A stretch of DNA of 64,000 bases, taken from the NCBI RefSeq assembly GCF_013032505.1, contig NZ_WQCG01000002.1, positions 558,001 through 622,000 on the forward strand, written 5' to 3'. Source of the DNA: Ruegeria atlantica (GTDB taxonomy: Bacteria > Pseudomonadota > Alphaproteobacteria > Rhodobacterales > Rhodobacteraceae). Below are positions 1 to 64,000 of the stretch, one piece after another. Within the stretch, counting starts at the first letter, position 1; each line of letters begins with the position of its first letter. The notes beneath the pieces are model-generated. The model was not told where the DNA came from. It saw only the letters and a program-made list of their open reading frames with translations, and ran no database searches. The translations under genes were made by a program, and so were the position numbers.

Positions 1-2
1 TG

Positions 3-956
3 CGGCAATTCGTAGACGTCCTTTACAAAAACAAGACCGAACCACTGATGCAGCGTCGCGGCAACAACCTGGCGCTGTTCTGGACGCTGGCAATCGTACT
101 GATCTGGACGATCGCTTGGGCCGTGCTGTGGCCGGGGCGGGCGGAATTCAACCTGACTTGGGGCTTGCTCAACAGCGACACCTATCTGAGGATAAGGCTG
201 TATTCGGTCAACGCATTCAACACCTACTGCATCGCTACAATCGTTGCGATCACAATTCGTTGGGTCCGCATGACTTCGGTCGCTGAGGACGGCCAGAGAA
301 AGTGGGAAAACATGCGTTATCCCAACCACTGGACGCGATGGCTACCGCAGGCTTTGAGCCTGTTTTTGATTGCCTTCTTGGTTTCTACAGCATTGAACAT
401 CGCGGTGCAGATATGGCTAACGGAAACCCGAACCACCGAAGCAGAAGCCTGGCGCATGACATTCGAAGAATTCATGACCTCGATCCGCTGGCGGTTTGAA
501 TACATGGGCCCGATTTCCTTCCGGGCGGCATGTCTGGCGGTTCTTGTGATCGTGCTTTTGGATGCAAGGCAGCGATTGTGGACGGATGCCGGGCGGTGCG
601 AGCAAAGACAGCGCAAGGGGCATCCCTCTAGCGACCGGCTGAAATCGAATGACAAAACCTGGCGTGAGTTGTCGTTTAAGGACAGTCTGATCTGGGTCGC
701 GATAGGTGTGTTAATGATGCTGATCATAACCCCTGTCATGCGCTATCTGTCGTTTCTTGCAGCTTCTCAGGATTATCCGCGACCCTTCGACCATATTGAC
801 GCCGGACTGATGATCTGGGCGACACTTTATACCGTTATTCTGGCGGCTTTGGTGATGTTCTGCCTGTCCGAGGTTCTTACCCGACGCGCGTTCTATCGTG
901 CCCCGAAGGAGACCGCAGACGGCATGTCTTCTGACGTTGTGGGGGCTGAGAAATGA
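3..956 (+). CDS. Polytopic membrane protein, probably 5'-truncated by the window edge
   Basis: I do not recognise the family. An ATG lies at 48, but it has no Shine-Dalgarno sequence and the frame stays open to the window edge, so the true start is probably upstream. Counting from the ATG at 48, about six hydrophobic helices are visible near residues 9-29, 55-70, 102-125, 155-172, 213-240 and 254-275. A hydrophilic, Arg/Lys-rich stretch at about 175-210 is probably a cytoplasmic loop. The stop overlaps the ATG of the next gene (ATGA at 953-956), which indicates translational coupling. That neighbour encodes a periplasmic binding-like protein, so a two-part membrane receptor or uptake device is possible. 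No catalytic motif was seen. The coding nature is well supported; the role is unknown. Confidence 0.75.
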   Translation, partial: RQFVDVLYKNKTEPLMQRRGNNLALFWTLAIVLIWTIAWAVLWPGRAEFNLTWGLLNSDTYLRIRLYSVNAFNTYCIATIVAITIRWVRMTSVAEDGQRKWENMRYPNHWTRWLPQALSLFLIAFLVSTALNIAVQIWLTETRTTEAEAWRMTFEEFMTSIRWRFEYMGPISFRAACLAVLVIVLLDARQRLWTDAGRCEQRQRKGHPSSDRLKSNDKTWRELSFKDSLIWVAIGVLMMLIITPVMRYLSFLAASQDYPRPFDHIDAGLMIWATLYTVILAALVMFCLSEVLTRRAFYRAPKETADGMSSDVVGAEK

Positions 957-2197
957 AAGCCATTGCCCAGGTCGCCCTGCTGAGCCTGATCTGCATGCCC
1001 GCGCTTGCAGCTGGACAAGATACCCAGCCTGAGACCGTTGTAAACGAGGATCGAAACGTCATCATGGGCGCGCGCACCGATGTGCCGCCCTTTATCTGGA
1101 GAGACAAAAAGAGCCAAAAATACCGTGGGTTTTTCTGGGATATTTGTGTCGAGGCGCTCGTGCGTTCTGATCGTCCGTTCGACACCGTGCCAATCTCGGC
1201 CGGGCAACGATCGGACCTTTTGTCCAAAGGCAGTTATTGCACAAATGAGGACGAGAATTACGATTCTTGCACCGCCGAAATTGGGACAGTGGATCTGTTA
1301 TGCGACCCAACCACTGTAAACCTGAAACGGATGCAGACTTTCACGGAAATAGATGTCGACCAAACAGATGAAGGCCTGCACCGGTTTGTTTTTTCCCCCA
1401 TCCTTTATCTGGCAAACGGGTCGTATTTTCAGCTGGGGTATCCCAGAAGGGTTTATCGGGAAAAGCTTGCGAAAGAACTGGAACGTCGATGCGTTCAGTT
1501 TCCGGAGTTGGACCCTGTCTTTTGTGACAAGCGCAAAAACCCCACTGGCTTGGAATGGCTTCGCCGACCCGATAAGTCGTTGTTTGGCAAAAAACCAAGT
1601 ATAAACTGGAAAACTGCCTGCGATGCTATCTTGAGTGCCATGACAACAGACCTGGCGTTGCCAGACTCTACAGAAGATATGAAGCGCAAAGTTTGGCCTC
1701 CGCAAATTTGGCCGGAGCCGGACCCAGTAGAGCCTGAGTTCGAAATTTGGGGATACCTCGACGGGTCGACCATCGGACCATCAGTTGTCAAAGCCGCCGA
1801 ACTAGCGCCTTCGTCCGTCGGTATATGCACAAAGGCTTTTAAGTCTCATACCTTGGCCACCGAGGCCTTCTGCAACGGCGAGATTTACAGATATTTCGGA
1901 GATGTCGATCTGGTTCGGGCGGCGATCGACGCCTATCGTGACAACACGGACAATGACTGCCCCGCAGATGAAACGCGATCTTCCCGGGGGACCTATGAAC
2001 CCTATGCCTTGGTTCTTTCGAACGAAAACAGCGGCTTCCCCGAGGATTTCACGCTGGCGCTGTATTCCATGTTCACCGACGGCACGATTGCCCAGATGTT
2101 CAACGGGCGCTTCGGGGAAAGACGGCAATCTCAATACCTTGAAACACTGTTCAGAATTAACAGCATACCAACCGGCGACGTGAATCCCGAGGAATAG
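953..2197 (+). CDS. Secreted, cysteine-rich solute-binding-like protein (SBP_bac_3-like)
   Basis: The protein has 414 residues and starts with a signal peptide (residues 1-20, ending ALAAG), so it should be periplasmic. The early motif DVPPFIW and the later VDLLCDPTTVNLKR resemble the ligand-binding lobes of family 3 extracellular solute-binding proteins, where an aromatic residue and a T-x-T stretch line the pocket. It is longer than a usual SBP (about 250-280 aa), with an insertion at about residues 170-270. The mature part holds ten cysteines, an even number, which suggests several disulfides and is unusual for this fold in bacteria. It overlaps the upstream membrane-protein gene by four bases, and no ABC permease or ATPase accompanies it. 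A sensory or accessory role is as likely as transport. The fold assignment is moderately sure; the ligand is unknown. Confidence 0.75.
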   Translation: MKAIAQVALLSLICMPALAAGQDTQPETVVNEDRNVIMGARTDVPPFIWRDKKSQKYRGFFWDICVEALVRSDRPFDTVPISAGQRSDLLSKGSYCTNEDENYDSCTAEIGTVDLLCDPTTVNLKRMQTFTEIDVDQTDEGLHRFVFSPILYLANGSYFQLGYPRRVYREKLAKELERRCVQFPELDPVFCDKRKNPTGLEWLRRPDKSLFGKKPSINWKTACDAILSAMTTDLALPDSTEDMKRKVWPPQIWPEPDPVEPEFEIWGYLDGSTIGPSVVKAAELAPSSVGICTKAFKSHTLATEAFCNGEIYRYFGDVDLVRAAIDAYRDNTDNDCPADETRSSRGTYEPYALVLSNENSGFPEDFTLALYSMFTDGTIAQMFNGRFGERRQSQYLETLFRINSIPTGDVNPEE

Positions 2198-2271
2198 AAC
2201 GGCAAATTTCTCGCCATCTAATAGGCTGTTTAGGACTAAAACCCTGTTTCCGCGTATGGACCATGAATTTT

Positions 2272-2296
2272 CCCGGACCGCCCCCGGGCTTTTTTC
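2272..2296 (+). terminator. Rho-independent terminator after the binding-protein gene
   Basis: The stem CCCGG / CCGGG encloses a 7-base loop and is followed directly by a run of six T. It lies 75 bases after the stop at 2197 and has the right orientation. Confidence 0.65.
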
Positions 2297-2482
2297 CTGC
2301 ATTTCAATGACCGGAGATAGTTGTGTCTGGTGATGTAGAAAAAAGTCATCGGGGCGCGAGGTGTCCGCAAGGACTGGGCCGATTTTAGGTATCAAACATT
2401 TGTGCTCGACTGTCCATCCTTCCGAAAACACTCAACTAATGTCTCCCTACGCAACGAAATGGCTCCGGGGTCTTCGTGAGCG

Positions 2483-2640
2483 TTGAGCGAGGCAAACCAT
2501 CGGATCAGTGACGCGACGTTCTACGAATACAACGTCAGTTTGACGGAATGAGCTACGCAAAGGCTCCGCTCAGCTAGCCTTGAACTGCAACCCAACCAAA
2601 AAATGAAACAAGAACAGATTCTACGACCAAACTGCCCGTA
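2483..2640 (+). pseudogene. Remnant of an IS3-family transposase OrfA
   Basis: In one frame the translation contains ISDATFYEYN, the core of the OrfA helix-turn-helix (usual form GISDATFYxYK). It is followed, after a stop codon, by ATQRLRSASLE, which resembles the next OrfA segment (DAxRLRALExEN). There is no start codon, there are several stops, and no OrfB is present. It is therefore a short fossil of an insertion sequence, not an active element. Confidence 0.5.
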
Positions 2641-2877
2641 TCGAGGGGTTGGGTCATCAGCTAAGAATTCACGATCCCCAGAGTTTCAATAGTTATAATT
2701 TCTAAGCATCTGATTTTATTACAACCTCAGTCTCGGAAATGAGGTGACCCGACAGCGCTTGTCGGATCACGTAAATATTGGGACTGAACTATTGAGACTC
2801 GCCTCCCATTGAATTCAACACCTTATGATTTTGCGCTTTTTGAAGGTTTCGGCGGCTTATGCGCGTCAAGCCTACGT

Positions 2878-2899
2878 CAAACAAAGCGGGCCGCAGCCC
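2878..2899 (-). terminator. Possible terminator of the nitrate assimilation operon
   Basis: On the minus strand the stem GGGC-TGCG-GCCC is followed by GCTTTGTTT, about 25 bases after the nasA stop. The stem is short, so the call is tentative. Confidence 0.35.
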
Positions 2900-2923
2900 T
2901 GTTCGAAAACCCCGAGTCTAACC

Positions 2924-5578
2924 TTATTGTTCATGCAGGCAATTCTTCGGTTTTTTGCGGTTCAAATTCGTATACTCGGTGACCAAGTCAGCCAACTCTG
3001 GCCGGCATGAACCGCAGTTCGTTCCAGCTTGAAGGGCATCTCCGATTTCGCCCACATCGATCAATCGTTGGTCGCGAATGGCGCCGATAATGGTTTTTAG
3101 TCCGACCCCGAAACATGAACAGACGATTGGTCCACAGTCTTCAGAAGCAGCAGATGATCGGCCAGACAGAATCTGATGGAGCGAGACCTCAGGCAAAGTT
3201 GCCAAATAGTCTCGCATTAGTGTGATCGGTTGGCGGGACACGAAGAGCGCTGCCAAAAGGCGCTGCCCGTCTGACAGTGCAATCCTGTGCGACCCGCGTT
3301 TGGGATCTGCTATTGAAGTCACCACAGCATCGGGTAGCCCAAACCACTCTCGGGTTTTGTGTTCCCAATCGTCGATGTCTTGCTTCCCTGCTAACTCCAT
3401 CCTGTAACCTTTGTCCGTTTTACTCATTGCCCAGTATTCTGCTGTGGGTGAGGCCGCATCCACGGAAACGGCGAAACCGTACCAGGAGGCATTCAGACGT
3501 CGTACAGAAACAGCCGTCGCCTTACTCTCAGGCTGTCCGGAGACCGGATCAGTCACACTTGGAACAAGCGCATCCACACGGGCTGAAGGGGCCGTTTCAC
3601 CCGTCCAGTGGATTGGCGCAAACACTTGACCTGGCGCAACGGCCTTTGTGATGCGAAGTCGAAAGATGCCGCTTCCAGCTGAACTTTCGAGTTGGACCAA
3701 ATCTGCGGCGCTAAGGCCCAACTTATCAACGTCCTTTGGGTTAACGTCTACATAAGGTTCGGAAAGATGGGCAGATAAACGAGGCGACAAGCCTGACCGT
3801 GTCATAGTATGCCACTGATCGCGATTACGCCCGGTGTTTAAAAGAAACGGGTATTTTGCGCAGGTTGTTAGCTTGGGTGGTTTGTTGGAAACTGGAACAA
3901 AACGCGCCTTGCCATCAGGATGAAAAAACTGTCCATCGCCAAAGAACCGCCCGTCTGTAGCGCGAGATGTAGTCGGCCACCGTGTAGGGCTCAACGCTTC
4001 ATAGTCTTCGTCACCGACATTGGCAAAATTGGCAATGTTGAAGTCTCTGCCAAAAGACGCCGCAAGTGAAGTCATGCTCGCGTATTCTCTAAAAATCTGC
4101 GCTGGAGACTCGTAGCTAAATGCCTCTTCCCACCCCATTCGACGGCCCACTTCGGCCAAGATATCCCAATCCGGACGCGATTGCCCCGGAGGTGCCAAGA
4201 CGGCACGTTGTCTGCTGATTGTACGATCTGAGTTGGTTACAGTTCCCGATTTTTCTGCCCACCCCGCTGCTGGCAGCAAGACGTCTGCGATACGCGCGGT
4301 ATCTGTCTGCGCCGTCAGATCACTGACAACTGTAAAAGGACAGCTTTCGATCGCAGCGCTCACTCTGTCTGCCTCTGGCATTGTCGCCGCAGGGTTGGTG
4401 TGGATGATCCAGAGCGCCTTGATCTTTCCGTCTTCAATGGAACGGAACAGATCGACGGCTTTCAGTCCTTGCCTCTGAGGGATCTTGGGTGAATTCCAAA
4501 ATTGTTGAACCGCCTGACGATGGTCTTCGTTTTCGATGTCCAGATGACACGCAAGCATATTGGCCAGACCACCCACCTCTCGACCGCCCATGGCGTTAGG
4601 CTGACCTGTGACAGAGAACGGCCCCATCCCTTCGCGGCCAATCCGTCCAGTAGCCAGATGACAATTCAAAATCGCGTTGACTTTATCGGTTCCGCTGGAA
4701 GACTGGTTCACACCCTGACTAAAGATCGTAACGACCCGCTCGGTACCGATCCATAGATCGCAAAACGCCTCAATCTCAGTGGGGCTGAGCCCCGTCTCAT
4801 CAGGATCATCAAGCTGTGCCAATTCAAGGGCTTCAAAGAACCCAACGCTGCGGTTCAGAAATTCGGCGGACACATGCCCGGTTTGGTGAATTCTGCTCAG
4901 CAATCGGTTGAACAGCGCCACGTCGCTGCCTGGGTGCAGAGCCAGATGCAGGTCCGCCTGATCACAGCTTGCTGTGCGGCGTGGGTCAACAACCACGATC
5001 TTCGTGCCACGCGCCTGGCGTGCAGCTAGGACCCGCTGGTAGAGAACGGGATGGCACCAGGCAAGGTTTGAACCAACCAGCACAACTAAGTCAGCCTGAT
5101 CCAGGTCCTCATAAGTTCCAGGCACCGTATCGGTCCCGAAAGCGCGTTTATGCCCGGCCACAGTTGACGCCATACACAACCGCGAATTGGTGTCGATATT
5201 GGCTGAGCCGATGAAGCCTTTCATCAACTTGTTAGCAACATAGTAGTCCTCGGTCAGTAATTGGCCTGAGACGTAAAAAGCTACGCTGTCCGGGCCGAAT
5301 TCTTTGATCGTGGACGAAAAGCGATCGGCAACCAGTTGCAGTGCGTTATCCCAGCTGGTGTCCTGGCCGAACGCTCGCGGGGCCAGCAACCGGTGGTCTA
5401 GCCCCACGGTTTCGCCCAATGCCAACCCTTTCGAGCACAATCGCCCGTAATTCGCCGGATGCTCCGGGTCGCCGCGAACCGCCAACCCTCCGGCTCCGTC
5501 AGGGCGCAGCAGCAGGCCGCAGCCAACGCCGCAATAGGCACAGGTCGAGCGGATTTCGGGCAGACCGGTCCCGTCCAT
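2924..5578 (-). CDS. nasA: Assimilatory nitrate reductase, catalytic subunit
   Basis: Reduces nitrate to nitrite in the cytoplasm using a bis-MGD molybdenum cofactor. The N-terminus carries the [4Fe-4S] motif C13-AYC-GVG-C20 and a fourth Cys at about residue 48 (RLCSKG). The molybdopterin oxidoreductase domain fills most of the chain (e.g. GQPNAMGGREVGGL near 310-325), followed by the molydopterin-dinucleotide-binding domain (NTGRNRDQWHTMTRSG near 575-590). The last about 60 residues form a BFD-like [2Fe-2S] domain (CSCFGVG ... TNCGSC), which marks the assimilatory class. At 884 aa the length is normal. The start ATG overlaps the nirD stop by one base. It is the last gene of the operon, and electrons probably come from the NirB/NirD side or from NAD(P)H. 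Confidence 0.95.
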   Translation of the reverse strand: MDGTGLPEIRSTCAYCGVGCGLLLRPDGAGGLAVRGDPEHPANYGRLCSKGLALGETVGLDHRLLAPRAFGQDTSWDNALQLVADRFSSTIKEFGPDSVAFYVSGQLLTEDYYVANKLMKGFIGSANIDTNSRLCMASTVAGHKRAFGTDTVPGTYEDLDQADLVVLVGSNLAWCHPVLYQRVLAARQARGTKIVVVDPRRTASCDQADLHLALHPGSDVALFNRLLSRIHQTGHVSAEFLNRSVGFFEALELAQLDDPDETGLSPTEIEAFCDLWIGTERVVTIFSQGVNQSSSGTDKVNAILNCHLATGRIGREGMGPFSVTGQPNAMGGREVGGLANMLACHLDIENEDHRQAVQQFWNSPKIPQRQGLKAVDLFRSIEDGKIKALWIIHTNPAATMPEADRVSAAIESCPFTVVSDLTAQTDTARIADVLLPAAGWAEKSGTVTNSDRTISRQRAVLAPPGQSRPDWDILAEVGRRMGWEEAFSYESPAQIFREYASMTSLAASFGRDFNIANFANVGDEDYEALSPTRWPTTSRATDGRFFGDGQFFHPDGKARFVPVSNKPPKLTTCAKYPFLLNTGRNRDQWHTMTRSGLSPRLSAHLSEPYVDVNPKDVDKLGLSAADLVQLESSAGSGIFRLRITKAVAPGQVFAPIHWTGETAPSARVDALVPSVTDPVSGQPESKATAVSVRRLNASWYGFAVSVDAASPTAEYWAMSKTDKGYRMELAGKQDIDDWEHKTREWFGLPDAVVTSIADPKRGSHRIALSDGQRLLAALFVSRQPITLMRDYLATLPEVSLHQILSGRSSAASEDCGPIVCSCFGVGLKTIIGAIRDQRLIDVGEIGDALQAGTNCGSCRPELADLVTEYTNLNRKKPKNCLHEQ

Positions 5579-5910
5579 CAGGCCGCACTCCGCCGCGTCA
5601 CTGCGCTGTCGTCCAGGAGGATACGACCGTCTTCAAGACGCACCGGATAGGTGGTGATCCGGCCATCATCGGTACCCTGCGCCTCGCCCGTGTTCAGGTC
5701 GAACACCCAGTTGTGCAAAGGGCAAGTTACTGACTGGCCATGGACGATGCCCTCGGACAAAGGGCCACCTTTGTGCGGACAACTATTGGTGGCCGCATAC
5801 ACCTCGGCCTCAGCCGTTCGAAAAACGGCAATGCAACCGATATGGGTTTTCACAAGACGCGCCCCGCGCAGCGGCACCTCGTCTATATGTCCGATGTCGA
5901 TCCAGCTCAT
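5578..5910 (-). CDS. nirD: Nitrite reductase small subunit (Rieske-type)
   Basis: Small subunit of assimilatory NAD(P)H nitrite reductase, partner of NirB. The 110-residue protein has a Rieske-like fold with the cluster motif C-P-H-K-G-G near residues 44-49 and C-P-L-H-N-W near residues 63-68, so both Cys-x-His pairs are present and a [2Fe-2S] cluster can be bound. Some NirD proteins lack these ligands. The start ATG at 5910 overlaps the nirB stop (ATGA, 5907-5910). An upstream in-frame extension to 5982 exists but runs inside nirB and was rejected. Confidence 0.93.
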   Translation of the reverse strand: MSWIDIGHIDEVPLRGARLVKTHIGCIAVFRTAEAEVYAATNSCPHKGGPLSEGIVHGQSVTCPLHNWVFDLNTGEAQGTDDGRITTYPVRLEDGRILLDDSAVTRRSAA

Positions 5911-8342
5911 TCCGCGGCCTCCAGTGTGAAATCTGCGATCGGCGCGTAGGTCTGCGCCTTGTCCTGCACATGTTCGGCCCATGGGTCTTTGCGGAAGATG
6001 CTCTGCGAAAGTTCAAACCGGGCGACCAACACGGCACGGTTTTTAAGGTCGTCCACGACCTGAGCCTTGACCCAATCCATGCCGACCTTACCCAGCCATT
6101 TGTAGAGGCGGTCCAGATACTTGCCACCTTCGCGATAGGCTTGGGTGACGGCCATCACAACCTCTGTTGCTTCCTCTTCGGTGGGCACCTGACACAGTAG
6201 TTCGGTTTCCTTCACATCCATACCGGCCGCCCCGCCAATGCTGATCTGATAGCCTGAATCCACGCAAACCACTCCGATATCCTTGCACGTCGCTTCTGCA
6301 CAGTTGCGCGGGCAACCGGACACCGCCAGCTTCAGCTTGTGCGGCGTCCACGACCCCCACAGGATTTTCTCGAGCTTGATACCGAGGCCGGTGCTGTCCT
6401 GCGTGCCAAACCGGCAATGATCGGTACCCACACAGGTTTTGACCGTACGCAGGCCCTTGGAATAGGCATGACCCGAGACCAGACCGGCCTGGTTCAGATC
6501 CGACCAGATGGCGGGCAGGTCCTCGCCCTTTACACCCAACAGGTCGATGCGCTGCCCACCCGTGACCTTCACAGTTGGTACGTCATACTTGTCTGCCGCA
6601 TCTGCGATGGCGCGCAGTTCTTCGGGGGTGGTGATGCCGCCCCACATGCGCGGCACAACGCTGAAGGTGCCGTCTTTCTGGATGTTGGCGTGTTTACGTT
6701 CGTTGACGAACCGACTTTGCGGATCGTCCTGATAGTCCAGTGGCCAATCCGCCAGCAGGTAATAGTTGATCGCCGGACGGCAGACATGGCAGCCGTTAGG
6801 CGTGGACCAGCCGAGTTCCTGCCAAACAGCCGCCTGGCTTTTCAGCTCCTGTCCCTTGATCAGGCGGCGTACGTCTTCGTGGGTCAGATCCGTACAACCG
6901 CAAATCGGTTGCGCGGTTGGCATCTGGAAGTTGTCGCCTAGCGTCACCTGCAACACCTGTTCCACTAGTCCAGTACAGGTGCCGCAGGACGCACTGGCCT
7001 TGGTGCCCGAACGAACCGCGCCCAGATCGTCGGCACCTGCGTTGATCGCCTCGACAATCTCGCCTTTGCATACGCCGTTGCAGCCGCAAATCTCCGCCTC
7101 AGGCGGCAATGCTGCAACGGCTGAGAGAGGGTCCGCGGTGTCGCCCCCCTGATAGGCGGGTCCGAAGATCAACGTCTCGCGCATCTCTTCGATACTGGTG
7201 CCGTCCTTGATCAAACCAAAGAACCAACTGCCATCCGCCGTGTCGCCATACATAACGGCCCCAACCAGACGATCCTCTTCGATCACAAGGCGTTTGTAGA
7301 CGCCGCGCGAAGGGTCGCGGAACACGATATCCTCGCGCCCCGGCCCATCCGCGAAATCACCCGCACTGAACAGATCGCAGCCGGTAACTTTCAGCTTGGT
7401 CGAGAGGGTTTTCTGCGCGAATGCAGCGTCTTCCTCCAGCAACGACTGCGCCGTCACCTTCGCCTGATCGTAGAGCGGTGCAACTAGGCCGAATACCTCT
7501 CCGTCATGTTCGACGCATTCGCCCACGGCGTAGACATCCGGGTCCGACGTCAGCATTTGGTCATCCACATGAATGCCGCGCCCGGTGGCCAAACCGGCCT
7601 CTTGTGCCAGAGCCGTGTTGGGGCGGATGCCGACGGCCATGACGAGCAGATCACAGGGCAGCTCGGTCCCGTCATCCAGCAACAGAGCACGGACCTTGCC
7701 GTCTTCCCCGAGGATTTCCTTGGAATTCGCTTGTAGGCAAATCCTGATGCCTTTGTCTTCCAGCGATTTCTTCAGCAGATAGCCTGCCGCTTCGTCCAAT
7801 TGACGCTCCATCAGGTGGCCCATGATGTGCACCACGGTAACTTGAACACCATGCGCGGCCATGCCTGCGGCGGCTTCAAGACCCAGCAAACCTCCGCCAA
7901 TCACGACGACTTTGTTGTCCGGGCACATGTCCATCATCTGCTGGGTATCTTCCAGATCGCGGTATGCAATCACACCATCTAGATCATGGCCAGGCAGAGG
8001 AATGATGAACGGGTTCGACCCGGTCGCGACGACCAGCTTGTCGTATGGAACATGTCCGTTCTCGCCCTCGACAACCTTCATCTCACGGTCGATCTTGGCC
8101 ACCTTCTCGCCAAAGCGGCAGGAGATTCCCCGCTCGGCATACCAGGTGTCGTCATGAGTGACGATCTCTTCATAGGTCTTCTCACCCGACAGAACCGGGC
8201 TGAGCATGATGCGGTTGTAGTTCCCGCGCGGCTCAGCGTTGAACAGGGTGATGTCGAACGCATCCGGTGCAGCGTCGGTCAGGTGTTCCAGCACCCGACC
8301 CGAGGCCATGCCTGCGCCTATAACAACGAGTCTTTGTTTCAT
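5907..8342 (-). CDS. nirB: Assimilatory nitrite reductase large subunit
   Basis: Reduces nitrite to ammonium by six electrons from NAD(P)H. Domains in order: an FAD/NAD(P)H oxidoreductase with the dinucleotide motif VVIGAGMASGR at the N-terminus and a second GGGLLGLEAA near residue 150; two BFD-like [2Fe-2S] segments (CGCNGVCKG ... SCGTC and CGCTDLTHE ... CHVCRP); the ferredoxin-like half domain; and the siroheme/[4Fe-4S] domain with TCVGTDHCRFG and SGCPRNCAEA, which supply the four cluster cysteines. I place the start at the ATG at 8342 (MKQRLVVIGAG); an in-frame extension to 8411 lies inside the neighbouring ATPase gene. The length of 811 aa fits NirB. It sits between nrtCD and nirD. Confidence 0.95.
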   Translation of the reverse strand: MKQRLVVIGAGMASGRVLEHLTDAAPDAFDITLFNAEPRGNYNRIMLSPVLSGEKTYEEIVTHDDTWYAERGISCRFGEKVAKIDREMKVVEGENGHVPYDKLVVATGSNPFIIPLPGHDLDGVIAYRDLEDTQQMMDMCPDNKVVVIGGGLLGLEAAAGMAAHGVQVTVVHIMGHLMERQLDEAAGYLLKKSLEDKGIRICLQANSKEILGEDGKVRALLLDDGTELPCDLLVMAVGIRPNTALAQEAGLATGRGIHVDDQMLTSDPDVYAVGECVEHDGEVFGLVAPLYDQAKVTAQSLLEEDAAFAQKTLSTKLKVTGCDLFSAGDFADGPGREDIVFRDPSRGVYKRLVIEEDRLVGAVMYGDTADGSWFFGLIKDGTSIEEMRETLIFGPAYQGGDTADPLSAVAALPPEAEICGCNGVCKGEIVEAINAGADDLGAVRSGTKASASCGTCTGLVEQVLQVTLGDNFQMPTAQPICGCTDLTHEDVRRLIKGQELKSQAAVWQELGWSTPNGCHVCRPAINYYLLADWPLDYQDDPQSRFVNERKHANIQKDGTFSVVPRMWGGITTPEELRAIADAADKYDVPTVKVTGGQRIDLLGVKGEDLPAIWSDLNQAGLVSGHAYSKGLRTVKTCVGTDHCRFGTQDSTGLGIKLEKILWGSWTPHKLKLAVSGCPRNCAEATCKDIGVVCVDSGYQISIGGAAGMDVKETELLCQVPTEEEATEVVMAVTQAYREGGKYLDRLYKWLGKVGMDWVKAQVVDDLKNRAVLVARFELSQSIFRKDPWAEHVQDKAQTYAPIADFTLEAAE

Positions 8343-8346
8343 GGTT

Positions 8347-10026
8347 TCACTCCGCTGCAATCGCCTTCGGGGCGGGTGTTTTCGGCTTGGCGCCGTGTTC
8401 GTATTCTTCAAGGAAATCGAGAACTTCTTGCCGGTAAGCGTAGTAGTCCGGATGCTCCAGCAGAGCCTTTCGTGTCCGAGGACGCGGCAAGTCGACCTTC
8501 GTGATTTTACCGATGGTCGCCTGCGGGCCGTTGGTCATCATCACTACGCGGTCAGCCAGCAGGATCGCCTCGTCCACATCATGGGTCACACAGATCGCGG
8601 TAACCTTGGTGCGGGACCAGACCTCCATCAGGACTTCCTGCAATTCCCAGCGTGTGAGGCTGTCGAGCATCCCGAAAGGCTCATCCAACAGCAATAGTTT
8701 GGGCGACAGAGCAAAGGCGCGGGCGATACCGACACGCTGCTTCATCCCGTTCGAGAGGTCGGAGGCGGATTTGTCCATCGCATCGGCCAGTCCGACGCGC
8801 TCCAGATAGTATTCGACCACATCCTGTCGCTCGGCCAAGCTGGCCTTGGGATAGACCTTGTCGACCCCAATCGCGACGTTTTCCTTGGCGGACAGCCAGG
8901 GGAAAAGGTTGGGCGATTGGAACACCACAGCGCGTTCCGGGTCGGCGCCTTCGACGTGACGGCCATCTAGCTTGATCGCGCCCTTGGAGATGTCATTAAG
9001 ACCTGCGGCCATGGTCAGAACTGTGGACTTGCCGCAACCGGAATGGCCGATCAGAGAGATGAACTCACCCTTGTCGATCTTCAGGTCGAAATCTTCGACC
9101 ACCGTCAGCGGGCCTTTGGGCGTTGGGTAGACCTTGTGCAGTTGTGAGAAATCGAGAAACCGGTTCTCGATCAAGCCCTTCTGGGCGTCCGCGACCGCCG
9201 TCGGGACGCCGTGGATTGGTGTCACATCAGGTAGGATGCGCGAGCCTTCCACCTTGGCTTCAATCCCCACATCCATCAGATACTTGGTAACTTCTGCGCG
9301 CAGGTGCTTGAAGGTCTCGCTGTTGTTCATAGCCCCTCGGTCACGTGGGCGCGGGATGGTCACGCGGAACTCTTGCCCCAGCGTGCCATCGGGGTTCAGT
9401 GCAATGATCCGGTCGGCCAGAATGATTGCCTCGTCCACGTCATTGGTGATCAGCACGCAGGTCTTCTTGTCGGCTTCCCAAATATGTTCGATCTCATCGG
9501 CCAGGTTGGCGCGGGTAAGCGCGTCGAGCGCTGACAGAGGTTCGTCCAACAGCAGCACTTCCGGGTTCATCGACAAGGCGCGCGCCACGTTGACCCGTTG
9601 CCGCATCCCGCCCGACAGTTCGGCTGGGCGGCGCATTGCGGCGTGGCTCAGACCCACCATCTGCACATAATGTGCGACCTTCTCGGCCTTCTCGGTCTTG
9701 CTGAGATCCGGGAAGACCGTATCAACCGCCAGCCCGACGTTACCGCTGACCGTCAGCCAAGGCATCAGCGAATAGTTCTGGAAGATCACGCCCCGTTCCG
9801 GGCCGGGACCCTTGATTGAGGCACCTTTGAACGTGACGTCGCCGCTGGTCGGACTATCAAGTCCTGCCAAAAGGTTGATCAGGGTCGTCTTACCGGTGCC
9901 CGAGAAACCGAGGATCACCAGAAACTCGCCCTCTTGCACGTCCAGATCGATGCCTTTCAGCACATCTGTGCGCGCGGTGCCTTCGCCGAAGGACTTTGAG
10001 GCGTTTTTGAAACTTAGGATGCTCAT
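8347..10026 (-). CDS. Nitrate ABC transporter, fused double ATP-binding protein (NrtC/NrtD type)
   Basis: One polypeptide of about 560 aa holds two complete ABC ATPase domains. Domain 1 has Walker A GFSGTGKTT, signature LSGGMRQR and Walker B VLLLDEPLSALD. Domain 2, from about residue 290, has Walker A GHSGCGKST, signature LSNGMKQR and Walker B LLLLDEPFGMLD. Both belong to the nitrate/taurine (SsuB/TauB/NrtCD) class. It energises uptake of nitrate or nitrite with NrtB and NrtA. The fusion means that a single chain can supply both nucleotide-binding sites. I prefer the ATG at 10026, preceded by GGTGAG; a GTG at 10035, overlapping the nrtB stop, is an alternative. There is no NrtA-like domain fused to the C-terminus, unlike cyanobacterial NrtC. 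Confidence 0.9.
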   Translation of the reverse strand: MSILSFKNASKSFGEGTARTDVLKGIDLDVQEGEFLVILGFSGTGKTTLINLLAGLDSPTSGDVTFKGASIKGPGPERGVIFQNYSLMPWLTVSGNVGLAVDTVFPDLSKTEKAEKVAHYVQMVGLSHAAMRRPAELSGGMRQRVNVARALSMNPEVLLLDEPLSALDALTRANLADEIEHIWEADKKTCVLITNDVDEAIILADRIIALNPDGTLGQEFRVTIPRPRDRGAMNNSETFKHLRAEVTKYLMDVGIEAKVEGSRILPDVTPIHGVPTAVADAQKGLIENRFLDFSQLHKVYPTPKGPLTVVEDFDLKIDKGEFISLIGHSGCGKSTVLTMAAGLNDISKGAIKLDGRHVEGADPERAVVFQSPNLFPWLSAKENVAIGVDKVYPKASLAERQDVVEYYLERVGLADAMDKSASDLSNGMKQRVGIARAFALSPKLLLLDEPFGMLDSLTRWELQEVLMEVWSRTKVTAICVTHDVDEAILLADRVVMMTNGPQATIGKITKVDLPRPRTRKALLEHPDYYAYRQEVLDFLEEYEHGAKPKTPAPKAIAAE

Positions 10027-10031
10027 CGCGC

Positions 10032-11114
10032 TCACCGGTTGTTCGTGAAAGTGAATAGGGATTGCAGCGCGTACATCACCCGGTCCAACAGGAAGCCGAT
10101 GATCCCGATGGTGAAAACCGCGACCATGATCTTGGCGAGTGAACTGGACGAGCCGTTCTGGAATTCATCCCAGACAAACTTCCCCAGACCAGGGTTCTGC
10201 GCCAGCATTTCCGCCGCGATCAGAACCATCCAGCCGACGCCCAGCGACAAGCGCAGGCCGGTGAAGATCAGTGGCAGGGCCGAGGGCAGCACCAGCTTGG
10301 TGATCTTCGTATAGGTATTCATTTTCAACACCTTGGAAACATTCACCAAGTCCTTGTCGATGGATGCCACACCCAACGATGTGTTGATCAACGTTGGCCA
10401 CAACGAACACAGGGTGACTGTGATGGCCGAGATCAGGAAGGATTTGGCGAACCAGCCGTCGTTGGTGACGTAAACAGCCGAGACGATCATGGTGACAATC
10501 GGCAACCAGGCCAGAGGTGACACCGGTTTGAAGATCTGGATCAGCGGGTTCAGCGCAGCATTTGCGGTCGGGGACAGGCCCGCCGCGATACCAAGTGGGA
10601 CCGCGATGACAGTGGCGATCAAAAACCCAAAGAACACTGTTTTGATCGAAGTCCAGATTTGCTGGTAGTAGGTCGGAGCACCTGTGAAGGCGACCTCTTT
10701 AACTTTCTCCGGCTGGCCGGCGTCAATGAATTTCTGATTGCGTTTCTCGACCATAGCCTCGAACTTCGCGCGTTTTGCTGCTTTGGCCTTGGCATCCTCG
10801 TTCAGGCTGACCATTTCCTCCCAAACCTGCGCCGGTCCTGGAACCGCGCCGAGAGAAGTCTGCACCTTGGGGGCCAAAGTTCCCCACAGTAACAAGAAGG
10901 CGCAGATCGACAGCAGGGGAACGATCAACAACCGCCAAATCTCGGCCATCTGAGCGCGTGGGTTGTCTCCGGCAGCGGCCTTCAGGACGGGCGTGGCCCA
11001 GCTGAGGCCCAACACCTGAAACCATTTGTCGGCTGCGTTGATGCGGGTGAAAAGGCGGGCGCGACGTTCCTCTCGGGCGGCGTCTGCGTTGAATTCGGGA
11101 TCGACCGTTGTCAT
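10032..11114 (-). CDS. nrtB: Nitrate ABC transporter permease
   Basis: Inner-membrane permease of the binding-protein-dependent nitrate transporter. The C-terminal half is a BPD_transp_1 domain with the EAA-like loop around DKDLVNVSKVLKMNTYTKI and several membrane helices. The N-terminal 90 residues include a first helix (LLIVPLLSICAFLLLWG). A hydrophilic insert at about residues 100-145, rich in Lys/Glu (EDAKAKAAKRAKFEAMVEK), lies between helices one and two and looks like a periplasmic extension. The start ATG at 11114 is preceded by AAGGA. The 3' end overlaps the ATPase gene, and nrtA lies 69 bases upstream. Confidence 0.92.
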   Translation of the reverse strand: MTTVDPEFNADAAREERRARLFTRINAADKWFQVLGLSWATPVLKAAAGDNPRAQMAEIWRLLIVPLLSICAFLLLWGTLAPKVQTSLGAVPGPAQVWEEMVSLNEDAKAKAAKRAKFEAMVEKRNQKFIDAGQPEKVKEVAFTGAPTYYQQIWTSIKTVFFGFLIATVIAVPLGIAAGLSPTANAALNPLIQIFKPVSPLAWLPIVTMIVSAVYVTNDGWFAKSFLISAITVTLCSLWPTLINTSLGVASIDKDLVNVSKVLKMNTYTKITKLVLPSALPLIFTGLRLSLGVGWMVLIAAEMLAQNPGLGKFVWDEFQNGSSSSLAKIMVAVFTIGIIGFLLDRVMYALQSLFTFTNNR

Positions 11115-11183
11115 TTGATGTGTCCTTGCGCTGGCGGGCACTTTGGGGTCTGCGCCCGGCGAGGGCCGGGCGCGGCTCGGGAG

Positions 11184-12548
11184 TTAGCCTTGCACGTCCG
11201 AGCCGACGATCGTCTGACCGTCTTTCAGACCGATGGACAGGCTTTCGAGATAGGCATTGGGTGTGCGGCCGTCATAGGCGATGCCGTCGATGATATCCTC
11301 GGCCGGTGTCGGAGCCTTGTAGCCATCGCTTTCCCAAGGGAAGTCGACCTCATTCGCCAGCCCTTCTTCGACCAGCAGCCGCGCGGCTTCCAGGTAGATC
11401 TCGGGCTTGTAGACCGACTTGGCGACCTCGTCATACCAGCTGTCAGGCTTCGACTCAGGAATCTGCCCCCAGCGGCGCATCTGGGTCAAATACCAGATGG
11501 CGTCTGAGTAGAACGGGTAGGTCGCATTGTAGCGGAAGAACACATTGAAATCAGGAACTTCGCGCTTGTCGCCTTTCTCGTATTCGAACGTGCCGGTCAT
11601 CGAGTTGGCGATGACGTCATAATCCGCGCCTACGTATTCCGCTCGGCTGAGGATTTCGACGGCTTCTGGACGGTTGGCGTTGTCGTTTTCATCCAGCCAC
11701 TGCGCGGCACGGATCAGAGCTTTGGTCACTGCCAGCGTGGTGTTCGGATATTCCTCTGCGAACTCGGCGGTGATGCCAAACACCTTCTCGGGGTTGTTCT
11801 TCCACAGCTCGTAATCGGTAATAACCGGAACGCCGATGCCCTTGAACACCGCTTGCTGATTCCACGGCTCACCCACGCAGTAGCCATAGATTGTACCGGC
11901 CTCCAATGTGGCTGGCATCTGTGGTGGAGGTGTCACCGACAGAAACACATCCGCACCGATCTGACCGGTTACGTTGTCCGGGCTGTAGTACCCCGGATGC
12001 AGCCCACCCGCGGCCAGCCAATAGCGCAGTTCGTAATTGTGGGTCGAGACTGGGAAGACCATGCCCATGTTAAAAGGCTTGCCTTCGGATCTGTATTTCT
12101 CAACGACCGGAGCAAGCGCCTCGGCGCTGATAGGGTGTTGGGGACGACCATCCTCCATCACCGGGATGTTCGGCTTCATTTCTTCCCAGATTTCGTTGGA
12201 CACGGTGATACCGTTGCCGTTCAGGTCCATCGAGAAGGGCGTTACGATATGCGCCTCGGTTCCGTATCCGATAGTCGCGGCCAAAGGCTGTCCGGCCAGC
12301 ATGTGTGCGCCGTCAAGCTGCCCGTCGATTACGCCATCCAATAGGACTTTCCAATTGGCTTGTGCTTCCAGCGTCACGAACAGGCCTTCGTCCAGAAAGT
12401 ACCCATTCTCGTAAGCGACAGCCAGCGGCGCCATATCGGTAAGTTTGATAAAGCCAAAAGTCAGTTCGTCTTTTTCCAGTTCCAATTCGGCCAGTGCCGG
12501 AGACACAAGCGCCGTCGTTGCGACGAGGCCTAAAAGAAGCTTATTCAT
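11184..12548 (-). CDS. nrtA: Nitrate ABC transporter substrate-binding protein
   Basis: Periplasmic nitrate/nitrite binding protein of the NrtA (CmpA/NrtA) family, about 454 aa after choosing the ATG at 12548 (preceded by GGGATCGAG). The N-terminus is a signal peptide ([20 protein letters not shown]). Family features include [21 protein letters not shown] near the start, [19 protein letters not shown] and [16 protein letters not shown]. No twin-arginine or lipobox is visible. The much longer open frame to 12803 is an artefact, because it runs through the regulatory leader. It is the first structural gene after that leader, so its expression should depend on NasT antitermination. Confidence 0.93.
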
Positions 12549-12582
12549 CTCGATCCCTTTCGGTTCAGCCCAACCTCTTGGG

Positions 12583-12643
12583 CAAACAAAAAAGCCGCCG
12601 ACACAGTCCGCCGGGAGGAGGTGGCGGATGGTCGAGCGGCTTT
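12583..12643 (-). terminator. Attenuator (intrinsic terminator) upstream of nrtA
   Basis: On the minus strand AAAGCCGC (12643-12636) pairs with GCGGCTTT (12598-12591). An inner stem TCCGCC/GGCGGA lies between, and the structure is followed by a TTTTTTGTTT tract. It lies 35-95 bases before the nrtA start and would stop transcription unless antitermination occurs. Confidence 0.8.
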
Positions 12644-12703
12644 GCTCTTGTAAGGTGCCCTGGATTGTGGGCGAATTCCGTCGGTGGGCGTCGTTGCCTT
12701 CCG
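12634..12703 (-). promoter_or_regulatory. ANTAR-type two-hairpin antitermination element in the nrtA leader
   Basis: On the minus strand (RNA sense) two hairpins with six-base loops are present. Hairpin 1 (12682-12703) has inner stem GGC/GCC around loop AACGAC, extended by CGG/CCG. Hairpin 2 (12634-12647) is GAGC-AAAGCC-GCTC. Both loops have A at position 1 and G at position 4, the signature bound by ANTAR proteins. The 5' arm of the following terminator (AAAGCCGC) lies inside hairpin 2, so the two structures exclude each other. The linker of about 34 bases is longer than in textbook cases and contains a further GCCC/GGGC pairing. With nasT directly upstream, NasT is the obvious ligand. Confidence 0.8.
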
Positions 12704-12818
12704 ATGTCCCGATTAAGTCACCCTTGATCCGGGCCGTCACCCAATTTTGAGCGTCAAAGTGTGATTTTTCTGCGATGCAGCGCGATTTGATGCTGCGCTG
12801 CAAAAATTTTGAGCACTC

Positions 12819-13988
12819 TTACCCCGTTGGCTCGAAAATGCGACGGTCGAAGAAGACGTTCGGCGCCAGAATCAAGCTTCCGTTTGTCGAGGCTACGGTG
12901 GTCGACTCAGGAAGCGCCCCTTCCAGCTTCTCTGACGCTCCGGGGGTTTCGACACCCAGCCCGAATAGCTCGCGCCGATAGAGGTCGCTGCGAAAGACAC
13001 GGGCGGCCTGACGTTCGGCTGTGCTGACATCGATCCCGTTCCGTTGTGCTAGCTGATGCGCGATCCACTTGGCTTGGCTGCGCCATGGGAAGGTGGCAGC
13101 GCCATCAAAGAACTCGACAAACCCATCCACATGGCGTTGCTCGCCGCGCGCCGAGATTGTGAATTCGCCCATTAATGAACGGTCGATTAGTTCGGGTGAG
13201 ACATTGAGGTAATTTTTGCGCGATAGCATCTCGGACGCAGTTGTTCGGCTGTCCGTGTTTGAGAGCCAACGTCCCGCGCGCCAAACGGCCCGCAAGAGGC
13301 TGCGCAGCAAATGCGGCTCGGTTTCGGCCCAGTCGTTTCTAACCGCCAACACCTTTTCAGGTGCGCAGGTCCAGATCGCCTTACCGGGCAACAGCAACGC
13401 GCCAACATTGTCATCCACGGCGAATGAGCCCCAAGGCTCGCCCACGCAGAAGGCATCGATCTCACCACCTGCAAGCGCCTGCGCCATCAGAGGGGGCGGG
13501 ACAGTGCGGATTTCGACTTGCTTCGAAGCCAGTTCGGTTCCCGCAACCCAATAACGCAGCAGTTCGACATGCATCGAAAATGGAAAAGGCACTCCGAACA
13601 CCAAAACGTCGCCGGCAGCCTTTGCCAACGCAGCCCCAGCTGCAGCTGCATCAGTAAAATCGAAGCCATAGCCCTGGTCGGTCAGGCGTCCTGCCAATTG
13701 AGTTCCAACACCTATGATGTTGCCGTTCAGGGATAGGACAGACAAGGCGGACAGCGGCGTCGCAATACCGCCCAAACCCAAGGCCATCGCAACGGGTACA
13801 GGTGACAACAGGTGCGCCGCGTCCACATGCCCAAAGGCCAGCATATCGCGCAATGAAGACCACGACGGGGCTGGTCGCAGGTCCAGCGACACGCCTTCGG
13901 CATGGTCAAACCCCATCTCGCGCGCGACAATCAACGGGGCCGCGTCAACCAAAGGCATATAGGCGACAGGCAAGGTTACAGTTCTCAT
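12819..13988 (-). CDS. nasS: Nitrate sensor, NrtA-like, of the NasST two-component system
   Basis: A 389-residue relative of NrtA without a signal peptide, hence cytoplasmic. It begins directly with the binding-lobe motif VTLPVAYMPLVDAAPLIVARE and contains FGHVDAAHLLSP and DAFCVGEPWGSFAVDD, the counterparts of the nitrate-contact motifs in NrtA. Established knowledge: NasS binds NasT when nitrate is absent and releases it when nitrate or nitrite binds. Its start codon overlaps the nasT stop (ATGA at 13985-13988), the usual coupling for this pair. The leader of nrtA lies just downstream. Confidence 0.9.
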   Translation of the reverse strand: MRTVTLPVAYMPLVDAAPLIVAREMGFDHAEGVSLDLRPAPSWSSLRDMLAFGHVDAAHLLSPVPVAMALGLGGIATPLSALSVLSLNGNIIGVGTQLAGRLTDQGYGFDFTDAAAAGAALAKAAGDVLVFGVPFPFSMHVELLRYWVAGTELASKQVEIRTVPPPLMAQALAGGEIDAFCVGEPWGSFAVDDNVGALLLPGKAIWTCAPEKVLAVRNDWAETEPHLLRSLLRAVWRAGRWLSNTDSRTTASEMLSRKNYLNVSPELIDRSLMGEFTISARGEQRHVDGFVEFFDGAATFPWRSQAKWIAHQLAQRNGIDVSTAERQAARVFRSDLYRRELFGLGVETPGASEKLEGALPESTTVASTNGSLILAPNVFFDRRIFEPTG

Positions 13989-14569
13989 GACAACAACCCC
14001 GAAGCCGTGACCAAGGCTTCGGCCACATCTGCAACCCGGCGGTTCTGATTCATCGCGGTTTTGCGCATCAGGGCATAGGCCTCGTCTTCCGACACACCCC
14101 TGGCTTTCATCAACAACCCTTTGGCGCGGTCAATCACCTTGCGTTCTTCCAAAGCACGGCGGGTCTCGGCCAGTTCGGTCCGCATCTGGCGAAGTACCTG
14201 AAACCGGGCTATGGCGGTATCGATCACAGGTTTGATGCGATCGGCTTGCAGGCCATCGACTACATAGGCTGATACCCCGGCCTCAACGGCGGCTTTCGCT
14301 AATCCGCCCGCAGCACCCGAGACGAACATAGCCACTGGTCGTTCCATCGGACCGGAGGCAACGGTCAACTCTTCCAGCATATCGCGTGAGGGGTTGTCGA
14401 TATCGATCAGGACAAGGTCTGGGCTGTGCGTAGCAATTTTACGTGCCAACCCGGAGACACTGCCGATTACGGAGACGTGTACTTCTCCGGCCTCTTTGAG
14501 AGCATCCACAATCGCAAAAGCACGCTCTTTGTTCTGTTCGACTACAACGACAGTCAGATGTTGGTTCAT
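13985..14569 (-). CDS. nasT: ANTAR-domain transcription antiterminator
   Basis: An N-terminal receiver-like domain (VVVVEQNKERAF near the start, LVLIDIDNPSRD near residue 60) is followed by a C-terminal ANTAR domain (about residues 135-190: ERKVIDRAKGLLMKARGVSE then EAYALMRKTAMNQNRRVADV). The acidic pocket is incomplete, as in other NasT proteins that are controlled by NasS rather than by phosphorylation. It binds the two-hairpin RNA in the nrtA leader and prevents termination when nitrate is present. I chose the ATG at 14569 because the protein then begins at the receiver strand; in-frame starts at 14596 and 14629 are possible. A promoter was not identified with confidence. Confidence 0.9.
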   Translation of the reverse strand: MNQHLTVVVVEQNKERAFAIVDALKEAGEVHVSVIGSVSGLARKIATHSPDLVLIDIDNPSRDMLEELTVASGPMERPVAMFVSGAAGGLAKAAVEAGVSAYVVDGLQADRIKPVIDTAIARFQVLRQMRTELAETRRALEERKVIDRAKGLLMKARGVSEDEAYALMRKTAMNQNRRVADVAEALVTASGLLS

Positions 14570-14906
14570 AGGGTCTGAAGTGAGCCCAAGATTCATTGAT
14601 CGCAATTCCACGGCCACTAAACTCTTCATCAGGCCGCCAGTTCGCCCAATTTTTCAGCTTAATTTTGCATGTAGCGGAATGCCTGCACAGTTTATCTAAA
14701 TGCCATCAAGGAAATCTGCCGTGAGCGCAGCGGTGGCGCATCGCATTGTCGTGCCCTCCCTACAGAGGTATCCATCGAGAATTAGTGTATAAAGTTTCTC
14801 CGCCATAAACGTTCTCTGGCAGGGTTGGAAATGCCTCTCCCACTTGAATCCATGAGATTAGATGCTGTTTGCGCAGAGAAAGCCCAGGTAACTAGTGGAG
14901 GAAGTC
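14570..14906. other. Divergent intergenic region between nasT and the ArsR remnant
   Basis: No gene is visible. It should hold the nasT promoter on the minus strand. A minus-strand sequence near 14744-14760 has GGGCAC and TGC elements, but the spacing does not match a sigma-54 promoter. Confidence 0.5.
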
Positions 14907-15119
14907 TTGAACGAAAAGATCGAAAGTAACGCCGTAGCGATCACAAGCATTCTCAAAGCAATGTCGCATGAGGTGCGACTCCAAATTCTCCCTCATCTGA
15001 CTTCGGGAAGAAAGTCCGTTGCTGAACTCCAGACGACCCTTACTTACCGCCAACCCTCAGATTCTCAGCAGTTCTCGCACATTCGGTTATGCGACTATTC
15101 TCCTTTCTCAGAAATCTGA
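14907..15119 (+). pseudogene. Truncated ArsR-family regulator
   Basis: The frame reads well as an ArsR winged-helix N-terminus: ILKAMSHEVRLQIL, then SVAELQTTL, then RQPSDSQQFSHIRL, which corresponds to the recognition helix (usual form RQPxVSQQLxxLR). After this the similarity stops abruptly and a stop codon follows; the wing and dimerisation helix (about 30-40 residues) are missing. The likely start is the TTG at 14907 after GGAGG; a GTG at 14895 is also in frame. The DNA after the stop is AT-rich and unrelated. It is a broken gene and probably cannot dimerise. Its former target is unknown. Confidence 0.6.
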
Positions 15120-15442
15120 TGCCAAGAAACACTTGTCACTATTGCAAAATGACAAGAAGAAGAGCCAGACGTGACTGTATTTTGCGTTCAGTACCGCTTG
15201 GATGTCGGTAATATTGAGATGGTTCAACGTGTCACGTAGGACAGACGTTGCATCATAATCATTGCGTTGATCCTCGAGGTCGCCCTCTTGCCATTCCAAA
15301 TACCTAACCTTGATGCCGGTCCTTGACGCAAAAGCTAAACGCAACTGATGTTCAATACCCGCGCGTGGAGTACCAGCAGGAATACCAGCTGGCATACGAT
15401 GGGAAGTTTGACCTCTCTGGTAGATTGGAGATAGATCCTCGT
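15120..15442. other. Non-coding region between the ArsR remnant and the GST gene
   Basis: No convincing gene on either strand. It probably includes decayed 3' DNA of the ArsR gene and the GST promoter. The only SD-like sequence (GGAG) lies about 15 bases before the GST start. Confidence 0.5.
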
Positions 15443-16078
15443 ATGGCTGATTACCCGATCTTATGGACGTTCCGTCGCTGCCCATACGCGATAAGGGCCC
15501 GACTCGCTTTGGCGAGCTCACAAGTTACAGTTGAACTGCGCGAAATTCTCTTGCGGGACAAACCAGAGGCCTTCTTAAAAACATCGCCATCCGGCACAGT
15601 GCCCGCGCTTCGACTTCCTGACAAAGTCATAGATGAAAGCCTGGAAATCATGATCTGGGCGCTCCAACAAAATGATCCGCAACGGCTATTGGACATGCCT
15701 CAGGAAGGTTGGGACCTCATTACGGCAAATGACGGACCATTCAAGTCTGCATTAGATCACACAAAATACGCCACGCGGCATCCAGATTTAGACGTCAACG
15801 AAGAACGCAGGAAAGCGTCTAGCTACTTGTTCGACCTCAACGAGCGGTTAACTGGGCGGGCCTGGCTTTTCGGAGATCGCCCTACCCTAGCCGATCTGGC
15901 GCTTCTGCCATTTGTTCGTCAGTTTGCACATATAGACCGGACCTGGTTTGACGCACAAAAGTGGCCGAATTTAGTGGCTTGGCTGGACCAATTCCTGGGC
16001 AGTGAAGAATTTTTTCTGGTGATGAACAAGTACACAATTTGGTCAGAAGGCGATGCTCCAATTCGGTTCAACGGCTGA
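15443..16078 (+). CDS. Glutathione S-transferase family protein
   Basis: A cytoplasmic 211-residue protein. The N-terminal thioredoxin-like domain begins MADYPILWTFRRCPYAIRAR; the CPYAIRAR motif places it near the glutaredoxin-2/omega-type GSTs with a catalytic Cys rather than Tyr/Ser. The cis-Pro and Glu-Ser glutathione contacts are visible in SGTVPALRLPD and VIDESLEIM. The C-terminal helical domain contains DRPTLADLALLPFVRQF, the conserved N-capping/hydrophobic-staple region. The ATG at 15443 is chosen by homology; an open extension to 15323 is not protein-like. The gene stands alone between the ArsR remnant and the ABC exporter. Substrate unknown; glutathionylation repair or detoxification is plausible. 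Confidence 0.85.
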   Translation: MADYPILWTFRRCPYAIRARLALASSQVTVELREILLRDKPEAFLKTSPSGTVPALRLPDKVIDESLEIMIWALQQNDPQRLLDMPQEGWDLITANDGPFKSALDHTKYATRHPDLDVNEERRKASSYLFDLNERLTGRAWLFGDRPTLADLALLPFVRQFAHIDRTWFDAQKWPNLVAWLDQFLGSEEFFLVMNKYTIWSEGDAPIRFNG

Positions 16079-16502
16079 ACCCAACACATCTTTTCATCGG
16101 CCCACTGCAGACACTCAGCTTGGCTTATTGATGCTACAGTTGCAGGTCCGCATTCCTGCCATTCGCCGCGAATGCGAAACCAATGGATAGTCAAATTCAC
16201 GTTCTGCGGACTTTGCAGACATTCAGGTCTGACAACGGAATGTCAGCTTTGGAAAGTCAGCAGTCAGAACTCACCACTTCTTTTGCTACAGCAAATCGAC
16301 GCAACCTTTAGCACATCCCAGTGCGCCAACTGCGTATTTCCAATGTTTCATTCAGCTATCGGCATAGTAAACGACTTGAAAATCAGTTTTGGACTTAGAA
16401 TTGACATGAATTAGTCCAAAATTTCGATGAAGTGAGTGGTGTTGGAGCCTATGTCAGCCGGCTTGGCTGGCGGAAAACCAGAGAATCTCGAGCAACGAGC
16501 AC
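16079..16502. other. Degenerate intergenic region before the ABC exporter
   Basis: No gene is visible. Around 16135-16265 the sequence is rich in repeated words such as GCGAATGC, TTCTGCGGAC, GACATTC and GGAATGTC. They look like an eroded copy of the short intergenic repeats common in roseobacters; compare 19040-19290, 25735-25870 and 46480-46560. Confidence 0.4.
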
Positions 16503-17243
16503 ATGATCAGAGTCACGAACTTCAGCAAACAATACAAAGGCTTCACGGCCGTGAAAGACCTTAGCTTTTCGGTTGAACCCGGCCAAATCCTAGGGCTGGT
16601 CGGTTCGAACGGTGCAGGCAAAACGACGACCCTGCGTGCCTTGTGTGGGATTGTCCCGCCGACCTCGGGGCGCCTCTTTGTTGCGGGCCATGACATTGTA
16701 CGGGAGCCAATCGAAGCCAAACGGAATATCGGCTATATTCCTGATGATCCGCGGCTTTTTGACACCATGACGGTCTGGGAGCACCTGGCCTTCACTGCAG
16801 CGGCTTACCAACTTGTAGATTTTGAGGAAACCGCCGAAGCGCTTCTTGAGTCCTTCGAGCTTACTCATAAGCGCGATACGCTCGTCCATAACTTGTCTCG
16901 CGGCATGCGCCAGAAGGTGGCGATCGCCTGTGCCTTTTTGCACGATCCCAAGGTGATCCTGTTCGATGAGCCCCTGACGGGGCTCGATCCGCAGGGGATC
17001 CGAGGCATCCAGCAGGCGATCCGCGAACGTGCGCATTCTGGTGCCGCCATCATCATCAGCTCGCATCTTTTGAGCCTGTTCGAGAACTTGTGCACGCATA
17101 TTATGGTGTTGAACCTTGGTGAGTGCCGCAGGTTTGGCACGATGAGCGACGTGCTGAGCGAGGTCGGCGAGACCGACAGTAACTCGGCCCTAGAAGAGGC
17201 GTATTTCAGCATCACCCAAGACAAAGAAGTGGCTGAAGTTTAA
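16503..17243 (+). CDS. ABC exporter ATP-binding protein
   Basis: A 246-residue ATPase of the ABC-2 exporter class. Walker A is GSNGAGKTTT (about residues 37-46), the Q-loop region precedes GYIPDDPRLFD, the signature is LSRGMRQK (about 132-139), Walker B is VILFDEPLTGLD (about 154-165), and the H-loop is SSHLL. It is followed after three bases by a membrane protein of the exporter type, with which it should form the transporter. There is no periplasmic binding protein nearby, in line with export. The substrate cannot be deduced. Confidence 0.9.
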   Translation: MIRVTNFSKQYKGFTAVKDLSFSVEPGQILGLVGSNGAGKTTTLRALCGIVPPTSGRLFVAGHDIVREPIEAKRNIGYIPDDPRLFDTMTVWEHLAFTAAAYQLVDFEETAEALLESFELTHKRDTLVHNLSRGMRQKVAIACAFLHDPKVILFDEPLTGLDPQGIRGIQQAIRERAHSGAAIIISSHLLSLFENLCTHIMVLNLGECRRFGTMSDVLSEVGETDSNSALEEAYFSITQDKEVAEV

Positions 17244-17246
17244 AAT

Positions 17247-18881
17247 ATGGATTCCGCGCTTTTTCGTCTTCTTTTGATGCGCCTGCGTGGCGGCATTCGT
17301 CTGCGTCTGATCCAATTGACAACTTTGCGCGGTCTGCTCTTTTCCGTTGCTTTTTGCGGGATCATTTGGCTGCTGCTGGTGGCAAACGGCTCCTCTCTGG
17401 AAACGGGGTTCTTGGCTGACGCCGCCTCAGATCGCCAAGCTTTAAGCGCGCAGATCAGCACTTACATGCCGCTCGGTATGCTTGCGATGTCCCTGCTGAC
17501 GGTCGTGTTGTCCACTGGCCCTACGTTTCATTTTTCGCCTACAGAGATCAATTTTCTTTTTACCGGGCCGTTCCGTCGGCGCGACCTGATCATCTACAAA
17601 TTCGGCGCCTACGTTGCTGGTGCCACCTTAAGTAGTGCACTCATCACCATCTTTGCGCAGGCGCAAACGGGCTCCGCCCTGACTGCGTTCATCGCCTCGC
17701 TCCTGACTCTCGTCTTCGTGCAGTTGAACAGCGCCGTCATCGGCATGGCTGGGCAAGCATTGGAAGGCAGCACGCTTGCACGGTTTCGTTGGCCCGCAAT
17801 TGCGCTGCTTTCCGCCGCTGCGACCGTCACCGTGGCCTACGCTTGGATGACGCCCGAGCGCAGCCTATTCGACCTTCTATTCGAATTTCGCCACTCGTGG
17901 GTCGGTACCATTATCCTGTCACCCTATATCGTGTTTTCCGAACTTTTCGTAGCGCCATCGCTTTTTCCGCACCTATTCGTTTGGGCCTCAATCGCGATCC
18001 TCATAAACGCTGCGCTGTTGCATCTTGCAATCAAGCTCGACGCGCGCACGACCGATCGTGCCTTAAAGGAAAACGCCCGACAGAGCGACCGATGGGAGCG
18101 CATAAAGCAAGGCGGATCGTTCTGGGCTACTGAACGGACCGAAATACCTTCGATCCGTCGTGCGCCTATTGTAGTTGGTTTGGGGCCGATTGCCTGGCGT
18201 CAGGCTCTCAACGTTGCCCGCAGTTCATTCAGGGTCGTCGCCGTGTTTATTGGTGTGGCTGCCTGTGTCGGGCCAATCCTTTCCGCGGCCGGTATATCGG
18301 TCACAGACTCGCGGGCCGTGTTGTTTTTCTACATCTTTTTTGTGTTCATCCTGCCTCGAACACTGGTTTGCGACTTTCGCGGCGACCTGAGCCGGATGGA
18401 AGTTTACAAGACCCTGCCCATCACACCATGGCGCATCTGCGCAGGTCAGCTTGTGACACAGGTGGTTCTGGCCTGTGTCGTTGCCGTGACGATGATCGTC
18501 AGCATCGCCGTCTTTCAAGACGGAGTCGACTTATCCGATGCACTAGTCCTTGCTGCTTTTGTGTTCCCGTTGACTGTGCTTCTCTATACCGTTGAGAACA
18601 CGATACATCTTTTGTTTCCGACAAAACTCCTCCCGATGGGACGAGCAGACTTCGAATTTCTTGGTCGATCACTTGTCGAGTTCATTGCGAAGTCGATTGC
18701 CATTTTTGCCGCTGCGGCGGCTTCGGCTGCCGTCGGGCTATTCACATTCACAACGATAAGACCCTCTTGGGTTCTATTGGGGTTGGCCAGTTGGATAACA
18801 TTGACCTTGTTCGGGCTTTTGGCGTTGGTCGCGATGCAATATGCGTTCCGTCGGTTCGCGGTGGCAGAAAACGTCGACTAA
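17247..18881 (+). CDS. Putative ABC exporter membrane subunit
   Basis: A 544-residue polytopic inner-membrane protein. Hydrophobic segments appear near residues 28-48, 76-92, 125-150, 185-205, 230-260, 330-375 and 395-530. FHFSPTEINFLFTGPFRRRDLI near residue 95 is characteristic of the 'putative ABC exporter' family (large ABC-2-like permeases), where P-x-E-x-x-F-L-F-xxP recurs. It follows the ATPase gene with a three-base gap, so the pair is an operon. Substrate unknown. Confidence 0.85.
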   Translation: MDSALFRLLLMRLRGGIRLRLIQLTTLRGLLFSVAFCGIIWLLLVANGSSLETGFLADAASDRQALSAQISTYMPLGMLAMSLLTVVLSTGPTFHFSPTEINFLFTGPFRRRDLIIYKFGAYVAGATLSSALITIFAQAQTGSALTAFIASLLTLVFVQLNSAVIGMAGQALEGSTLARFRWPAIALLSAAATVTVAYAWMTPERSLFDLLFEFRHSWVGTIILSPYIVFSELFVAPSLFPHLFVWASIAILINAALLHLAIKLDARTTDRALKENARQSDRWERIKQGGSFWATERTEIPSIRRAPIVVGLGPIAWRQALNVARSSFRVVAVFIGVAACVGPILSAAGISVTDSRAVLFFYIFFVFILPRTLVCDFRGDLSRMEVYKTLPITPWRICAGQLVTQVVLACVVAVTMIVSIAVFQDGVDLSDALVLAAFVFPLTVLLYTVENTIHLLFPTKLLPMGRADFEFLGRSLVEFIAKSIAIFAAAAASAAVGLFTFTTIRPSWVLLGLASWITLTLFGLLALVAMQYAFRRFAVAENVD

Positions 18882-19562
18882 AGCGAAAAATGATGACCTT
18901 CTGCTGAGGCCTTAAACCTACTTGAGGCCCCTGCCGTCGGAACCTTGGGTTTGAACCTGGTAGATGTAAACATGGTGCGGACATGTCGAAACTAGCTCTA
19001 TACAGAATTGCAGGTCACTTAATTTCCGTTCCTAGCACAGCATCGAACAGGTAACTGCAGCCCGAAAATGGGCATTGCCCAAGTCTTCGGTGCAGCGACA
19101 TTTTCTGGGATCTGGGCAAACTCGCGACATCGCGATCAACCTAGAGCCACCGTAGCTATGCTTGAAGGCCGCACCACTGCAGCTTCGCAGAAGCAAACTT
19201 TGGTGCGACGAGCAGCATTTTCCCAATGGCAACGAACAGGTAGCGAGACTGTGCAGACTCGTGCCGTCGCGGAAATTGCGCGCCCTTAACGGAGATTATG
19301 AGTTGGTCTTTGACTAGTCGGGACCGAAAACCATCCACGGGCTAATGCCAAGCGCGGCAATAGCTAGAGCTTTGTAACATAGCCCTCGAACACACAACAG
19401 CCAGAGGCCACGTTGGCCGCCGCGAATGAGTCAATCCCTGATCCCAATTCCAGTGCCGAGAGGCCCGGTATAATCAGAAAGAGGAACCTGTTGAGTTCAA
19501 CTGACCTGATGCTTGACTGTACAAAATTGATCTCGGGTCGACCCATTTTTGGTTTTCCTTTC
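18882..19562. other. Long degenerate intergenic region
   Basis: Apart from a possible small ORF on the minus strand (19364-19546), no gene is visible. An imperfect direct repeat is present: CGAACAGGTA occurs at 19044-19053 and 19233-19242 with partly similar flanks (GCAGCATTTTC / GCAGC-CATTTTC words). This looks like eroded repeat DNA. Confidence 0.45.
19364..19546 (-). CDS. Possible small hypothetical protein
   Basis: A 60-codon frame starts with ATG at 19546, eight bases after AAAGGA and 17 bases past the stop of the oxidoreductase gene, so it could be co-transcribed. A hydrophobic stretch (FLFLIIPGLSALELGSG) near residues 21-37 could be a single membrane segment. I know no family. The good SD sequence is the main argument; chance cannot be excluded. 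Confidence 0.3.
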   Translation of the reverse strand: MGRPEINFVQSSIRSVELNRFLFLIIPGLSALELGSGIDSFAAANVASGCCVFEGYVTKL

Positions 19563-22031
19563 TCACGCCCTCATATTCGAACCATTGGCATCGTACAGCG
19601 GACCGCCCAGCACTTCGGCATCATAGAACTCGCCCAGGATTTCCACCTGTAGCTTGCTTCCCGGTGCCGCGCTGCCCGAGGCGACATAGCCCATCGCCAT
19701 AGACTTGCCGACGCGGTGGCCGTAGCCGCCGGACGAGACATAACCGACCGCTTCACCGTCTTTCAGGATCGCCTCATCGTTCGAAACATCGATGCCGTCC
19801 ACGTCGATGGTCAGGGTGACCAGCTTGCGGGCAACTCCATGTTCCTTGAACTTCAGAGTCACGCCCTTGCCGACAAAGTCCTTCTTCCAGTTGATGAATA
19901 CATCCATGCCGGCTTCGACCGCGTTGAAGTCGGGACGGAAATCGGTGGTCCAGACGCCCCAGCCCTTTTCTAGACGCAAGGACATCAGCGCGCGTGCACC
20001 GTACCAGCGATAGCCCAGATCGGCACCAGCCTCTTCGATCGCCTCGGCCAGACGCAGTAGGTACATCGGCTTGCAGTAGATCTCAAAGCCCAGCTCACCC
20101 GAGAACGAGATACGGTTTAGGATCACCGGCACACCGCCCACGAAGGTTTGACGTAGATCGCGGAACTTCAGGGCATCGGCGCTAACGTCGTCGCGGGTGA
20201 TGCGCGCCAGCAGCTCGCGCGATTTGGGGCCGGACAGTGCAATCCCGTGCCAGTCATCCGAGACATTGGCATAGCTCACATCCGCCGGCAGGTCCTTTTG
20301 GAACCAGCGGCTATGCGCATCCTGCATCGCGCCCGAACCGAACAGCATGAAGTGCTCATCGGCTAGACATGCGACGGTCAGGTCTCCATAGAGACGGCCT
20401 TTTTCGGTCAGCATCGGGGTTAGCGCCAGACGGCCCGGTTTCGGGACGTAACCGGCCAGAGTGCGGTTCAGGTAGTCACGCGCGCTGGCGCCCTTGAACT
20501 CATGCTTGGCGAAGTTTGCGATCTCGATACCGCCCACGGCCTCTTGTACCGCTTTTACTTCACGCGCAACATAGTCGTGACTGCGGTTGCGCTCGAAGGT
20601 CGGGGTTTCATGCGCGTCCTCGGCGTTGTCAGCAAACCACAGCGCGTTTTCCAGACCAAAGCCCTGACCCATCACGGCACCCTTGTCGATCAGACGATCA
20701 TAGAGCGCGGTGGTTTTCTGCATCCGGCCCTTGGGCAGCGTTTCGTTCGGGAAGGTCATCACGAAGCGGCGCTCGTAGTTTTCCGAGGACTTGATGGTGC
20801 CCCAGTCCGGCGTTGCAAACTCGCCAAACCGCGCCACGTCCATCGCCCAGACGTCAATCGAAGGTTCGCCGTCGATCATCCACTCGGCCATGGTCAGGCC
20901 AACACCGCCGCCCTGACAGAAGCCTGCCATGACGCCCACGGCGACCCAGTAGTTCTTCATGCCCGGAACAGGGCCAATCATCGGGTTGCCATCGGGCCCA
21001 AAGGTGAACGGGCCATTAATGGTGTCCTTGATGCCGGATTCTCCAATGGCCGGGATACGCTCGAACGACATTTCCAGACGGTCGGCGATGCGGTCCAGGT
21101 CGGGTTGCAGCAGCTCGTGCCCGAAATCCCATGGCGTACCGTCGACCTTCCATGGAGTCGATTTCGGCTCGTAGGTGCCTAGCAGCATGCCATGGCGTTC
21201 CTGTCGGAAATAGATGTTGGCCTCATAGTCGATGCCCGCCGGCAGACGACCGGCTTCACCCATGCTTTCCATTCGCTCTTTGATCATCGGGATCGCGTCG
21301 GTGATCAGGTAGTGGTGCTCCATCGGCTGTACGGGCAGGTGGATGCCCGACATGTGGCCCACTTCGCGCGCCCAGAGGCCGCCGCAATTCACAACCTGCG
21401 CGGCGTTGATAACGCCTTTGGGGGTGGTCAGATCCCAACTGCCATCGGGGCGCTGGCTCATCGAAGTAACACCGCAATGGGTGAAGTATTGCGCGCCGTG
21501 GTGACGGGCGGATTTCGCGAAAGCGTAAGTCGCGCCCGACGGATCTACATCACCGTCCTGTTCGTCCCAGAGGGCGGCGTGGTAGTGTTTGGGATCAATC
21601 AGCGGGTGACGCTCGGCCAGTTCCTGCGGGCTGATGAATTCCTGATGCAGGCCCATGTAACGCGCTTTCGAGCGCTCCCGCTTGAGGTAGTCGTACCATT
21701 CCTTGGTCGAAGCCGCGTAGAAACCACCGGTGATGTGCATGCCGACCGAATGGCCCGAGGTTTCCTCGATTTCTTTATAGAGGTCGATGGTATAGCTCTG
21801 CAGACGCGAGATGTTGGGGTCCGAGCTAATGGTGTGGATCTGACCGGCTGCGTGCCAACTTGAACCAGATGTCAGTTCATCGCGTTCCAGCAGGACAACG
21901 TCTTTCCAGCCGAACTTGGCCAGGTGGAATAGGATCGAACAGCCCACAACGCCGCCGCCGATGACAACGACCTTGGCGTGGGACGGAAGCTTTTTGCCAG
22001 ACGTGGTTTCGTCTTTTTGAATCTCAGGCAT
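19563..22031 (-). CDS. FAD-dependent dimethylglycine/sarcosine dehydrogenase-like protein with GCV_T domain
   Basis: An 822-residue enzyme of the dimethylglycine dehydrogenase family. The N-terminal FAD domain has VVVIGGGVVGCSILFHLAK (about residues 21-39), then SSWHAAGQ, whose His is the residue that carries covalent FAD in this family. FGPDGNPMIGPVPG near residue 335 closes the FAD site. The central FAO_M part leads into a C-terminal aminomethyltransferase (GCV_T) domain from about residue 430, with ALSGPKSRELLARI and SFSGELGFEIY. Such enzymes oxidise an N-methyl group and pass the one-carbon unit to tetrahydrofolate. It is the last gene of the LysR-controlled MttB operon, which suggests that it removes a second methyl from a betaine-derived tertiary or secondary amine. 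Exact substrate unknown. Confidence 0.88.
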   Translation of the reverse strand: MPEIQKDETTSGKKLPSHAKVVVIGGGVVGCSILFHLAKFGWKDVVLLERDELTSGSSWHAAGQIHTISSDPNISRLQSYTIDLYKEIEETSGHSVGMHITGGFYAASTKEWYDYLKRERSKARYMGLHQEFISPQELAERHPLIDPKHYHAALWDEQDGDVDPSGATYAFAKSARHHGAQYFTHCGVTSMSQRPDGSWDLTTPKGVINAAQVVNCGGLWAREVGHMSGIHLPVQPMEHHYLITDAIPMIKERMESMGEAGRLPAGIDYEANIYFRQERHGMLLGTYEPKSTPWKVDGTPWDFGHELLQPDLDRIADRLEMSFERIPAIGESGIKDTINGPFTFGPDGNPMIGPVPGMKNYWVAVGVMAGFCQGGGVGLTMAEWMIDGEPSIDVWAMDVARFGEFATPDWGTIKSSENYERRFVMTFPNETLPKGRMQKTTALYDRLIDKGAVMGQGFGLENALWFADNAEDAHETPTFERNRSHDYVAREVKAVQEAVGGIEIANFAKHEFKGASARDYLNRTLAGYVPKPGRLALTPMLTEKGRLYGDLTVACLADEHFMLFGSGAMQDAHSRWFQKDLPADVSYANVSDDWHGIALSGPKSRELLARITRDDVSADALKFRDLRQTFVGGVPVILNRISFSGELGFEIYCKPMYLLRLAEAIEEAGADLGYRWYGARALMSLRLEKGWGVWTTDFRPDFNAVEAGMDVFINWKKDFVGKGVTLKFKEHGVARKLVTLTIDVDGIDVSNDEAILKDGEAVGYVSSGGYGHRVGKSMAMGYVASGSAAPGSKLQVEILGEFYDAEVLGGPLYDANGSNMRA

Positions 22032-22043
22032 TTTGAGTCTCTC

Positions 22044-23219
22044 TCAGTTGAGGGGCAACCGGCGGAAACGACCGGGAATTGCGGGGTCATGGAAGTGGTC
22101 AAGCGGTCCGTTCTCGACCAGATGGTTGTGCCAATGGGCAAGGGCATAGCGATCCAGAGAAACCCCAAGGCCGGGACCCTCGGGCACGGAAATCACGTTG
22201 TTTTTCTGGCGGAAAGGCCCGCCTTCGATCACGTCGCCGATCTGCCAGCGGAACAGCGATTGCGAGGGTTCGGATATCCACGGCATCGCCGCAGACATGT
22301 GCAGATATCCGGCAGTGGCGATCCCGGCATCACCAGAATAGCACCAGAAGCCGATGCCCATCGCCTCACACGCGCCAATGAACCTCACAGCGCGGGAAAT
22401 CCCACCCAGCACGGCGAAATTGGTGACGATGTAATTGGGTGCACCCAAAGCTACCGCCTTGCGGATTTCCGGCACATGAGTCGAGATCGGAATGGTGAAG
22501 TAACGGCGCAGCTCCGCCATCTCCTCAAAAGTGGCAACCGGGTCTTCGTAGTTGCGAATGTTGTAGGGCTCGATCTCGCGGAAGACGCGCATGGCGGTGG
22601 GCAGGCTCCACTGCATGTTACTGTCCAGACGGATCATCGCCTCACGGCCCAGACCGTGACGCAGGGCCTTGACCGTGTCGATCTCAAGCTCGGGGTTACC
22701 GAGGATCAACTTGCCCTCGAACATGGTACTGCCATGTTCCTCGCGCATGCGGATGCAGTAGTCGACGACAGCCTCCGGGCTCATCTCGCCGCCTTCGCGG
22801 TACCCGAAATACTCGGTGAAGGGGATATTTTTGCGCACCGCACCGCCCAGCAAGCGATAGAGAGGCTCATCCGCCACCTTGCCGCGCAGGTCCCAAAGAG
22901 CAATTTCAATTGCGCCAAAGGCTTTCACCACCGAATTGTCATCGGTGTTCTGCACGATCTGCCAGGGCGGCACGCATAAGCTTTCGCAGACCGCTATATC
23001 CAGCGGGTCCGTGCCAATCAGACGTTCGCCCATGGCGCGAATTGCCTCTACCACACCAACCGACGGAGCCTCACCCAAACCGACGAGGCCCTGATCCGTC
23101 TCAACCTCGATGATGGTTTTCGACGTGCCCGGATAATGCCCGCCGGTCCACCACATCGGTTTTTCCAACGGGATATTGACCGGGGTCGCCCGAACACCGG
23201 TAATCTTAATACCAGGCAT
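22044..23219 (-). CDS. Mandelate racemase/muconate lactonizing enzyme family protein, atypical active site
   Basis: An enolase-superfamily member of about 391 aa (ATG at 23219, overlapping the end of the MttB gene by 14 bases). The capping domain begins ITGVRATPVNIPLEKPMWW. In the barrel, metal ligands Asp (RLDSN) and Glu (NYEDP) are present; the third ligand position reads ISTHV. The usual K-x-K is E-G-K (FEGKLILG). The His/Asp dyad of the MR and glucarate dehydratase groups is not visible: the corresponding segments read APNYIV and WCYSGDAGI. It lies between MttB and the dimethylglycine-dehydrogenase-like gene. A betaine racemase, epimerase or lyase acting on the same substrate is possible, as with HpbD in hydroxyproline-betaine catabolism, but it is clearly a different subgroup. 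Confidence 0.82.
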   Translation of the reverse strand: MPGIKITGVRATPVNIPLEKPMWWTGGHYPGTSKTIIEVETDQGLVGLGEAPSVGVVEAIRAMGERLIGTDPLDIAVCESLCVPPWQIVQNTDDNSVVKAFGAIEIALWDLRGKVADEPLYRLLGGAVRKNIPFTEYFGYREGGEMSPEAVVDYCIRMREEHGSTMFEGKLILGNPELEIDTVKALRHGLGREAMIRLDSNMQWSLPTAMRVFREIEPYNIRNYEDPVATFEEMAELRRYFTIPISTHVPEIRKAVALGAPNYIVTNFAVLGGISRAVRFIGACEAMGIGFWCYSGDAGIATAGYLHMSAAMPWISEPSQSLFRWQIGDVIEGGPFRQKNNVISVPEGPGLGVSLDRYALAHWHNHLVENGPLDHFHDPAIPGRFRRLPLN

Positions 23220-24726
23220 CCGGGATTTCCTCTTTGCGGCGCGCCACATAGGCGGTCAGTTCTTCTTTCTTGGCCTCGTCCATCGCGGGCGGTTGGTATT
23301 CGTTGAGCATCTGGTTCCAGCGCTCATAGGCGCGGCGGCGCATGTCCTTGGCGCCGCCTTCCTCCCAGCTTTCCACATTCTCGCTGTCGCTGAGCTTAGG
23401 TTCATAGAATGCGGTCTGATAGTTGCGCATCGTGTGACCGCAGCCGAGGAAGTGCCCGCCGGGCCCGACCTCGCCATACGCGTCCCGAGCGAAGGCTTCG
23501 TCGCTGGTATCAAGACCCTGACTCAGTACCTTCTGATAACTGCCCAGACGATCTGCATCCATGATTAGCTTCTCAAAACCGGTACACAGGCCACCTTCCA
23601 GCCATCCGGCCGAATGCAGAACAAAGTTGGCACCGGCCAACATGGTCGAGTGCATCGAGTCTGCTGATTCATAAGCCGCCTGCGCGTCTTCGATCTTGGA
23701 CGCCGTCAGCGAGCCACCACAGCGCAACGGCAGACCCGCGCGGCGGGCCAACTGGCCGATGGTGTAGTTCGAGATCACCGGCTCGGGCATGCCAAAAGTT
23801 GGCGCACCGGATTTCAACGACATTGAAGACAGGAAGTTACCCAGCACAAAGGGCGCGCCAGGGCGTAACAATTGCACATAAGCGCATACCATCATCGCTT
23901 CGGCCATCGCCTGAGCAACGCTGGCGGCTGTGCTGACCGGACCCATTGCGCCGGACAAGATAAACGGCACCACGATCAGACCCTGACCACGTGACGAGTA
24001 AACCCGCGCCGACTCTGTCACCACCCGGTCAACCAGTAGCGGCGAGTTCGTGTTCACGTTGCCCATGATCACGCAGTTTTCTTCCATGAAGTCTGCGCCA
24101 AAGACGATCTCAGCCATGTCGACGCTGTCTTGCGCACGGCTCATCTCGGTGATCGCACCCAGATGCGGCTTGTCGCTCATGGTCATGTGCGTGAACATCA
24201 TGTCCAAATGGCGCTTGCTGACCGGCACGTCGCAGGGTTCGCAGGTCACGAACCCGCCGTGATGCAGGTTCGGGTGCATATAAGTTAGCTTAACCAGCTT
24301 CTCGAAGGACTCCAGATCTCCATACCGACGGCCTCCTTCCAGGTCGCGAACGAAAGGCGCACCATAAACCGGCGCAAAGACCTGATTGCCGTCACCAATG
24401 ACAACCGATCGCTCGGGGTTGCGCGCAACCTGAGTGAAGCTTTTAGGCGCTTTCGAACACAAACTACGAATCCACGACGCATCGGCGCGAACAATGTCAC
24501 CATCGATCCGAGCACCTTCCTTTTGCCAAAGCGCCAACGCTTCGGGGTCGTCGCGAAAGGCGATCCCGACATCTTCGAATATCCAGTCAACCTGCGCTTC
24601 GAGACGGGCCATATCCTCTTCGTTCAGAGGGTCAAAATAAGCCAGATGACGCTGAATATAGGGGAAAGCCGGAACCGAACCGGTCTCAGAACCGCGGGAT
24701 CGGGATTGACGTGCGCGCCGAGCCAT
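23206..24726 (-). CDS. Trimethylamine methyltransferase (MttB) family protein, non-pyrrolysine
   Basis: A 506-residue TIM-barrel methyltransferase of the COG5598/MttB superfamily. Recognisable segments include EDVGIAFRDDPEAL, GGFVTCEPCDVPVSKRHLD, FMEENCVIMGNVNTNSPL and HSAGWLEGGLCTGFEKLIMD. The frame has no in-frame amber codon, so it is a non-Pyl member, the class that demethylates glycine betaine, proline betaine, carnitine and related quaternary amines through a corrinoid protein. No corrinoid-binding gene is in the window. It is the first gene of an operon with the enolase-family and DMGDH-like genes, and diverges from a LysR gene. A paralogue lies at 43715-45265. Confidence 0.88.
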   Translation of the reverse strand: MARRARQSRSRGSETGSVPAFPYIQRHLAYFDPLNEEDMARLEAQVDWIFEDVGIAFRDDPEALALWQKEGARIDGDIVRADASWIRSLCSKAPKSFTQVARNPERSVVIGDGNQVFAPVYGAPFVRDLEGGRRYGDLESFEKLVKLTYMHPNLHHGGFVTCEPCDVPVSKRHLDMMFTHMTMSDKPHLGAITEMSRAQDSVDMAEIVFGADFMEENCVIMGNVNTNSPLLVDRVVTESARVYSSRGQGLIVVPFILSGAMGPVSTAASVAQAMAEAMMVCAYVQLLRPGAPFVLGNFLSSMSLKSGAPTFGMPEPVISNYTIGQLARRAGLPLRCGGSLTASKIEDAQAAYESADSMHSTMLAGANFVLHSAGWLEGGLCTGFEKLIMDADRLGSYQKVLSQGLDTSDEAFARDAYGEVGPGGHFLGCGHTMRNYQTAFYEPKLSDSENVESWEEGGAKDMRRRAYERWNQMLNEYQPPAMDEAKKEELTAYVARRKEEIPDAWY

Positions 24727-24803
24727 TATGAGTCACTCCAATGTTTCGCATGATATTACCTTTAGGACTGCAGCGTTGTGACGCTTGAAAAATTGTATGT
24801 TTA

Positions 24804-24822
24804 GCATAAACACAGATTATGC
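24804..24822. promoter_or_regulatory. Candidate LysR operator in the lysR-mttB divergent region
   Basis: Inverted repeat GCATAA-N7-TTATGC overlaps the start of the LysR gene, within the 92-base divergent region. A nearby TATG-N5-CATA (about 24795-24808) overlaps it. The position suits autoregulation. Confidence 0.35.
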
Positions 24823-25727
24823 AAAAACTCTGGAAACAACTGGGCTCACCCCGCCATCTGGTCGTATTTGAGGCCGCCGCCCGCCTGCAATCGTTCACGC
24901 GAGCGGCGCAGGAGCTCAACGTGCAGCAACCAGCGGTCAGTGCTTCAATCAAGCAGTTGGAGACTTCGCTTGGTGCTGTATTATTCCGGCGTAGCCATCG
25001 TCGGATATCTTTGACAAACGCTGGAACCCGTCTGTTTGCCGATGTCACCCGCGCCTTCGAGATGCTGTCACATTCCGCAGCGTCGATCCGGCAGTTTGCC
25101 AGCAACGATCACGTCACGCTCAGCGCCTCTTCGGCGTTCAACAATTACTGGCTTATGCCCCGCATCGCGTCTTTTCAGAAAAATCACGCTGATATTGATC
25201 TGCGTCTGCAATCCAGTGACCGAGAACCGGACCTGGCCGTTGAAACCATAAGCCTTGCGGTACGGCTCGGAGATGGCAATTGGCCGGACTGCGAGGCGCA
25301 GTTGATATCGGACGAAGTGATATACCCCGTCGCATCACCCCTCGTCATGGCTGCGGCAGTGACCCTCCGGAGCGTACCGGGCCTGCTGAACCAACGCCTC
25401 ATTCATTTGGAAGAACCCATTCGCGAGCGTCCTTCGTGGGATCAATGGTTTCGCGAATTCGGCATCACCGAAGTCACGCCCCGTAGTGGTTTGCGCCTAA
25501 ACGACTACGCTCTAGTCCTGCAAGCGGCAATGGCGGGTGAAGGATTTGCCTTCGGTTGGCATCACATTGTCGAACCGCTGATTCAGCAAGGTATGCTGGC
25601 CGCGAGACCAGAATGGACGTGGAGAACCGGAAAGGGGTTTTATCTGGTCTGGTCCAAATCCCGACCGCTGACGCCAGAGGCTAAGATTGTCCGCGACTGG
25701 ATACTTTCCGCCCGAGGTGTCGACTGA
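24819..25727 (+). CDS. LysR-family regulator (GcvA-like)
   Basis: A 302-residue LysR regulator. The N-terminal winged helix reads LVVFEAAARLQSFTRAAQEL, then QQPAVSASIKQLETSLGAVLF. The effector-binding domain follows from about residue 90, with the GcvA-like pattern ISLAVRLGDGNWPDCEAQLI and MAGEGFAFGWHHIVEPLI. The gene diverges from mttB with 92 bases between start codons, so it most likely controls that operon in response to the methylated substrate or a product. A second LysR of the same type has the same arrangement at 45373. Confidence 0.88.
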   Translation: MQKLWKQLGSPRHLVVFEAAARLQSFTRAAQELNVQQPAVSASIKQLETSLGAVLFRRSHRRISLTNAGTRLFADVTRAFEMLSHSAASIRQFASNDHVTLSASSAFNNYWLMPRIASFQKNHADIDLRLQSSDREPDLAVETISLAVRLGDGNWPDCEAQLISDEVIYPVASPLVMAAAVTLRSVPGLLNQRLIHLEEPIRERPSWDQWFREFGITEVTPRSGLRLNDYALVLQAAMAGEGFAFGWHHIVEPLIQQGMLAARPEWTWRTGKGFYLVWSKSRPLTPEAKIVRDWILSARGVD

Positions 25728-26135
25728 AATCGCTTTCCGGCATCCGCAAATGACTGCGCAACCGCAGTCTTGCACAGCAGTTGCCGTGTTCAAGATGATG
25801 CCCGCGCGGAAAAATCTGAACTGCGGGCGCGAACAGCTATGAAATCAAATACACAAGTTGGGCTCTTTCCGGCCGTTCTCTGCGTAATAAACGAAGGGCT
25901 GGTTGCTGATAGTTCAGCTAGAAATTCATGGTTTCAGGAGTCTCAGGTACAGCAAGTGCCTGAATGGCCTCTTCGCGGCCAAAACACTTTAATATCGACA
26001 TTGAATATTTAAGTAAAAATATTTAGAGTTATGGGTATCTGAATTGGGGCAAATTCTCGCGTCACTTGATTGCGGCTAAGCTGCAGATCAGAGCGCGAAA
26101 TATCAAAAACTTGTGCCAAACTTAGGGGAATACTC
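25728..26135. other. Intergenic region with degenerate repeats and a MarR-box candidate
   Basis: No gene is visible. 25735-25870 contains GCAGT/ACTGC-rich, GCGGGCGCG-type words like other eroded intergenic tracts in this window. At 26008-26019 lies TTTAAGTAAAAA inside an AT-rich inverted repeat (AATATT-N8-AATATT), the first of several TTTAAG boxes in the aminobenzoate region. Confidence 0.45.
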
Positions 26136-26654
26136 TTGGACCCGGAACTAGAACAGGCAAGCGTTGGCGATGGAAAAGAAAATCTGCGCCTTTGGCTCCG
26201 GTTTCTGAAAACTTCACGGATGATCGAGGCCCAGCTGCGGCAGAATTTGAAACGGGATTTTGATACGACTTTGCCGCGTTTTGATGTGATGGTCGCCCTT
26301 TCCCGCTATCCTGATGGCCTTAAGATGAGCGAACTTTCAGGGTTATTGCGCGTGTCCAATGGGAATGTAACTGGAATAATTGACAGGCTGGCTGTGGAGG
26401 GTCTGGCTGAACGCACGGCCGTACCTGGCGACAGGCGAGCCTTTCGGGTCTGCCTTACAGGAAAAGGCCAAATAGAATTCCAACGGCAGGCGGTGGCACA
26501 CAAGTCCTGGATTGACGAACTTTTGCAGGATGTGACGCCAGAAGAAGCCACAGCCCTAGAAACCCGCCTTCTGAGTTTCAATCAGGCGTTGGAAGAACGT
26601 TCCAGCCAATTCAAAACTGTGAGCGATACCGAGACGAGTGCGCGACCATGCTAA
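26136..26654 (+). CDS. MarR-family regulator
   Basis: A winged-helix regulator of about 172 residues. The DNA-binding part reads RFDVMVALSRYPDGLKMSEL, then LRVSNGNVTGIIDRLAVEGL, then the wing RTAVPGDRRAFRVCLT. I place the start at the TTG at 26136 because AGGGGAA lies five bases before it; the open frame further upstream (from 26070) is not protein-like. This resembles MarR proteins that sense aromatic acyl-CoA compounds. The next genes downstream encode thioesterase, RidA and thiolase of the aminobenzoyl-CoA region. An IS remnant on the opposite strand abuts its last codons. Confidence 0.85.
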   Translation: MDPELEQASVGDGKENLRLWLRFLKTSRMIEAQLRQNLKRDFDTTLPRFDVMVALSRYPDGLKMSELSGLLRVSNGNVTGIIDRLAVEGLAERTAVPGDRRAFRVCLTGKGQIEFQRQAVAHKSWIDELLQDVTPEEATALETRLLSFNQALEERSSQFKTVSDTETSARPC

Positions 26655-26751
26655 CCTCGCGGATTGCATAGAACCGCGTCATTCCTTACTCAACAAGCAC
26701 CTCAATCTGCCGCAGCTTCGTGACAATCTCGTCCGGCTTTTGTCGCTTGTT
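26641..26751 (-). pseudogene. Remnant of an IS3-family transposase OrfA
   Basis: On the minus strand the translation reads NKRQKPDEIVTKLRQIEVLV, a clear match to the OrfA start of IS3 elements (usual form KPEEIVxKLRQVxVLxxQG). After one stop codon it continues GMTRFYAIREVSMVA (usual GxxxxDAIREIGVTE). No OrfB or terminal repeats remain. The fossil runs into the 3' end of the MarR gene, so the insertion may have reshaped the last residues of that protein. Confidence 0.6.
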
Positions 26752-26972
26752 TCCTATCGCGAATTCTCCGATTTCCTTATACGTAACGGCGGACTACTTA
26801 AGTGGGGCATAGTCACTAAGTTGCAGTTCTCCAGCCAAATCACCCAAATTTGCATGCAAGAACGGCGGCGCTGTAACAATTTACTTTAAGTTCAAAATTT
26901 CTAAGCTTGAACACTACAGACTGCACACATAGAATACCATGAACCAGTGTGACAATTTCGTGGAGGCGGCCA
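26655..26972. other. Intergenic region between MarR and the thioesterase operon
   Basis: It contains the IS3 OrfA remnant (minus strand, to 26751) and the two TTTAAG boxes at 26885-26911. Nothing else is seen. Confidence 0.5.
26885..26911. promoter_or_regulatory. Two TTTAAG boxes before the thioesterase-RidA-thiolase operon
   Basis: TTTAAGTTCAAA (26885-26896) and TCTAAGCTTGAA (26900-26911) are spaced 15 bases apart, 62-88 bases before the proposed start at 26973. They match the nearly palindromic box TTTAAGCTTAAA found at 37440. A MarR operator is the likely role. Confidence 0.5.
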
Positions 26973-27395
26973 TTGCCTGGGCCATGTGCGCCTTTTTCAG
27001 TGACTCAAAAAATCCTGTTCCGGCATTGCGACCCGGCTGGGATAGTTTTCTATCCGCGTTACTTCGAGATGGTGAACGATGCGATAGAAGCATTGTTCAG
27101 CGATCAGATTGGATGGCCATTCGAGCACATGCACCAAACCCACGCGGGGCCAACGGTGGCGCTTGAGGCGACTTTCTCCGCTGTCAGTCGACATGGCGAC
27201 GTTTTGGACATGTGTGTCTCTGTCGAACGGCTGGGGAAATCCAGCCTACAACTGCGTACCGAGGGATGGTGCGACAATCAGTTGAGGTTCACAGTCGTCA
27301 ACACGATGGTCTGTATTGATGCAAACACGAAATCGACGCCTTGGCCCAAATCGGTAAGGAAAAAACTGGAACAACTAATGGGACCACAAGAATGA
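26973..27395 (+). CDS. Acyl-CoA thioesterase, 4-hydroxybenzoyl-CoA thioesterase family
   Basis: A hot-dog-fold thioesterase of about 140 residues. The family active-site segment is LFRHCDPAGIVFYPRYFEMV (about residues 15-34), with Asp in the DPAGI motif as the usual catalytic residue. I take the TTG at 26973 as start because GGAGG precedes it by six bases; a GTG at 26949 is an alternative. It overlaps ridA by four bases (ATGA). In the context of 2-aminobenzoyl-CoA catabolism it could release CoA from stalled aromatic CoA esters. Orthologous thioesterases accompany the Azoarcus aminobenzoyl-CoA genes, as far as I recall. Confidence 0.82.
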   Translation: MPGPCAPFSVTQKILFRHCDPAGIVFYPRYFEMVNDAIEALFSDQIGWPFEHMHQTHAGPTVALEATFSAVSRHGDVLDMCVSVERLGKSSLQLRTEGWCDNQLRFTVVNTMVCIDANTKSTPWPKSVRKKLEQLMGPQE

Positions 27396-27796
27396 AACCG
27401 CAAACCATTCAACCCGAAGGCTGGGCTCCGGCTCTTGGATATGCGAATGGCATGTTAATGGCAGACGGCACCTTGCATGTCGGCGGTCAGATCGGCTGGA
27501 ACGCTCAACAGGAATTTGTCGCCAAGGATTTTATCGGCCAGATGGAACAAACCCTGTCCAACATCGTCGCCATTGTCCGCGCGGCCGGGGGCGAAGTCGA
27601 AGATATCGGCCGTCTGACATGGTTTGTTAAAGACAAAGCTGAATACCTCGCCAATCAGCGGGAGGTGGGTCAAGCCTACCGAAAAATAATGGGCAAGCAT
27701 TTCCCTGCTATGTCGATGATCATGATAAAGGATCTGGTCGAAGACGAGGCATTGCTTGAAATCGAGGCCACAGCTTATATCGCGCCAAATGTCTGA
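27392..27796 (+). CDS. RidA/YjgF family enamine-imine deaminase
   Basis: A 134-residue RidA-fold protein: LHVGGQIGWNAQ near residue 28, a trimer-interface region around EDIGRLTWFVKDKAEY, and the C-terminal segment MIKDLVEDEALLEIEATAYI, where the conserved Glu sits. RidA enzymes hydrolyse reactive enamines/imines to ketones and ammonia. The gene is translationally coupled to the thioesterase and followed by a thiolase. The 2-aminobenzoyl-CoA monooxygenase/reductase product carries an enamine (2-amino-cyclohexene), so a pathway-specific deaminase role is an attractive inference. Confidence 0.85.
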   Translation: MKPQTIQPEGWAPALGYANGMLMADGTLHVGGQIGWNAQQEFVAKDFIGQMEQTLSNIVAIVRAAGGEVEDIGRLTWFVKDKAEYLANQREVGQAYRKIMGKHFPAMSMIMIKDLVEDEALLEIEATAYIAPNV

Positions 27797-27808
27797 ACTG
27801 GGGTAACC

Positions 27809-29011
27809 ATGGAAGCATTCATCTGCGACGCAGTTCGGACTCCAATCGGACGTTACGGGGGCTCTTTGTCCCAGATCCGGCCCGACGACATGGCCGCACA
27901 CGTCATTCGATCTCTTGTCGGGCGCAATTCGTCCGTCGACTGGTCCGTGCTGGATGAGATCGTGCTGGGTTGTGCCAATCAATCAGGTGAAGATAACCGC
28001 AACGTCGCCCGGATGGCCGGGCTGTTGGCCGGCCTACCGGTCGAGGTGGCGGGCTTCACGGTAAACCGGCTTTGCGCTTCGGGTATGGATGCGGTGTCTG
28101 TTTCTGCGCGCGGAATCAAGGCGGCAGAATATGACCTCGTCATCGCCGGTGGAGTGGAAAGCATGACCCGGGCGCCGTTTGTGATGCCGAAAAGTGATAC
28201 CGCTTATAGCCGTGCTGCTGAAATTCACGATACGACGATTGGCTGGCGCTTTGTGAATCCTGCGATGAAGGCAGCCTTCGGGATCGACAGCATGCCGGAA
28301 ACCGCAGACAATGTCGCCGAAGACTGGGGCATAAGTCGCGCAGATCAGGACGCCTTTGCGCTGCTCTCGCAACAACGCTGGCAGGCGGCGCATGCGGCTG
28401 GTCTGTTTGCAGATGAACTCGCGCCTATTTCGATCCCGCAGCGTCGCGGCGAACCGATTGTGTTTGACACAGACGAACATCCCCGGCCCAGCACACAACT
28501 GGAAAAACTGGCTATGCTTCGCGGGATTAACGGAACAGATAAGAGCGTGACGGCAGGCAATGCTTCGGGTGTGAATGACGGGGCCGCGGCCCTGCTGCTG
28601 GCATCTGAAAAAGCCATCGAAACCCATGGGTTGACGCCGATGGCCCGCGTGGTCGGTAGCGCCTCAGCCGGGGTTGAACCGCGTGTTATGGGCATTGGCC
28701 CCGTTCCGGCAGTTCGCAAGCTTTTGGCGCGGACAGGGCTGACTATCGAAGATATGGATATCATCGAATTGAATGAGGCGTTTGCCAGTCAGGGGCTGGC
28801 CTGTCTGCGAGAACTGGGCATTGCTGATGATGCTGAACACGTCAACGCAAATGGCGGTGCCATAGCAATGGGCCATCCACTGGGTATGACCGGTGCGCGG
28901 CTGGTTCTATCAGCGTCGCATCAGTTGCGGCGTAGCGGAAAACGTTATGCCCTGTGCACAATGTGCATTGGTGTCGGTCAAGGGACGGCCATTATTCTGG
29001 AACGCGCCTGA
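27809..29011 (+). CDS. Acetyl-CoA acyltransferase (beta-ketothiolase, PcaF/FadA type)
   Basis: A 400-residue thiolase. The nucleophilic cysteine is C89 in [12 protein letters not shown], the His is in [14 protein letters not shown] near residues 347-360, and the second cysteine is in [11 protein letters not shown] near residue 385. Length and motifs fit degradative thiolases I. Third gene of the thioesterase-RidA-thiolase operon, 12 bases after ridA. It should perform the final thiolytic cleavage of the CoA-bound ring-opened intermediate to acetyl-CoA or a succinyl/glutaryl-type CoA ester. Confidence 0.92.
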
Positions 29012-29092
29012 GGCCAATCCTGCCAGCCCATGGTGACTGTACCAGGGGGGCAAAATGCCCTTACGTGGTTCTTGGACGCGATGATTGCCACC

Positions 29093-30706
29093 TCAGGGTT
29101 TGAGGCGGAATCTTTGGATCTTTCCGGTCTGCGTTTTAGGGAGAGCATCCAAAAACTTGATGCTTCGCGGATATTTGTATGGAGCGATACTTGCTTTGAC
29201 ATGATCCTGCAGGAGCTTGATCGTTTCATCGCTGGCGTCATAGCCATCAGCCAGCACTACATGCGCCTGTACAATTTGTCCGCGCGCCTCGTCCGGGGCG
29301 GCGATCACCCCACATTCCGACACTGCCGAATGTGAAAGCAGCGCGGCTTCGACCTCGGGCCCGGCAATATTATAGCCAGACGATACAATCATATCGTCGC
29401 TGCGGGCGGCAAAGTGTAGATACCCTTCCTCGTCCATCACAAAGCTGTCGCCAGTCACGTTCCAGCCGTTTTGCACGTAAATTGCTTGTCGGTCGTCAGC
29501 CAGATAACGACAACCGGTCGGACCGCGCACCGCCAGTCTTCCGACCTCGCCAGCGGGCATATCGTTGCCATCGTCGTCCAGAATGCGCACCTCGTAGCCG
29601 GTTACCGGTTTACCAGTACAAGCGGGGCGGTGATCGTCAAATCGGTTTGATATAAAGATGTGCAGCATCTCGGTCGCACCAATACCATCCAGCATCGGCT
29701 TGCCGGTCTTTTCGATCCAGGCGTCATAGACCGGTGCTGGCAGAGTTTCGCCAGCAGAGACAGCCGCCCGCAGAGAAGACAAATCAGCGCCCTCTTCCAT
29801 CGCCTGCAACATGAAACGATAAGCAGTTGGCGCTGTGAAACAGACGGTTGCTTTGTACTGCTCGATGATTTCAACCATATTCGGCGGGCTGGCTTGTTCC
29901 AGCAGTGTGGCCGCCGCGCCAAAACGCAACGGAAAAATCGCAAGTCCGCCCAAACCGAATGTAAAAGCCAGCGGCGGCGAACCAATGAACACATCCCTTT
30001 CGGTCACGCCCAGAACCTCGTTGGCGTATCCGTCCGCTATGATCAGCAGATCACGATGAAAATGCATCGTGGCTTTGGGGTCGCCGGTTGTACCTGACGT
30101 AAAACCCAGTAGCGCCACGTCGTCACGCCCAGTCTCGACTGCGTCGAAACGCACCGGTTTTTCCAGCGCAAGCCGGTCCAGTTCGGCATCATGATTTGAC
30201 GTGCCATCAAACCCGATCACGGATTTGAGAAAGCGAGAATCCTTTGCACAAGTCTCCAACTCATCCATAAGCCGCATGTCGCACAGTGCATGGGTGATCT
30301 CGGCTTTGTCTACAATCGCCTTCAACTCAGCGGCCCGCAACATGGGCATTGAGTTCACCACAACTGCACCCGCCTTTGTTGCGGCCAGCCAGCAGGCTAC
30401 CAGCGCCGGATTGTTGGCGGATCGGATCAGCACCCTGTTACCGGGTTTCACACCCAGGTCGTCGACCAGCACATGCGCCAGGCGGTTGGTCCAGTCGGAA
30501 AGCTCTTTGTAGGTGCGCCGTCTGCCATTTCCGATTAGCGCCGTGTGATCGCCAAAACCCTTTTCAACCATTGCATCGGTCAATTGCACCCCCACATTGA
30601 GGCGTTCCGGATATTCGAACCCTTCAAGATTGAATTCGGGCCACATGTCTGCAGGAGGTAGATTGTTGCGGGTAAAGGTATCGGTATGCGCGGTCGGTCC
30701 AAGCAT
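29093..30706 (-). CDS. 2-Aminobenzoate (anthranilate)-CoA ligase, benzoate-CoA ligase family
   Basis: A 537-residue adenylate-forming enzyme. The P-loop-like A3 motif is LLGFTSGTTGDPKATMHFHR, A5 is DGIGATEML, A8 contains FAARSDDMIVSSGYNIAGPE, and the A10 Lys is in LPKTQTGKIQRFRL. The TEML and SSGYNI variants are those of the benzoate/2-aminobenzoate-CoA ligase group. It forms the CoA thioester of anthranilate made by kynureninase. First choice of substrate is inferred from the neighbouring kynureninase and 2-aminobenzoyl-CoA monooxygenase genes; benzoate cannot be excluded. GGGAGGGAA precedes the ATG. It is the last gene of the minus-strand operon SDR-crotonase-ACAD-ligase. Confidence 0.85.
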   Translation of the reverse strand: MLGPTAHTDTFTRNNLPPADMWPEFNLEGFEYPERLNVGVQLTDAMVEKGFGDHTALIGNGRRRTYKELSDWTNRLAHVLVDDLGVKPGNRVLIRSANNPALVACWLAATKAGAVVVNSMPMLRAAELKAIVDKAEITHALCDMRLMDELETCAKDSRFLKSVIGFDGTSNHDAELDRLALEKPVRFDAVETGRDDVALLGFTSGTTGDPKATMHFHRDLLIIADGYANEVLGVTERDVFIGSPPLAFTFGLGGLAIFPLRFGAAATLLEQASPPNMVEIIEQYKATVCFTAPTAYRFMLQAMEEGADLSSLRAAVSAGETLPAPVYDAWIEKTGKPMLDGIGATEMLHIFISNRFDDHRPACTGKPVTGYEVRILDDDGNDMPAGEVGRLAVRGPTGCRYLADDRQAIYVQNGWNVTGDSFVMDEEGYLHFAARSDDMIVSSGYNIAGPEVEAALLSHSAVSECGVIAAPDEARGQIVQAHVVLADGYDASDETIKLLQDHVKASIAPYKYPRSIKFLDALPKTQTGKIQRFRLKP

Positions 30707-30708
30707 TC

Positions 30709-31854
30709 TCAGTTCCCTCCTTGAAACGCGGCCATGGTTTGGCGCGCGATCACAACACGCTGAACATCCGAAGCACCCTCATAGATACGCAACGCACGGA
30801 TATCTCGATACAATTCCTCGACTTTCTGCCCGTATTTGACACCATCGCCGCCGTGTAATTGCACGGCCTTGTCGATAACTTGTTGCGCCTGATCGGTTGA
30901 AAACAGTTTTGCCATCGCCGCTTCTCGCGTAACCCGCGCGGCCCCGCTATCCTTGGCCCAGGCGGCCCGATAAACAAGCAGGGCAGCCGCATCCACATCC
31001 ATTGCCATGTCCGCGATATGACCTTGCACCATCTGTAATTCGAAAAGCGGCGCACCCTGCACCTGGCGCGCGTGGACCCGGTACAAAGCTTCATCCAACG
31101 CCCGGCGGGCGAAACCCAGTGCAGCGGCGGCCACTGTTGTTCGAAACACATCCAGCGTTGCCATCGCCACTTTGAACCCCTGACCGGCCGCTCCGAGAAG
31201 GGCTGTTTTGGGGATCCGTACATCCGTAAATCGTAAGGTCGCCAACGGATGCGGCGCAATAACCTGCAGACGTTCGACAACTTCGAACCCGGGTAGCCCA
31301 GCGGGTACAACAAATGCGCTCAATCCTCGTGCCCCCGGCGCTTCTCCGGTTCGGGCGAACAGCGTATAGACGTCCGCGATACCCCCGTTTGAGATCCAGG
31401 TCTTTTCGCCGTTCAACACATAATCATCACCGTCCAGCGTGGCGGTCATCGTCGAATTGGCCACGTCTGATCCCGATTGCGGCTCGGTCAGCGCAAAAGC
31501 GGCAATCGCCTTTCCGGTTCGTGTCAGCGGCAGCCACTCTCCCTTTTGCGCGTCGGTTCCAAATAACGAGATCGCCCCGGTTCCCAACCCCTGCATCGCA
31601 AAGGAAAAGTCCGCCAAGCCATCATGGCGGGCCAGTGTTTCCCGGATCAGCGAAAGCGTCCGGACATCCAGCTCACCACCCGTATGCTCCAACCATCCCG
31701 CTGCACCCAGATCCGCGACCAACTTGCGACAAGCAACATCTATTTCAGCATGAACTACGTTAAGATTGTCCGCACACCAGCGTTCAAGGGAGGTTGCTAG
31801 ATCCCGATGCCGATCGTCCAAGAACGGCCACTGCAAAAAACTTCGATCAGCCAT
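30709..31854 (-). CDS. Acyl-CoA dehydrogenase
   Basis: A 381-residue flavoprotein of the acyl-CoA dehydrogenase family. FAD-contact segments are [15 protein letters not shown] and TWISNGG; the C-terminal helix holds [20 protein letters not shown], and [10 protein letters not shown] contains the catalytic Glu region. It starts two bases before the ligase gene ends upstream in the operon order (gap of two bases to the ligase ATG). In the aminobenzoyl-CoA region it would desaturate an alicyclic or ring-opened CoA ester. It is not the glutaryl-CoA type. Confidence 0.88.
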
Positions 31855-31934
31855 TTCGACGCCCGCCTATCCTCAATTTCAAATTGCTCCCGCCCGAAGT
31901 GCCCAGAGATCGAAAAAATACGCGGTCCAATGGA

Positions 31935-32735
31935 TCAGTCTCCCTCGAACACCGGACGTTCTTTAGCGACAAACGCATTATAGGCGCGTTCAAAATCTCC
32001 GGTCTGCATGCAGATGGCCTGCGCCTGCGCTTCGGCCTCGATCGCCTGCTCAATCGACATCGACCATTCCTGCGCCAGCATGGTCTTGGTGATCATGTGC
32101 CCGAAATTCGGACCCGCCGCGATCTGGCCTGCCAGCTTCAACGCCGCGCCTTCCAGCTGATCGGCGTCCACAATCCGGTTGTGAAACCCCCAGGCGGCTC
32201 CCTCATCTGCGGACATGGATCGCCCGGTATAAAGCAATTCGGCCGCCCTGCCCTGACCGATGATCCGGGGAAGAATGGCGCAGGCCCCCATATCGCAACC
32301 TGCAAGCCCGACACGGGTAAACAGGAAGGCAACCTTGGCTTCTGGTGTCGCAATCCGAAGGTCCGATGCCATCGCTATGATGGCGCCGGCGCCGACGCAA
32401 ACGCCGTCTATAGCAGCGATGATCGGCTTGCCGCAGTTAATCATGGCCTTCACCAGATCGCCCGTCATGCGGGTAAAGCGAAGCAGTTCTTTCATGTTCA
32501 TTCGGTTCAGTGGACCGATGATGTCATGCACATCTCCACCCGAGCTGAAATTGCCGCCGTTCGACGCAAATACAACCGCCTTTACTTCGTCGTCGTAATG
32601 CAGATCGCGGAACCAATCGCGCAGTTCGGCATAGCTTTCGAAGGTCAGCGGGTTCTTACGGTCCGGACGATCCAAGGCGACTATCGCGATTCCGTTTTCT
32701 ATTTTGCATTTGAAGTGCGTGGTGTCGGCGTTCAT
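31935..32735 (-). CDS. Enoyl-CoA hydratase/isomerase (crotonase) family protein
   Basis: A 266-residue crotonase. CoA and oxyanion-hole elements are [34 protein letters not shown] and [40 protein letters not shown] is the region after the second oxyanion strand. The Glu usual for hydratases is replaced in VCVGAG (normally GxxxGGG-E), so the reaction may be an isomerisation, hydrolytic ring cleavage or other crotonase chemistry. ATG at 32735 follows AAGGAAG. The open frame further upstream overlaps the SDR gene and is rejected. Confidence 0.85.
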
Positions 32736-32779
32736 TGCGCTTCCTTCCTTGGGGCTCGGTTCCTTGGCCCAACTCGATC

Positions 32780-33535
32780 CTAGATTTCGCCCCCCGACAG
32801 GGTCAGCGAATGCCCGTTGACCGAGCGCGCCGCATCCGAGCAGAGCCACAACGCGGTCCCGGCGACCTCGTCGGTTTGGACGAACCGGCGTTGCGGATTT
32901 GTCTTATAAAGCGACTTTGTAGCGTCCTCTGCACTCAGGCCAGTCTTGTCCATGATGGTCTTTATCGACCGCTCCAGTAGCGGGGTATCTGTGAAGCCGG
33001 GACAGATCGCGTTGACGGTAATATCGCTCTGAGCCAGTTCCAGGGCCAAGGCGCGGGTCAGCCCCACGACCCCGTGTTTAGCGGCGACATACCCCGAGAC
33101 ATAGGGATATCCTTTAAGGCCGGCGGTCGAGGATATGGCTATCAGACGTCCCCATCCTGCTTCTTTCATACTGCCCAGACTGGCTTGCCACAGGTTGAAC
33201 ACGCCTGTCAGATTGACTGAAATCGTGCTTTCAAAATCCTCGGTCGTCATCTTTGAAAACGGCATGCTAGGCGCCGTGCCTGCGTTGGCAATCGCGATCT
33301 CTACTGGCCCATGATGATCAATACACTCTTGCAGTGCTTGATCAACCGAAGCGCGATCCGTTACGTCACAAACGCCCGCAAGCCCGTCGATCCGTGCGGC
33401 GACTTCGTTCAACTGCTCGGCACGGCGACCAAGTATCGATACGTTAGCGCCTTGGCTTGCAAACAGGGCCGCAATTTCAGCGCCAACCCCGCTGCCGCCG
33501 CCGCTGACCACAACGTGTTTTTGATCGATACTCAA
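32780..33535 (-). CDS. Short-chain dehydrogenase/reductase (3-hydroxyacyl-CoA dehydrogenase-like)
   Basis: A classical SDR of about 251 residues: cofactor motif [12 protein letters not shown] (TGxxxGxG type), NAG at IANAGTAPS, catalytic Ser in AISSTAG, and YVAAK with Tyr and Lys. An Asp in the position after beta-2 is replaced by GRR, which hints at NADP(H). I choose a TTG start at 33535 because GGAGG precedes it; the frame from the GTG at 33574 would add 13 residues. It is the first gene of the SDR-crotonase-ACAD-ligase operon and could oxidise a 3-hydroxy CoA ester in the ring-degradation sequence. Confidence 0.85.
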
Positions 33536-33581
33536 TGGGCCCTCCGATGTTGACTCAATCCTACAAGGACCCACAAAACCA

Positions 33582-33609
33582 TTTCAAGAGAAAATATTTT
33601 AAGTAGAAA
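33582..33609. promoter_or_regulatory. TTTAAG-type boxes before the SDR-ligase operon
   Basis: TTCAAGAGAAAA (about 33583-33594) and TTTAAGTAGAAA (about 33598-33609) lie 48-75 bases upstream of the SDR start on the minus-strand operon. They resemble the boxes at 26008, 26885, 26900 and 37440. Positions may be off by one base. Confidence 0.45.
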
Positions 33610-33668
33610 GCTTTTGGATGCAAAGCGCAGCTGTCGTTGGCATGCCCTGCACCCGCCCAGTTTTGGAT

Positions 33669-34907
33669 TTAGGTAACAGTTTCGCGTTCGCTGTATTTCT
33701 TCTCAGTCCAGACCTTGCGCTCAAAGCAGTCCGCCATCACCTCGACGGCGTCAAACAGGTCAACATAGCGCAGGTAATACGGAGCCAGCCCAAAGCGCAT
33801 GATGCCCGGTTCGCGGAAATCTCCAATCACGCCCTGCTCAATCATCGCTTTGACAACCGGGTAACCGTTTTCGAAATAGAGCGAAACCTGACTGCCCCGC
33901 TCATCAGGGTCGCGCGGCGATACCACCTCTAGCCCGCGCAGAACCGGATGCTGTTCGACAAGCTCTATGAATGTGTCGCACAGAGATTGGCTCTTGCCGC
34001 GGATCGCCCTCAAATCAACCCGGTCGAAGAATTCCAACGCGGCGTCTACACCTCGCAGCGCCAGCGCACTCTGGGTTCCGACGAGAAAACGTTTAATGCC
34101 TTTGGTCGGTACAAACTCGTGGTTGAACGCAAACGGGTCCGCATGACCCCACCAACCGGAAAGCGGCTGATGCGCGGCGTCATGATGACGTTCAGCGACA
34201 TAGATATAAGCCGGCGATCCGGGGCCGCCATTGAGGTATTTATAGGTGCAACCAACCGCGAAATCGGCCTTGATCGCATCCAGTTCCATCGGAACGACGC
34301 CGGCAGAATGGCATAGATCCCAGATGATCAACGCACCCGCATCATGAGCCAGCTTGGTAATCTTCTCCATATCCAGCAATTTACCTGTCCGGTAATCGAC
34401 GTTGGACAACAGGACGACGGAAACCTGTTCATCAATCAGATCCTCAAGACTGTCGGAATCGACACCCAGCAAGCGGCGCGACGCCCCCTCTTGCGAAGTC
34501 ATGGCTCCTTCGCAAACATAAAGATCGGTGGGAAAGCTGCCTTTTTCCGACACGATGACCTTACGATCCGGGCGCAACGCCATGGCTGCACGCAAGGCTT
34601 TGTAGATATTGATCGAGGTACCATCACACACGATGGTCTGGCCAGGCGCGGCACCGATCAACCGACCAACACGATCGCCAAGGCGCTCGGGCAGTGTGAA
34701 CCAGTCAGCCGCCCCCCAGCTACGGATCAACCCGTTACCCCATTCGTCTTCGACTGTTCGACTCAGAACGTCGACACTGCGCTTGGGCAATGCCCCTAAG
34801 GAGTTCCCGTCGAGATAGATCACCCCGTCCGGCAACTGAAATTCGTCCCGACACGCAGCCAGTGCATCCTGTGAGTCCAGCGCGGCGCAGTCATCTCTTG
34901 TCAGCAT
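33669..34907 (-). CDS. kynU: Kynureninase
   Basis: A PLP enzyme of about 412 residues that cleaves L-kynurenine to anthranilate and alanine. Family features: YLDGNSLGALPK near the start, VCDGTSINIYK, SNVDYRTGKLLDM, IWDLCHSAGVVPMEL with the PLP Asp, and GCTYKYLNGGPGSPAYIYV with the Schiff-base Lys, followed by GWWGHADPFAF. Two adjacent ATG codons (34910, 34907) follow AAGGGA; spacing favours the second. It diverges from the GntR-TDO operon. Its product anthranilate is the substrate of the ligase at 29093-30706. The gene for kynurenine formamidase, which is needed between TDO and this step, is not in the window. Confidence 0.95.
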   Translation of the reverse strand: MLTRDDCAALDSQDALAACRDEFQLPDGVIYLDGNSLGALPKRSVDVLSRTVEDEWGNGLIRSWGAADWFTLPERLGDRVGRLIGAAPGQTIVCDGTSINIYKALRAAMALRPDRKVIVSEKGSFPTDLYVCEGAMTSQEGASRRLLGVDSDSLEDLIDEQVSVVLLSNVDYRTGKLLDMEKITKLAHDAGALIIWDLCHSAGVVPMELDAIKADFAVGCTYKYLNGGPGSPAYIYVAERHHDAAHQPLSGWWGHADPFAFNHEFVPTKGIKRFLVGTQSALALRGVDAALEFFDRVDLRAIRGKSQSLCDTFIELVEQHPVLRGLEVVSPRDPDERGSQVSLYFENGYPVVKAMIEQGVIGDFREPGIMRFGLAPYYLRYVDLFDAVEVMADCFERKVWTEKKYSERETVT

Positions 34908-34952
34908 CATCTTTCCCTTGGGTCTGGCGCTCAAATCTTCCCCATGACGCTT

Positions 34953-35004
34953 TACACAATAAGGTTTCTATGTCCATATTATATAAAATGTACTAATTTG
35001 TGTA
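34953..35004. promoter_or_regulatory. Inverted repeat in the kynU-gntR divergent promoter region
   Basis: TACACAA (34953-34959) and TTGTGTA (34998-35004) are perfect inverted half-sites in the 106-base AT-rich region between the divergent kynU and gntR genes. They could be operator half-sites for the GntR regulator. A shorter related motif (TGTGT...ACACA) occurs before the monooxygenase gene at 37465-37478. Confidence 0.4.
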
Positions 35005-35013
35005 TAACGCAAC

Positions 35014-35769
35014 ATGCGAAAATCTGCTGCCGAAGAAGTATATGGTCAGCTCCGTCAGATGATTCTGCGGGGTGAGCTTTCGGACGGCCAAAGCCTCAAG
35101 GCTGCGGCTTTGCAAAGTGAATTCGGCTTTGGGACGACACCGCTGCGCGAGGCATTGAACCGATTAAGCGCTGAGCAACTGGTTGTTAATTCCTTCAATC
35201 ACGGCTTCCGCGTGGCTCCGATTACGCTGGACGAACTCAGGGACCTCGACAGAACCCGCCTGTTACTTGAAACCGAAATGCTAGTGTCTTCGATCCGCGA
35301 TGGGGATGAAGATTGGGAGGGGAGAATCGTTGCCAGTCATTACCAATTGGCCAAGCACAGACCACCCGGTTTGGACGCAACATCCGAGGCGACGGAAAAA
35401 TGGGCGGCGCGGCACCAAAGTTTTCATGAAGCACTGATTTCAGCCAGCGGCTCCCATTGGATGAATACTCTGTTGGAGCAGATCGAAACGCAGCGCACGC
35501 GCTATCATCGCTACATCCTGGTACGTGCGAAGCAAGTTGCGGCGGAACAGCCAGAAGTCAGAGATGTCGTTAACGAAAAACTTTCGAAAGTCATGGGGAT
35601 CGCCGTTCATACACCGTTGATGGAGGCGACTCTGGATCGGGAAGAACGCAAAGCCCGCGACCTGATGACCGAACATATAAACCTGACATCCGACGCCTAT
35701 CAGTCGATTCAGTCCCTGTTTCCGGAAAACGCGCAGAACAAGCCAACCCCTGAGGAGCCATCGCCATGA
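35014..35769 (+). CDS. GntR-family (FadR/FCD-type) regulator of kynurenine catabolism
   Basis: A 251-residue regulator. The N-terminal winged helix reads EEVYGQLRQMILRGELSDGQ, then LQSEFGFGTTPLREALNRLS. The C-terminal all-helical FCD domain (from about residue 80) contains ARHQSFHEALISASGSHWM with the metal-binding His. Its stop overlaps the TDO start (ATGA), so the two are co-transcribed. Because kynureninase diverges from it, it most likely controls tryptophan/kynurenine breakdown and responds to a pathway metabolite. Confidence 0.88.
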   Translation: MRKSAAEEVYGQLRQMILRGELSDGQSLKAAALQSEFGFGTTPLREALNRLSAEQLVVNSFNHGFRVAPITLDELRDLDRTRLLLETEMLVSSIRDGDEDWEGRIVASHYQLAKHRPPGLDATSEATEKWAARHQSFHEALISASGSHWMNTLLEQIETQRTRYHRYILVRAKQVAAEQPEVRDVVNEKLSKVMGIAVHTPLMEATLDREERKARDLMTEHINLTSDAYQSIQSLFPENAQNKPTPEEPSP

Positions 35770-36653
35770 GCGAGAAGAAAGATGAGAAATTTCTGAAAAG
35801 GGGGATCGAGGACACCCTTGTCACCGATTTCGCGGCCAAACACCGTAACAGCTATGGCGACTTTCTCCAGCTGAAATCCCTGCTGAATCTACAAGAAACC
35901 TTCCAGGACCCTGCTGAACCGGATGAAATGCTGTTCATCATCATTCACCAGGTCAGCGAATTGTGGCTAAAATTGATGCACCATCAGCTCTGCGAAGTGC
36001 GTCGCTTTATTCGCGAAGATAACTTCGGCGAAGCCATGAAGAACATCGATCGCATCAAGGCCATTCAGCGTCAACTTATCGTCGCATGGGAGACACTTCT
36101 GACGATGACGCCTGCGGACTACATGAAATTCCGCGCGGCACTTGGCAATTCGTCCGGCTTCCAGAGTTACGGGTATCGGCAGATCGAGTTCATCCTGGGT
36201 AACAAGGATACATCGACATTGAAAGTGCACGAGCATGACCCCGAAGTCATGGAGATGTTAAACGACGCTTTGGTCAAGCCGTCGCTCTACGATGAGGTGC
36301 TGGCGCTGCTTGCCCGAGTCGGCTTTGACGTTCCGCAGGAACTGCTGGAGCGCGACTATTCGCAACCCTATTCAGGGGATCCGCGCATCGTCAAAATCTG
36401 GGTCGAAGTCTATCAGAACACCGGAAAGTATTGGGATCTGTACGCCTTGGCTGAAAAACTGATGGACGTGGAATCCCTGTTTCAGCGCTGGCGTTTTGAT
36501 CACGCGACTGCCGTCGAGCGTGTAATCGGGATGCAAAAGGGCACCGGCGGTTCCAGCGGGGTTGCCTTTCTGAAAAAGGCGCTTGAGCTGCGCTTCTTCC
36601 ACGATCTTTATGACATGCGCTCGGAACTGTTTTATGGGCAAGCGTCCGCATGA
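35766..36653 (+). CDS. kynA: Tryptophan 2,3-dioxygenase
   Basis: Heme enzyme (295 aa) that opens the indole ring of L-tryptophan to N-formylkynurenine. Typical segments: YGDFLQLKSLLNLQ, FIIIHQVSELWLKL with the distal active-site His (about residue 61), GFQSYGYRQIEFILGN, and RWRFDHATAVERVIGMQKGTGG, where the His is the proximal heme ligand and GTGG contacts the substrate. The sequence departs from the usual YELWFKQ and YRYIEF in a few places but the length is normal. It is translationally coupled to the GntR regulator. Confidence 0.93.
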   Translation: MSEKKDEKFLKRGIEDTLVTDFAAKHRNSYGDFLQLKSLLNLQETFQDPAEPDEMLFIIIHQVSELWLKLMHHQLCEVRRFIREDNFGEAMKNIDRIKAIQRQLIVAWETLLTMTPADYMKFRAALGNSSGFQSYGYRQIEFILGNKDTSTLKVHEHDPEVMEMLNDALVKPSLYDEVLALLARVGFDVPQELLERDYSQPYSGDPRIVKIWVEVYQNTGKYWDLYALAEKLMDVESLFQRWRFDHATAVERVIGMQKGTGGSSGVAFLKKALELRFFHDLYDMRSELFYGQASA

Positions 36654-36711
36654 AGTATTTCCGCTTCTCAAAAACCCGAGCTTGAGCGAACCTATTAACC
36701 AAACGCCATGG

Positions 36712-36736
36712 TTGGGGGGATATCGCCCCCAATTTG
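36712..36736. terminator. Bidirectional terminator between convergent kynA and marR
   Basis: TTGGGGG (36712-36718) pairs with CCCCCAA (36726-36732) around a 7-base loop, followed by TTTG. It sits between the stop of TDO and the end of the convergent MarR gene. Confidence 0.55.
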
Positions 36737-36926
36737 TCTGGGCTTCAGGTGGGGAGTGCAGAGCAACGTGCAGTATTGACCGTTCAGGAAACCCAGCAGT
36801 TCGGCCCGGAAGCCGCCCATTTTCAGAATTCCTTTCCCACATCTCGAACGAGGCGCCACTCCATGTTTTGCCCTTGCCGGATTTTGGCAGGGCGAATAGC
36901 GGCGGTGGCGGCGCGCCTCGCGTCGG

Positions 36927-37382
36927 CTATGACTTGGCTCGGCGCGGGATGGCTGCCAGCCCCGCGTTTCGCTGCAGTATCTGCAATACCTCCAAAAACT
37001 GCTGAATATCGTCCTGACCAAGGCCCGCAAACAATTGCGTGCGAGCGTGGTCTACGTCCTCACTGCATTTTGCCAACCACTCGCGCCCCTTAGGTCGCAG
37101 GGTCACGACCGAAAAGCGGCGGTCGTTGGGCATCTGCTTTTTTTGAACAAGGCCTTTTTCGGCAAGACGATCGACAAGGCGTCCGGTTGCGGTTCGCTCG
37201 ACTACAACCAGTGATGACAAATCACAGACAGACAGTGACCCCTCATCTGCGAGGCACTGCAACATACGCCATTCAACCAGTTTCAGGCCGTGCCTGCGCA
37301 GCACGCCATTCATCATGTCCCTAATCTGACGGTTTAGGACCGTCAGATGAAACTCTGGCGGATCAACGTCTTGAATCTTCAT
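36927..37382 (-). CDS. MarR-family regulator
   Basis: A 151-residue winged-helix protein: VEWRMLQCLADEGSLSVCDL, recognition segment VVVERTATGRLVDRLAEKGL, and the wing KKQMPNDRRFSVVTL with the Asp-Arg-Arg signature. It is transcribed away from the 2-aminobenzoyl-CoA monooxygenase/reductase gene, with 133 bases between the starts. Two palindromes lie in that region, so it probably represses the monooxygenase gene and itself, with an aromatic CoA ester as a possible inducer. Confidence 0.88.
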   Translation of the reverse strand: MKIQDVDPPEFHLTVLNRQIRDMMNGVLRRHGLKLVEWRMLQCLADEGSLSVCDLSSLVVVERTATGRLVDRLAEKGLVQKKQMPNDRRFSVVTLRPKGREWLAKCSEDVDHARTQLFAGLGQDDIQQFLEVLQILQRNAGLAAIPRRAKS

Positions 37383-37439
37383 GAACGGGCCTCGTCCGGG
37401 GTTCGTGAAATTTCTTCATAAGCCTATTATGACATTTGC

Positions 37440-37451
37440 TTTAAGCTTAAA
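37440..37451. promoter_or_regulatory. Palindromic TTTAAGCTTAAA box
   Basis: A perfect 12-base palindrome in the marR-monooxygenase divergent region. It is the most symmetric version of a box seen near-identically before three other transcription units of the aminobenzoate region (26008, 26885/26900, 33583/33598). Confidence 0.5.
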
Positions 37452-37460
37452 CAAATGCAT

Positions 37461-37482
37461 ATTATGTGTTATTACACATAAT
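37461..37482. promoter_or_regulatory. Operator-like inverted repeat before the monooxygenase/reductase gene
   Basis: ATTATGTGT-TATT-ACACATAAT: two perfect 9-base arms with a 4-base spacer, 34-55 bases before the ATG at 37516. This is the size and position expected for a MarR or FCD-GntR operator. Confidence 0.6.
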
Positions 37483-37515
37483 GTCGAATCCGAGATCGAT
37501 ATCCAGGGAGTTGAG

Positions 37516-39867
37516 ATGAAAATCAGCATTATCGGGGGTGGCCCAGGCGGCTTGTACACCGCACTTCTGACAAAAAAGGCGCGTCCTGACTGGGATATTG
37601 AGGTTTATGAGCGCAATCAGGCTGACGACACGTTCGGGTTCGGTGTTGTGTTCTCTGATGAGACGCTGGATGAATTTCTAAGCCGGGACCAGCCTGTTTT
37701 CGAAAGGATCCGTGATAAATTCGCCTATTGGGATGACGTTGCCGTTCATTTCAAAGGAGAGGAAATGCGCTGCGCCGGGAACGGGTTCTGTGGAACCTCG
37801 CGCCAAACCCTGTTGACCATCCTGCAAGAACGCTGCGCCGAGTTGGGCGTGAAGATGACCTTCGGCATTGAGGTTGACGCAGCGAACATCCGTACCCAAT
37901 TTGCCGATTCCGACGTAATCGTCGCGGGCGATGGGGTAAATTCAGCACTTCGCGAGGCCAACAAAGACGGGTTTCAACCAACAACAAAATGGCGCAGTAA
38001 CCGGTTCTGCTGGATGGGATCGACCCGCCCGATGGGGGAATTCAACTATTTCTTCCGCGAGACTGAACATGGCCACATGGTCGCCCATTGCTATCAGTAC
38101 GAAAAAGAACATTCGACCTGGGTGTTCGAAATGGACGAAGCCACATGGCAAGGCCACGGCTTCGAAGAATTTGACGAAGAAGGTTCAAGGGCCAAGTTGG
38201 AAGCAATCTTTGCAGAGGAGCTGAACGGGCACGGCCTGCTTCTGAACCGCTCAAACTGGCGCAACTTCCCGCGCGTGTTCTGCGAAAACTGGTTTGTTGA
38301 TAACATCGTCATTCTCGGTGACGCCAAGGCCAGCGCCCATTTTTCGATCGGATCAGGCACCAAACTGGCAATGGAATGCGCTATTGCTTTATCCGACGCG
38401 CTCCTGGAGCACGCGGAGGACGATGTGCAAAAGGCGTTCCAAGCGTATGACGACGCGCGCCGCACGCCCTGCCAAATCATACAGCACAACGCCGATGTAT
38501 CTTTGGCCTGGTTCGAACATATGAGCCGATCCTGGGATATGGAGCCATATCAGTTCGCGATGGTGGTGATGTGCCGCGCCAAATCCATCACCTATGACAA
38601 TCTGATTGTACGAGACCCCGAATTTGTCCGCAAAGCTGACGACGAATGGTATGCCCGCCATCTGCGCGAAACCGGCGAGGATCTGACCAAATCCCGCCCT
38701 ACCCCGATGTTCTCTAAATTCAAGCTGCGCGAGATGGAGCTTGAGAACCGCGTGGTTATGTCACCGATGGCGCAATATAGCTGCGATGATGACGGTGTGC
38801 CCAATGACTGGCACAAAGTGCACTATGTCGGTCATGCACATGGCGGTATGGGGATGATCTACACCGAAATGACCTGCCCGTCGGCGGATGCCCGCATTAC
38901 CCAAGGTTGCCCAGGCATATGGAACGACGAACAGGAAACCGCGTGGAAAGGCATCGTGGACATGATCCACGCGACCTCAGCCGCGAAAGTCACCTTGCAA
39001 ATCGGGCATGCCGGTCGCAAGGGATCAACCCAGCTAGGCTGGGAGGAGATGGACAAGCCGCTAAAGGACGAGGCAGCGAATTGGCCGTTGGTATCCGCGT
39101 CTTCGATCCCGTGGTTCGATGGGCTAAGCCAAATACCGGCAGAATTGGACCGAGCCGGGATGGATCGGATAAAGGCCGATTTCGTAAAAGGCGCCGAGCG
39201 AGCGGCACGTGCCGGGTTTGACATGATCGAGCTCCACTGTGCGCATGGCTATTTGCTGGGATCGTTTCTGTCTCCGCTCACCAACATCCGGTCTGACGAT
39301 TATGGCGGCAGTCTGGAAAATCGTATGCGTTACCCGTTGGAAGTGTTTGAGGCCATGCGCGACGTGTGGCCGTCCGAACGGCCCATGGCAGTGCGGGTGT
39401 CAGGCACGGACTGGAAAGAAGGCGGGCTGACCGAAACGGACCTGATTGGCATTTCAGTAGCGTTCCGCGATGCGGGCTGTGATCTAATCGACGTTTCCGC
39501 CGGCCAGACCATCCCGGATCAAGAACCCGTCTACGGCCGTATGTTCCAGGCTCATCTGGCTGAAACGGTGCGCAACGTGCCCAAGATTGCCACTATGGCC
39601 GTGGGTGCAATCACCGAAGGCGCACAGGTTAATACCATCCTGCACACCCGCCGCGCGGATCTGGTCGCGATTGGCCGACCGCATATGTGGAACCCATTTT
39701 TCGCCCATCAGGCTGCTGCTTGGTACGGTGCTCTGAACAAAAAAACATGGGCGAAACAATACGAAAGCGGCGCCATGCAGGTTTTCCGCGAGGCTGAGAA
39801 GAACCGTCAAAAGATGCTTGAACAGCAACGCAAAGCAGCGCCCGGACGCCACACCAAAACGGTGTGA
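37516..39867 (+). CDS. 2-Aminobenzoyl-CoA monooxygenase/reductase (bifunctional salicylyl-CoA 5-hydroxylase/oxidoreductase type)
   Basis: A 783-residue two-domain flavoenzyme. The N-terminal half (about 1-380) is a PHBH-like FAD monooxygenase with IIGGGPGGLYTALLTKK, and VILGDAKASAHFSIGSGTKL closing the FAD site. The C-terminal half (about 395-760) is an old-yellow-enzyme/2,4-dienoyl-CoA reductase-like FMN barrel: NRVVMSPMAQYS, IELHCAHGYLLGSFLSPLTN with the catalytic His pair, and DYGGSLENRMRYPLEV. This fusion is the hallmark of the Azoarcus enzyme that hydroxylates and then reduces 2-aminobenzoyl-CoA to 2-amino-5-oxocyclohex-1-ene-carboxyl-CoA. ATG at 37516 follows AGGGAG. It diverges from MarR, and its substrate is supplied by the ligase at 29093. 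Confidence 0.93.
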   Translation: MKISIIGGGPGGLYTALLTKKARPDWDIEVYERNQADDTFGFGVVFSDETLDEFLSRDQPVFERIRDKFAYWDDVAVHFKGEEMRCAGNGFCGTSRQTLLTILQERCAELGVKMTFGIEVDAANIRTQFADSDVIVAGDGVNSALREANKDGFQPTTKWRSNRFCWMGSTRPMGEFNYFFRETEHGHMVAHCYQYEKEHSTWVFEMDEATWQGHGFEEFDEEGSRAKLEAIFAEELNGHGLLLNRSNWRNFPRVFCENWFVDNIVILGDAKASAHFSIGSGTKLAMECAIALSDALLEHAEDDVQKAFQAYDDARRTPCQIIQHNADVSLAWFEHMSRSWDMEPYQFAMVVMCRAKSITYDNLIVRDPEFVRKADDEWYARHLRETGEDLTKSRPTPMFSKFKLREMELENRVVMSPMAQYSCDDDGVPNDWHKVHYVGHAHGGMGMIYTEMTCPSADARITQGCPGIWNDEQETAWKGIVDMIHATSAAKVTLQIGHAGRKGSTQLGWEEMDKPLKDEAANWPLVSASSIPWFDGLSQIPAELDRAGMDRIKADFVKGAERAARAGFDMIELHCAHGYLLGSFLSPLTNIRSDDYGGSLENRMRYPLEVFEAMRDVWPSERPMAVRVSGTDWKEGGLTETDLIGISVAFRDAGCDLIDVSAGQTIPDQEPVYGRMFQAHLAETVRNVPKIATMAVGAITEGAQVNTILHTRRADLVAIGRPHMWNPFFAHQAAAWYGALNKKTWAKQYESGAMQVFREAEKNRQKMLEQQRKAAPGRHTKTV

Positions 39868-39966
39868 TCACCGGTCAACAGGGGGGAAAGGTGTGCCGCA
39901 TATCGACCACAGCTTCCTGCACAACGCTTTGCTGTCATCACAAGAAATGCAGATCACAGATGGGAA

Positions 39967-40533
39967 ATGGATCTTCTCTCGGAATTCGATGACGTGACCG
40001 TTCTGAGACCAGACCAGGAAAGCGCATTGCAAGTCCGGGGGACATCAGTGTTTGGCGATTACCTCAATCGGCCGGATGAAACTGAACGCGCATTTGACGC
40101 AGATGGCTGGTTTGCAAACGGTGATCTGACAATGATTGATGCCGACAGACTCATGGCCAACACCGGCCGAAACAAGGAATTCATCAACGGGGGTGGCGTA
40201 AATTGCAATCTGGTTGAGGTCGAAGAACAACCGGCAGGTATGCAGACTGAATTCTCGCTGGGCCTTTTAGGCTCGCTCCAACTGGGTCGTTTGATGGACA
40301 GTCATGAAAACTCGGCCAAGTTGATCAGCCTGATGAAACGCAACAATTGCGGCAAGGCTTTGAACATCGCGCGCGAAGCACGTGATATGCACTGTGGTAA
40401 CGGCGTGAACGACGAATACCGGATCATACAGCATGTGATGAACCTAGAGGCGGTGAACACATATGAGGGAACGCATGATGCGCACACGCTGATACCGGGC
40501 CGTGGCCCGTCAGGGCTGCAAGCGTTCCAGTAA
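39967..40533 (+). pseudogene. Chimeric remnant: acyl-CoA ligase C-terminus joined to glutaryl-CoA dehydrogenase C-terminus
   Basis: The open frame of 188 codons joins two unrelated protein fragments. Residues about 15-88 resemble the hinge region of an adenylate-forming CoA ligase ([30 protein letters not shown], then [13 protein letters not shown] and VEVEE). From about residue 92 it becomes the C-terminal end of a glutaryl-CoA dehydrogenase-like acyl-CoA dehydrogenase ([31 protein letters not shown], then [20 protein letters not shown]). Neither part is complete, and the junction falls inside [14 protein letters not shown]. This looks like an internal deletion that fused two former neighbours in frame. 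It lies between the monooxygenase/reductase and the FadB-like gene. A functional product is unlikely. Confidence 0.75.
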
Positions 40534-40615
40534 CAACTCGAAAACCAATGAAACAGCCCTTCCGATATGCGCCTGCATTGAGGAAGATACCGTTAAACTG
40601 AAAATGGGTTTGTCC

Positions 40616-42574
40616 ATGCCACTGACTCTGAAACGCCAGAACAATATAGCCATCGTGACAATAGATAACCCGCCGGTGAACGCCGCTTCACACGCAGTTC
40701 GGCAGGGCTTGCTGGATGTCGTACAGGAAACGGAACGAGACCCTACCGTTCAAGCGGTTCTGCTGACCTGCGCGGGACGGACATTTGTAGCTGGTGCCGA
40801 TATACGGGAATTCGGAAAACCCCCGGTAGAACCGCACCTGCCGGATGTTTTGCGCTTGATTGAAACGGCTCAAACACCATGGGTGGCGGTTCTTCACGGA
40901 TCGGTGCTCGGTGGCGGCTTGGAACTGGCAATGGCCTGTCGATACCGCGTGGCTAACGCAGGCGCGCAGCTGGGCCTTCCCGAAGTCAATCTGGGTCTGA
41001 TCCCCGGCGCTGGCGGAACAGTGCAATTGCCCCGTCTTGTTTCCGCGGAACTTGCGCTGGACATGGTCGCTGGTGGCAAGCCCATATCGGCAAAGGCCGC
41101 ATTGCATGCCGGGTTGATCGACGCGCTAACAGAAGGTGCACTTACGCCTTTTGCACTGTCCTTTATCGATAACCTGGCGAGTCATCCGGTCCGTCCCTCA
41201 ACGCTGGACAAAGCAGTTAACCTCCCCGTTGATCAGGCTGCATTTGACGAAAAGGTAGCCAAAGTTACCGCACGAGCAAAGGGACAGAAATCACCGGTGG
41301 CGGCGGCACAGGCCATTAGCAAAGGGTTCAACCTGACCGTCGAAGAGGCGCTGCAACAAGAAAGAGAGACCTTTCTTAAACTCAAAGATGACCCTCAATC
41401 CGCCGCACTTCGTCACATATTTTTTGCAGAACGCGGAACAATATCTCTGGAACGCCTGAAAGGTCAGAAACTCGCGCAAATTCAAACCGTCGGGGTCGTC
41501 GGCGGTGGGACTATGGGGGCAGGCATCGCCGCGGCATGCTTGCTGCGGGGGGTATCAGTGGTTTTGGTTGAACGTGACGATGACGCCGCGCAGGCGGGGT
41601 TCAAACGCACTGCAGATATCCTTGCGGGCAGCTTATCCCGAGGATTGGTCTCGCAGCAGAAACATGACAAAATGCTCGATAGCTTTACGGTTTCTGCAAA
41701 CTACGCTGCTTTTGCCCATGCTGATCTGGTCATCGAGGCCGTCTTTGAGAATTTCGAGGTTAAGGCAGAAGTCTTCTCAAAAATCGAGGCGGTTGTGCGC
41801 CCTGACGCGATCATAGCGTCAAACACGTCTTATCTGGACGTCAATGCGTTGTCACAGACATTAAAACATTCCTCACGAGCAATCGGGCTGCATTTCTTTT
41901 CACCGGCACATATCATGAAGTTGTTGGAGATCGTGGTACCCGATACCGTGTCCGACGAAGTTCTGGCCAGCTGTGTGGCCTTTGGCAGGCAATTGGGCAA
42001 AATCTGCGTTCTGGCAGGTGTTTGCGATGGCTTTATCGCGAACCGTATCATGTCGGCGTATCGCCGCGAATGCGAATACATGCTGGAAGACGGTGCACTG
42101 CCTTGGGAAATTGACGAGGCCATGCTTGCGTTCGGGATGCCCATGGGCATCTACCAGATGCAGGATCTGGCCGGGCTTGATATCGCGTGGGCCATGCGCA
42201 AGCGTCAGGCAGCGGAAAGGAAATCGGACGAACGCTATGTCGATATCGCCGACAAACTGTGTGAGATGGGCCGGTTCGGACAAAAATCGGGGCGCGGATG
42301 GTACATCTATGACGGCAAATCCCGAAAACCTGATCCTGAGGTCCAAGCACTTATCCTGTCCGAGTCCAGTCGAAAGGGGATCACCCGAATTTCCTTCAGC
42401 CCTGATCAGATCATGTCCCGCATCCTTGGCCGCATGCAAACGGAAGGTCATGCAATTTTGAACGAGGGCATCGCCCAACGGGCCGAAGATATCGACGTAG
42501 TTATGATCAACGCGTTCGGATTTCCCCGCTGGACAGGCGGCCCGATGTTTATGGAAGGATTATCGGGAGCCTGA
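40616..42574 (+). CDS. Bifunctional enoyl-CoA hydratase / 3-hydroxyacyl-CoA dehydrogenase (FadB/FadJ-like)
   Basis: About 652 residues. The N-terminal crotonase domain contains IDNPPVNAAS, AGRTFVAGADIREFG, LHGSVLGGGLELAMACRYR and GLPEVNLGLIPGAGGTVQLPR; both hydratase Glu residues appear present. The NAD domain starts near residue 290 with VGVVGGGTMGAGIAAACLLRG and ASNTSYLDVNALSQ. The dehydrogenase segment is RAIGLHFFSPAHIMKLLEIV, where His is catalytic, followed by DGFIANRIMSAYRRE. It ends soon after FGFPRWTGGPMF, so the last about 40 residues found in many relatives are absent. The start is uncertain (ATG 40616 or 40604; no strong SD). It should carry hydration and oxidation steps for the CoA-bound ring products. 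Confidence 0.88.
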   Translation: MPLTLKRQNNIAIVTIDNPPVNAASHAVRQGLLDVVQETERDPTVQAVLLTCAGRTFVAGADIREFGKPPVEPHLPDVLRLIETAQTPWVAVLHGSVLGGGLELAMACRYRVANAGAQLGLPEVNLGLIPGAGGTVQLPRLVSAELALDMVAGGKPISAKAALHAGLIDALTEGALTPFALSFIDNLASHPVRPSTLDKAVNLPVDQAAFDEKVAKVTARAKGQKSPVAAAQAISKGFNLTVEEALQQERETFLKLKDDPQSAALRHIFFAERGTISLERLKGQKLAQIQTVGVVGGGTMGAGIAAACLLRGVSVVLVERDDDAAQAGFKRTADILAGSLSRGLVSQQKHDKMLDSFTVSANYAAFAHADLVIEAVFENFEVKAEVFSKIEAVVRPDAIIASNTSYLDVNALSQTLKHSSRAIGLHFFSPAHIMKLLEIVVPDTVSDEVLASCVAFGRQLGKICVLAGVCDGFIANRIMSAYRRECEYMLEDGALPWEIDEAMLAFGMPMGIYQMQDLAGLDIAWAMRKRQAAERKSDERYVDIADKLCEMGRFGQKSGRGWYIYDGKSRKPDPEVQALILSESSRKGITRISFSPDQIMSRILGRMQTEGHAILNEGIAQRAEDIDVVMINAFGFPRWTGGPMFMEGLSGA

Positions 42575-42581
42575 TACACAT

Positions 42582-42606
42582 CAGCGGCCCAAAGATCGGG
42601 CCGCTG
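42582..42606. terminator. Bidirectional terminator between convergent fadB-like and gcvT-like genes
   Basis: A perfect 9-base stem CAGCGGCCC / GGGCCGCTG with a 7-base loop, followed by GTTGTT, lies in the 36-base gap between the two convergent genes. Confidence 0.65.
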
Positions 42607-42610
42607 GTTG

Positions 42611-43702
42611 TTATGCATGTGTTCTGAGTTTCTTTGGATCGTAGATTGGGCTTTCGACAACGGTTGCCGTTGTTTCAAACCCATCGCCGCTTAAGTTCAA
42701 AACAGTTCCGGCAGCGATCCCAGGGTTGATATGCGCCAGCGCCAGCGATTTGTTCATCCGGTGTGAAAAACATGGGCTGTTTACGACGCCCACCTCTTTA
42801 CCACCCAGCGCCAGTGTTTCACCGCCTGCGACCATGTCGGAATGATCGATATCCAGGCAGACGTTGTTAACGGCTTCATTGCCTATTGCCGCCAGCGCCG
42901 CCTCTTTTCCGCGGAAACCGCCTTTGTTTTTGCTGATTGTGAACTCAAGACCAACCTCAGACGGTGTGTTGTCTTCGGTCATGTCATAGCCATAAAACAA
43001 CAGACCGGCTTCGATCCGAACCTTGTCAAGCGCAGTGAACGAACAGGGCATGACGCCGGCATCTGCAAGCTTGTCCCAGATATCGCCTATCGCCGATGCG
43101 TCAGCAAAGATCTCATACCCGCGTTCGCCCGAATATCCAGTGCGCGACAAGCGGCAAGCGTGGCCGAATAGTCTCGCAGGAGCGTGCTGAAAATACCCAA
43201 GGTCAGTCAGGTCAATGTCGCAATTGGCGTTCAAGGTATCCATGGATTTGGGGCCCTGAACCGACAGGTCATGCAGGTCGTCAGTGAATTCCAGCTGTAC
43301 GTCCCGTCCTTCGGCCGATGCCTCAAGCAACGCCATCGTGTCGCCGGACCCATGGACGATCATCCATTCATCGCCACCGTTGTTCGAAATGATCGCATCA
43401 TCGGCAATGCCGCCCTTATCCGTCAGAACACAAAGATAAGCCGCCGACCCCGGAGCGATACGGCTCGTGTCACGCGTGGTCAGATGGTCCAGAACCGAAG
43501 CTGCGTCCGGGCCGCGCACGAACACCTTCTTAAGCGGCGACATGTCAAACATGCCTGCGGCCTCACGAACTGCATCGTGTTCATCATTGGGATCGGTATT
43601 GTATGTCCAGGCCGTGCCCATGCCGTTCCAATCCTCAAGCCCGGAACCCAAAGCTGTGTGGCGAGAGGCAAGCGCGGATGTGCGGCTCAGTTCTTCTGTC
43701 AT
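42611..43702 (-). CDS. GcvT/aminomethyltransferase-family tetrahydrofolate-dependent methyltransferase
   Basis: A 363-residue GCV_T-fold protein: AAGMFDMSPLKKVFVRGPDA near residue 48, LTDKGGIADDAIIS, SVQGPKSMDTLN, RTGYSGERGYEIF and FRGKEAAL in the C-terminal barrel. These are the folate-binding family's landmarks. The ATG at 43702 follows AAAGGA by six bases. It lies 12 bases after the second MttB gene and is surely co-transcribed. A glycine cleavage role is unlikely because no gcvH or gcvP is near; transfer of a methyl or methylene group from an MttB-type substrate to tetrahydrofolate is the better guess. Confidence 0.87.
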   Translation of the reverse strand: MTEELSRTSALASRHTALGSGLEDWNGMGTAWTYNTDPNDEHDAVREAAGMFDMSPLKKVFVRGPDAASVLDHLTTRDTSRIAPGSAAYLCVLTDKGGIADDAIISNNGGDEWMIVHGSGDTMALLEASAEGRDVQLEFTDDLHDLSVQGPKSMDTLNANCDIDLTDLGYFQHAPARLFGHACRLSRTGYSGERGYEIFADASAIGDIWDKLADAGVMPCSFTALDKVRIEAGLLFYGYDMTEDNTPSEVGLEFTISKNKGGFRGKEAALAAIGNEAVNNVCLDIDHSDMVAGGETLALGGKEVGVVNSPCFSHRMNKSLALAHINPGIAAGTVLNLSGDGFETTATVVESPIYDPKKLRTHA

Positions 43703-43714
43703 GGTCAATCCTTT

Positions 43715-45265
43715 CTAGTACCATTCGTCGGCTGCCGATGCCTTGCGCGTGGCAACGAATTCCTTCAGCGCCGTGCATACGGATTCGTCCATCGGCGGTG
43801 GCGTGTAATCAGTCAGCATTTGCTTCCACCGCGCTGTCGCGCGTTGATCCGCCGTCATGCTGCCATTCTCGCTCCAGGTCTCAAAAGGACCGGCCTCGGG
43901 AATGTCGGGTTGGAAATTCGCGGTCGCGTAATGCCGCAGGGTGTGCTGGGTAGACAGGAAATTTTCACCCGGCCCCGTCTCAAGATACGCGTCGCGACCA
44001 AAGGCTTCTTCATCCGTTGTGAAGCCCTGCAACAACGTCATCATCGCCCCGCAATGGTCCAGGTCCATGATGAATTTCTCGTAAGACATCACCAGCCCGC
44101 CCTCGAGCCAACCTGCCGAATGCCAAACCTGGTGCGTTCCCGAAAGCAAAGTGGCCCACATTGCAGCGGTACTGTCCTGCATGGCCTGACCGTCCGGCGC
44201 GTTTGAGCCGGAAATCTGCCCTCCTCCGGACCGAACCGGAACACCCAGACGACGTCCAAGTTGCGACACAGCCATCGTTGCAAGATTGGCCTCGGGCGAT
44301 CCGAATGTCAGCGCCCCGGATTTGAGGTTCATCGTAGAATGAAAACTGCCAAAGACGACCGGGCAGCCCGGACGAACCAATTGCGCCAACGCAATGCCGA
44401 CCATGCCTTCGGCAAGCGTTTGGGCAGCAACTGCAGCTGGAGAAAGCGGCCCCATCGCGCCCGCAAATATAGCGGGCGAAATACAGACGCACTGATTGGA
44501 CGCCGCATAGACCCGCAGTGCACCAGTCATCGTATCATCATAGATCAGGGGCGAATTGACATTGATATTGCCCTGCATCACCACATTTTCTTCCATGAAA
44601 TCCGTGCCAAAGACGATGCGGGCCATGTCGATGCTGTCCTGCGCACGCTTGGGCGAAGTCACGCCGCCCATGAAGGGCTTGGTCGACAAGGTCAGATGCG
44701 CAAACACCATATCAAGGTGTCGCTTGTTGACCGGAACGTCTGTCGGCTCGCAAATCGTACCGCCAGAGTGATGCAACCAAGGCGTAGAGTAAGTCATTTT
44801 GACAAAGTTTTGAAAGTCAGCCAGCGTTGCATAGCGCCGACCATTCTCCAGATCGCTTACAAAAGGCGAACCGTAACCCGGCATCAGGACAATGTTGTCT
44901 CCACCAAGGGTCACAGTGTTGGCTGGATCGCGGGCATGAAGCTTAAACTCCGCGGGAGCGGTTGCACATAGCTGCCGTGCCAATCCCGGGACAAACTTGA
45001 TCCGCTCGCCTTCCACCGAGGCACCTGCTGCTGCCAGCAGATCAAGTGCTGCAGTGTCGCCTCGAAATTCGACGCCGATGTTTTCCAGTATCCAATCGGC
45101 CTGCGCCTCGATCGCCAAGAGCGCATTGTCGTTCAGCAGTTCAAAGACCGGGATTCTTCGTACACGGGGCGAAACAACGACTTGAGCATTCGATTGGCGC
45201 GACGATCGACCCCGTCTAACCGCCCTCCGCAAATTGGGCTGCACCGACACGTCTACGTTTTCCAA
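43715..45265 (-). CDS. Trimethylamine methyltransferase (MttB) family protein, non-pyrrolysine, second copy
   Basis: A 516-residue paralogue of the protein at 23206-24726; shared landmarks are GGTICEPTDVPVNKRHLDMV, FMEENVVMQGNINVNSPLIY, HSAGWLEGGLVMSYEKFIMD and a C-terminal ATRKAxxxDEWY tail (the other copy ends ARRKEEIPDAWY). No in-frame amber codon. The start is a TTG at 45265 with a strong AGGAGG seven bases before it. An Arg/Ser-rich N-terminal tail (about residues 12-30) precedes the fold. It diverges from a LysR gene and is followed by a GcvT-family gene. The substrate is unknown, and no corrinoid protein is encoded nearby. Confidence 0.87.
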   Translation of the reverse strand: MENVDVSVQPNLRRAVRRGRSSRQSNAQVVVSPRVRRIPVFELLNDNALLAIEAQADWILENIGVEFRGDTAALDLLAAAGASVEGERIKFVPGLARQLCATAPAEFKLHARDPANTVTLGGDNIVLMPGYGSPFVSDLENGRRYATLADFQNFVKMTYSTPWLHHSGGTICEPTDVPVNKRHLDMVFAHLTLSTKPFMGGVTSPKRAQDSIDMARIVFGTDFMEENVVMQGNINVNSPLIYDDTMTGALRVYAASNQCVCISPAIFAGAMGPLSPAAVAAQTLAEGMVGIALAQLVRPGCPVVFGSFHSTMNLKSGALTFGSPEANLATMAVSQLGRRLGVPVRSGGGQISGSNAPDGQAMQDSTAAMWATLLSGTHQVWHSAGWLEGGLVMSYEKFIMDLDHCGAMMTLLQGFTTDEEAFGRDAYLETGPGENFLSTQHTLRHYATANFQPDIPEAGPFETWSENGSMTADQRATARWKQMLTDYTPPPMDESVCTALKEFVATRKASAADEWY

Positions 45266-45372
45266 ACCGGATGCCTCCTGTCAAAGTCCCCGAGCGGATT
45301 TTGTTCTTCTGGGCTGCTACGGCAATCGAAATTATCTTTACGTGTCGTTCAAAATTTTTAAACATACCTGGC

Positions 45373-46242
45373 ATGCTAATCACGTTCAGGCATTACGATA
45401 CGCTGCGCCTATTTGTTGAGGTCGGCCAACATCGCAGCTTTTCCGATGCGGCCGAAATTTTGAACATGACCAAAGGCGCGATCAGCTACCAGATAAAAGT
45501 TCTGGAAGCTGACTTGGGGGTGAACCTGTTCGAAAGATCACCACGCGGAGCCGTTCTGACTGAAGAAGGCAGCAGGCTTATGACGCTCGCGCGTCCTCTC
45601 TTTCGGAATATCGAGGCGGAACTGGCGACCTTCAAAGGCGTCAATACAAATCAACTCACTGTTGGGATGTCGAGCTATTTCGCCTCTCGCTGGTTGTCCC
45701 CTCGGCTTATGGAGTTCATGCAGGAACACCCGGACATCCAGCTTCGCATCCAACCCATGACGCAATTGACCGATCTGGAGCGCCAGGGGGTCGATCTTGC
45801 AATTCGCTGGGGAAACGGGGCCTGGGATGATGTTGAGATTGAACCCTTCATGCCAATGCCAAGCTGGCCTGTCGGAAATCCCAAAGCGGCTGAAAAAGTT
45901 CAAAGGATCGGCCTGAAGCGCGCCTTTTCAGAATTCACTCTGTTACGTGATCACGACGGTAGCACCGCCTGGTCCGAGTGGCTTGCATCAGCCGGTCTGC
46001 CAGATCAAACACGCAAGGACACACTGATTATTCCCGACCCTAATGTCAGGGTGCAAGCTGTCATTGATGGTCAGGGTATCGCATTGAACGACGCCTTAGT
46101 TATGCGCGAGCTGGAAGAAGGAACACTTGTTCGCCTGTCTGATGTCGAACTCGAGTCGTACGGTTATTTTCTGGCCAGACCCCGGCGTGCGAAACATGCG
46201 GAATCCGTAGACGCCTTCATTCATTGGCTGCACCGGCTTTGA
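45373..46242 (+). CDS. LysR-family regulator (GcvA-like)
   Basis: A 289-residue LysR regulator. The helix-turn-helix is LFVEVGQHRSFSDAAEILNM, then TKGAISYQIKVLEADLGVNLF. The effector domain contains VDLAIRWGNGAWDDVEIEPF, close to the pattern of the other LysR here (24819). I choose the ATG at 45373 because the HTH then starts at the usual distance; the open frame upstream to 45271 is not protein-like. The gene diverges from the second mttB with 107 bases between starts. Confidence 0.87.
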   Translation: MLITFRHYDTLRLFVEVGQHRSFSDAAEILNMTKGAISYQIKVLEADLGVNLFERSPRGAVLTEEGSRLMTLARPLFRNIEAELATFKGVNTNQLTVGMSSYFASRWLSPRLMEFMQEHPDIQLRIQPMTQLTDLERQGVDLAIRWGNGAWDDVEIEPFMPMPSWPVGNPKAAEKVQRIGLKRAFSEFTLLRDHDGSTAWSEWLASAGLPDQTRKDTLIIPDPNVRVQAVIDGQGIALNDALVMRELEEGTLVRLSDVELESYGYFLARPRRAKHAESVDAFIHWLHRL

Positions 46243-46988
46243 TTTCGTAACAAACTGAAAAATATATAAATAGTTGAACACATCCATGTTTCGGGTGGGG
46301 AAAATCAGCATATTTCCTTGGATGCGTTTTCGGACATCCACGACTGTAACCTTTGTGAAAAAGAGAAGCCCGCCGGAAGCACAGCTCCAAGTCTTTTTTG
46401 CTTCGGCTTCGGCTTCGGCGAATTTTACTGACAGCGAAGTGTCGCAGATGATCCGGAAAGGTCAGTTATGACTCGCAACCCGTCCGTTTCGGCAATTCGC
46501 AGAATTGCACGCAGTTGCAGCGCGATAACTGCACTCAGCAAAATCTTCGCGACGAAACCCATGCGCTGACCCAACCTGCGTCAATGTCAAAACTCTGTAG
46601 TAGAACCGTCAGCAAAGATATCTGCAATTTTAACCAGTCTGGGTGATTTCACACCGCTTACGTTGTGGCATCGTAGCTTTGACCGGGTAGGAAATTCTAT
46701 TCGTTTTTAAATTATTGGCTCCGTTCCTTTGTGCTGGCAAATTGTTTCTATTTTGGGGCGCCTACCCGGTCATCTAGCTTGTTCAATGAGCGATCCAATT
46801 GGATCACCCGGTATGGCCTGGAGAAATTCAATACCGAAGATGGACTGTTACCTGATGCTACCCGCAGCGGCCGACACGTTTCGTCCTAGCGGGGCTGAAA
46901 GCCCCTGAGCCCACCGATCTTGAAGTTTCTCAAGATGTTAACGCCGTACCGTCATAGTTCCGGTGAATGTGGAACAGTGACATGACCG
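46243..46988. other. Long non-coding region
   Basis: No convincing gene. It contains three tandem GCTTCG units near 46400-46420, an inverted repeat GCAATTC-GCA-GAATTGC at 46491-46507, degenerate GCAG/CTGC-rich DNA to about 46570, and a hairpin GGGGCT-GAA-AGCCCC at about 46891-46905 without a T-tract. Confidence 0.45.
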
Positions 46989-47273
46989 ATGAAAAAACTC
47001 GAAGGGAACAGATTGCTGTCTGCACTCAGCAATATCCCGACCGACCTTATCTTGGGCTTCCTATTCTGGGTGGTGACGTTCATCGTATCGCTTATAGCCT
47101 TGTTTTGTATTACATTTGTTGTTGGCAGCATCCCATTGATTTGGTTCTTCCTAGAATGTGCAGGTACGTTTGGGGTAGGTCTAGGAGCCTGGTTCCTGAA
47201 GTCGCACAGTTCGACCGATACGTGGTTGAGGCAGAATTTTGCCAGCTATCGGAACAGCTTGCAGTCTGATTAA
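46989..47273 (+). CDS. Small membrane protein
   Basis: 94 codons. Two strongly hydrophobic segments (about residues 19-46 and 48-70, FVVGSIPLIWFFLECAGTFG) are followed by a polar tail, giving a probable two-helix inner-membrane protein. I know no family. No clear SD precedes the ATG. Its end overlaps the next frame by about 35 bases, so the two may be coupled. Confidence 0.5.
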   Translation: MKKLEGNRLLSALSNIPTDLILGFLFWVVTFIVSLIALFCITFVVGSIPLIWFFLECAGTFGVGLGAWFLKSHSSTDTWLRQNFASYRNSLQSD

Positions 47274-47799
47274 GAAAATTTACGACCACAGCGTTGGACT
47301 GATATTCGAACCCGCGCAAACCGGAACCCAAAAGATTGCTTGCTTCGTGATCCTCTTGTTCCTTGTCTTAGTCCCGTTGGCCGGTGCCTATGCCTGGCAG
47401 TTTACACGGATTTACAGCGTCGCCGCGCCCAAGGATCAAGCGGCCCTGCCCGACAGAGTGCCGGCCCCGATACGCTTGCAATACTATGTCCTGAGCTGCG
47501 CTCGAACACACGGGAACGAAGAATACCAAACTTCTAATCCGCCAAAACAGCGCGAGTACCCGGCAAAAGGGTTTTGCTCTATGCTGGCTTGGAGCCTGCC
47601 GATTATCAAAACTTCTGACATTTTCCCGATCGTCGAGCTTATCATCGGCGCGCGGCATGGGGCGGAGATGACGCGGTTGAAGTTCAACCCCAATGCGCCT
47701 CACCAATCGTCATTCATCGGCTCAGCCTTTTTGAGTCAGCTACGAAACGTTTGCAACGAAATCCGCTGTGGTCGTCTGCCCGGCGCCGAGAAAGTTTGA
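47239..47799 (+). CDS. Hypothetical single-pass membrane protein
   Basis: About 186 codons starting with TTG at 47239 (uncertain start). One hydrophobic helix near residues 32-52 (IACFVILLFLVLVPLAGAYA) is followed by a mostly polar domain of about 130 residues with five cysteines (e.g. YVLSCART, GFCSMLAW, NVCNEIRC), which would be periplasmic or cytoplasmic depending on topology. No known domain was recognised. It overlaps the small membrane protein upstream and precedes the LuxR gene by 71 bases. Confidence 0.5.
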   Translation: MPAIGTACSLIKKIYDHSVGLIFEPAQTGTQKIACFVILLFLVLVPLAGAYAWQFTRIYSVAAPKDQAALPDRVPAPIRLQYYVLSCARTHGNEEYQTSNPPKQREYPAKGFCSMLAWSLPIIKTSDIFPIVELIIGARHGAEMTRLKFNPNAPHQSSFIGSAFLSQLRNVCNEIRCGRLPGAEKV

Positions 47800-47870
47800 T
47801 TGTTCCGAAATGACAAGTATGATGCTGTTTGAATTATACGGTTTTTTGTTAACATCAGGCAACTTGTCAT

Positions 47871-49037
47871 ATGAAGGATCCAGCCGTTGCCGAGATTATT
47901 CTTCAGGCTTACTCTTCCGCCCATGAGCCCGCTGCCTGGGCAGAAGTACTGAATCGTCTCACCGAGCGCTATAATGCAAATGGGGTAATTATCTGGGAAT
48001 GGAGCGGTCATGGTGTTTCGCGCATACTTAGACCCGTCATGTTCTCCAGTTATTATCGGCGCGAAGCTCTTGAGGACTACATTAAGCGACATCAGAAATC
48101 TGAGTTTTCCGACCAGCTGGAATTCGAACAAATGTCGCTACAATATGGCCACTTGGCGCCAGATCGGGTTGATCTTGTCAGCGAGCAGGACCTCTACCCC
48201 GTCGAAGACGAGTATCTCGCAGCGCCCCATGTAAAGGAAATGCTAAGCCATGGGATCCGCCATCGCTATGGGGCTCTTCTAGATCGCGACAATCCTTTTC
48301 GCTCTCGATTTTCTTTACAGACGAGTGAAGAACGCGGCCACCTTGCCCCCGAGGAGGTGGCAGAATTGGCAGCCGTCCTGCCGCATTTAGCGAAGTCGAT
48401 GGAACTGTCGAACGCCCTGAACGCGTACAAATCCGAGCACGCCGTATTTCTTAAGGCCTTCGACCGCTTGAACGTTGGGATTTGTATTCTCGATGCCGGT
48501 TCACGCGTGGTCGCAAAGAACGAGGAATTCAACCGACAACTGAATGAGTTTGATGCATTTTGGCTGTCCAGAGACGCTAGGCTGGTTTTGCATGATCAAG
48601 CCGACCGGGGCCGCTTTGACGACCTTCTGCAGGATTTTCGAAATCATGGAGCATTTGGCGCGCGGCCGCGAAAGGAAGCCATTCTTGTCAACACTCGGGG
48701 CAAGGCTGGCGCGTTGTGTCTCGAACTGCTGCCGCCCACCGATCTTTTGGAAGAGGGAACAACGCACAATCACCTTGCCGTTCTCATTAGCAGAGACACG
48801 TCTCTTCCTATCCAGGTTGACGTGAAAAGCGCCAAGAACGCGTTTCAGCTTACGGGCGCCGAGGCGCAGGTGTTGGAACTTGTGTGCAGCGGACTGACCA
48901 ATCCAGCCATCGCCGAACAGCGGGACCGCTCGGTCGAAACTATCAATGCGCAGGTCAAGACGGTTCTGGGAAAGACCGGCACGGCAAACCGTACGCAATT
49001 GGTGCGCTTGATGTGCAATTTTCCTCAAGTGATTTAG
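47871..49037 (+). CDS. LuxR-type transcriptional regulator
   Basis: A 388-residue protein. The C-terminal 60 residues form a LuxR/GerE helix-turn-helix: FQLTGAEAQVLELVCSGLTN, then AIAEQRDRSVETINAQVKTV. The central part (about residues 195-300, FDRLNVGICILDAGSRVVAK) looks like a PAS-type sensor, a layout common in alphaproteobacterial LuxR 'solo' proteins. The N-terminal 180 residues are unassigned; no autoinducer-binding domain (with its W-Y-D-P-W residues) is recognisable, so an AHL ligand is not supported. It lies 115 bases before the catalase-like and cyclooxygenase-like genes on the same strand and is the natural candidate for their regulator. Confidence 0.87.
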   Translation: MKDPAVAEIILQAYSSAHEPAAWAEVLNRLTERYNANGVIIWEWSGHGVSRILRPVMFSSYYRREALEDYIKRHQKSEFSDQLEFEQMSLQYGHLAPDRVDLVSEQDLYPVEDEYLAAPHVKEMLSHGIRHRYGALLDRDNPFRSRFSLQTSEERGHLAPEEVAELAAVLPHLAKSMELSNALNAYKSEHAVFLKAFDRLNVGICILDAGSRVVAKNEEFNRQLNEFDAFWLSRDARLVLHDQADRGRFDDLLQDFRNHGAFGARPRKEAILVNTRGKAGALCLELLPPTDLLEEGTTHNHLAVLISRDTSLPIQVDVKSAKNAFQLTGAEAQVLELVCSGLTNPAIAEQRDRSVETINAQVKTVLGKTGTANRTQLVRLMCNFPQVI

Positions 49038-49152
49038 CTGGCGGGTGCATGGGCCAGCATCCCCATATCTGGGGATGACAGGCTGCGTGCAACACGTAAC
49101 ATGTTATGAAAATTTGAGAAATGGGAGAATACTAGAAGGGGGGATTTTCATT

Positions 49153-50523
49153 GTGGAGGACCAGAAGACCAAGGTCAGTCAAAAAAAATCCGGGTCAGAG
49201 CAGCTAATCGAACGGTTGGTAAGCACCCTTATTGCAGTTGGCAGGTTTCTGGGGCTGGTCTGGGCGCCCAAATCACGCCACGAACGGGATTATTCGGATG
49301 CTGCAAAAGTCCCGGACGGAGCGGACGACGCATTTGTCCCCGTCACGGAATTCAGAGACTCGGATGAGGGCGAACTTTTTAACGACGTCATGACTGCGTT
49401 TTCCCAGGACTGTCTTGCCTATGCAAAAGGCAGCGGCAATGACCCTGATCACGAAGACAAACACTGGGGATATACGAAAGGGCTGGTCGAAGGCACCTTA
49501 GACATTACCGGCGTGCAGAGCCTGCCCGAGGAATGCCAGGTCGGATTGTTCCAGAGCAATGGCACTTACGAGGTCATTGCCCGGCCCAACTTTCTGAGAG
49601 ACAAAGAACTAATCAAGGTCAGCCGGCTGTCGCTCAAGATCAAAACCGGTTTTGACGTACCGAATGTCTACACGCTGGACCACACAGCGCCTGAACTGGA
49701 TTTACTTTTCTCTGAAGGTATCCGCCAAGGGGATACAGAAAGCAGAGATCAAGACGGGCAAGGTTTCTTTTTTCGGGATGCACGTCAGTTGCGTTATTTA
49801 GCCGGATTTGCGAGCAGACCGGTCAAGTCGGCGTTTTCACTGCTGCAAAAATCGAATGGCGATGTCTTTGTTTGCCAGCGCGCCATCATGTCTTCCGCAC
49901 TGGATCGGCTTTATACCGCACAACAGTCTCGGAAAAATTGGGCGGAAAAAGACTACTACTCAGCTGGACCGTACAGGCTGGGCAATGTCCTTATAAAATA
50001 CGCATTGCGCACCCGTCAGGAAAGCCAGGCGTCGACACGCTCATCGGGATCGGGCTCACCGGCAAAGGATCAAGGCGCGTGGTTCAACGAGTGGAAAGTT
50101 GCGGGCGAACCTGCGATTTTCGATCTGTGTATCCAGGTTGCGCGATTTGGGGCAATTCCAACGTCAGCCACAGGGCAAGGAAATCCATGCAAGGCAGTCA
50201 TGGCGACCGAATTTACAGATTTGGTCTGGGATGAGGATATATCGGAATTCCAGACCGTCGGCACATTGACGCTGCAACCTGCCTCTAATCGCTCGGATCC
50301 CTGGTATTTTGCCGGACGCGATCGCTGGTACCCTAGGCACGTAACGCAGGTTCCGGCTCTGCGCTTCAACGCATGGAATACGCTTCCAGACATGGAGCCA
50401 GTGGGGCAGTTGTTCCGCGCCCGTAAGCAAGTGCACGCCCATCACCGGGAAACGCGTTTGCGTCATACATTCAACGCGCAGAACGACCCTCAGGCATTTT
50501 GCCCGTTCCGCCGGCCACCCTAG
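49153..50523 (+). CDS. Catalase-like heme protein (y4iL-like/catalase-related)
   Basis: About 456 residues from a GTG at 49153 after a GGGGGG SD. The chain follows the catalase-related fold of the y4iL-like group: DKHWGYTKGLVEGTLDI near residues 103-119 holds the expected distal His, PEECQVGLFQSNGTYEVIAR the next strand, YYSAGPYRLGNVLIKYALR the barrel core, and RFNAWNTLPDMEPVGQLFRA the heme-proximal region. There R-A-R-K-Q-V-H has His where relatives have the proximal Tyr (R-A-R-R-x-V-Y). This suggests altered heme ligation or loss of function. It precedes a cyclooxygenase-like gene by 111 bases. In corals, cyanobacteria and others, catalase-related proteins convert fatty-acid hydroperoxides rather than H2O2; such a role fits the neighbour. 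Confidence 0.8.
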   Translation: MEDQKTKVSQKKSGSEQLIERLVSTLIAVGRFLGLVWAPKSRHERDYSDAAKVPDGADDAFVPVTEFRDSDEGELFNDVMTAFSQDCLAYAKGSGNDPDHEDKHWGYTKGLVEGTLDITGVQSLPEECQVGLFQSNGTYEVIARPNFLRDKELIKVSRLSLKIKTGFDVPNVYTLDHTAPELDLLFSEGIRQGDTESRDQDGQGFFFRDARQLRYLAGFASRPVKSAFSLLQKSNGDVFVCQRAIMSSALDRLYTAQQSRKNWAEKDYYSAGPYRLGNVLIKYALRTRQESQASTRSSGSGSPAKDQGAWFNEWKVAGEPAIFDLCIQVARFGAIPTSATGQGNPCKAVMATEFTDLVWDEDISEFQTVGTLTLQPASNRSDPWYFAGRDRWYPRHVTQVPALRFNAWNTLPDMEPVGQLFRARKQVHAHHRETRLRHTFNAQNDPQAFCPFRRPP

Positions 50524-50634
50524 ACTTCAACCCGTCGCTCCAACGGATCTGCGCCCAACCCGGATTTACTCTTCCAGAGTTTCCCCCGGCCCATTCGCGA
50601 CCAACCGAAACAGGAACAGGCAGGAGGTATTTCG

Positions 50635-52551
50635 ATGAATGATTTTACCTACGGCATTAAAGCGTACTTACATAGCAATCGCAGCTATCCCCTGGATGTC
50701 CTGCGCAGTATTTGGGATGCGCTGAAAGCTATTATTAAAGTTCCCTGGGTTATCGTAAGCATTGTGGTTTCGCCGCTCTTATCCATCCTGGCGGGGCTAG
50801 TTAAGAGGTTTGCACCTGGCCTTTGGAAACGACTGTTGCGCCCGGTCTGGGTTCGCAACTTATTCTCGCGCTTCACAATTGGCGTGTTCGGAAACGTTAC
50901 TCCACCGCGCCCGCATGCGTTTTCAATGCGAAAACCATACCCTCATTGGACGGGTATGGTGGCCCGCAATTGGACAGGTCGACACCTCCCGCCACAAATG
51001 GGATCCGAGCGTACCCGCCCAAGCCTTGACGAACTTGAGCACCTTTTCCTTCGACCCGTACCCACAGGCGCACAGATTGACGATGTACGCTCCAACCTGC
51101 TGTTCGCATCTTTTGCGCAGTGGTTTACAGACAGCTTTTTGCGTACCTCACATAAACTCCGATATGACAGTTCGGGAAACACGCAGGTCACACCCGATGG
51201 GACCTTGCGGAGGGGCCGACTTGAAGTTCAGCAGAATGGGCAGGCGCGTTATCGGCCGGACCACCACAGAGAGCGTGAAAACGACTCAAATCACGAGATC
51301 GACCTCTGCCAGATCTATGGAATGAATGCTGAGCAAACAAAGATCCTGCGGTTTTTGCCTACTGACAGTGGTTACGATGCAAGTTTGCACAAAGGCACCC
51401 TGAAATCGCAATGGATCAACGGTGAGGAGTTTCCGGCCAAGCTGCTGGAGGACGCACCTGCCGTCCCGAAGGATCAAAAAGACACAAGGCCTCGAACGCC
51501 TCTGAAATTTGATCCAAAGTTTGTCGATCTTTACGAGGACGAGAAACTGCTGAGAACGATATTTGCAAGCGCGATCAACAATCCTGAAGGGTATAACTCG
51601 TTGTTTGCCTGCGGATTAGAGCACGGAAACTCGACGCTTGGGAATTCACTCTTCAACATACTCTTTCTGCGACACCATAATCTGGTCGCGCGCAAAATCG
51701 CCGAGGGAAACCCCACCTTTGATGATGACGAGGTTTTCGAAAAAGCCCGCAATGTCATGATCGTTCTTCTGCTACAGATTGTGATCAGTGACTATGTTCG
51801 GCACATTTCACCTTTGGATCTACCCTTCAAGGTACCCCCAAGATTTGACAAGGGCCAAGATTGGTACCGTACCAACCGGATTCATTTCGAGTTCAATCTG
51901 CTTTATCGTTGGCACTCGTTGATACCGGATGTCTTTCCGTTTCTGGATGATCAAGATAAACCTGCCCGGAATTTCGCGAGTTTCCGGCACAACAACGCAT
52001 GGCTGACTGACAAAGGTTTAAAGTCTGCACTTAACCACTTTGTCGAAACGCCAGCTGGAAAGATGACTTTGGGCAATACGCCTCAAGCACTTCGCCTTGT
52101 TAAACGCGGCACACTTAAGCTAATGCGCGCGGCCGACCTTGCGGGGTACAATGATTACCGGGAACGGTTCGGACTTCATCGGGTAAAAAGCTTCGAAGAA
52201 GTGACAGGCGAAAAGGTTGTCGCCGCGGCCTTGAGGGATCTCTATGACGACAAGATCGACGACCTTGAGTTCTATGTCGGCCTCGTCGCCGAGCGACACA
52301 TACCTGGCGGAATTATGGGCGCCCTGATGTTCACCATGGTCGCGCATGACGCTCTGACCCATGCTCTGACAAACCCGTTGCTGGCCAAAGAGATGCACGT
52401 CAAACTCCGGAAAGATATGGAACCCGGGGAACACGTATTCACCCGCCAAGGGCTGAAGTTCATTCGCGACGTCGAAACTCTGCATGCCTTGGCCGCCAAT
52501 GTCGTATCGGACTTGGATAAGGACCGGCCTATCAGCTTTCGCAAGTCATGA
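50635..52551 (+). CDS. Cyclooxygenase-like heme dioxygenase (animal heme peroxidase superfamily)
   Basis: A 638-residue protein with a strong SD (AGGAGG). It lines up over most of its length with prostaglandin H synthases: LFASFAQWFTDSFLRTS, IDLCQIYGMNAEQ, LFLRHHNLVARKIAEGNPTF, ISDYVRHIS, FNLLYRWHSLIPDVF and YNDYRERFGLHRVKSFEEVT. The oxygenase Tyr (Y424) and the proximal heme His (H427) of Y-x-W-H are present. The distal Gln is Q162, but the distal His (FAQ-xxx-H in COX and peroxidases) is Asp166. The position of the aspirin Ser is not Ser (AHDAL). A hydrophobic segment at residues 33-56 suggests membrane attachment. It probably oxygenates fatty acids; peroxidase activity should be weak. Confidence 0.88.
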   Translation: MNDFTYGIKAYLHSNRSYPLDVLRSIWDALKAIIKVPWVIVSIVVSPLLSILAGLVKRFAPGLWKRLLRPVWVRNLFSRFTIGVFGNVTPPRPHAFSMRKPYPHWTGMVARNWTGRHLPPQMGSERTRPSLDELEHLFLRPVPTGAQIDDVRSNLLFASFAQWFTDSFLRTSHKLRYDSSGNTQVTPDGTLRRGRLEVQQNGQARYRPDHHRERENDSNHEIDLCQIYGMNAEQTKILRFLPTDSGYDASLHKGTLKSQWINGEEFPAKLLEDAPAVPKDQKDTRPRTPLKFDPKFVDLYEDEKLLRTIFASAINNPEGYNSLFACGLEHGNSTLGNSLFNILFLRHHNLVARKIAEGNPTFDDDEVFEKARNVMIVLLLQIVISDYVRHISPLDLPFKVPPRFDKGQDWYRTNRIHFEFNLLYRWHSLIPDVFPFLDDQDKPARNFASFRHNNAWLTDKGLKSALNHFVETPAGKMTLGNTPQALRLVKRGTLKLMRAADLAGYNDYRERFGLHRVKSFEEVTGEKVVAAALRDLYDDKIDDLEFYVGLVAERHIPGGIMGALMFTMVAHDALTHALTNPLLAKEMHVKLRKDMEPGEHVFTRQGLKFIRDVETLHALAANVVSDLDKDRPISFRKS

Positions 52552-52882
52552 GGCCACGCCTCTTCAGAGCCGTCATATGTTCAAAGTGCAGCAAAATACC
52601 ATTTGGGCTCGGAGTTGCCATTCTCTGTGACCAGTTCATTTGGCTGGTGGCGGGTCGCATTGGTGCTTCCTTTTAGCCCAAGCACCAAAGAACAGTGATC
52701 CGAGACTTCGGCGGCAAGCACGACATCAAAGGCGCTGACTGAATCTTCCCGGTTAATGACCAATGATGAAACGGATTGCAGCATCGACCGATGGCGCGTT
52801 CTGCAAATTATGTGGCGGGTGGTGCTATGAAATTCTTCAGCGTCTGGGACTATGTTGTGGTTGGATAAAAGGGAACACACTG
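52552..52882. other. Intergenic region after the cyclooxygenase-like gene
   Basis: A small hairpin GAGGC-CAC-GCCTC at 52550-52562 overlaps the stop region but lacks a T-run. No gene is visible. The last 20 bases hold the SD (AAGGGAA) of the AraC gene. Confidence 0.45.
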
Positions 52883-53884
52883 ATGCCAACGCCTAACCGG
52901 GTAAAGACTCCAGATGCCTTTTGGGACGCTCTTGGAACCCTCTCGATCAGTCGCGCGGCGCTGCTGCACGAGACCAAGCTTCCTCCGAGAGCGTTCGCGT
53001 CAGAGTCGCGCATGAGCACGAAGCAGCTCTTTGCGTTGTGGGAAGCGCTGCAGAAACTCGGGGGCGACGATATTGGGTTGGCTATAACACAAACCATGCA
53101 TGGGCCGACGCTGCCTCCCTCCTTTCTGGTCGCATTCCATGCCAAAAACATTGGGGAAGCCCTACATCGTGTTGCACGCTTCAAAGCACTTTGCGCACCC
53201 GAAGAGTTCCACGTGGCTATCGGAGACGAAGGCTGTGTTGTGACGACGGCTTAGACCTATGCCAAGCGGACGGAGCCTGATGTGTTGACGGAAGCCACCT
53301 TCACATTCCTTGTGAACATGGTGCGGGCTGGAACCGGGCATATGATCAAACCCAAGCTGGTCGAGCTGCGGCGTAGACCAAGCGAAGGGCTTGAGACTTG
53401 GTTCGATTGCCCGATCACGTGGAATGCGCCACACGCCCGTCTGATCTTTGACAAAGCCGATCTGGATATCCCCTTCACCAGTTACAATAGCGAACTTCTG
53501 GCGATGCTCGACGCCGCGCTTAAGGCCGAGAACACCACATCACTGACCGATCAGGTGCGCTGGCACCTGCGCCGCGCGCTGACGGCTGGTCGTCCAGAGC
53601 TGCGTAGTATCGCCAGCGAAATGGCCGTCAATGAACGCTCTTTGCAGCGACACCTCAAGAACGAAGGCCACAGCTTCAAATCACTTCTGTCGGACACCCG
53701 GCATCAATTGGCACGTGAGTATCTGGCTGAGCCGGATTTCGACATCAGCGAGATTGCATACTTGCTTGGCTACGAAGATCAGGGCTCGTTCTATCGTGCT
53801 TTTCAAAAGTGGGAACATCAGACGCCAGCCAAGTGGCGCTCCACACTACCGAAACGCCCGGACAAGGTGCCAATCCAAATCTGA
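52883..53884 (+). pseudogene. AraC-family regulator interrupted by an in-frame TAG
   Basis: From the ATG at 52883 (SD AAGGGAA) the frame encodes an AraC regulator of the Arabinose_bd (ToxT/ArgR-like) type, stops at TAG (53252-53254) after CVVTTA, and continues in the same frame with TYAKRTEPDVLTEATF through a complete C-terminal AraC helix-turn-helix (LRSIASEMAVNERSLQRHLK, then FDISEIAYLLGYEDQGSFYR). The halves add up to a normal 333 residues, and the site of the stop is a place where relatives may have Trp, so a single TGG to TAG change would explain it. The mutation is either real and recent or a sequencing error. An internal GTG restart at 53282 would keep the DNA-binding part. Confidence 0.8.
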
Positions 53885-53977
53885 GCCACCTCAATCACAG
53901 ATCGCACCGCCCCCTTTCGAACGGGACCGGCCCTCCGGCCCCGAACCGTGAAACTTGTTAAAATCAGGAGAACCGAT

Positions 53978-54904
53978 ATGAGCGGTCAACCAACCGAAGA
54001 GCAATTGGCGACCCTCAAGGCCGTGGCGCGCGGCCTTGTATCAATAGATGGTGAGCGTGCTCCCATTCTGGAAACTCCAAAGGACTATGGGCTTGAGTTC
54101 GAAGATGTCACCTTCCACACGGAGGATAGTGTCGAACTAGCAGCCTGGTTCATCCCGGCAGCAGGCTCCGACAAGCTCATCATCTGCAACCACCCGGCGA
54201 CGCTGAACCGCTACGGCTTTCCCGGTCACCTGAAGCCCTGGAGTGACTTCCAGAATGTCGAGGTGAAGTTTGGCAGGGTCCACAAAGCCTTGCACGACGC
54301 GGGCTACAACGTCCTTGCCTACGATCTCCGCAATCACGGTGACAGTGACGGTGTAGCGGACAATGCCTGGGGTCAGGGCTTTTCCGATGAGTACAAAGAT
54401 GTTCTGGCGGCTTTCGACTACGTCAAATCTCAGGGTCAGTTGAAAGACATGAAAATCGGCCTGTTCAATCCCTGTGCCGGTGGCAATGCCGCAATGCACG
54501 CGATGACCAAGAACCCGGAGTACTTTGAAGACGTGAAGGCGTTTGTTTGCGCGCAGCCAGCGTCCATCAATGTCATGTCGATGGTGTCTTTGGACGCGAT
54601 GGGGCTGGGCGCATTCCACGATATTCTGGGCGAAGAGATTGAGAAAATCAGAGGCGTGCCTCTGGGTAAAATGACCCCTCATCTTCACGCTAAAAACGTC
54701 ACCATGCCGACGTACATTGTGCAGAACAAAGATGATGTCTGGACGATCCCCGAAGACGTTCAGACCACTTATGATCTGATCCCGGGCGAAACCAAGAAAC
54801 TACACTGGATCGAGGACGGCGATACGCGGCGCTTCAATGGCTACAATTTCTTGGGGGAACATCCTGAAACCATGGTCGAATTCTTCGACAAGCACATGCG
54901 GTGA
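53978..54904 (+). CDS. Alpha/beta hydrolase with Cys at the nucleophile elbow
   Basis: A 308-residue alpha/beta-hydrolase fold protein: LIICNHPATLNRYGFPGH (HxG-like oxyanion region), VLAYDLRNHGDSDG, and the nucleophile elbow GLFNPCAGGN, with Cys166 where Ser is usual. An Asp/Glu is available in VQNKDDVWTIPEDV, and a C-terminal acid/base His may be in GEHPET. ATG at 53978 follows AGGAG. It lies 93 bases after the AraC regulator and is probably its target. The natural substrate is unknown; Cys nucleophiles occur in dienelactone hydrolases. It is convergent with another hydrolase of the same peculiarity. Confidence 0.8.
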   Translation: MSGQPTEEQLATLKAVARGLVSIDGERAPILETPKDYGLEFEDVTFHTEDSVELAAWFIPAAGSDKLIICNHPATLNRYGFPGHLKPWSDFQNVEVKFGRVHKALHDAGYNVLAYDLRNHGDSDGVADNAWGQGFSDEYKDVLAAFDYVKSQGQLKDMKIGLFNPCAGGNAAMHAMTKNPEYFEDVKAFVCAQPASINVMSMVSLDAMGLGAFHDILGEEIEKIRGVPLGKMTPHLHAKNVTMPTYIVQNKDDVWTIPEDVQTTYDLIPGETKKLHWIEDGDTRRFNGYNFLGEHPETMVEFFDKHMR

Positions 54905-54958
54905 CGACAAAGCGCATACGGATACTGTCAAGCGATCCGGAATTCGATCAATCATAAT

Positions 54959-54985
54959 GGCAGAGGTCACGGAATAACCTCTGCC
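54959..54985. terminator. Bidirectional terminator between convergent hydrolase genes
   Basis: A perfect 9-base stem GGCAGAGGT / ACCTCTGCC with a 9-base loop, flanked by AT-rich DNA, lies between the stops at 54904 (+) and 54994 (-). Confidence 0.65.
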
Positions 54986-54993
54986 TAATCAGT

Positions 54994-55938
54994 TTATCTG
55001 CCAAAGAACTCGGCAACTGCGTCGGTCGACGCTTTCACTGCCTCCGGCTTGTAGTAAAAGTCCACATGGCTGAACTCATCGAAAGCCAACTCCTCATGTT
55101 CGTTGGTCAACTTCGCGACAAACTGGGTGGAGCATGGCGCGGTAAAGGCCGTGCTGCTGTAAATTGTCAGGGATGGCTGCACGATCTTGTCGGCGTAAGC
55201 TTCTCCAATGGAAATCAGAGACTGCATGCCCTGATCTCCGACATGCATGTTGGTGTAGGTCGGAACCGCAACCGGGCCTTTGACCCCATCGCGCCCGTAG
55301 TAGTCATAGGATTCTCCGGCCATCGGATTGACGCCTGATCCGACAAAGTCTTCCCGGGACTGTTCATCATTCAAACCGAATGGAGCGACATAGTCTGGTT
55401 CGCCTGTTTCGTAGATCTTCTGCTTTGAGGCGTTCGAAGCTGCGATTTGTTGGTTAACCACATCACGGTCGGTCCATTGGAAGCCATCAGCGGCCATCAT
55501 GCCGGACACCATGGCGATCTTCTTGATCCGATGATCTGTCACGGCGGCGGATGCGATGATCGAGCCGCCTTGGCAAACACCAAGACCGTAAATCTCGTCA
55601 ACGAACGGCAGCGTGCCAAGATAAGACACGGCGTCCCAAGTGTTTTCGATTAGCCGGAACATATAGCGGGACTGCTTGTGCTCCCCGGGGAGCGCGGGGG
55701 AAGAGCCCATGCCGAGGTAGTCAAAACCAAGGTAGATGAAGCCCCGTGCGGCCATTTCCGGCCCGTAAGTGGCCGGGATTTGATCTTTGACCTGCGGGAA
55801 CGGGCTGGCCCCCACGATAGCTTTGTAGGTCTTGGTCTCATCAAAGCCTTCGGGCAGGTAGAGATCGCCCGCCAAATCCACGCCAAAGGATTTGAAGGTG
55901 ACTTCGTTTTTGCCCACGGTGAACTTTTGGGTTGTCAT
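54994..55938 (-). CDS. Alpha/beta hydrolase with Cys nucleophile, TetR-linked
   Basis: A 314-residue alpha/beta hydrolase of the YcjY/DLH-like kind. It begins with a beta-rich lobe (VTFKSFGVDLAGDLYLPEGF), has FDYLGMGSS after strand 4, and the nucleophile elbow GLGVCQGGS with Cys122, like the GYCLGG of dienelactone hydrolases. The C-terminal His is in FDEFSHVDFYY. The gene diverges from a TetR regulator with 119 bases between starts, and a 9-base inverted repeat lies between. Substrate unknown. Confidence 0.83.
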   Translation of the reverse strand: MTTQKFTVGKNEVTFKSFGVDLAGDLYLPEGFDETKTYKAIVGASPFPQVKDQIPATYGPEMAARGFIYLGFDYLGMGSSPALPGEHKQSRYMFRLIENTWDAVSYLGTLPFVDEIYGLGVCQGGSIIASAAVTDHRIKKIAMVSGMMAADGFQWTDRDVVNQQIAASNASKQKIYETGEPDYVAPFGLNDEQSREDFVGSGVNPMAGESYDYYGRDGVKGPVAVPTYTNMHVGDQGMQSLISIGEAYADKIVQPSLTIYSSTAFTAPCSTQFVAKLTNEHEELAFDEFSHVDFYYKPEAVKASTDAVAEFFGR

Positions 55939-55991
55939 AGTCTTGGTCCTTTCGGGGTCCGGCAGCTTTACGCCTTGCTAAAGTAAATCGT

Positions 55992-56031
55992 TGTGTTTAC
56001 TTATGGTGATGGGCAGTATTTTGTAAACACA
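55992..56031. promoter_or_regulatory. Inverted repeat in the hydrolase-tetR divergent region
   Basis: TGTGTTTAC (55992-56000) and GTAAACACA (56023-56031) are perfect inverted 9-base arms with 22 bases between. GTAAA/TTTAC words recur on both sides (55982, 56036). It is a candidate TetR operator controlling both genes. Confidence 0.5.
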
Positions 56032-56057
56032 TCTTTTTACTTTTTGAGACTGAAATC

Positions 56058-56648
56058 GTGAAACGTACTGAAAAAAAACGAAAAGATATCATTGACGCAG
56101 CCATCGATGAGTTCAAAGAACAGGGGTTTCTGGGGGCCAAGACCACCTCCATTGCCAAAAAAGCGAACGTATCGAGTCGCACGCTCTACAATCACTTCGA
56201 GAGCAAGGAAGCCCTTTTTGAGGCGATCTCACAGATCATGGTAGAGCAGAACCGGATAATGGCGCCGGTGCCCTACGACCCGGATCGTGACTTCGTTGAA
56301 CAACTGAAGGACGCTCTGTGGCGGTACATCGCGATTATAACGGACGAGACGGCCATCGGTTTAAATCGGATGGTCATCTCAGAATTGATCCGTGACCTTG
56401 ATCGGTCCCGGCAATTCTTCAGTGAAACCGCGACACATGATTACCCAATAACGAGGCTGATCAGCGAAGCCATGGACGCGGGTGTAATCCGTAAAACTGA
56501 TCCGGTTTTTGCTACCAACCAGCTTCTGGCCCTCGTAAAAAACTTCTTCTTCTGGCCGGAGTTCTTCCTCGGAGAGAACCCGACGCCCAAAGATGTATTG
56601 GACGACTGCGTCACGATGTTTCTAAAGCACTACAAAGCAGAGGAATAA
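56058..56648 (+). CDS. TetR-family regulator
   Basis: A 196-residue TetR regulator. The N-terminal helix-turn-helix is IIDAAIDEFKEQGFLGAKTT followed by SIAKKANVSSRTLYNHFESK, the strongest part of the family signature. The C-terminal ligand-binding domain is typical of the AcrR/TetR_C_7 kind (RMVISELIRDLDRSRQFFSE). It diverges from the hydrolase gene at 54994-55938 and most likely represses it. Confidence 0.9.
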   Translation: MKRTEKKRKDIIDAAIDEFKEQGFLGAKTTSIAKKANVSSRTLYNHFESKEALFEAISQIMVEQNRIMAPVPYDPDRDFVEQLKDALWRYIAIITDETAIGLNRMVISELIRDLDRSRQFFSETATHDYPITRLISEAMDAGVIRKTDPVFATNQLLALVKNFFFWPEFFLGENPTPKDVLDDCVTMFLKHYKAEE

Positions 56649-56821
56649 CGCGTCGTAGAGAAGAACAGCTTCGTATCGTATCATGGGTCTTGAAAGCTGG
56701 CTGCAGAAGTCTGCTTTGGGCAACGAGCTGGAGAAACTGCGACGCAGAATTTAAAGTATCAGTCTGCGGTGACTTTCGCAGGTAGCCTTGTACAGAACGC
56801 TGTTTGCCACGAAACTCGAAC

Positions 56822-57835
56822 TCACATCCGGTATGATCCCGGCGTCCGGTTCGTCCATTTTCGGAAAGCCCTATGGAAATTCGCCGGGGCCGAGAAGCCA
56901 GTGTCAAACGCGATTTGATCTATACTGTCCGTGCTTTGCTGCAGTGCTCGGATCGCGATATCACGGCGTAGAGCGTCTTTGATGTCCTGAAAGGATGTTC
57001 CTTCGTCTTTCAAGCGCCTGTTCAGGGTCCGAGGCGTCATTTTTAAAGCCCGGGCTGCATCCGGAAGCTGGCAAGTCTGCCATGTCGCTCCATAAAGAAA
57101 TGCTCGGACGCGAAGGCTATTTGTATGGGCGCGTGAACCAGTAAAAATCCAATCCAACGGCGCGCGCTCAAGAAACGCGGATGCCTCGGCAGGACTGCGG
57201 CTTATCAAACGGGTGAACTGGCGTGGGTCCAAGCGAATACAGGTTTGTTGGGCGTCGAACTCGACGGGGCATGGGAAGACAACCGAGTAATCTGCTGCAA
57301 ATTCCGGGCGGGCAAAGGCAAAGCAAACCGTTTGCACCGGCGTTTCAGATCCGCTGAGCCAGGATAGCAGCCCATGCGCCAACTTCAGGATCAGCATGTG
57401 GCCGAAACGCTGCGGTTGAGTCTCGCCCAAGTAGGGCACCAATGCCAACTCCACCTCGTTCGGTTTGTTCCGCAAGTCAAAATAGAAGTCATCCAGAAGC
57501 AGGTTCCAGAACGTCGAGAAGCGATAGAGAGCCGAGGTCAGGCTGCTCGCTCCGCGTTGAACCGTCACAAGATGCTGCAATGCGCGTGGCCGGATCGGTC
57601 TGCTCCAGAGACCCATCATTTCGTCCCCAGTCTCAGGCGCGGCAAGTTGATACAGCCGGGCTATTTCATTGAGTGTGACACGTTGAGTTGGTGCCATCGG
57701 ACTGGTTTGAAGGCCCGAGCGTTCAAGCAGCGAATCCAACTCTTCCACAGTGCAACGAGACCCAAGTGCATCTAGCCAATCCTGAATAAATGCCGCTGAA
57801 ACCGTCGTCAGAGAGATGGGGTCATTGCTGGTCAT
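56822..57835 (-). CDS. AraC-family regulator next to the dmd operon
   Basis: A 337-residue protein with an N-terminal Arabinose_bd domain (VQRGASSLTSALYRFSTFWN region) and a C-terminal AraC helix-turn-helix: CQLPDAARALKMTPRTLNRR, then SIDQIAFDTGFSAPANFHRA and the ending FRKWTNRTPGSYR. It diverges from the dmdC-dmdD-dmdB-dmdA operon with 112 bases between starts, so it is the best candidate for a local DMSP-responsive activator. The acrylate or methylated-sulfur ligand is inference. The regulator known from other roseobacters for dmdA is of another family (GntR). Confidence 0.88.
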   Translation of the reverse strand: MTSNDPISLTTVSAAFIQDWLDALGSRCTVEELDSLLERSGLQTSPMAPTQRVTLNEIARLYQLAAPETGDEMMGLWSRPIRPRALQHLVTVQRGASSLTSALYRFSTFWNLLLDDFYFDLRNKPNEVELALVPYLGETQPQRFGHMLILKLAHGLLSWLSGSETPVQTVCFAFARPEFAADYSVVFPCPVEFDAQQTCIRLDPRQFTRLISRSPAEASAFLERAPLDWIFTGSRAHTNSLRVRAFLYGATWQTCQLPDAARALKMTPRTLNRRLKDEGTSFQDIKDALRRDIAIRALQQSTDSIDQIAFDTGFSAPANFHRAFRKWTNRTPGSYRM

Positions 57836-57947
57836 AAGAATCTCTGCTTGGCGTAATCGGATACTATTTTGTCAAGAAATGAGCTTATCGACAATCCTTG
57901 GGGCAGATAGATGACGCGAAACCATAATGACCGCCAGGGAGCCTGGA

Positions 57948-59711
57948 ATGTTCTATCAGCCGCCCGTTCAGGATTTGATGTTTTGTGTCGAGCACTTGTC
58001 CCACTGGGAGACGGTGTCGTCGCTGGCCGCATATTCGGACTACGACTTGGAGGATATTGGTGCTGTTCTCGAAGGCTATGCCCGGTTCTGCAGTGAGCAG
58101 ATCGCGCCTCTATCTCATATTGGCGACACTTTGGGGGCCCGGTTTGACAACGGGCGCGTGACTATGCCTGAGGGCGACGCGCAGGCCTATGCACAGTTCG
58201 TCGAGATGGGTTGGCAGGCCCTGACCCACCCAGTGGAATACGGTGGCATGGGGTTGCCGCGAACTGTCGGCGCAGCAGCGGTGGAAATGCTGAATGCCGC
58301 TGATATGAGCTTTGGCCTCTGCCCACTCCTGACTGATGGGGCCATTGAGGCGCTATTGCTGACGGGTTCGGATGATCAGAAAGCCATGTACCTTGAACCG
58401 CTGATTGCTGGACGCTGGTCCGGCACGATGAACCTGACGGAACCACAGGCGGGCAGCGATCTGGGGCGCGTGGCGACCAAGGCGGTGCCACGTGCAGATG
58501 GCGATTATGGCGTCTCAGGAACGAAGATATTCATCACGTATGGCGCTCATGATCTGACCGAGAACATCATCCATTTGGTATTGGCGCGTACACCCAACGC
58601 ACCTGCCGGACCCAAAGGGTTGAGCCTGTTCATCGTTCCGCAGAAGCTTGTGGAAACGGATGGGACGGTAGGAACTGAAAATACCGTCAACTGCGTGAGC
58701 ATCGAACATAAGCTGGGTGTTCGCGCCAGCCCGACGGCAGTGCTGGAATACAAAGATGCCACAGGGTTCCTGATCGGCGAGGAAAATCGCGGGCTGGAAT
58801 ACATGTTCATCATGATGAACGCCGCACGATTTTCCGTTGGGGTGCAGGGCATTGCAACCTCTGAGCGGGCCTACCAACGTGCTCTGGCCTATGCACGCGA
58901 GCGGGTGCAAAGCCGCCCGGTGAATGGTCAGTCAAAAGACGCTGTCGCCATAATCGAACACCCGGATGTGCGCCGTATGCTCATGCGGATGCGTAGCCTG
59001 ACCGAAGGCGGACGGGCCATGGCCGCCGCGACTGCAGGGTTGCTGGACATCGCACACCATCAAGAAAGTCCCGAGATGGCTGCTCTGTCCGAATTTATGG
59101 TTCCGCTGGTTAAGGGTTTCTGTTCGGAACGCGCGGTCGAGGTCGCGTCGCTGGGCGTGCAGATTCACGGCGGCATGGGCTTTATCGAAGAAACCGGTGC
59201 CGCGCAGCATTACCGCGACGCACGTATTTTGCCGATTTATGAAGGCACCACAGCTATTCAGGCCAACGACCTTCTGGGGCGCAAGGTGATGCGCGACGGC
59301 GGTGAAACCGCACGCCATTTCGCAGCTCGGATAAAAGCAACTGAAATGGAGCTGGCTGAGGGCGATGCAACCGCGCAAGCTATTGGGACAAGCCTGAAAC
59401 AAGCGCGCCGTGCGTTTGAGACCGCATTGGATTGGATGTTGGAAAACAGCCGAAAGGATATCGACGCAACCTTTGCTGGCTCTGTTCCCTTCCTGATGCT
59501 GGCAGGCACGTTGGCGGCGGGATGGAAACTGGCGAAGGGTGCCGTGGCTGCGCAATCCGCGCTGGACGCCGGGCAGGATGCACAATTCATGACCCAGAAA
59601 ATCGCGACTGCGCTCTTCTTTGCCCAACACGTCTTGCCCGAGTGCACAACGGAACACACCCGCATCATGAACGGCTCGCGCAGCCTGCTTGACGCGGCAT
59701 TCCCCGAATAA
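57948..59711 (+). CDS. dmdC: 3-Methylmercaptopropionyl-CoA dehydrogenase
   Basis: An acyl-CoA dehydrogenase of 587 residues, longer than typical ones (about 380) because it has the extra C-terminal domain of the DmdC class. Landmarks: the start MFYQPPVQDLMFCVEHLSHW, GTMNLTEPQAGSDLGRVATK, TKIFITYGAHDL, MMNAARFSVGVQGIATSERA and ARILPIYEGTTAIQANDLLG, where the Glu-Gly-Thr precedes the FAD/base region. It oxidises MMPA-CoA to methylthioacryloyl-CoA. ATG at 57948 is preceded by GGGAGCCTGGA. It is the first gene of the operon with dmdD 21 bases downstream. Confidence 0.93.
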   Translation: MFYQPPVQDLMFCVEHLSHWETVSSLAAYSDYDLEDIGAVLEGYARFCSEQIAPLSHIGDTLGARFDNGRVTMPEGDAQAYAQFVEMGWQALTHPVEYGGMGLPRTVGAAAVEMLNAADMSFGLCPLLTDGAIEALLLTGSDDQKAMYLEPLIAGRWSGTMNLTEPQAGSDLGRVATKAVPRADGDYGVSGTKIFITYGAHDLTENIIHLVLARTPNAPAGPKGLSLFIVPQKLVETDGTVGTENTVNCVSIEHKLGVRASPTAVLEYKDATGFLIGEENRGLEYMFIMMNAARFSVGVQGIATSERAYQRALAYARERVQSRPVNGQSKDAVAIIEHPDVRRMLMRMRSLTEGGRAMAAATAGLLDIAHHQESPEMAALSEFMVPLVKGFCSERAVEVASLGVQIHGGMGFIEETGAAQHYRDARILPIYEGTTAIQANDLLGRKVMRDGGETARHFAARIKATEMELAEGDATAQAIGTSLKQARRAFETALDWMLENSRKDIDATFAGSVPFLMLAGTLAAGWKLAKGAVAAQSALDAGQDAQFMTQKIATALFFAQHVLPECTTEHTRIMNGSRSLLDAAFPE

Positions 59712-59732
59712 CTCCTTGAGAGGACCTGACCT

Positions 59733-60542
59733 ATGAATGACGTCGTGAACCCCGACACATACGAAAACCTGGCTATTTCCGAGCGTGAAAACGGTCTGTA
59801 TGTCGTGACTTTGAGCCGCCCTTCTAAGCGCAACGCGTTGGATGTGGCCACAATCGAGGAACTGATCCGCTTTTTCAGCGGCGCACGTATGGCTGGGGTC
59901 AGAGCCATAGTTCTCGCGGGTGAAGGCGACCATTTCTGCGCGGGACTTGATCTCGTCGAGCATTGGAAAGCCGACCGTAGCCCGGATGACTTCATGCATG
60001 TCTGCCTGCGCTGGCATGAGGCATTCAATAAGATGGAGTATGGCGGTGTGCCGATCATTGCTGCACTCAAAGGTGCCGTTGTCGGCGGTGGACTGGAACT
60101 CGCCAGCGCGGCGCATATCCGGGTGATCGACCCGGGAACCTATTTCGCTCTACCCGAAGGTCAGCGCGGAATTTTCACTGGTGGCGGAGCCACCATCCGG
60201 GTGTCAGACATGATCGGCAAGTACCGCATGATCGACATGATCCTGACGGGCCGCGTCTATCAGGGGCAAGAGGCCGTCGATCTGGGATTGGCACAATACA
60301 TCACCGAAGATGGCGGCAGCATGGCCAAGGCGATGGAGTTGGCAGAACAAATTGCACAGAACCTGCCGCTGACCAACTTTGCCATCTGCTCTGCGATCAG
60401 CCACTTGAACAACATGTCGGGCATGGATGCGGCCTATGCAGAGGCTGTGGTGGGCGGAGTGGTCAATACCCAACCTGCGGCCCGTGCGCGGCTAGAAGCC
60501 TTCGCCAACAAAACAGCCGCCCGCGTGCGGCCCAACAGCTGA
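59733..60542 (+). CDS. dmdD: Methylthioacryloyl-CoA hydratase
   Basis: A crotonase-fold enzyme of 269 residues that converts methylthioacryloyl-CoA to acetaldehyde, methanethiol, CO2 and CoA. Nearly all landmarks of the characterised Ruegeria pomeroyi DmdD are present, including [35 protein letters not shown] and [15 protein letters not shown]. The two catalytic glutamates are E122 and E142 (E121 and E141 in R. pomeroyi, one residue offset). The near-identity along the whole chain makes the specific call safe. It lies between dmdC and dmdB. Confidence 0.97.
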
Positions 60543-60558
60543 TTCAGGCGGTACCGGG

Positions 60559-62172
60559 ATGCGTCACCATTTCGAAGCTCTTAAAAAGACGCGGGCTAAC
60601 CATGTGCCGTTGTCGCCGATATCCTTCCTGCGCCGTGCTGAAAACCTGCACGGCGCGCGAACGGCGGTGATCTATGGCGACATTCAAAGAACATGGGCCG
60701 AAACTGCAACCCGCATTCGCGCTGTGGCCGGTGGGCTGGTCGAACTTGGCGTGCGGAAAGGCGACACTGTTTCGGTGCTGAGCCCGAATGTTCCGGAACT
60801 CTTTGAGTTGCACTTTGCCCTACCACTGACGGGGGGAGTTCTAAACACGCTGAACACACGGCTGGAACCGGAAACTATCGCCTACATTCTGGATCACGCG
60901 GACACAAAATTGGTGATCGTGGATCAGGAGCTTGTACCGCTTCTGTCCAAAGCTTTTGATCTGCTCGGTCGATCCTTGCCAGTGGTCGAGATCGTCGATC
61001 CTGCGGTTAAGGGTGAGAGCCTTGGTGGTCAAACCTACGACGCGTTGACTGAAGCCACACCGTTACCAATAGAACTGCCCGATGATGAATGGGATGCCAT
61101 TGCGTTGAACTACACGTCCGGTACGTCCGGTCGCCCGAAAGGCGTTGTTTATCACCATCGCGGGGCCTATCTGATGGCGCTCGGCACAGGGACGGCTTGG
61201 CAGATGCCGCCTTACCCTGTTTATTTGTCAGTGGTGCCGATGTTCCACTGCAACGGCTGGGGGCACCCGTGGCTGATGGCCATGCTTGGCGCAACGGTAG
61301 TCTTTACCCGTTATCCAGCGGCAGACCTTATTCTAGGCGCGATCCGTGCCCATGGCGTAACACATTTCGGCGCGGCGCCCATCGTGTTGCAAATGCTGGC
61401 CGAAGCCGAGAGTGACGCGGCCCCCTTCGATCCCGCGATCCGCGTTTTGACGGCAGGTGCCCCGCCGCCGCCTTCGGTACTGGAAAAAACCCGCTCGATG
61501 GGGCTGGATGTCATGCAGGTCTACGGCCTGACAGAGACCTACGGCCATATCTCACAGTGTCTTTGGCAGGATGACTGGGACCAACTTAGCCCAGCAGAGC
61601 AAGCTGAATTGCAAGCACAGCAAGGCATTGCCTTTCCGATGGTCGAAGAGGTCACGGTGATCGACCGTAGCAGTGACGCATCTGTACCGCGCGATGGTGT
61701 TACACAGGGCGAAATCGCCGTTCGGGGAAACACGGTGATGGCGGGATACTACAAGGACGCCGAAGCCACATCGAAAGCTTTTGAGGACGGTTGGTTCTGG
61801 TCCGGCGACGGCGCTGTCTTACATGAAAACGGCTACATCCAGATACGTGACCGCCTGAAAGACGTGATCATTTCCGGTGGAGAAAACATCTCTTCGGTCG
61901 AGGTCGAAGCCGTACTCTACCGCCATGAGGCCGTACAGGCCGCTGCCGTAGTTGCGATGCCGCACGAAAAATGGGGCGAAGTCCCCTGCGCGTTTGTCGA
62001 ATTGCGCGAAAGTGCCGATGCAACATCTGACGAGATCATAGCCTTCTGCCGCGAGCATCTGGCCGGGTTCAAGGCCCCCAAAGCGGTCGTCTTCGAAACT
62101 CTTCCCAAAACCTCCACCGGTAAGATTCAGAAGTTCCAGCTTCGGGATCGCGCCAAATCAATGGACCTTTGA
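60559..62172 (+). CDS. dmdB: 3-Methylmercaptopropionate-CoA ligase
   Basis: A 537-residue adenylate-forming ligase that makes MMPA-CoA. Core motifs: ALNYTSGTSGRPKGVVYHHR (A3), VYGLTETYGHISQ (A5), WFWSGDGAVLHENGYIQIRD (A7) with RLKDVIISGGENISSVEVE (A8), and LPKTSTGKIQKFQLRD with the A10 Lys. PMFHCNGWGHPWLMAM is the pattern of medium-chain acyl-CoA synthetases including DmdB. Context (dmdC, dmdD, dmdA) selects MMPA as substrate. It ends one base before the dmdA start. Confidence 0.93.
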   Translation: MRHHFEALKKTRANHVPLSPISFLRRAENLHGARTAVIYGDIQRTWAETATRIRAVAGGLVELGVRKGDTVSVLSPNVPELFELHFALPLTGGVLNTLNTRLEPETIAYILDHADTKLVIVDQELVPLLSKAFDLLGRSLPVVEIVDPAVKGESLGGQTYDALTEATPLPIELPDDEWDAIALNYTSGTSGRPKGVVYHHRGAYLMALGTGTAWQMPPYPVYLSVVPMFHCNGWGHPWLMAMLGATVVFTRYPAADLILGAIRAHGVTHFGAAPIVLQMLAEAESDAAPFDPAIRVLTAGAPPPPSVLEKTRSMGLDVMQVYGLTETYGHISQCLWQDDWDQLSPAEQAELQAQQGIAFPMVEEVTVIDRSSDASVPRDGVTQGEIAVRGNTVMAGYYKDAEATSKAFEDGWFWSGDGAVLHENGYIQIRDRLKDVIISGGENISSVEVEAVLYRHEAVQAAAVVAMPHEKWGEVPCAFVELRESADATSDEIIAFCREHLAGFKAPKAVVFETLPKTSTGKIQKFQLRDRAKSMDL

Positions 62173-62173
62173 A

Positions 62174-63277
62174 ATGCGCCTGCTGTCTCAATCCCGTCGC
62201 CTGCGCCAGACACCTTTTTCCGAAGGCGTCGAAGACAAGGGCGTTACCGCCTACACCGTCTACAACCGGATGCTGCTGCCTACGGTATTCGAGAGCGTCG
62301 AGGCCGACTACCGTCATCTCAAATCGCATGTGCAGGTCTGGGATGTATCTTGCGAACGCCAGATCGAACTAAACGGCCCGGATGCAAGTCGTCTGATGCG
62401 GCGGTTGACCCCACGCAATCTGGAGAAAATGCAGGACGATCAGTGCTATTACGTACCAATTGTCGACGAAAACGGCGGTATGCTGAACGATCCGGTGGCG
62501 ATTAAACATAGTGAAGATCGCTGGTGGATCTCAATCGCCGATAGCGATCTGCTGTTGTGGATTAAAGGTTTGGCCGTTGGTGCTGGTATGGATGTGCGGG
62601 TGTTCGAGCCTGACGTCTCGCCATTGGCTGTTCAGGGACCAAAATCCGATGACCTGATGGCGCGTGTCTTTGGCAAAGAGGTTCTGGATATCCGCTTTTT
62701 CCGTTACAAGCGGTTGGCGTTTCAGGACACTAATTTTGTGGTAGCACGCTCTGGCTACTCAAAGCAGGGCGGCTATGAGATCTATCTCGAGAATGGTGCC
62801 TACGGCATGCCACTGTGGAACGCCCTTTTCGAAGCCGGAGCTGATCTGAATGTTCGCCCGGGATGTCCAAACCTGATCGAAAGGATCGAAGGCGGGCTGT
62901 TGAGCTATGGCAACGACATGACAATAGAAAACTCACCACTGGAGTGTGGTTTGGGCAAATTCTGCAAACCGGGCGTGGACAGTGACCACATAGGCATGCA
63001 GGCACTTGCGCGCGAGACGGAAGTTGGCCCAACCCGACAAATCCGCGCGATTTCAATCCCTGGTGATCCCGTGCCCCCTGCTCGTTCAGCTTGGCCACTG
63101 TTCAAAGAGGGAAAGCGGGTCGGTCAAGTAACGTCCGCTGCCTGGTCACCGGATTTTGAAACCAACGTTGCTATTGGCATGGTCGATACCGGTCACTGGG
63201 GCGCAGGTACGAAACTTGAAGTACAAACTCCAGTTGGCGAACGGGCGGCCGAGGTGCAAAGTGCATTCTGGAAGTAG
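62174..63277 (+). CDS. dmdA: Dimethylsulfoniopropionate demethylase
   Basis: A 367-residue GCV_T-fold enzyme that moves a methyl group from DMSP to tetrahydrofolate, giving methylmercaptopropionate. It follows the characterised Pelagibacter DmdA closely: SRRLRQTPFSEGVEDKGVTA, YTVYNRMLLPTVFESVEADY, HVQVWDVSCERQIELNG, SIADSDLLLWIKGLAVGAGM, RSGYSKQGGYEIYLEN and GCPNLIERIEGGLLSYGNDM, the last holding substrate and folate contacts. This distinguishes it from plain GcvT. It is the last gene of the operon, coupled to dmdB. No terminator is evident after it. Confidence 0.96.
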   Translation: MRLLSQSRRLRQTPFSEGVEDKGVTAYTVYNRMLLPTVFESVEADYRHLKSHVQVWDVSCERQIELNGPDASRLMRRLTPRNLEKMQDDQCYYVPIVDENGGMLNDPVAIKHSEDRWWISIADSDLLLWIKGLAVGAGMDVRVFEPDVSPLAVQGPKSDDLMARVFGKEVLDIRFFRYKRLAFQDTNFVVARSGYSKQGGYEIYLENGAYGMPLWNALFEAGADLNVRPGCPNLIERIEGGLLSYGNDMTIENSPLECGLGKFCKPGVDSDHIGMQALARETEVGPTRQIRAISIPGDPVPPARSAWPLFKEGKRVGQVTSAAWSPDFETNVAIGMVDTGHWGAGTKLEVQTPVGERAAEVQSAFWK

Positions 63278-63509
63278 CCAGGTTTTCTTAAGGCCAGCAT
63301 AGGCTCTAGTTGTTATGTCGCGCTTCTTGAAACGTGAGAAGGCGCTCGTTGATAAGTTCATAGTGTTGATACTCTTAGATATGGAAACGAAATAGAAAAG
63401 CTGGAACATGCCAATCCCGCTTCCCGAATGCACCAAAATGCCCGACCGCCAAACCCGTCAACGTCTCACCCGGATAACCATGCAGAGTAATCCGATTCAA
63501 CATGGCGGG

Positions 63510-63683
63510 TTAATGCGCAACGAGGTCATCAACAAGATCGGGAAACGGCGATAGGATATCCTCTAAAACCTTCGGAATTTTGACGTGAGCGTTATCTAGC
63601 GCCGCTTGCGCATAGGCAATTGGCTCATAGCGTAAGGCAGTTAAGTTCCCGTTCACTTCCCGCGATAGTCGCAACTTATACAC
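63510..63683 (-). pseudogene. Possible remnant of an unidentified coding sequence
   Basis: On the minus strand a 57-codon frame from GTG at 63683 to TAA reads like real protein (PIAYAQAALDNAHVKIPKVL, then EDILSPFPDLVDDLVAH). A further protein-like stretch follows in the adjacent DNA (LNRITLHGYPGETLTGLAVG) toward 63405. No family was recognised, and no SD or promoter is visible. It is probably a decayed gene fragment. Confidence 0.3.
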
Positions 63684-63777
63684 GAGGCGTTACCAATCAA
63701 AGGCGAGGCAGCTAGCCAAGCATTAATAGGCCTGAATCAAGTCGACGAAAATGGATCATCGGTGATTACTTTAGAAA

Positions 63778-63832
63778 GAATAGTTTGCGATTTCATAAAC
63801 AAAAACTTCTGAGTTGCCTTCGCAAACTATTC
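63778..63832. repeat. Perfect 13-base inverted repeat
   Basis: GAATAGTTTGCGA (63778-63790) and TCGCAAACTATTC (63820-63832) form a perfect inverted repeat with 29 bases between, in AT-rich DNA near the window end. It could be a protein-binding site, a hairpin or a relic of a mobile-element end; there is no T-tract. Confidence 0.55.
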
Positions 63833-64000
63833 CAGAAATTTCGACTAGTCAGGGCGAAACTGTATTTTCAACATGGATTGGCATAACCAAAATTCAGCAG
63901 GTTGCGAATAAAGATACTTTGGAGTGCATTTATCGGACGACGTCTAACGGTGTTGCGGAACCGACAGAGTTGATCAAATCGGATTTCGGAAATGATCATT

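Follow-up and report, generated by a model that had tools for sequence, protein, structure and literature searches.

Three genes on the same strand make up the locus we describe here (Table 1), which lies in a window of 64,000 nucleotides, the whole stretch of Ruegeria atlantica DNA that was analyzed. We confirmed all three open reading frames of the original prediction (47871-49037, 49045-50523, and 50635-52551). When read from its first GTG, at 49045, the gene 2 frame gives a protein of 492 aa, but the GTG at 49153 is more likely to be the start because a Shine-Dalgarno sequence, AGAAGGGGGG, lies upstream of it. Residue numbers for gene 2 are counted from 49045. The intergenic gaps are 115 bases between genes 1 and 2 and 111 bases between genes 2 and 3, and promoter and terminator counts at the locus were near or below the shuffled expectation.

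Table 1. Genes and signals at the locus, with window coordinates
Feature	Position	Strand	Evidence
Gene 1, LuxR-type (GerE HTH) transcriptional regulator, 388 aa	47871..49037	+	GerE HTH match
Gene 2, catalase-fold protein; probable length 456 aa (frame open from 49045)	49153..50523	+	profiles, alignment, Shine-Dalgarno
GGAGG Shine-Dalgarno sequence plus spacer, ahead of gene 3	50623..50634	+	sequence
Gene 3, 638 aa, predicted heme fatty-acid dioxygenase (10S-DOX/COX group)	50635..52551	+	PF03098, COX homology

The GerE HTH domain of gene 1 was found in a Pfam search at E 1.7e-8. Apart from GerE the search returned only DUF4777 and PAS_7, both far below cut-offs (E 0.2 for PAS_7), and no autoinducer-binding domain was found at E up to 1; the N-terminal part of the protein is without a recognized domain. 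With GerE and no autoinducer-binding domain, gene 1 does not look, from its sequence, like an AHL-type LuxR quorum-sensing receptor.

The dioxygenase

Gene 3 matched An_peroxidase (PF03098) at E 9.7e-38 and COX-1/COX-2 chains at a best E of 1.4e-47. A profile built from 14 dioxygenase (DOX) sequences gave 362 bits for COX-2, 114 for a fatty-acid alpha-oxidase, and about 70-75 for myeloperoxidase, and by these scores together with the PF03098 match, gene 3 belongs to the peroxidase-cyclooxygenase superfamily. The segments that had first suggested a COX-type oxygenase were located at Y424-R-W-H427, IYG 227-229, HHN 347-349, and YRERF 508-512. When aligned to COX and 10S-DOX reference residues taken from PMC13049297, gene 3 shares with animal COX-1/COX-2, members of the same sequence family, the equivalents of Tyr385 (Y424), Tyr348 (Y387), and the proximal His388 (H427), each of which was kept in 20/20 aligned sequences; W426 was also noted among the key residues.

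Unlike COX-1/COX-2, gene 3 has Asp in place of the distal His207 (D166, within AQWFTDSF 161-168; Asp in 20/20 aligned sequences), Ala in place of the aspirin Ser530 (A573), and, in a weakly aligned stretch, F85 in place of the Arg of COX-1 TVRSN. The Nostoc punctiforme 10S-DOX (B2J5P4) is described as having the distal motif F143tdsF (PMC13049297), and by the motifs described for that protein gene 3 resembles it in belonging to the COX superfamily, in its FTDSF with Asp at the His207 place, and in its Ala at the Ser530 place. The two differ in length, the Ruegeria enzyme having 638 aa with a hydrophobic N-terminal stretch (residues 38-56) and the Nostoc enzyme 542 aa. We rejected a canonical animal cyclooxygenase for gene 3 because of the distal Asp and the lack of Ser530. 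Judged by these residues, gene 3 is a predicted heme dioxygenase that is 10S-DOX-like rather than COX-like at the distal heme site, and the earlier description of a COX-type oxygenase holds for the superfamily and the segments but not for that site. An AlphaFold2 model of gene 3 made from two sequences (the window protein and that of L002, its nearest relative) had a mean pLDDT of 32.2, too low to be of use.

The catalase-fold protein and its predicted heme pocket

Gene 2 matched no Pfam or NCBIfam family, and its sequence alone found nothing in the PDB. We built a profile from ten catalase-like proteins that are not of gene 2's type (nine taken from dioxygenase loci or fusions, the tenth from a Nostoc plasmid), and this profile found gene 2 among 496 ORFs at E 5.9e-18; its 15 matches were the ten seeds, three further fusions, a relative in genome G027, and gene 2. 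The reverse profile, built from gene 2's own type, found other catalase-like proteins at a best E of 4e-19, and profile-profile comparison (hhalign) gave a 99.7 percent probability for the catalase fold. Direct hhalign comparison with three catalases of its own genome was weaker (77%), and the profile of gene 2's type alone found no catalase in the PDB. The AlphaFold2 model of gene 2, made from one sequence, had a mean pLDDT of 31.0, likewise too low. On the strength of the profile comparisons, gene 2 is a predicted divergent catalase-fold protein. The original prediction of a catalase-related heme protein was borne out for the fold; the proximal Tyr is absent.

We aligned 22 catalase-fold proteins and observed that the proximal heme-ligand column held Tyr in all 17 of the others and His in all five members of the gene 2 clade, hereafter His-type. 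The gene 2 motif reads R460-K-Q-V-H464, then R471 (the catalase pattern is RxxxY with an Arg seven residues on), and H464 stands at the place of Y353 of coral AOS. The other predicted heme-pocket residues are the distal His, H140, and R180, R460, and R471. H140 falls in the distal-His column (H67 of coral AOS), a placement that depends on a short insertion following it in the alignment. In 22/22 proteins the residue is the same in the distal-His column, at the Arg of RxxxY/H, and in two more Arg columns of the heme pocket, while E137 occupies the place of R64 of coral AOS and, by the alignment, there is no Asn at the place of the distal Asn137. Y304 (YYSAGPYRLG) was considered as the proximal ligand and rejected, because the C-terminal RxxxH464 is what fits both the residue order in the chain and the catalase RxxxY..R spacing. 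What is unusual is the His in the proximal column of this clade, with other heme-pocket residues kept, and gene 2 seems from its sequence to hold the heme iron otherwise than the known catalase-related partners do.

His-type relatives were found in 1 of 385 genomes of a class-wide draw, that one being the Ruegeria genome itself. None was found on plasmids (L094 protein as query, E 1e-10), nor did the His-type alignment find a relative in viral contigs. A search of the open-licence literature by title and abstract start found no report of a catalase fold with a His heme ligand.

Linkage of the two enzymes across genomes

To count neighbors at DOX loci, we took every stop-to-stop frame of 80 aa or more from the six reading frames of the stretches fetched, together with annotations. 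Six frames were used since longer shadow ORFs can hide genes, as in L053 and L088, and the counts were unchanged: at 22 distinct DOX loci, a catalase-fold gene lay nearby in 9, a P450 gene lay upstream in 3, and neither was present in 10. Excluded from the counts were duplicate loci (three more records from Paracoccus yeei and the plasmid record of Ruegeria SCSIO 43209), a G372 dioxygenase copy with internal stops (L068), a 182-aa catalase fragment (L097), and weaker An_peroxidase matches of other subfamilies (L032, L033, L060, L061, L069-L074, the fusions, and matches on Nonomuraea and Streptomyces plasmids). The fusions, which join a catalase to an An_peroxidase of another subfamily than gene 3, occurred at five loci of the same genus; they are close relatives and not independent rows, as are L028, L030, L031, and L058.

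Out of 13 DOX-bearing genomes, six had a catalase-fold gene of the class defined by a profile search, in each case no more than about 2 kb from the DOX, and seven had none; this class is somewhat biased because the profile came partly from DOX-adjacent proteins, though the G654 protein was not among these. The pairing of a DOX with a catalase-fold gene recurs in Alphaproteobacteria beyond chance. The co-occurrence check suggested in the original prediction thus found adjacency conserved for the class (9/22 loci) but not for the exact pair, as L002, the nearest DOX relative (49%), has no catalase neighbor. The four other genomes with a His-type catalase (G027, G260, G319, and G411) had no DOX match, nor was there a DOX in the stretches fetched from them, of which one, L096, is only 3.5 kb long. 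Among other His-type catalases, L094 and L095 have sulfatase genes nearby and L096 has a PALP gene. Rhizobium and Sinorhizobium relatives of gene 3 have a P450 gene upstream, and a title search of the open-licence literature found no work on the Rhizobium P450-dioxygenase pair.

Full-length homologs of gene 1 adjoined the catalase-like gene of G027 (42%), where there is no DOX, and the RoxA-like, catalase, and dioxygenase genes of P. yeei (34%); other matches, within the Ruegeria genome itself, covered the HTH part only. Relatives of gene 1 lay next to catalase, dioxygenase, or RoxA-like genes at 4/6 loci. Neighborhood is the sole basis for the earlier claim that a LuxR-type protein controls the pair, and a gene 1 relative was present at only 2/22 dioxygenase loci.

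A candidate oxylipin pathway and its alternatives

From the homology, the conserved residues, and the linkage of the class, we favor, with a probability of about 0.55, a two-enzyme oxylipin module that lies beside, and is probably under, a LuxR-type (HTH) regulator. The 638-aa protein would bind heme through H427, and the peroxide-activated heme would give rise to a Tyr424 radical, which would abstract a hydrogen, allylic or bis-allylic, from an unsaturated C18 fatty acid; O2 addition would then yield a hydroperoxide of the fatty acid, with C10 the most likely position by analogy with the Nostoc 10S-DOX. The catalase-fold protein would open the O-O bond of this hydroperoxide, with chain cleavage (as a lyase), isomerization, or reduction as the outcome. 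Because its predicted proximal ligand is His and not tyrosinate, this chemistry may be nearer to that of a peroxidase than to that of the known catalase-related lyases. The LuxR-type protein would turn the pair on upon a signal. The original interpretation is supported in part: an oxygenase beside a catalase fold is real and recurrent, but the middle protein has His in place of the proximal Tyr and adjacency is not conserved for the exact pair.

More tentatively, gene 2 might represent a new class, with a catalase fold whose axial tyrosinate has given way to His, a retained distal His, and a peroxidase-like heme; in Ruegeria it would carry out the second step of a 10S-DOX-initiated oxylipin pathway under LuxR control. 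Such a pathway would parallel the prostaglandin cascade, with a constant dioxygenase and a second-step enzyme that has been exchanged again and again among Tyr-type catalase, His-type catalase, and P450. If true, a COX-like dioxygenase with a second, exchangeable, hydroperoxide-converting heme enzyme would be a recurrent alphaproteobacterial design, and such pairs would be a test bed for the origin of prostaglandin-type cascades. A His-ligated catalase fold would likewise be a natural test of the role of tyrosinate in catalase and in catalase-related lyases.

A different possibility, which we consider rather unlikely, is that gene 3 is a working fatty-acid oxygenase whose catalase-fold neighbor is there by chance or has a function of its own, for example as a LuxR-governed peroxide reducer, and does not perform the second step of one pathway. 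The arrangement in G027, the sulfatase and PALP neighbors of other His-type catalases, and the absence of a catalase at L002 speak for it. Against it stand the class-wide linkage of catalase-fold genes to DOX and the case of P. yeei, where a LuxR relative, a catalase-like gene, and a DOX are also found together. We think it improbable that the change from Tyr to His at the ligand left gene 2 without heme and activity, as a lipid-binding or structural partner. The His in 5/5 clade members, the loss of the distal Asn and of the Arg that precedes the distal His, and the lack of a Pfam catalase match would all fit such a change. The distal His, the Arg of RxxxY/H, and two more heme-pocket Arg are nonetheless identical in 22/22 proteins, which would be unexpected had heme been lost. 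It is very improbable that the pair serves detoxification, burning off or repairing membrane lipid hydroperoxides instead of making signals; both proteins come from peroxide-chemistry families, but gene 3, which keeps the oxygenase Tyr and the proximal His, would be expected to make hydroperoxides and not remove them.

The pairing of a DOX with a catalase-related protein is not new to bacteria. The 10S-DOX and catalase-related hydroperoxide lyase of Nostoc punctiforme were reportedly published by Brash in 2014. The Nostoc linoleate 10S-DOX is described as working with a catalase-related 10S-hydroperoxide lyase (PMC13049297, PMC9579011, PMC9410191), which overturns the original statement that no bacterial system with such a pairing had been described. 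As in Nostoc, the catalase-related partner in Ruegeria is a separate gene, here a same-strand neighbor across the 111-base gap. Unlike the Nostoc pair, the Ruegeria pair has a partner with His instead of the proximal Tyr, an alphaproteobacterial host, and a LuxR-type gene upstream.

In a cyanobacterial catalase-heme dioxygenase fusion the catalase-fold domain is described as using the hydroperoxide made by the dioxygenase (PMC11719350), and the same is described for corals, where catalase-related domains are joined to lipoxygenase (PMC5617202); compared with both, the Ruegeria genes are separate, and His replaces Tyr353 of coral AOS. Fungal DOX-P450 fusions are likewise described as joining a dioxygenase to a second heme enzyme that acts on the hydroperoxide (PMC13049297), whereas the window locus has separate genes and a catalase-fold partner. 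The oleate diol synthase of Pseudomonas aeruginosa, PA2077/PA2078, is also described as a bacterial oxylipin enzyme pair, but of a different family, RoxA-like di-heme enzymes (PMC4496055). There are no RoxA-like di-heme genes at the window locus, and the two PF21419 matches of the Ruegeria genome lie outside the window. At other loci, RoxA-like genes adjoin relatives of gene 1 and of gene 3.

Dioxygenase type and occurrence

The three genes form a same-strand run in a host genome of 5.1 Mb, with gaps of 115 bases between the regulator and the catalase-fold gene and 111 bases between the catalase-fold and dioxygenase genes. Just 3' of the dioxygenase gene is an AraC-type gene that an in-frame TAG splits into two ORFs, with the HTH found in the second; it is either a pseudogene or a sequence error.

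Coordinates of genes in the window and at other loci (L numbers) fetched from other genomes or plasmids
Feature	Sequence	Position	Strand	Length	Remark
LuxR-type regulator	window	47871-49037	+	388 aa	first of the run
Catalase-fold protein	window	49153-50523	+	456 aa	ORF open from 49045; probable start GTG 49153
10S-DOX-type heme dioxygenase (predicted)	window	50635-52551	+	638 aa	last of the run
AraC-type regulator, split	window	52763-53884	+
Catalase-peroxidase type (PF00141)	L062	5599-7788		729 aa	142 bases 3' of the 10S-DOX-type gene
RoxA-like di-heme protein	L053	2081-3943
RoxA-like di-heme protein	L088	5749-7887
RoxA-like di-heme protein	L082	4766-6682

The dioxygenase matched Pfam An_peroxidase (E 9.7e-38), and its closest solved relatives were COX-1 and COX-2 (best E 1.4e-47). 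A profile built from 14 of its relatives scored 362 bits with COX-2, 114 with fatty-acid alpha-oxidase and about 70-75 with myeloperoxidase, which places the protein on the COX side of its superfamily. The COX residues Tyr385, Trp387 and proximal His388 have their counterparts in Y424, W426 and H427, and Tyr348 in Y387. The distal His207 is replaced by Asp (D166, within AQWFTDSF), as it is in 20/20 aligned sequences, and F85, in a weakly aligned stretch, falls opposite the Arg of COX-1 TVRSN (Arg120). The linoleate 10S-dioxygenase of Nostoc punctiforme (10S-DOX, B2J5P4) is described as having F143tdsF in place of the F205thqF of COX, and Ala in place of Ser530 (PMC13049297); the window protein resembles it in both FTDSF and Ala (A573). 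Together, the distal Asp with FTDSF and A573 argue that the predicted enzyme is of 10S-DOX type, and they rule out a prostaglandin synthase, the family with which the original prediction had aligned it. A strongly hydrophobic stretch spans residues 38-56. In such bacteria cis-vaccenic acid is the main unsaturated fatty acid, and linoleate may therefore not be the natural substrate.

This type of dioxygenase is rare. With the host genome counted each time, we found five full-length copies among 37 genus genomes, and the type in 7 of 394 family genomes and 3/385 class genomes. An extra family copy (L068, genome G372) has several internal stops and is apparently decaying.

Linkage of dioxygenase and catalase-fold genes

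A dioxygenase/catalase-related pairing in Nostoc punctiforme was reportedly described by Brash in 2014. There, the catalase-related protein is encoded by a gene separate from that of 10S-DOX and cleaves the 10S-DOX product to 1-octen-3-ol (PMC13049297, PMC9579011 and PMC9410191 jointly).

All six frames were checked in stretches of 11 to 19 kb at 22 distinct loci with a dioxygenase of this type. A catalase-fold gene was present within the stretch at nine of them (window, L028, L029, L030, L031, L051, L053, L058 and L088). Spacing to the dioxygenase gene was 15-18 bases in L028, L030, L031 and L058, and in L053 the annotated genes overlap; in L051 the dioxygenase gene comes before the catalase gene, and in L029 and L088 the two are on opposite strands with one gene between. 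A cytochrome P450 gene was directly upstream of the dioxygenase gene at three loci (L056 and L057, above the Pfam cut-off, and L052, just below it), and neither kind of gene was found at the remaining ten (L002, L054, L055, L062-L067 and L089). The P450 pairs sit on Rhizobium and Sinorhizobium plasmids and resemble a split version of fungal DOX-P450.

A catalase-like profile, A6, was also run on 13 dioxygenase-bearing genomes and on G027, a genome of the same genus as the window. Because A6 was built partly from dioxygenase-adjacent proteins (G654 was not among the seeds), the class was not blindly defined; on that footing, 6/13 dioxygenase-bearing genomes had a match, all six with one at most about 2 kb from the dioxygenase gene, and no catalase-like gene was found by A6 in the other seven. 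By our arithmetic, in genomes of 4.5 Mb the chance that a single copy lies no more than 5 kb from a particular gene is about 0.3%. A second A6-class gene in G014 is part of a fusion. Catalase-An_peroxidase fusions of 952-1014 aa, with the catalase domain N-terminal and An_peroxidase C-terminal, were identified by Pfam in all five of the same-genus genomes that carry them (L026, L027, L034, L035 and L036). Flanking the fusion at these loci are a gene of 576-587 aa, assigned as a thiamine-pyrophosphate enzyme from Pfam matches in L026 and L027 and from its length elsewhere, and one of 454-458 aa, which in L026 had no Pfam match; the three form a conserved cluster in same-genus genomes.

The catalase-fold protein and its proximal ligand

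The window catalase-fold protein had no Pfam or NCBIfam match, and its sequence alone had no PDB match. A profile built from ten catalase-like proteins of types other than the window's reached it among 496 ORFs at E 5.9e-18, the reverse, window-type profile reached other catalase-like proteins at a best E of 4e-19, and hhalign gave 99.7% between the two groups; directly against three own-genome catalases, hhalign gave the window type only 77%. When a mixed profile that included the window protein was run against PDB, it matched 3e4w at E 2e-12, a catalase at E 7e-8 and coral allene oxide synthase at E 2e-5; the window-type profile by itself reached none of these structures. The nearest relative is in G027 (41% identity). 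The window type also occurs in three further genera of the family (4/394 genomes, own counted), and a class-wide draw of 385 genomes found it in the host genome only (1/385). A clearly hydrophobic N-terminal stretch is present in 3/5 proteins of the type and is weaker in the window protein.

In coral allene oxide synthase, Y353 is the proximal ligand, R360 lies seven residues C-terminal to it, and H67, T66, N137, R64 and R102 are described as heme residues common to catalase (PMC5617202). We aligned 22 catalase-fold proteins: five of window type, nine other catalase-like proteins (one encoded on a Nostoc plasmid, the other eight at dioxygenase loci), five fusion N-domains and three own-genome proteins (one catalase, two small catalases). 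Columns H140, R180, W395, R460 and R471, numbered from the ORF opening at 49045, were invariant (22/22), and column 464, the predicted proximal ligand, was His in 5/5 window-type proteins and Tyr in 17/17 others, rows that are not all independent, the fusions and Ruegeria pairs being closely related. Compared with the coral enzyme, this His-type clade has His at the Y353 place and lacks equivalents of R64 and Asn137. Its members would either combine the catalase fold with a heme ligated by histidine or have lost heme; we favor the former, because the distal His and the arginines are kept. No paper describing a proximal His in a catalase fold turned up in a literature search of titles and abstract openings. 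The predicted histidine-type partner, together with recurrence in Alphaproteobacteria, is what is new relative to the published Nostoc pairing.

Assembly of the window pair and its regulator

Judged from the trees, the exact window pair looks separately assembled rather than inherited, since the dioxygenase grouped with L002 and the catalase-fold protein fell in the His-type clade, separate from other dioxygenase partners (long branches were flagged). L002, the nearest relative of the dioxygenase at 49% identity, has no catalase neighbor, and no dioxygenase match was found in the four other His-type genomes (G027 in the genus search; G260, G319 and G411 within the 394 family genomes). In L025 the His-type gene neighbors genes for a LuxR relative and for a peptidoglycan-binding-domain protein, in L094 and L095 sulfatase genes, and in L096, a 3.5 kb contig, a gene for a PALP enzyme.

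The domain search of the window regulator found no autoinducer-binding domain. The protein is 42% identical over its whole length to the product of a gene that in G027 runs divergently from the one for the catalase-like protein, and 34% identical to that of a Paracoccus yeei gene adjoining RoxA-like cytochrome, catalase and dioxygenase genes. Full-length relatives were found in 5/54 genus genomes. Catalase-fold, dioxygenase or RoxA-like neighbors were present at 4/6 LuxR-relative loci, three of the six having been found via catalase or dioxygenase genes and three via the regulator alone; among the latter, L082 adjoins a RoxA-like gene and L083 and L084 adjoin DUF1304 genes. Besides the window itself, L053 is the only one of the 22 dioxygenase loci with a relative of this LuxR-type gene.

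The RoxA-like proteins of L053, L088 and L082 adjoin a dioxygenase gene, a catalase-like gene or a LuxR relative, and two unrelated types of fatty-acid oxygenase may meet in one locus. In Pseudomonas aeruginosa, the RoxA-like proteins PA2077 and PA2078, also di-heme, are described as a fatty-acid 10S-dioxygenase and a diol synthase (PMC4496055), a function that fits an oxylipin role.
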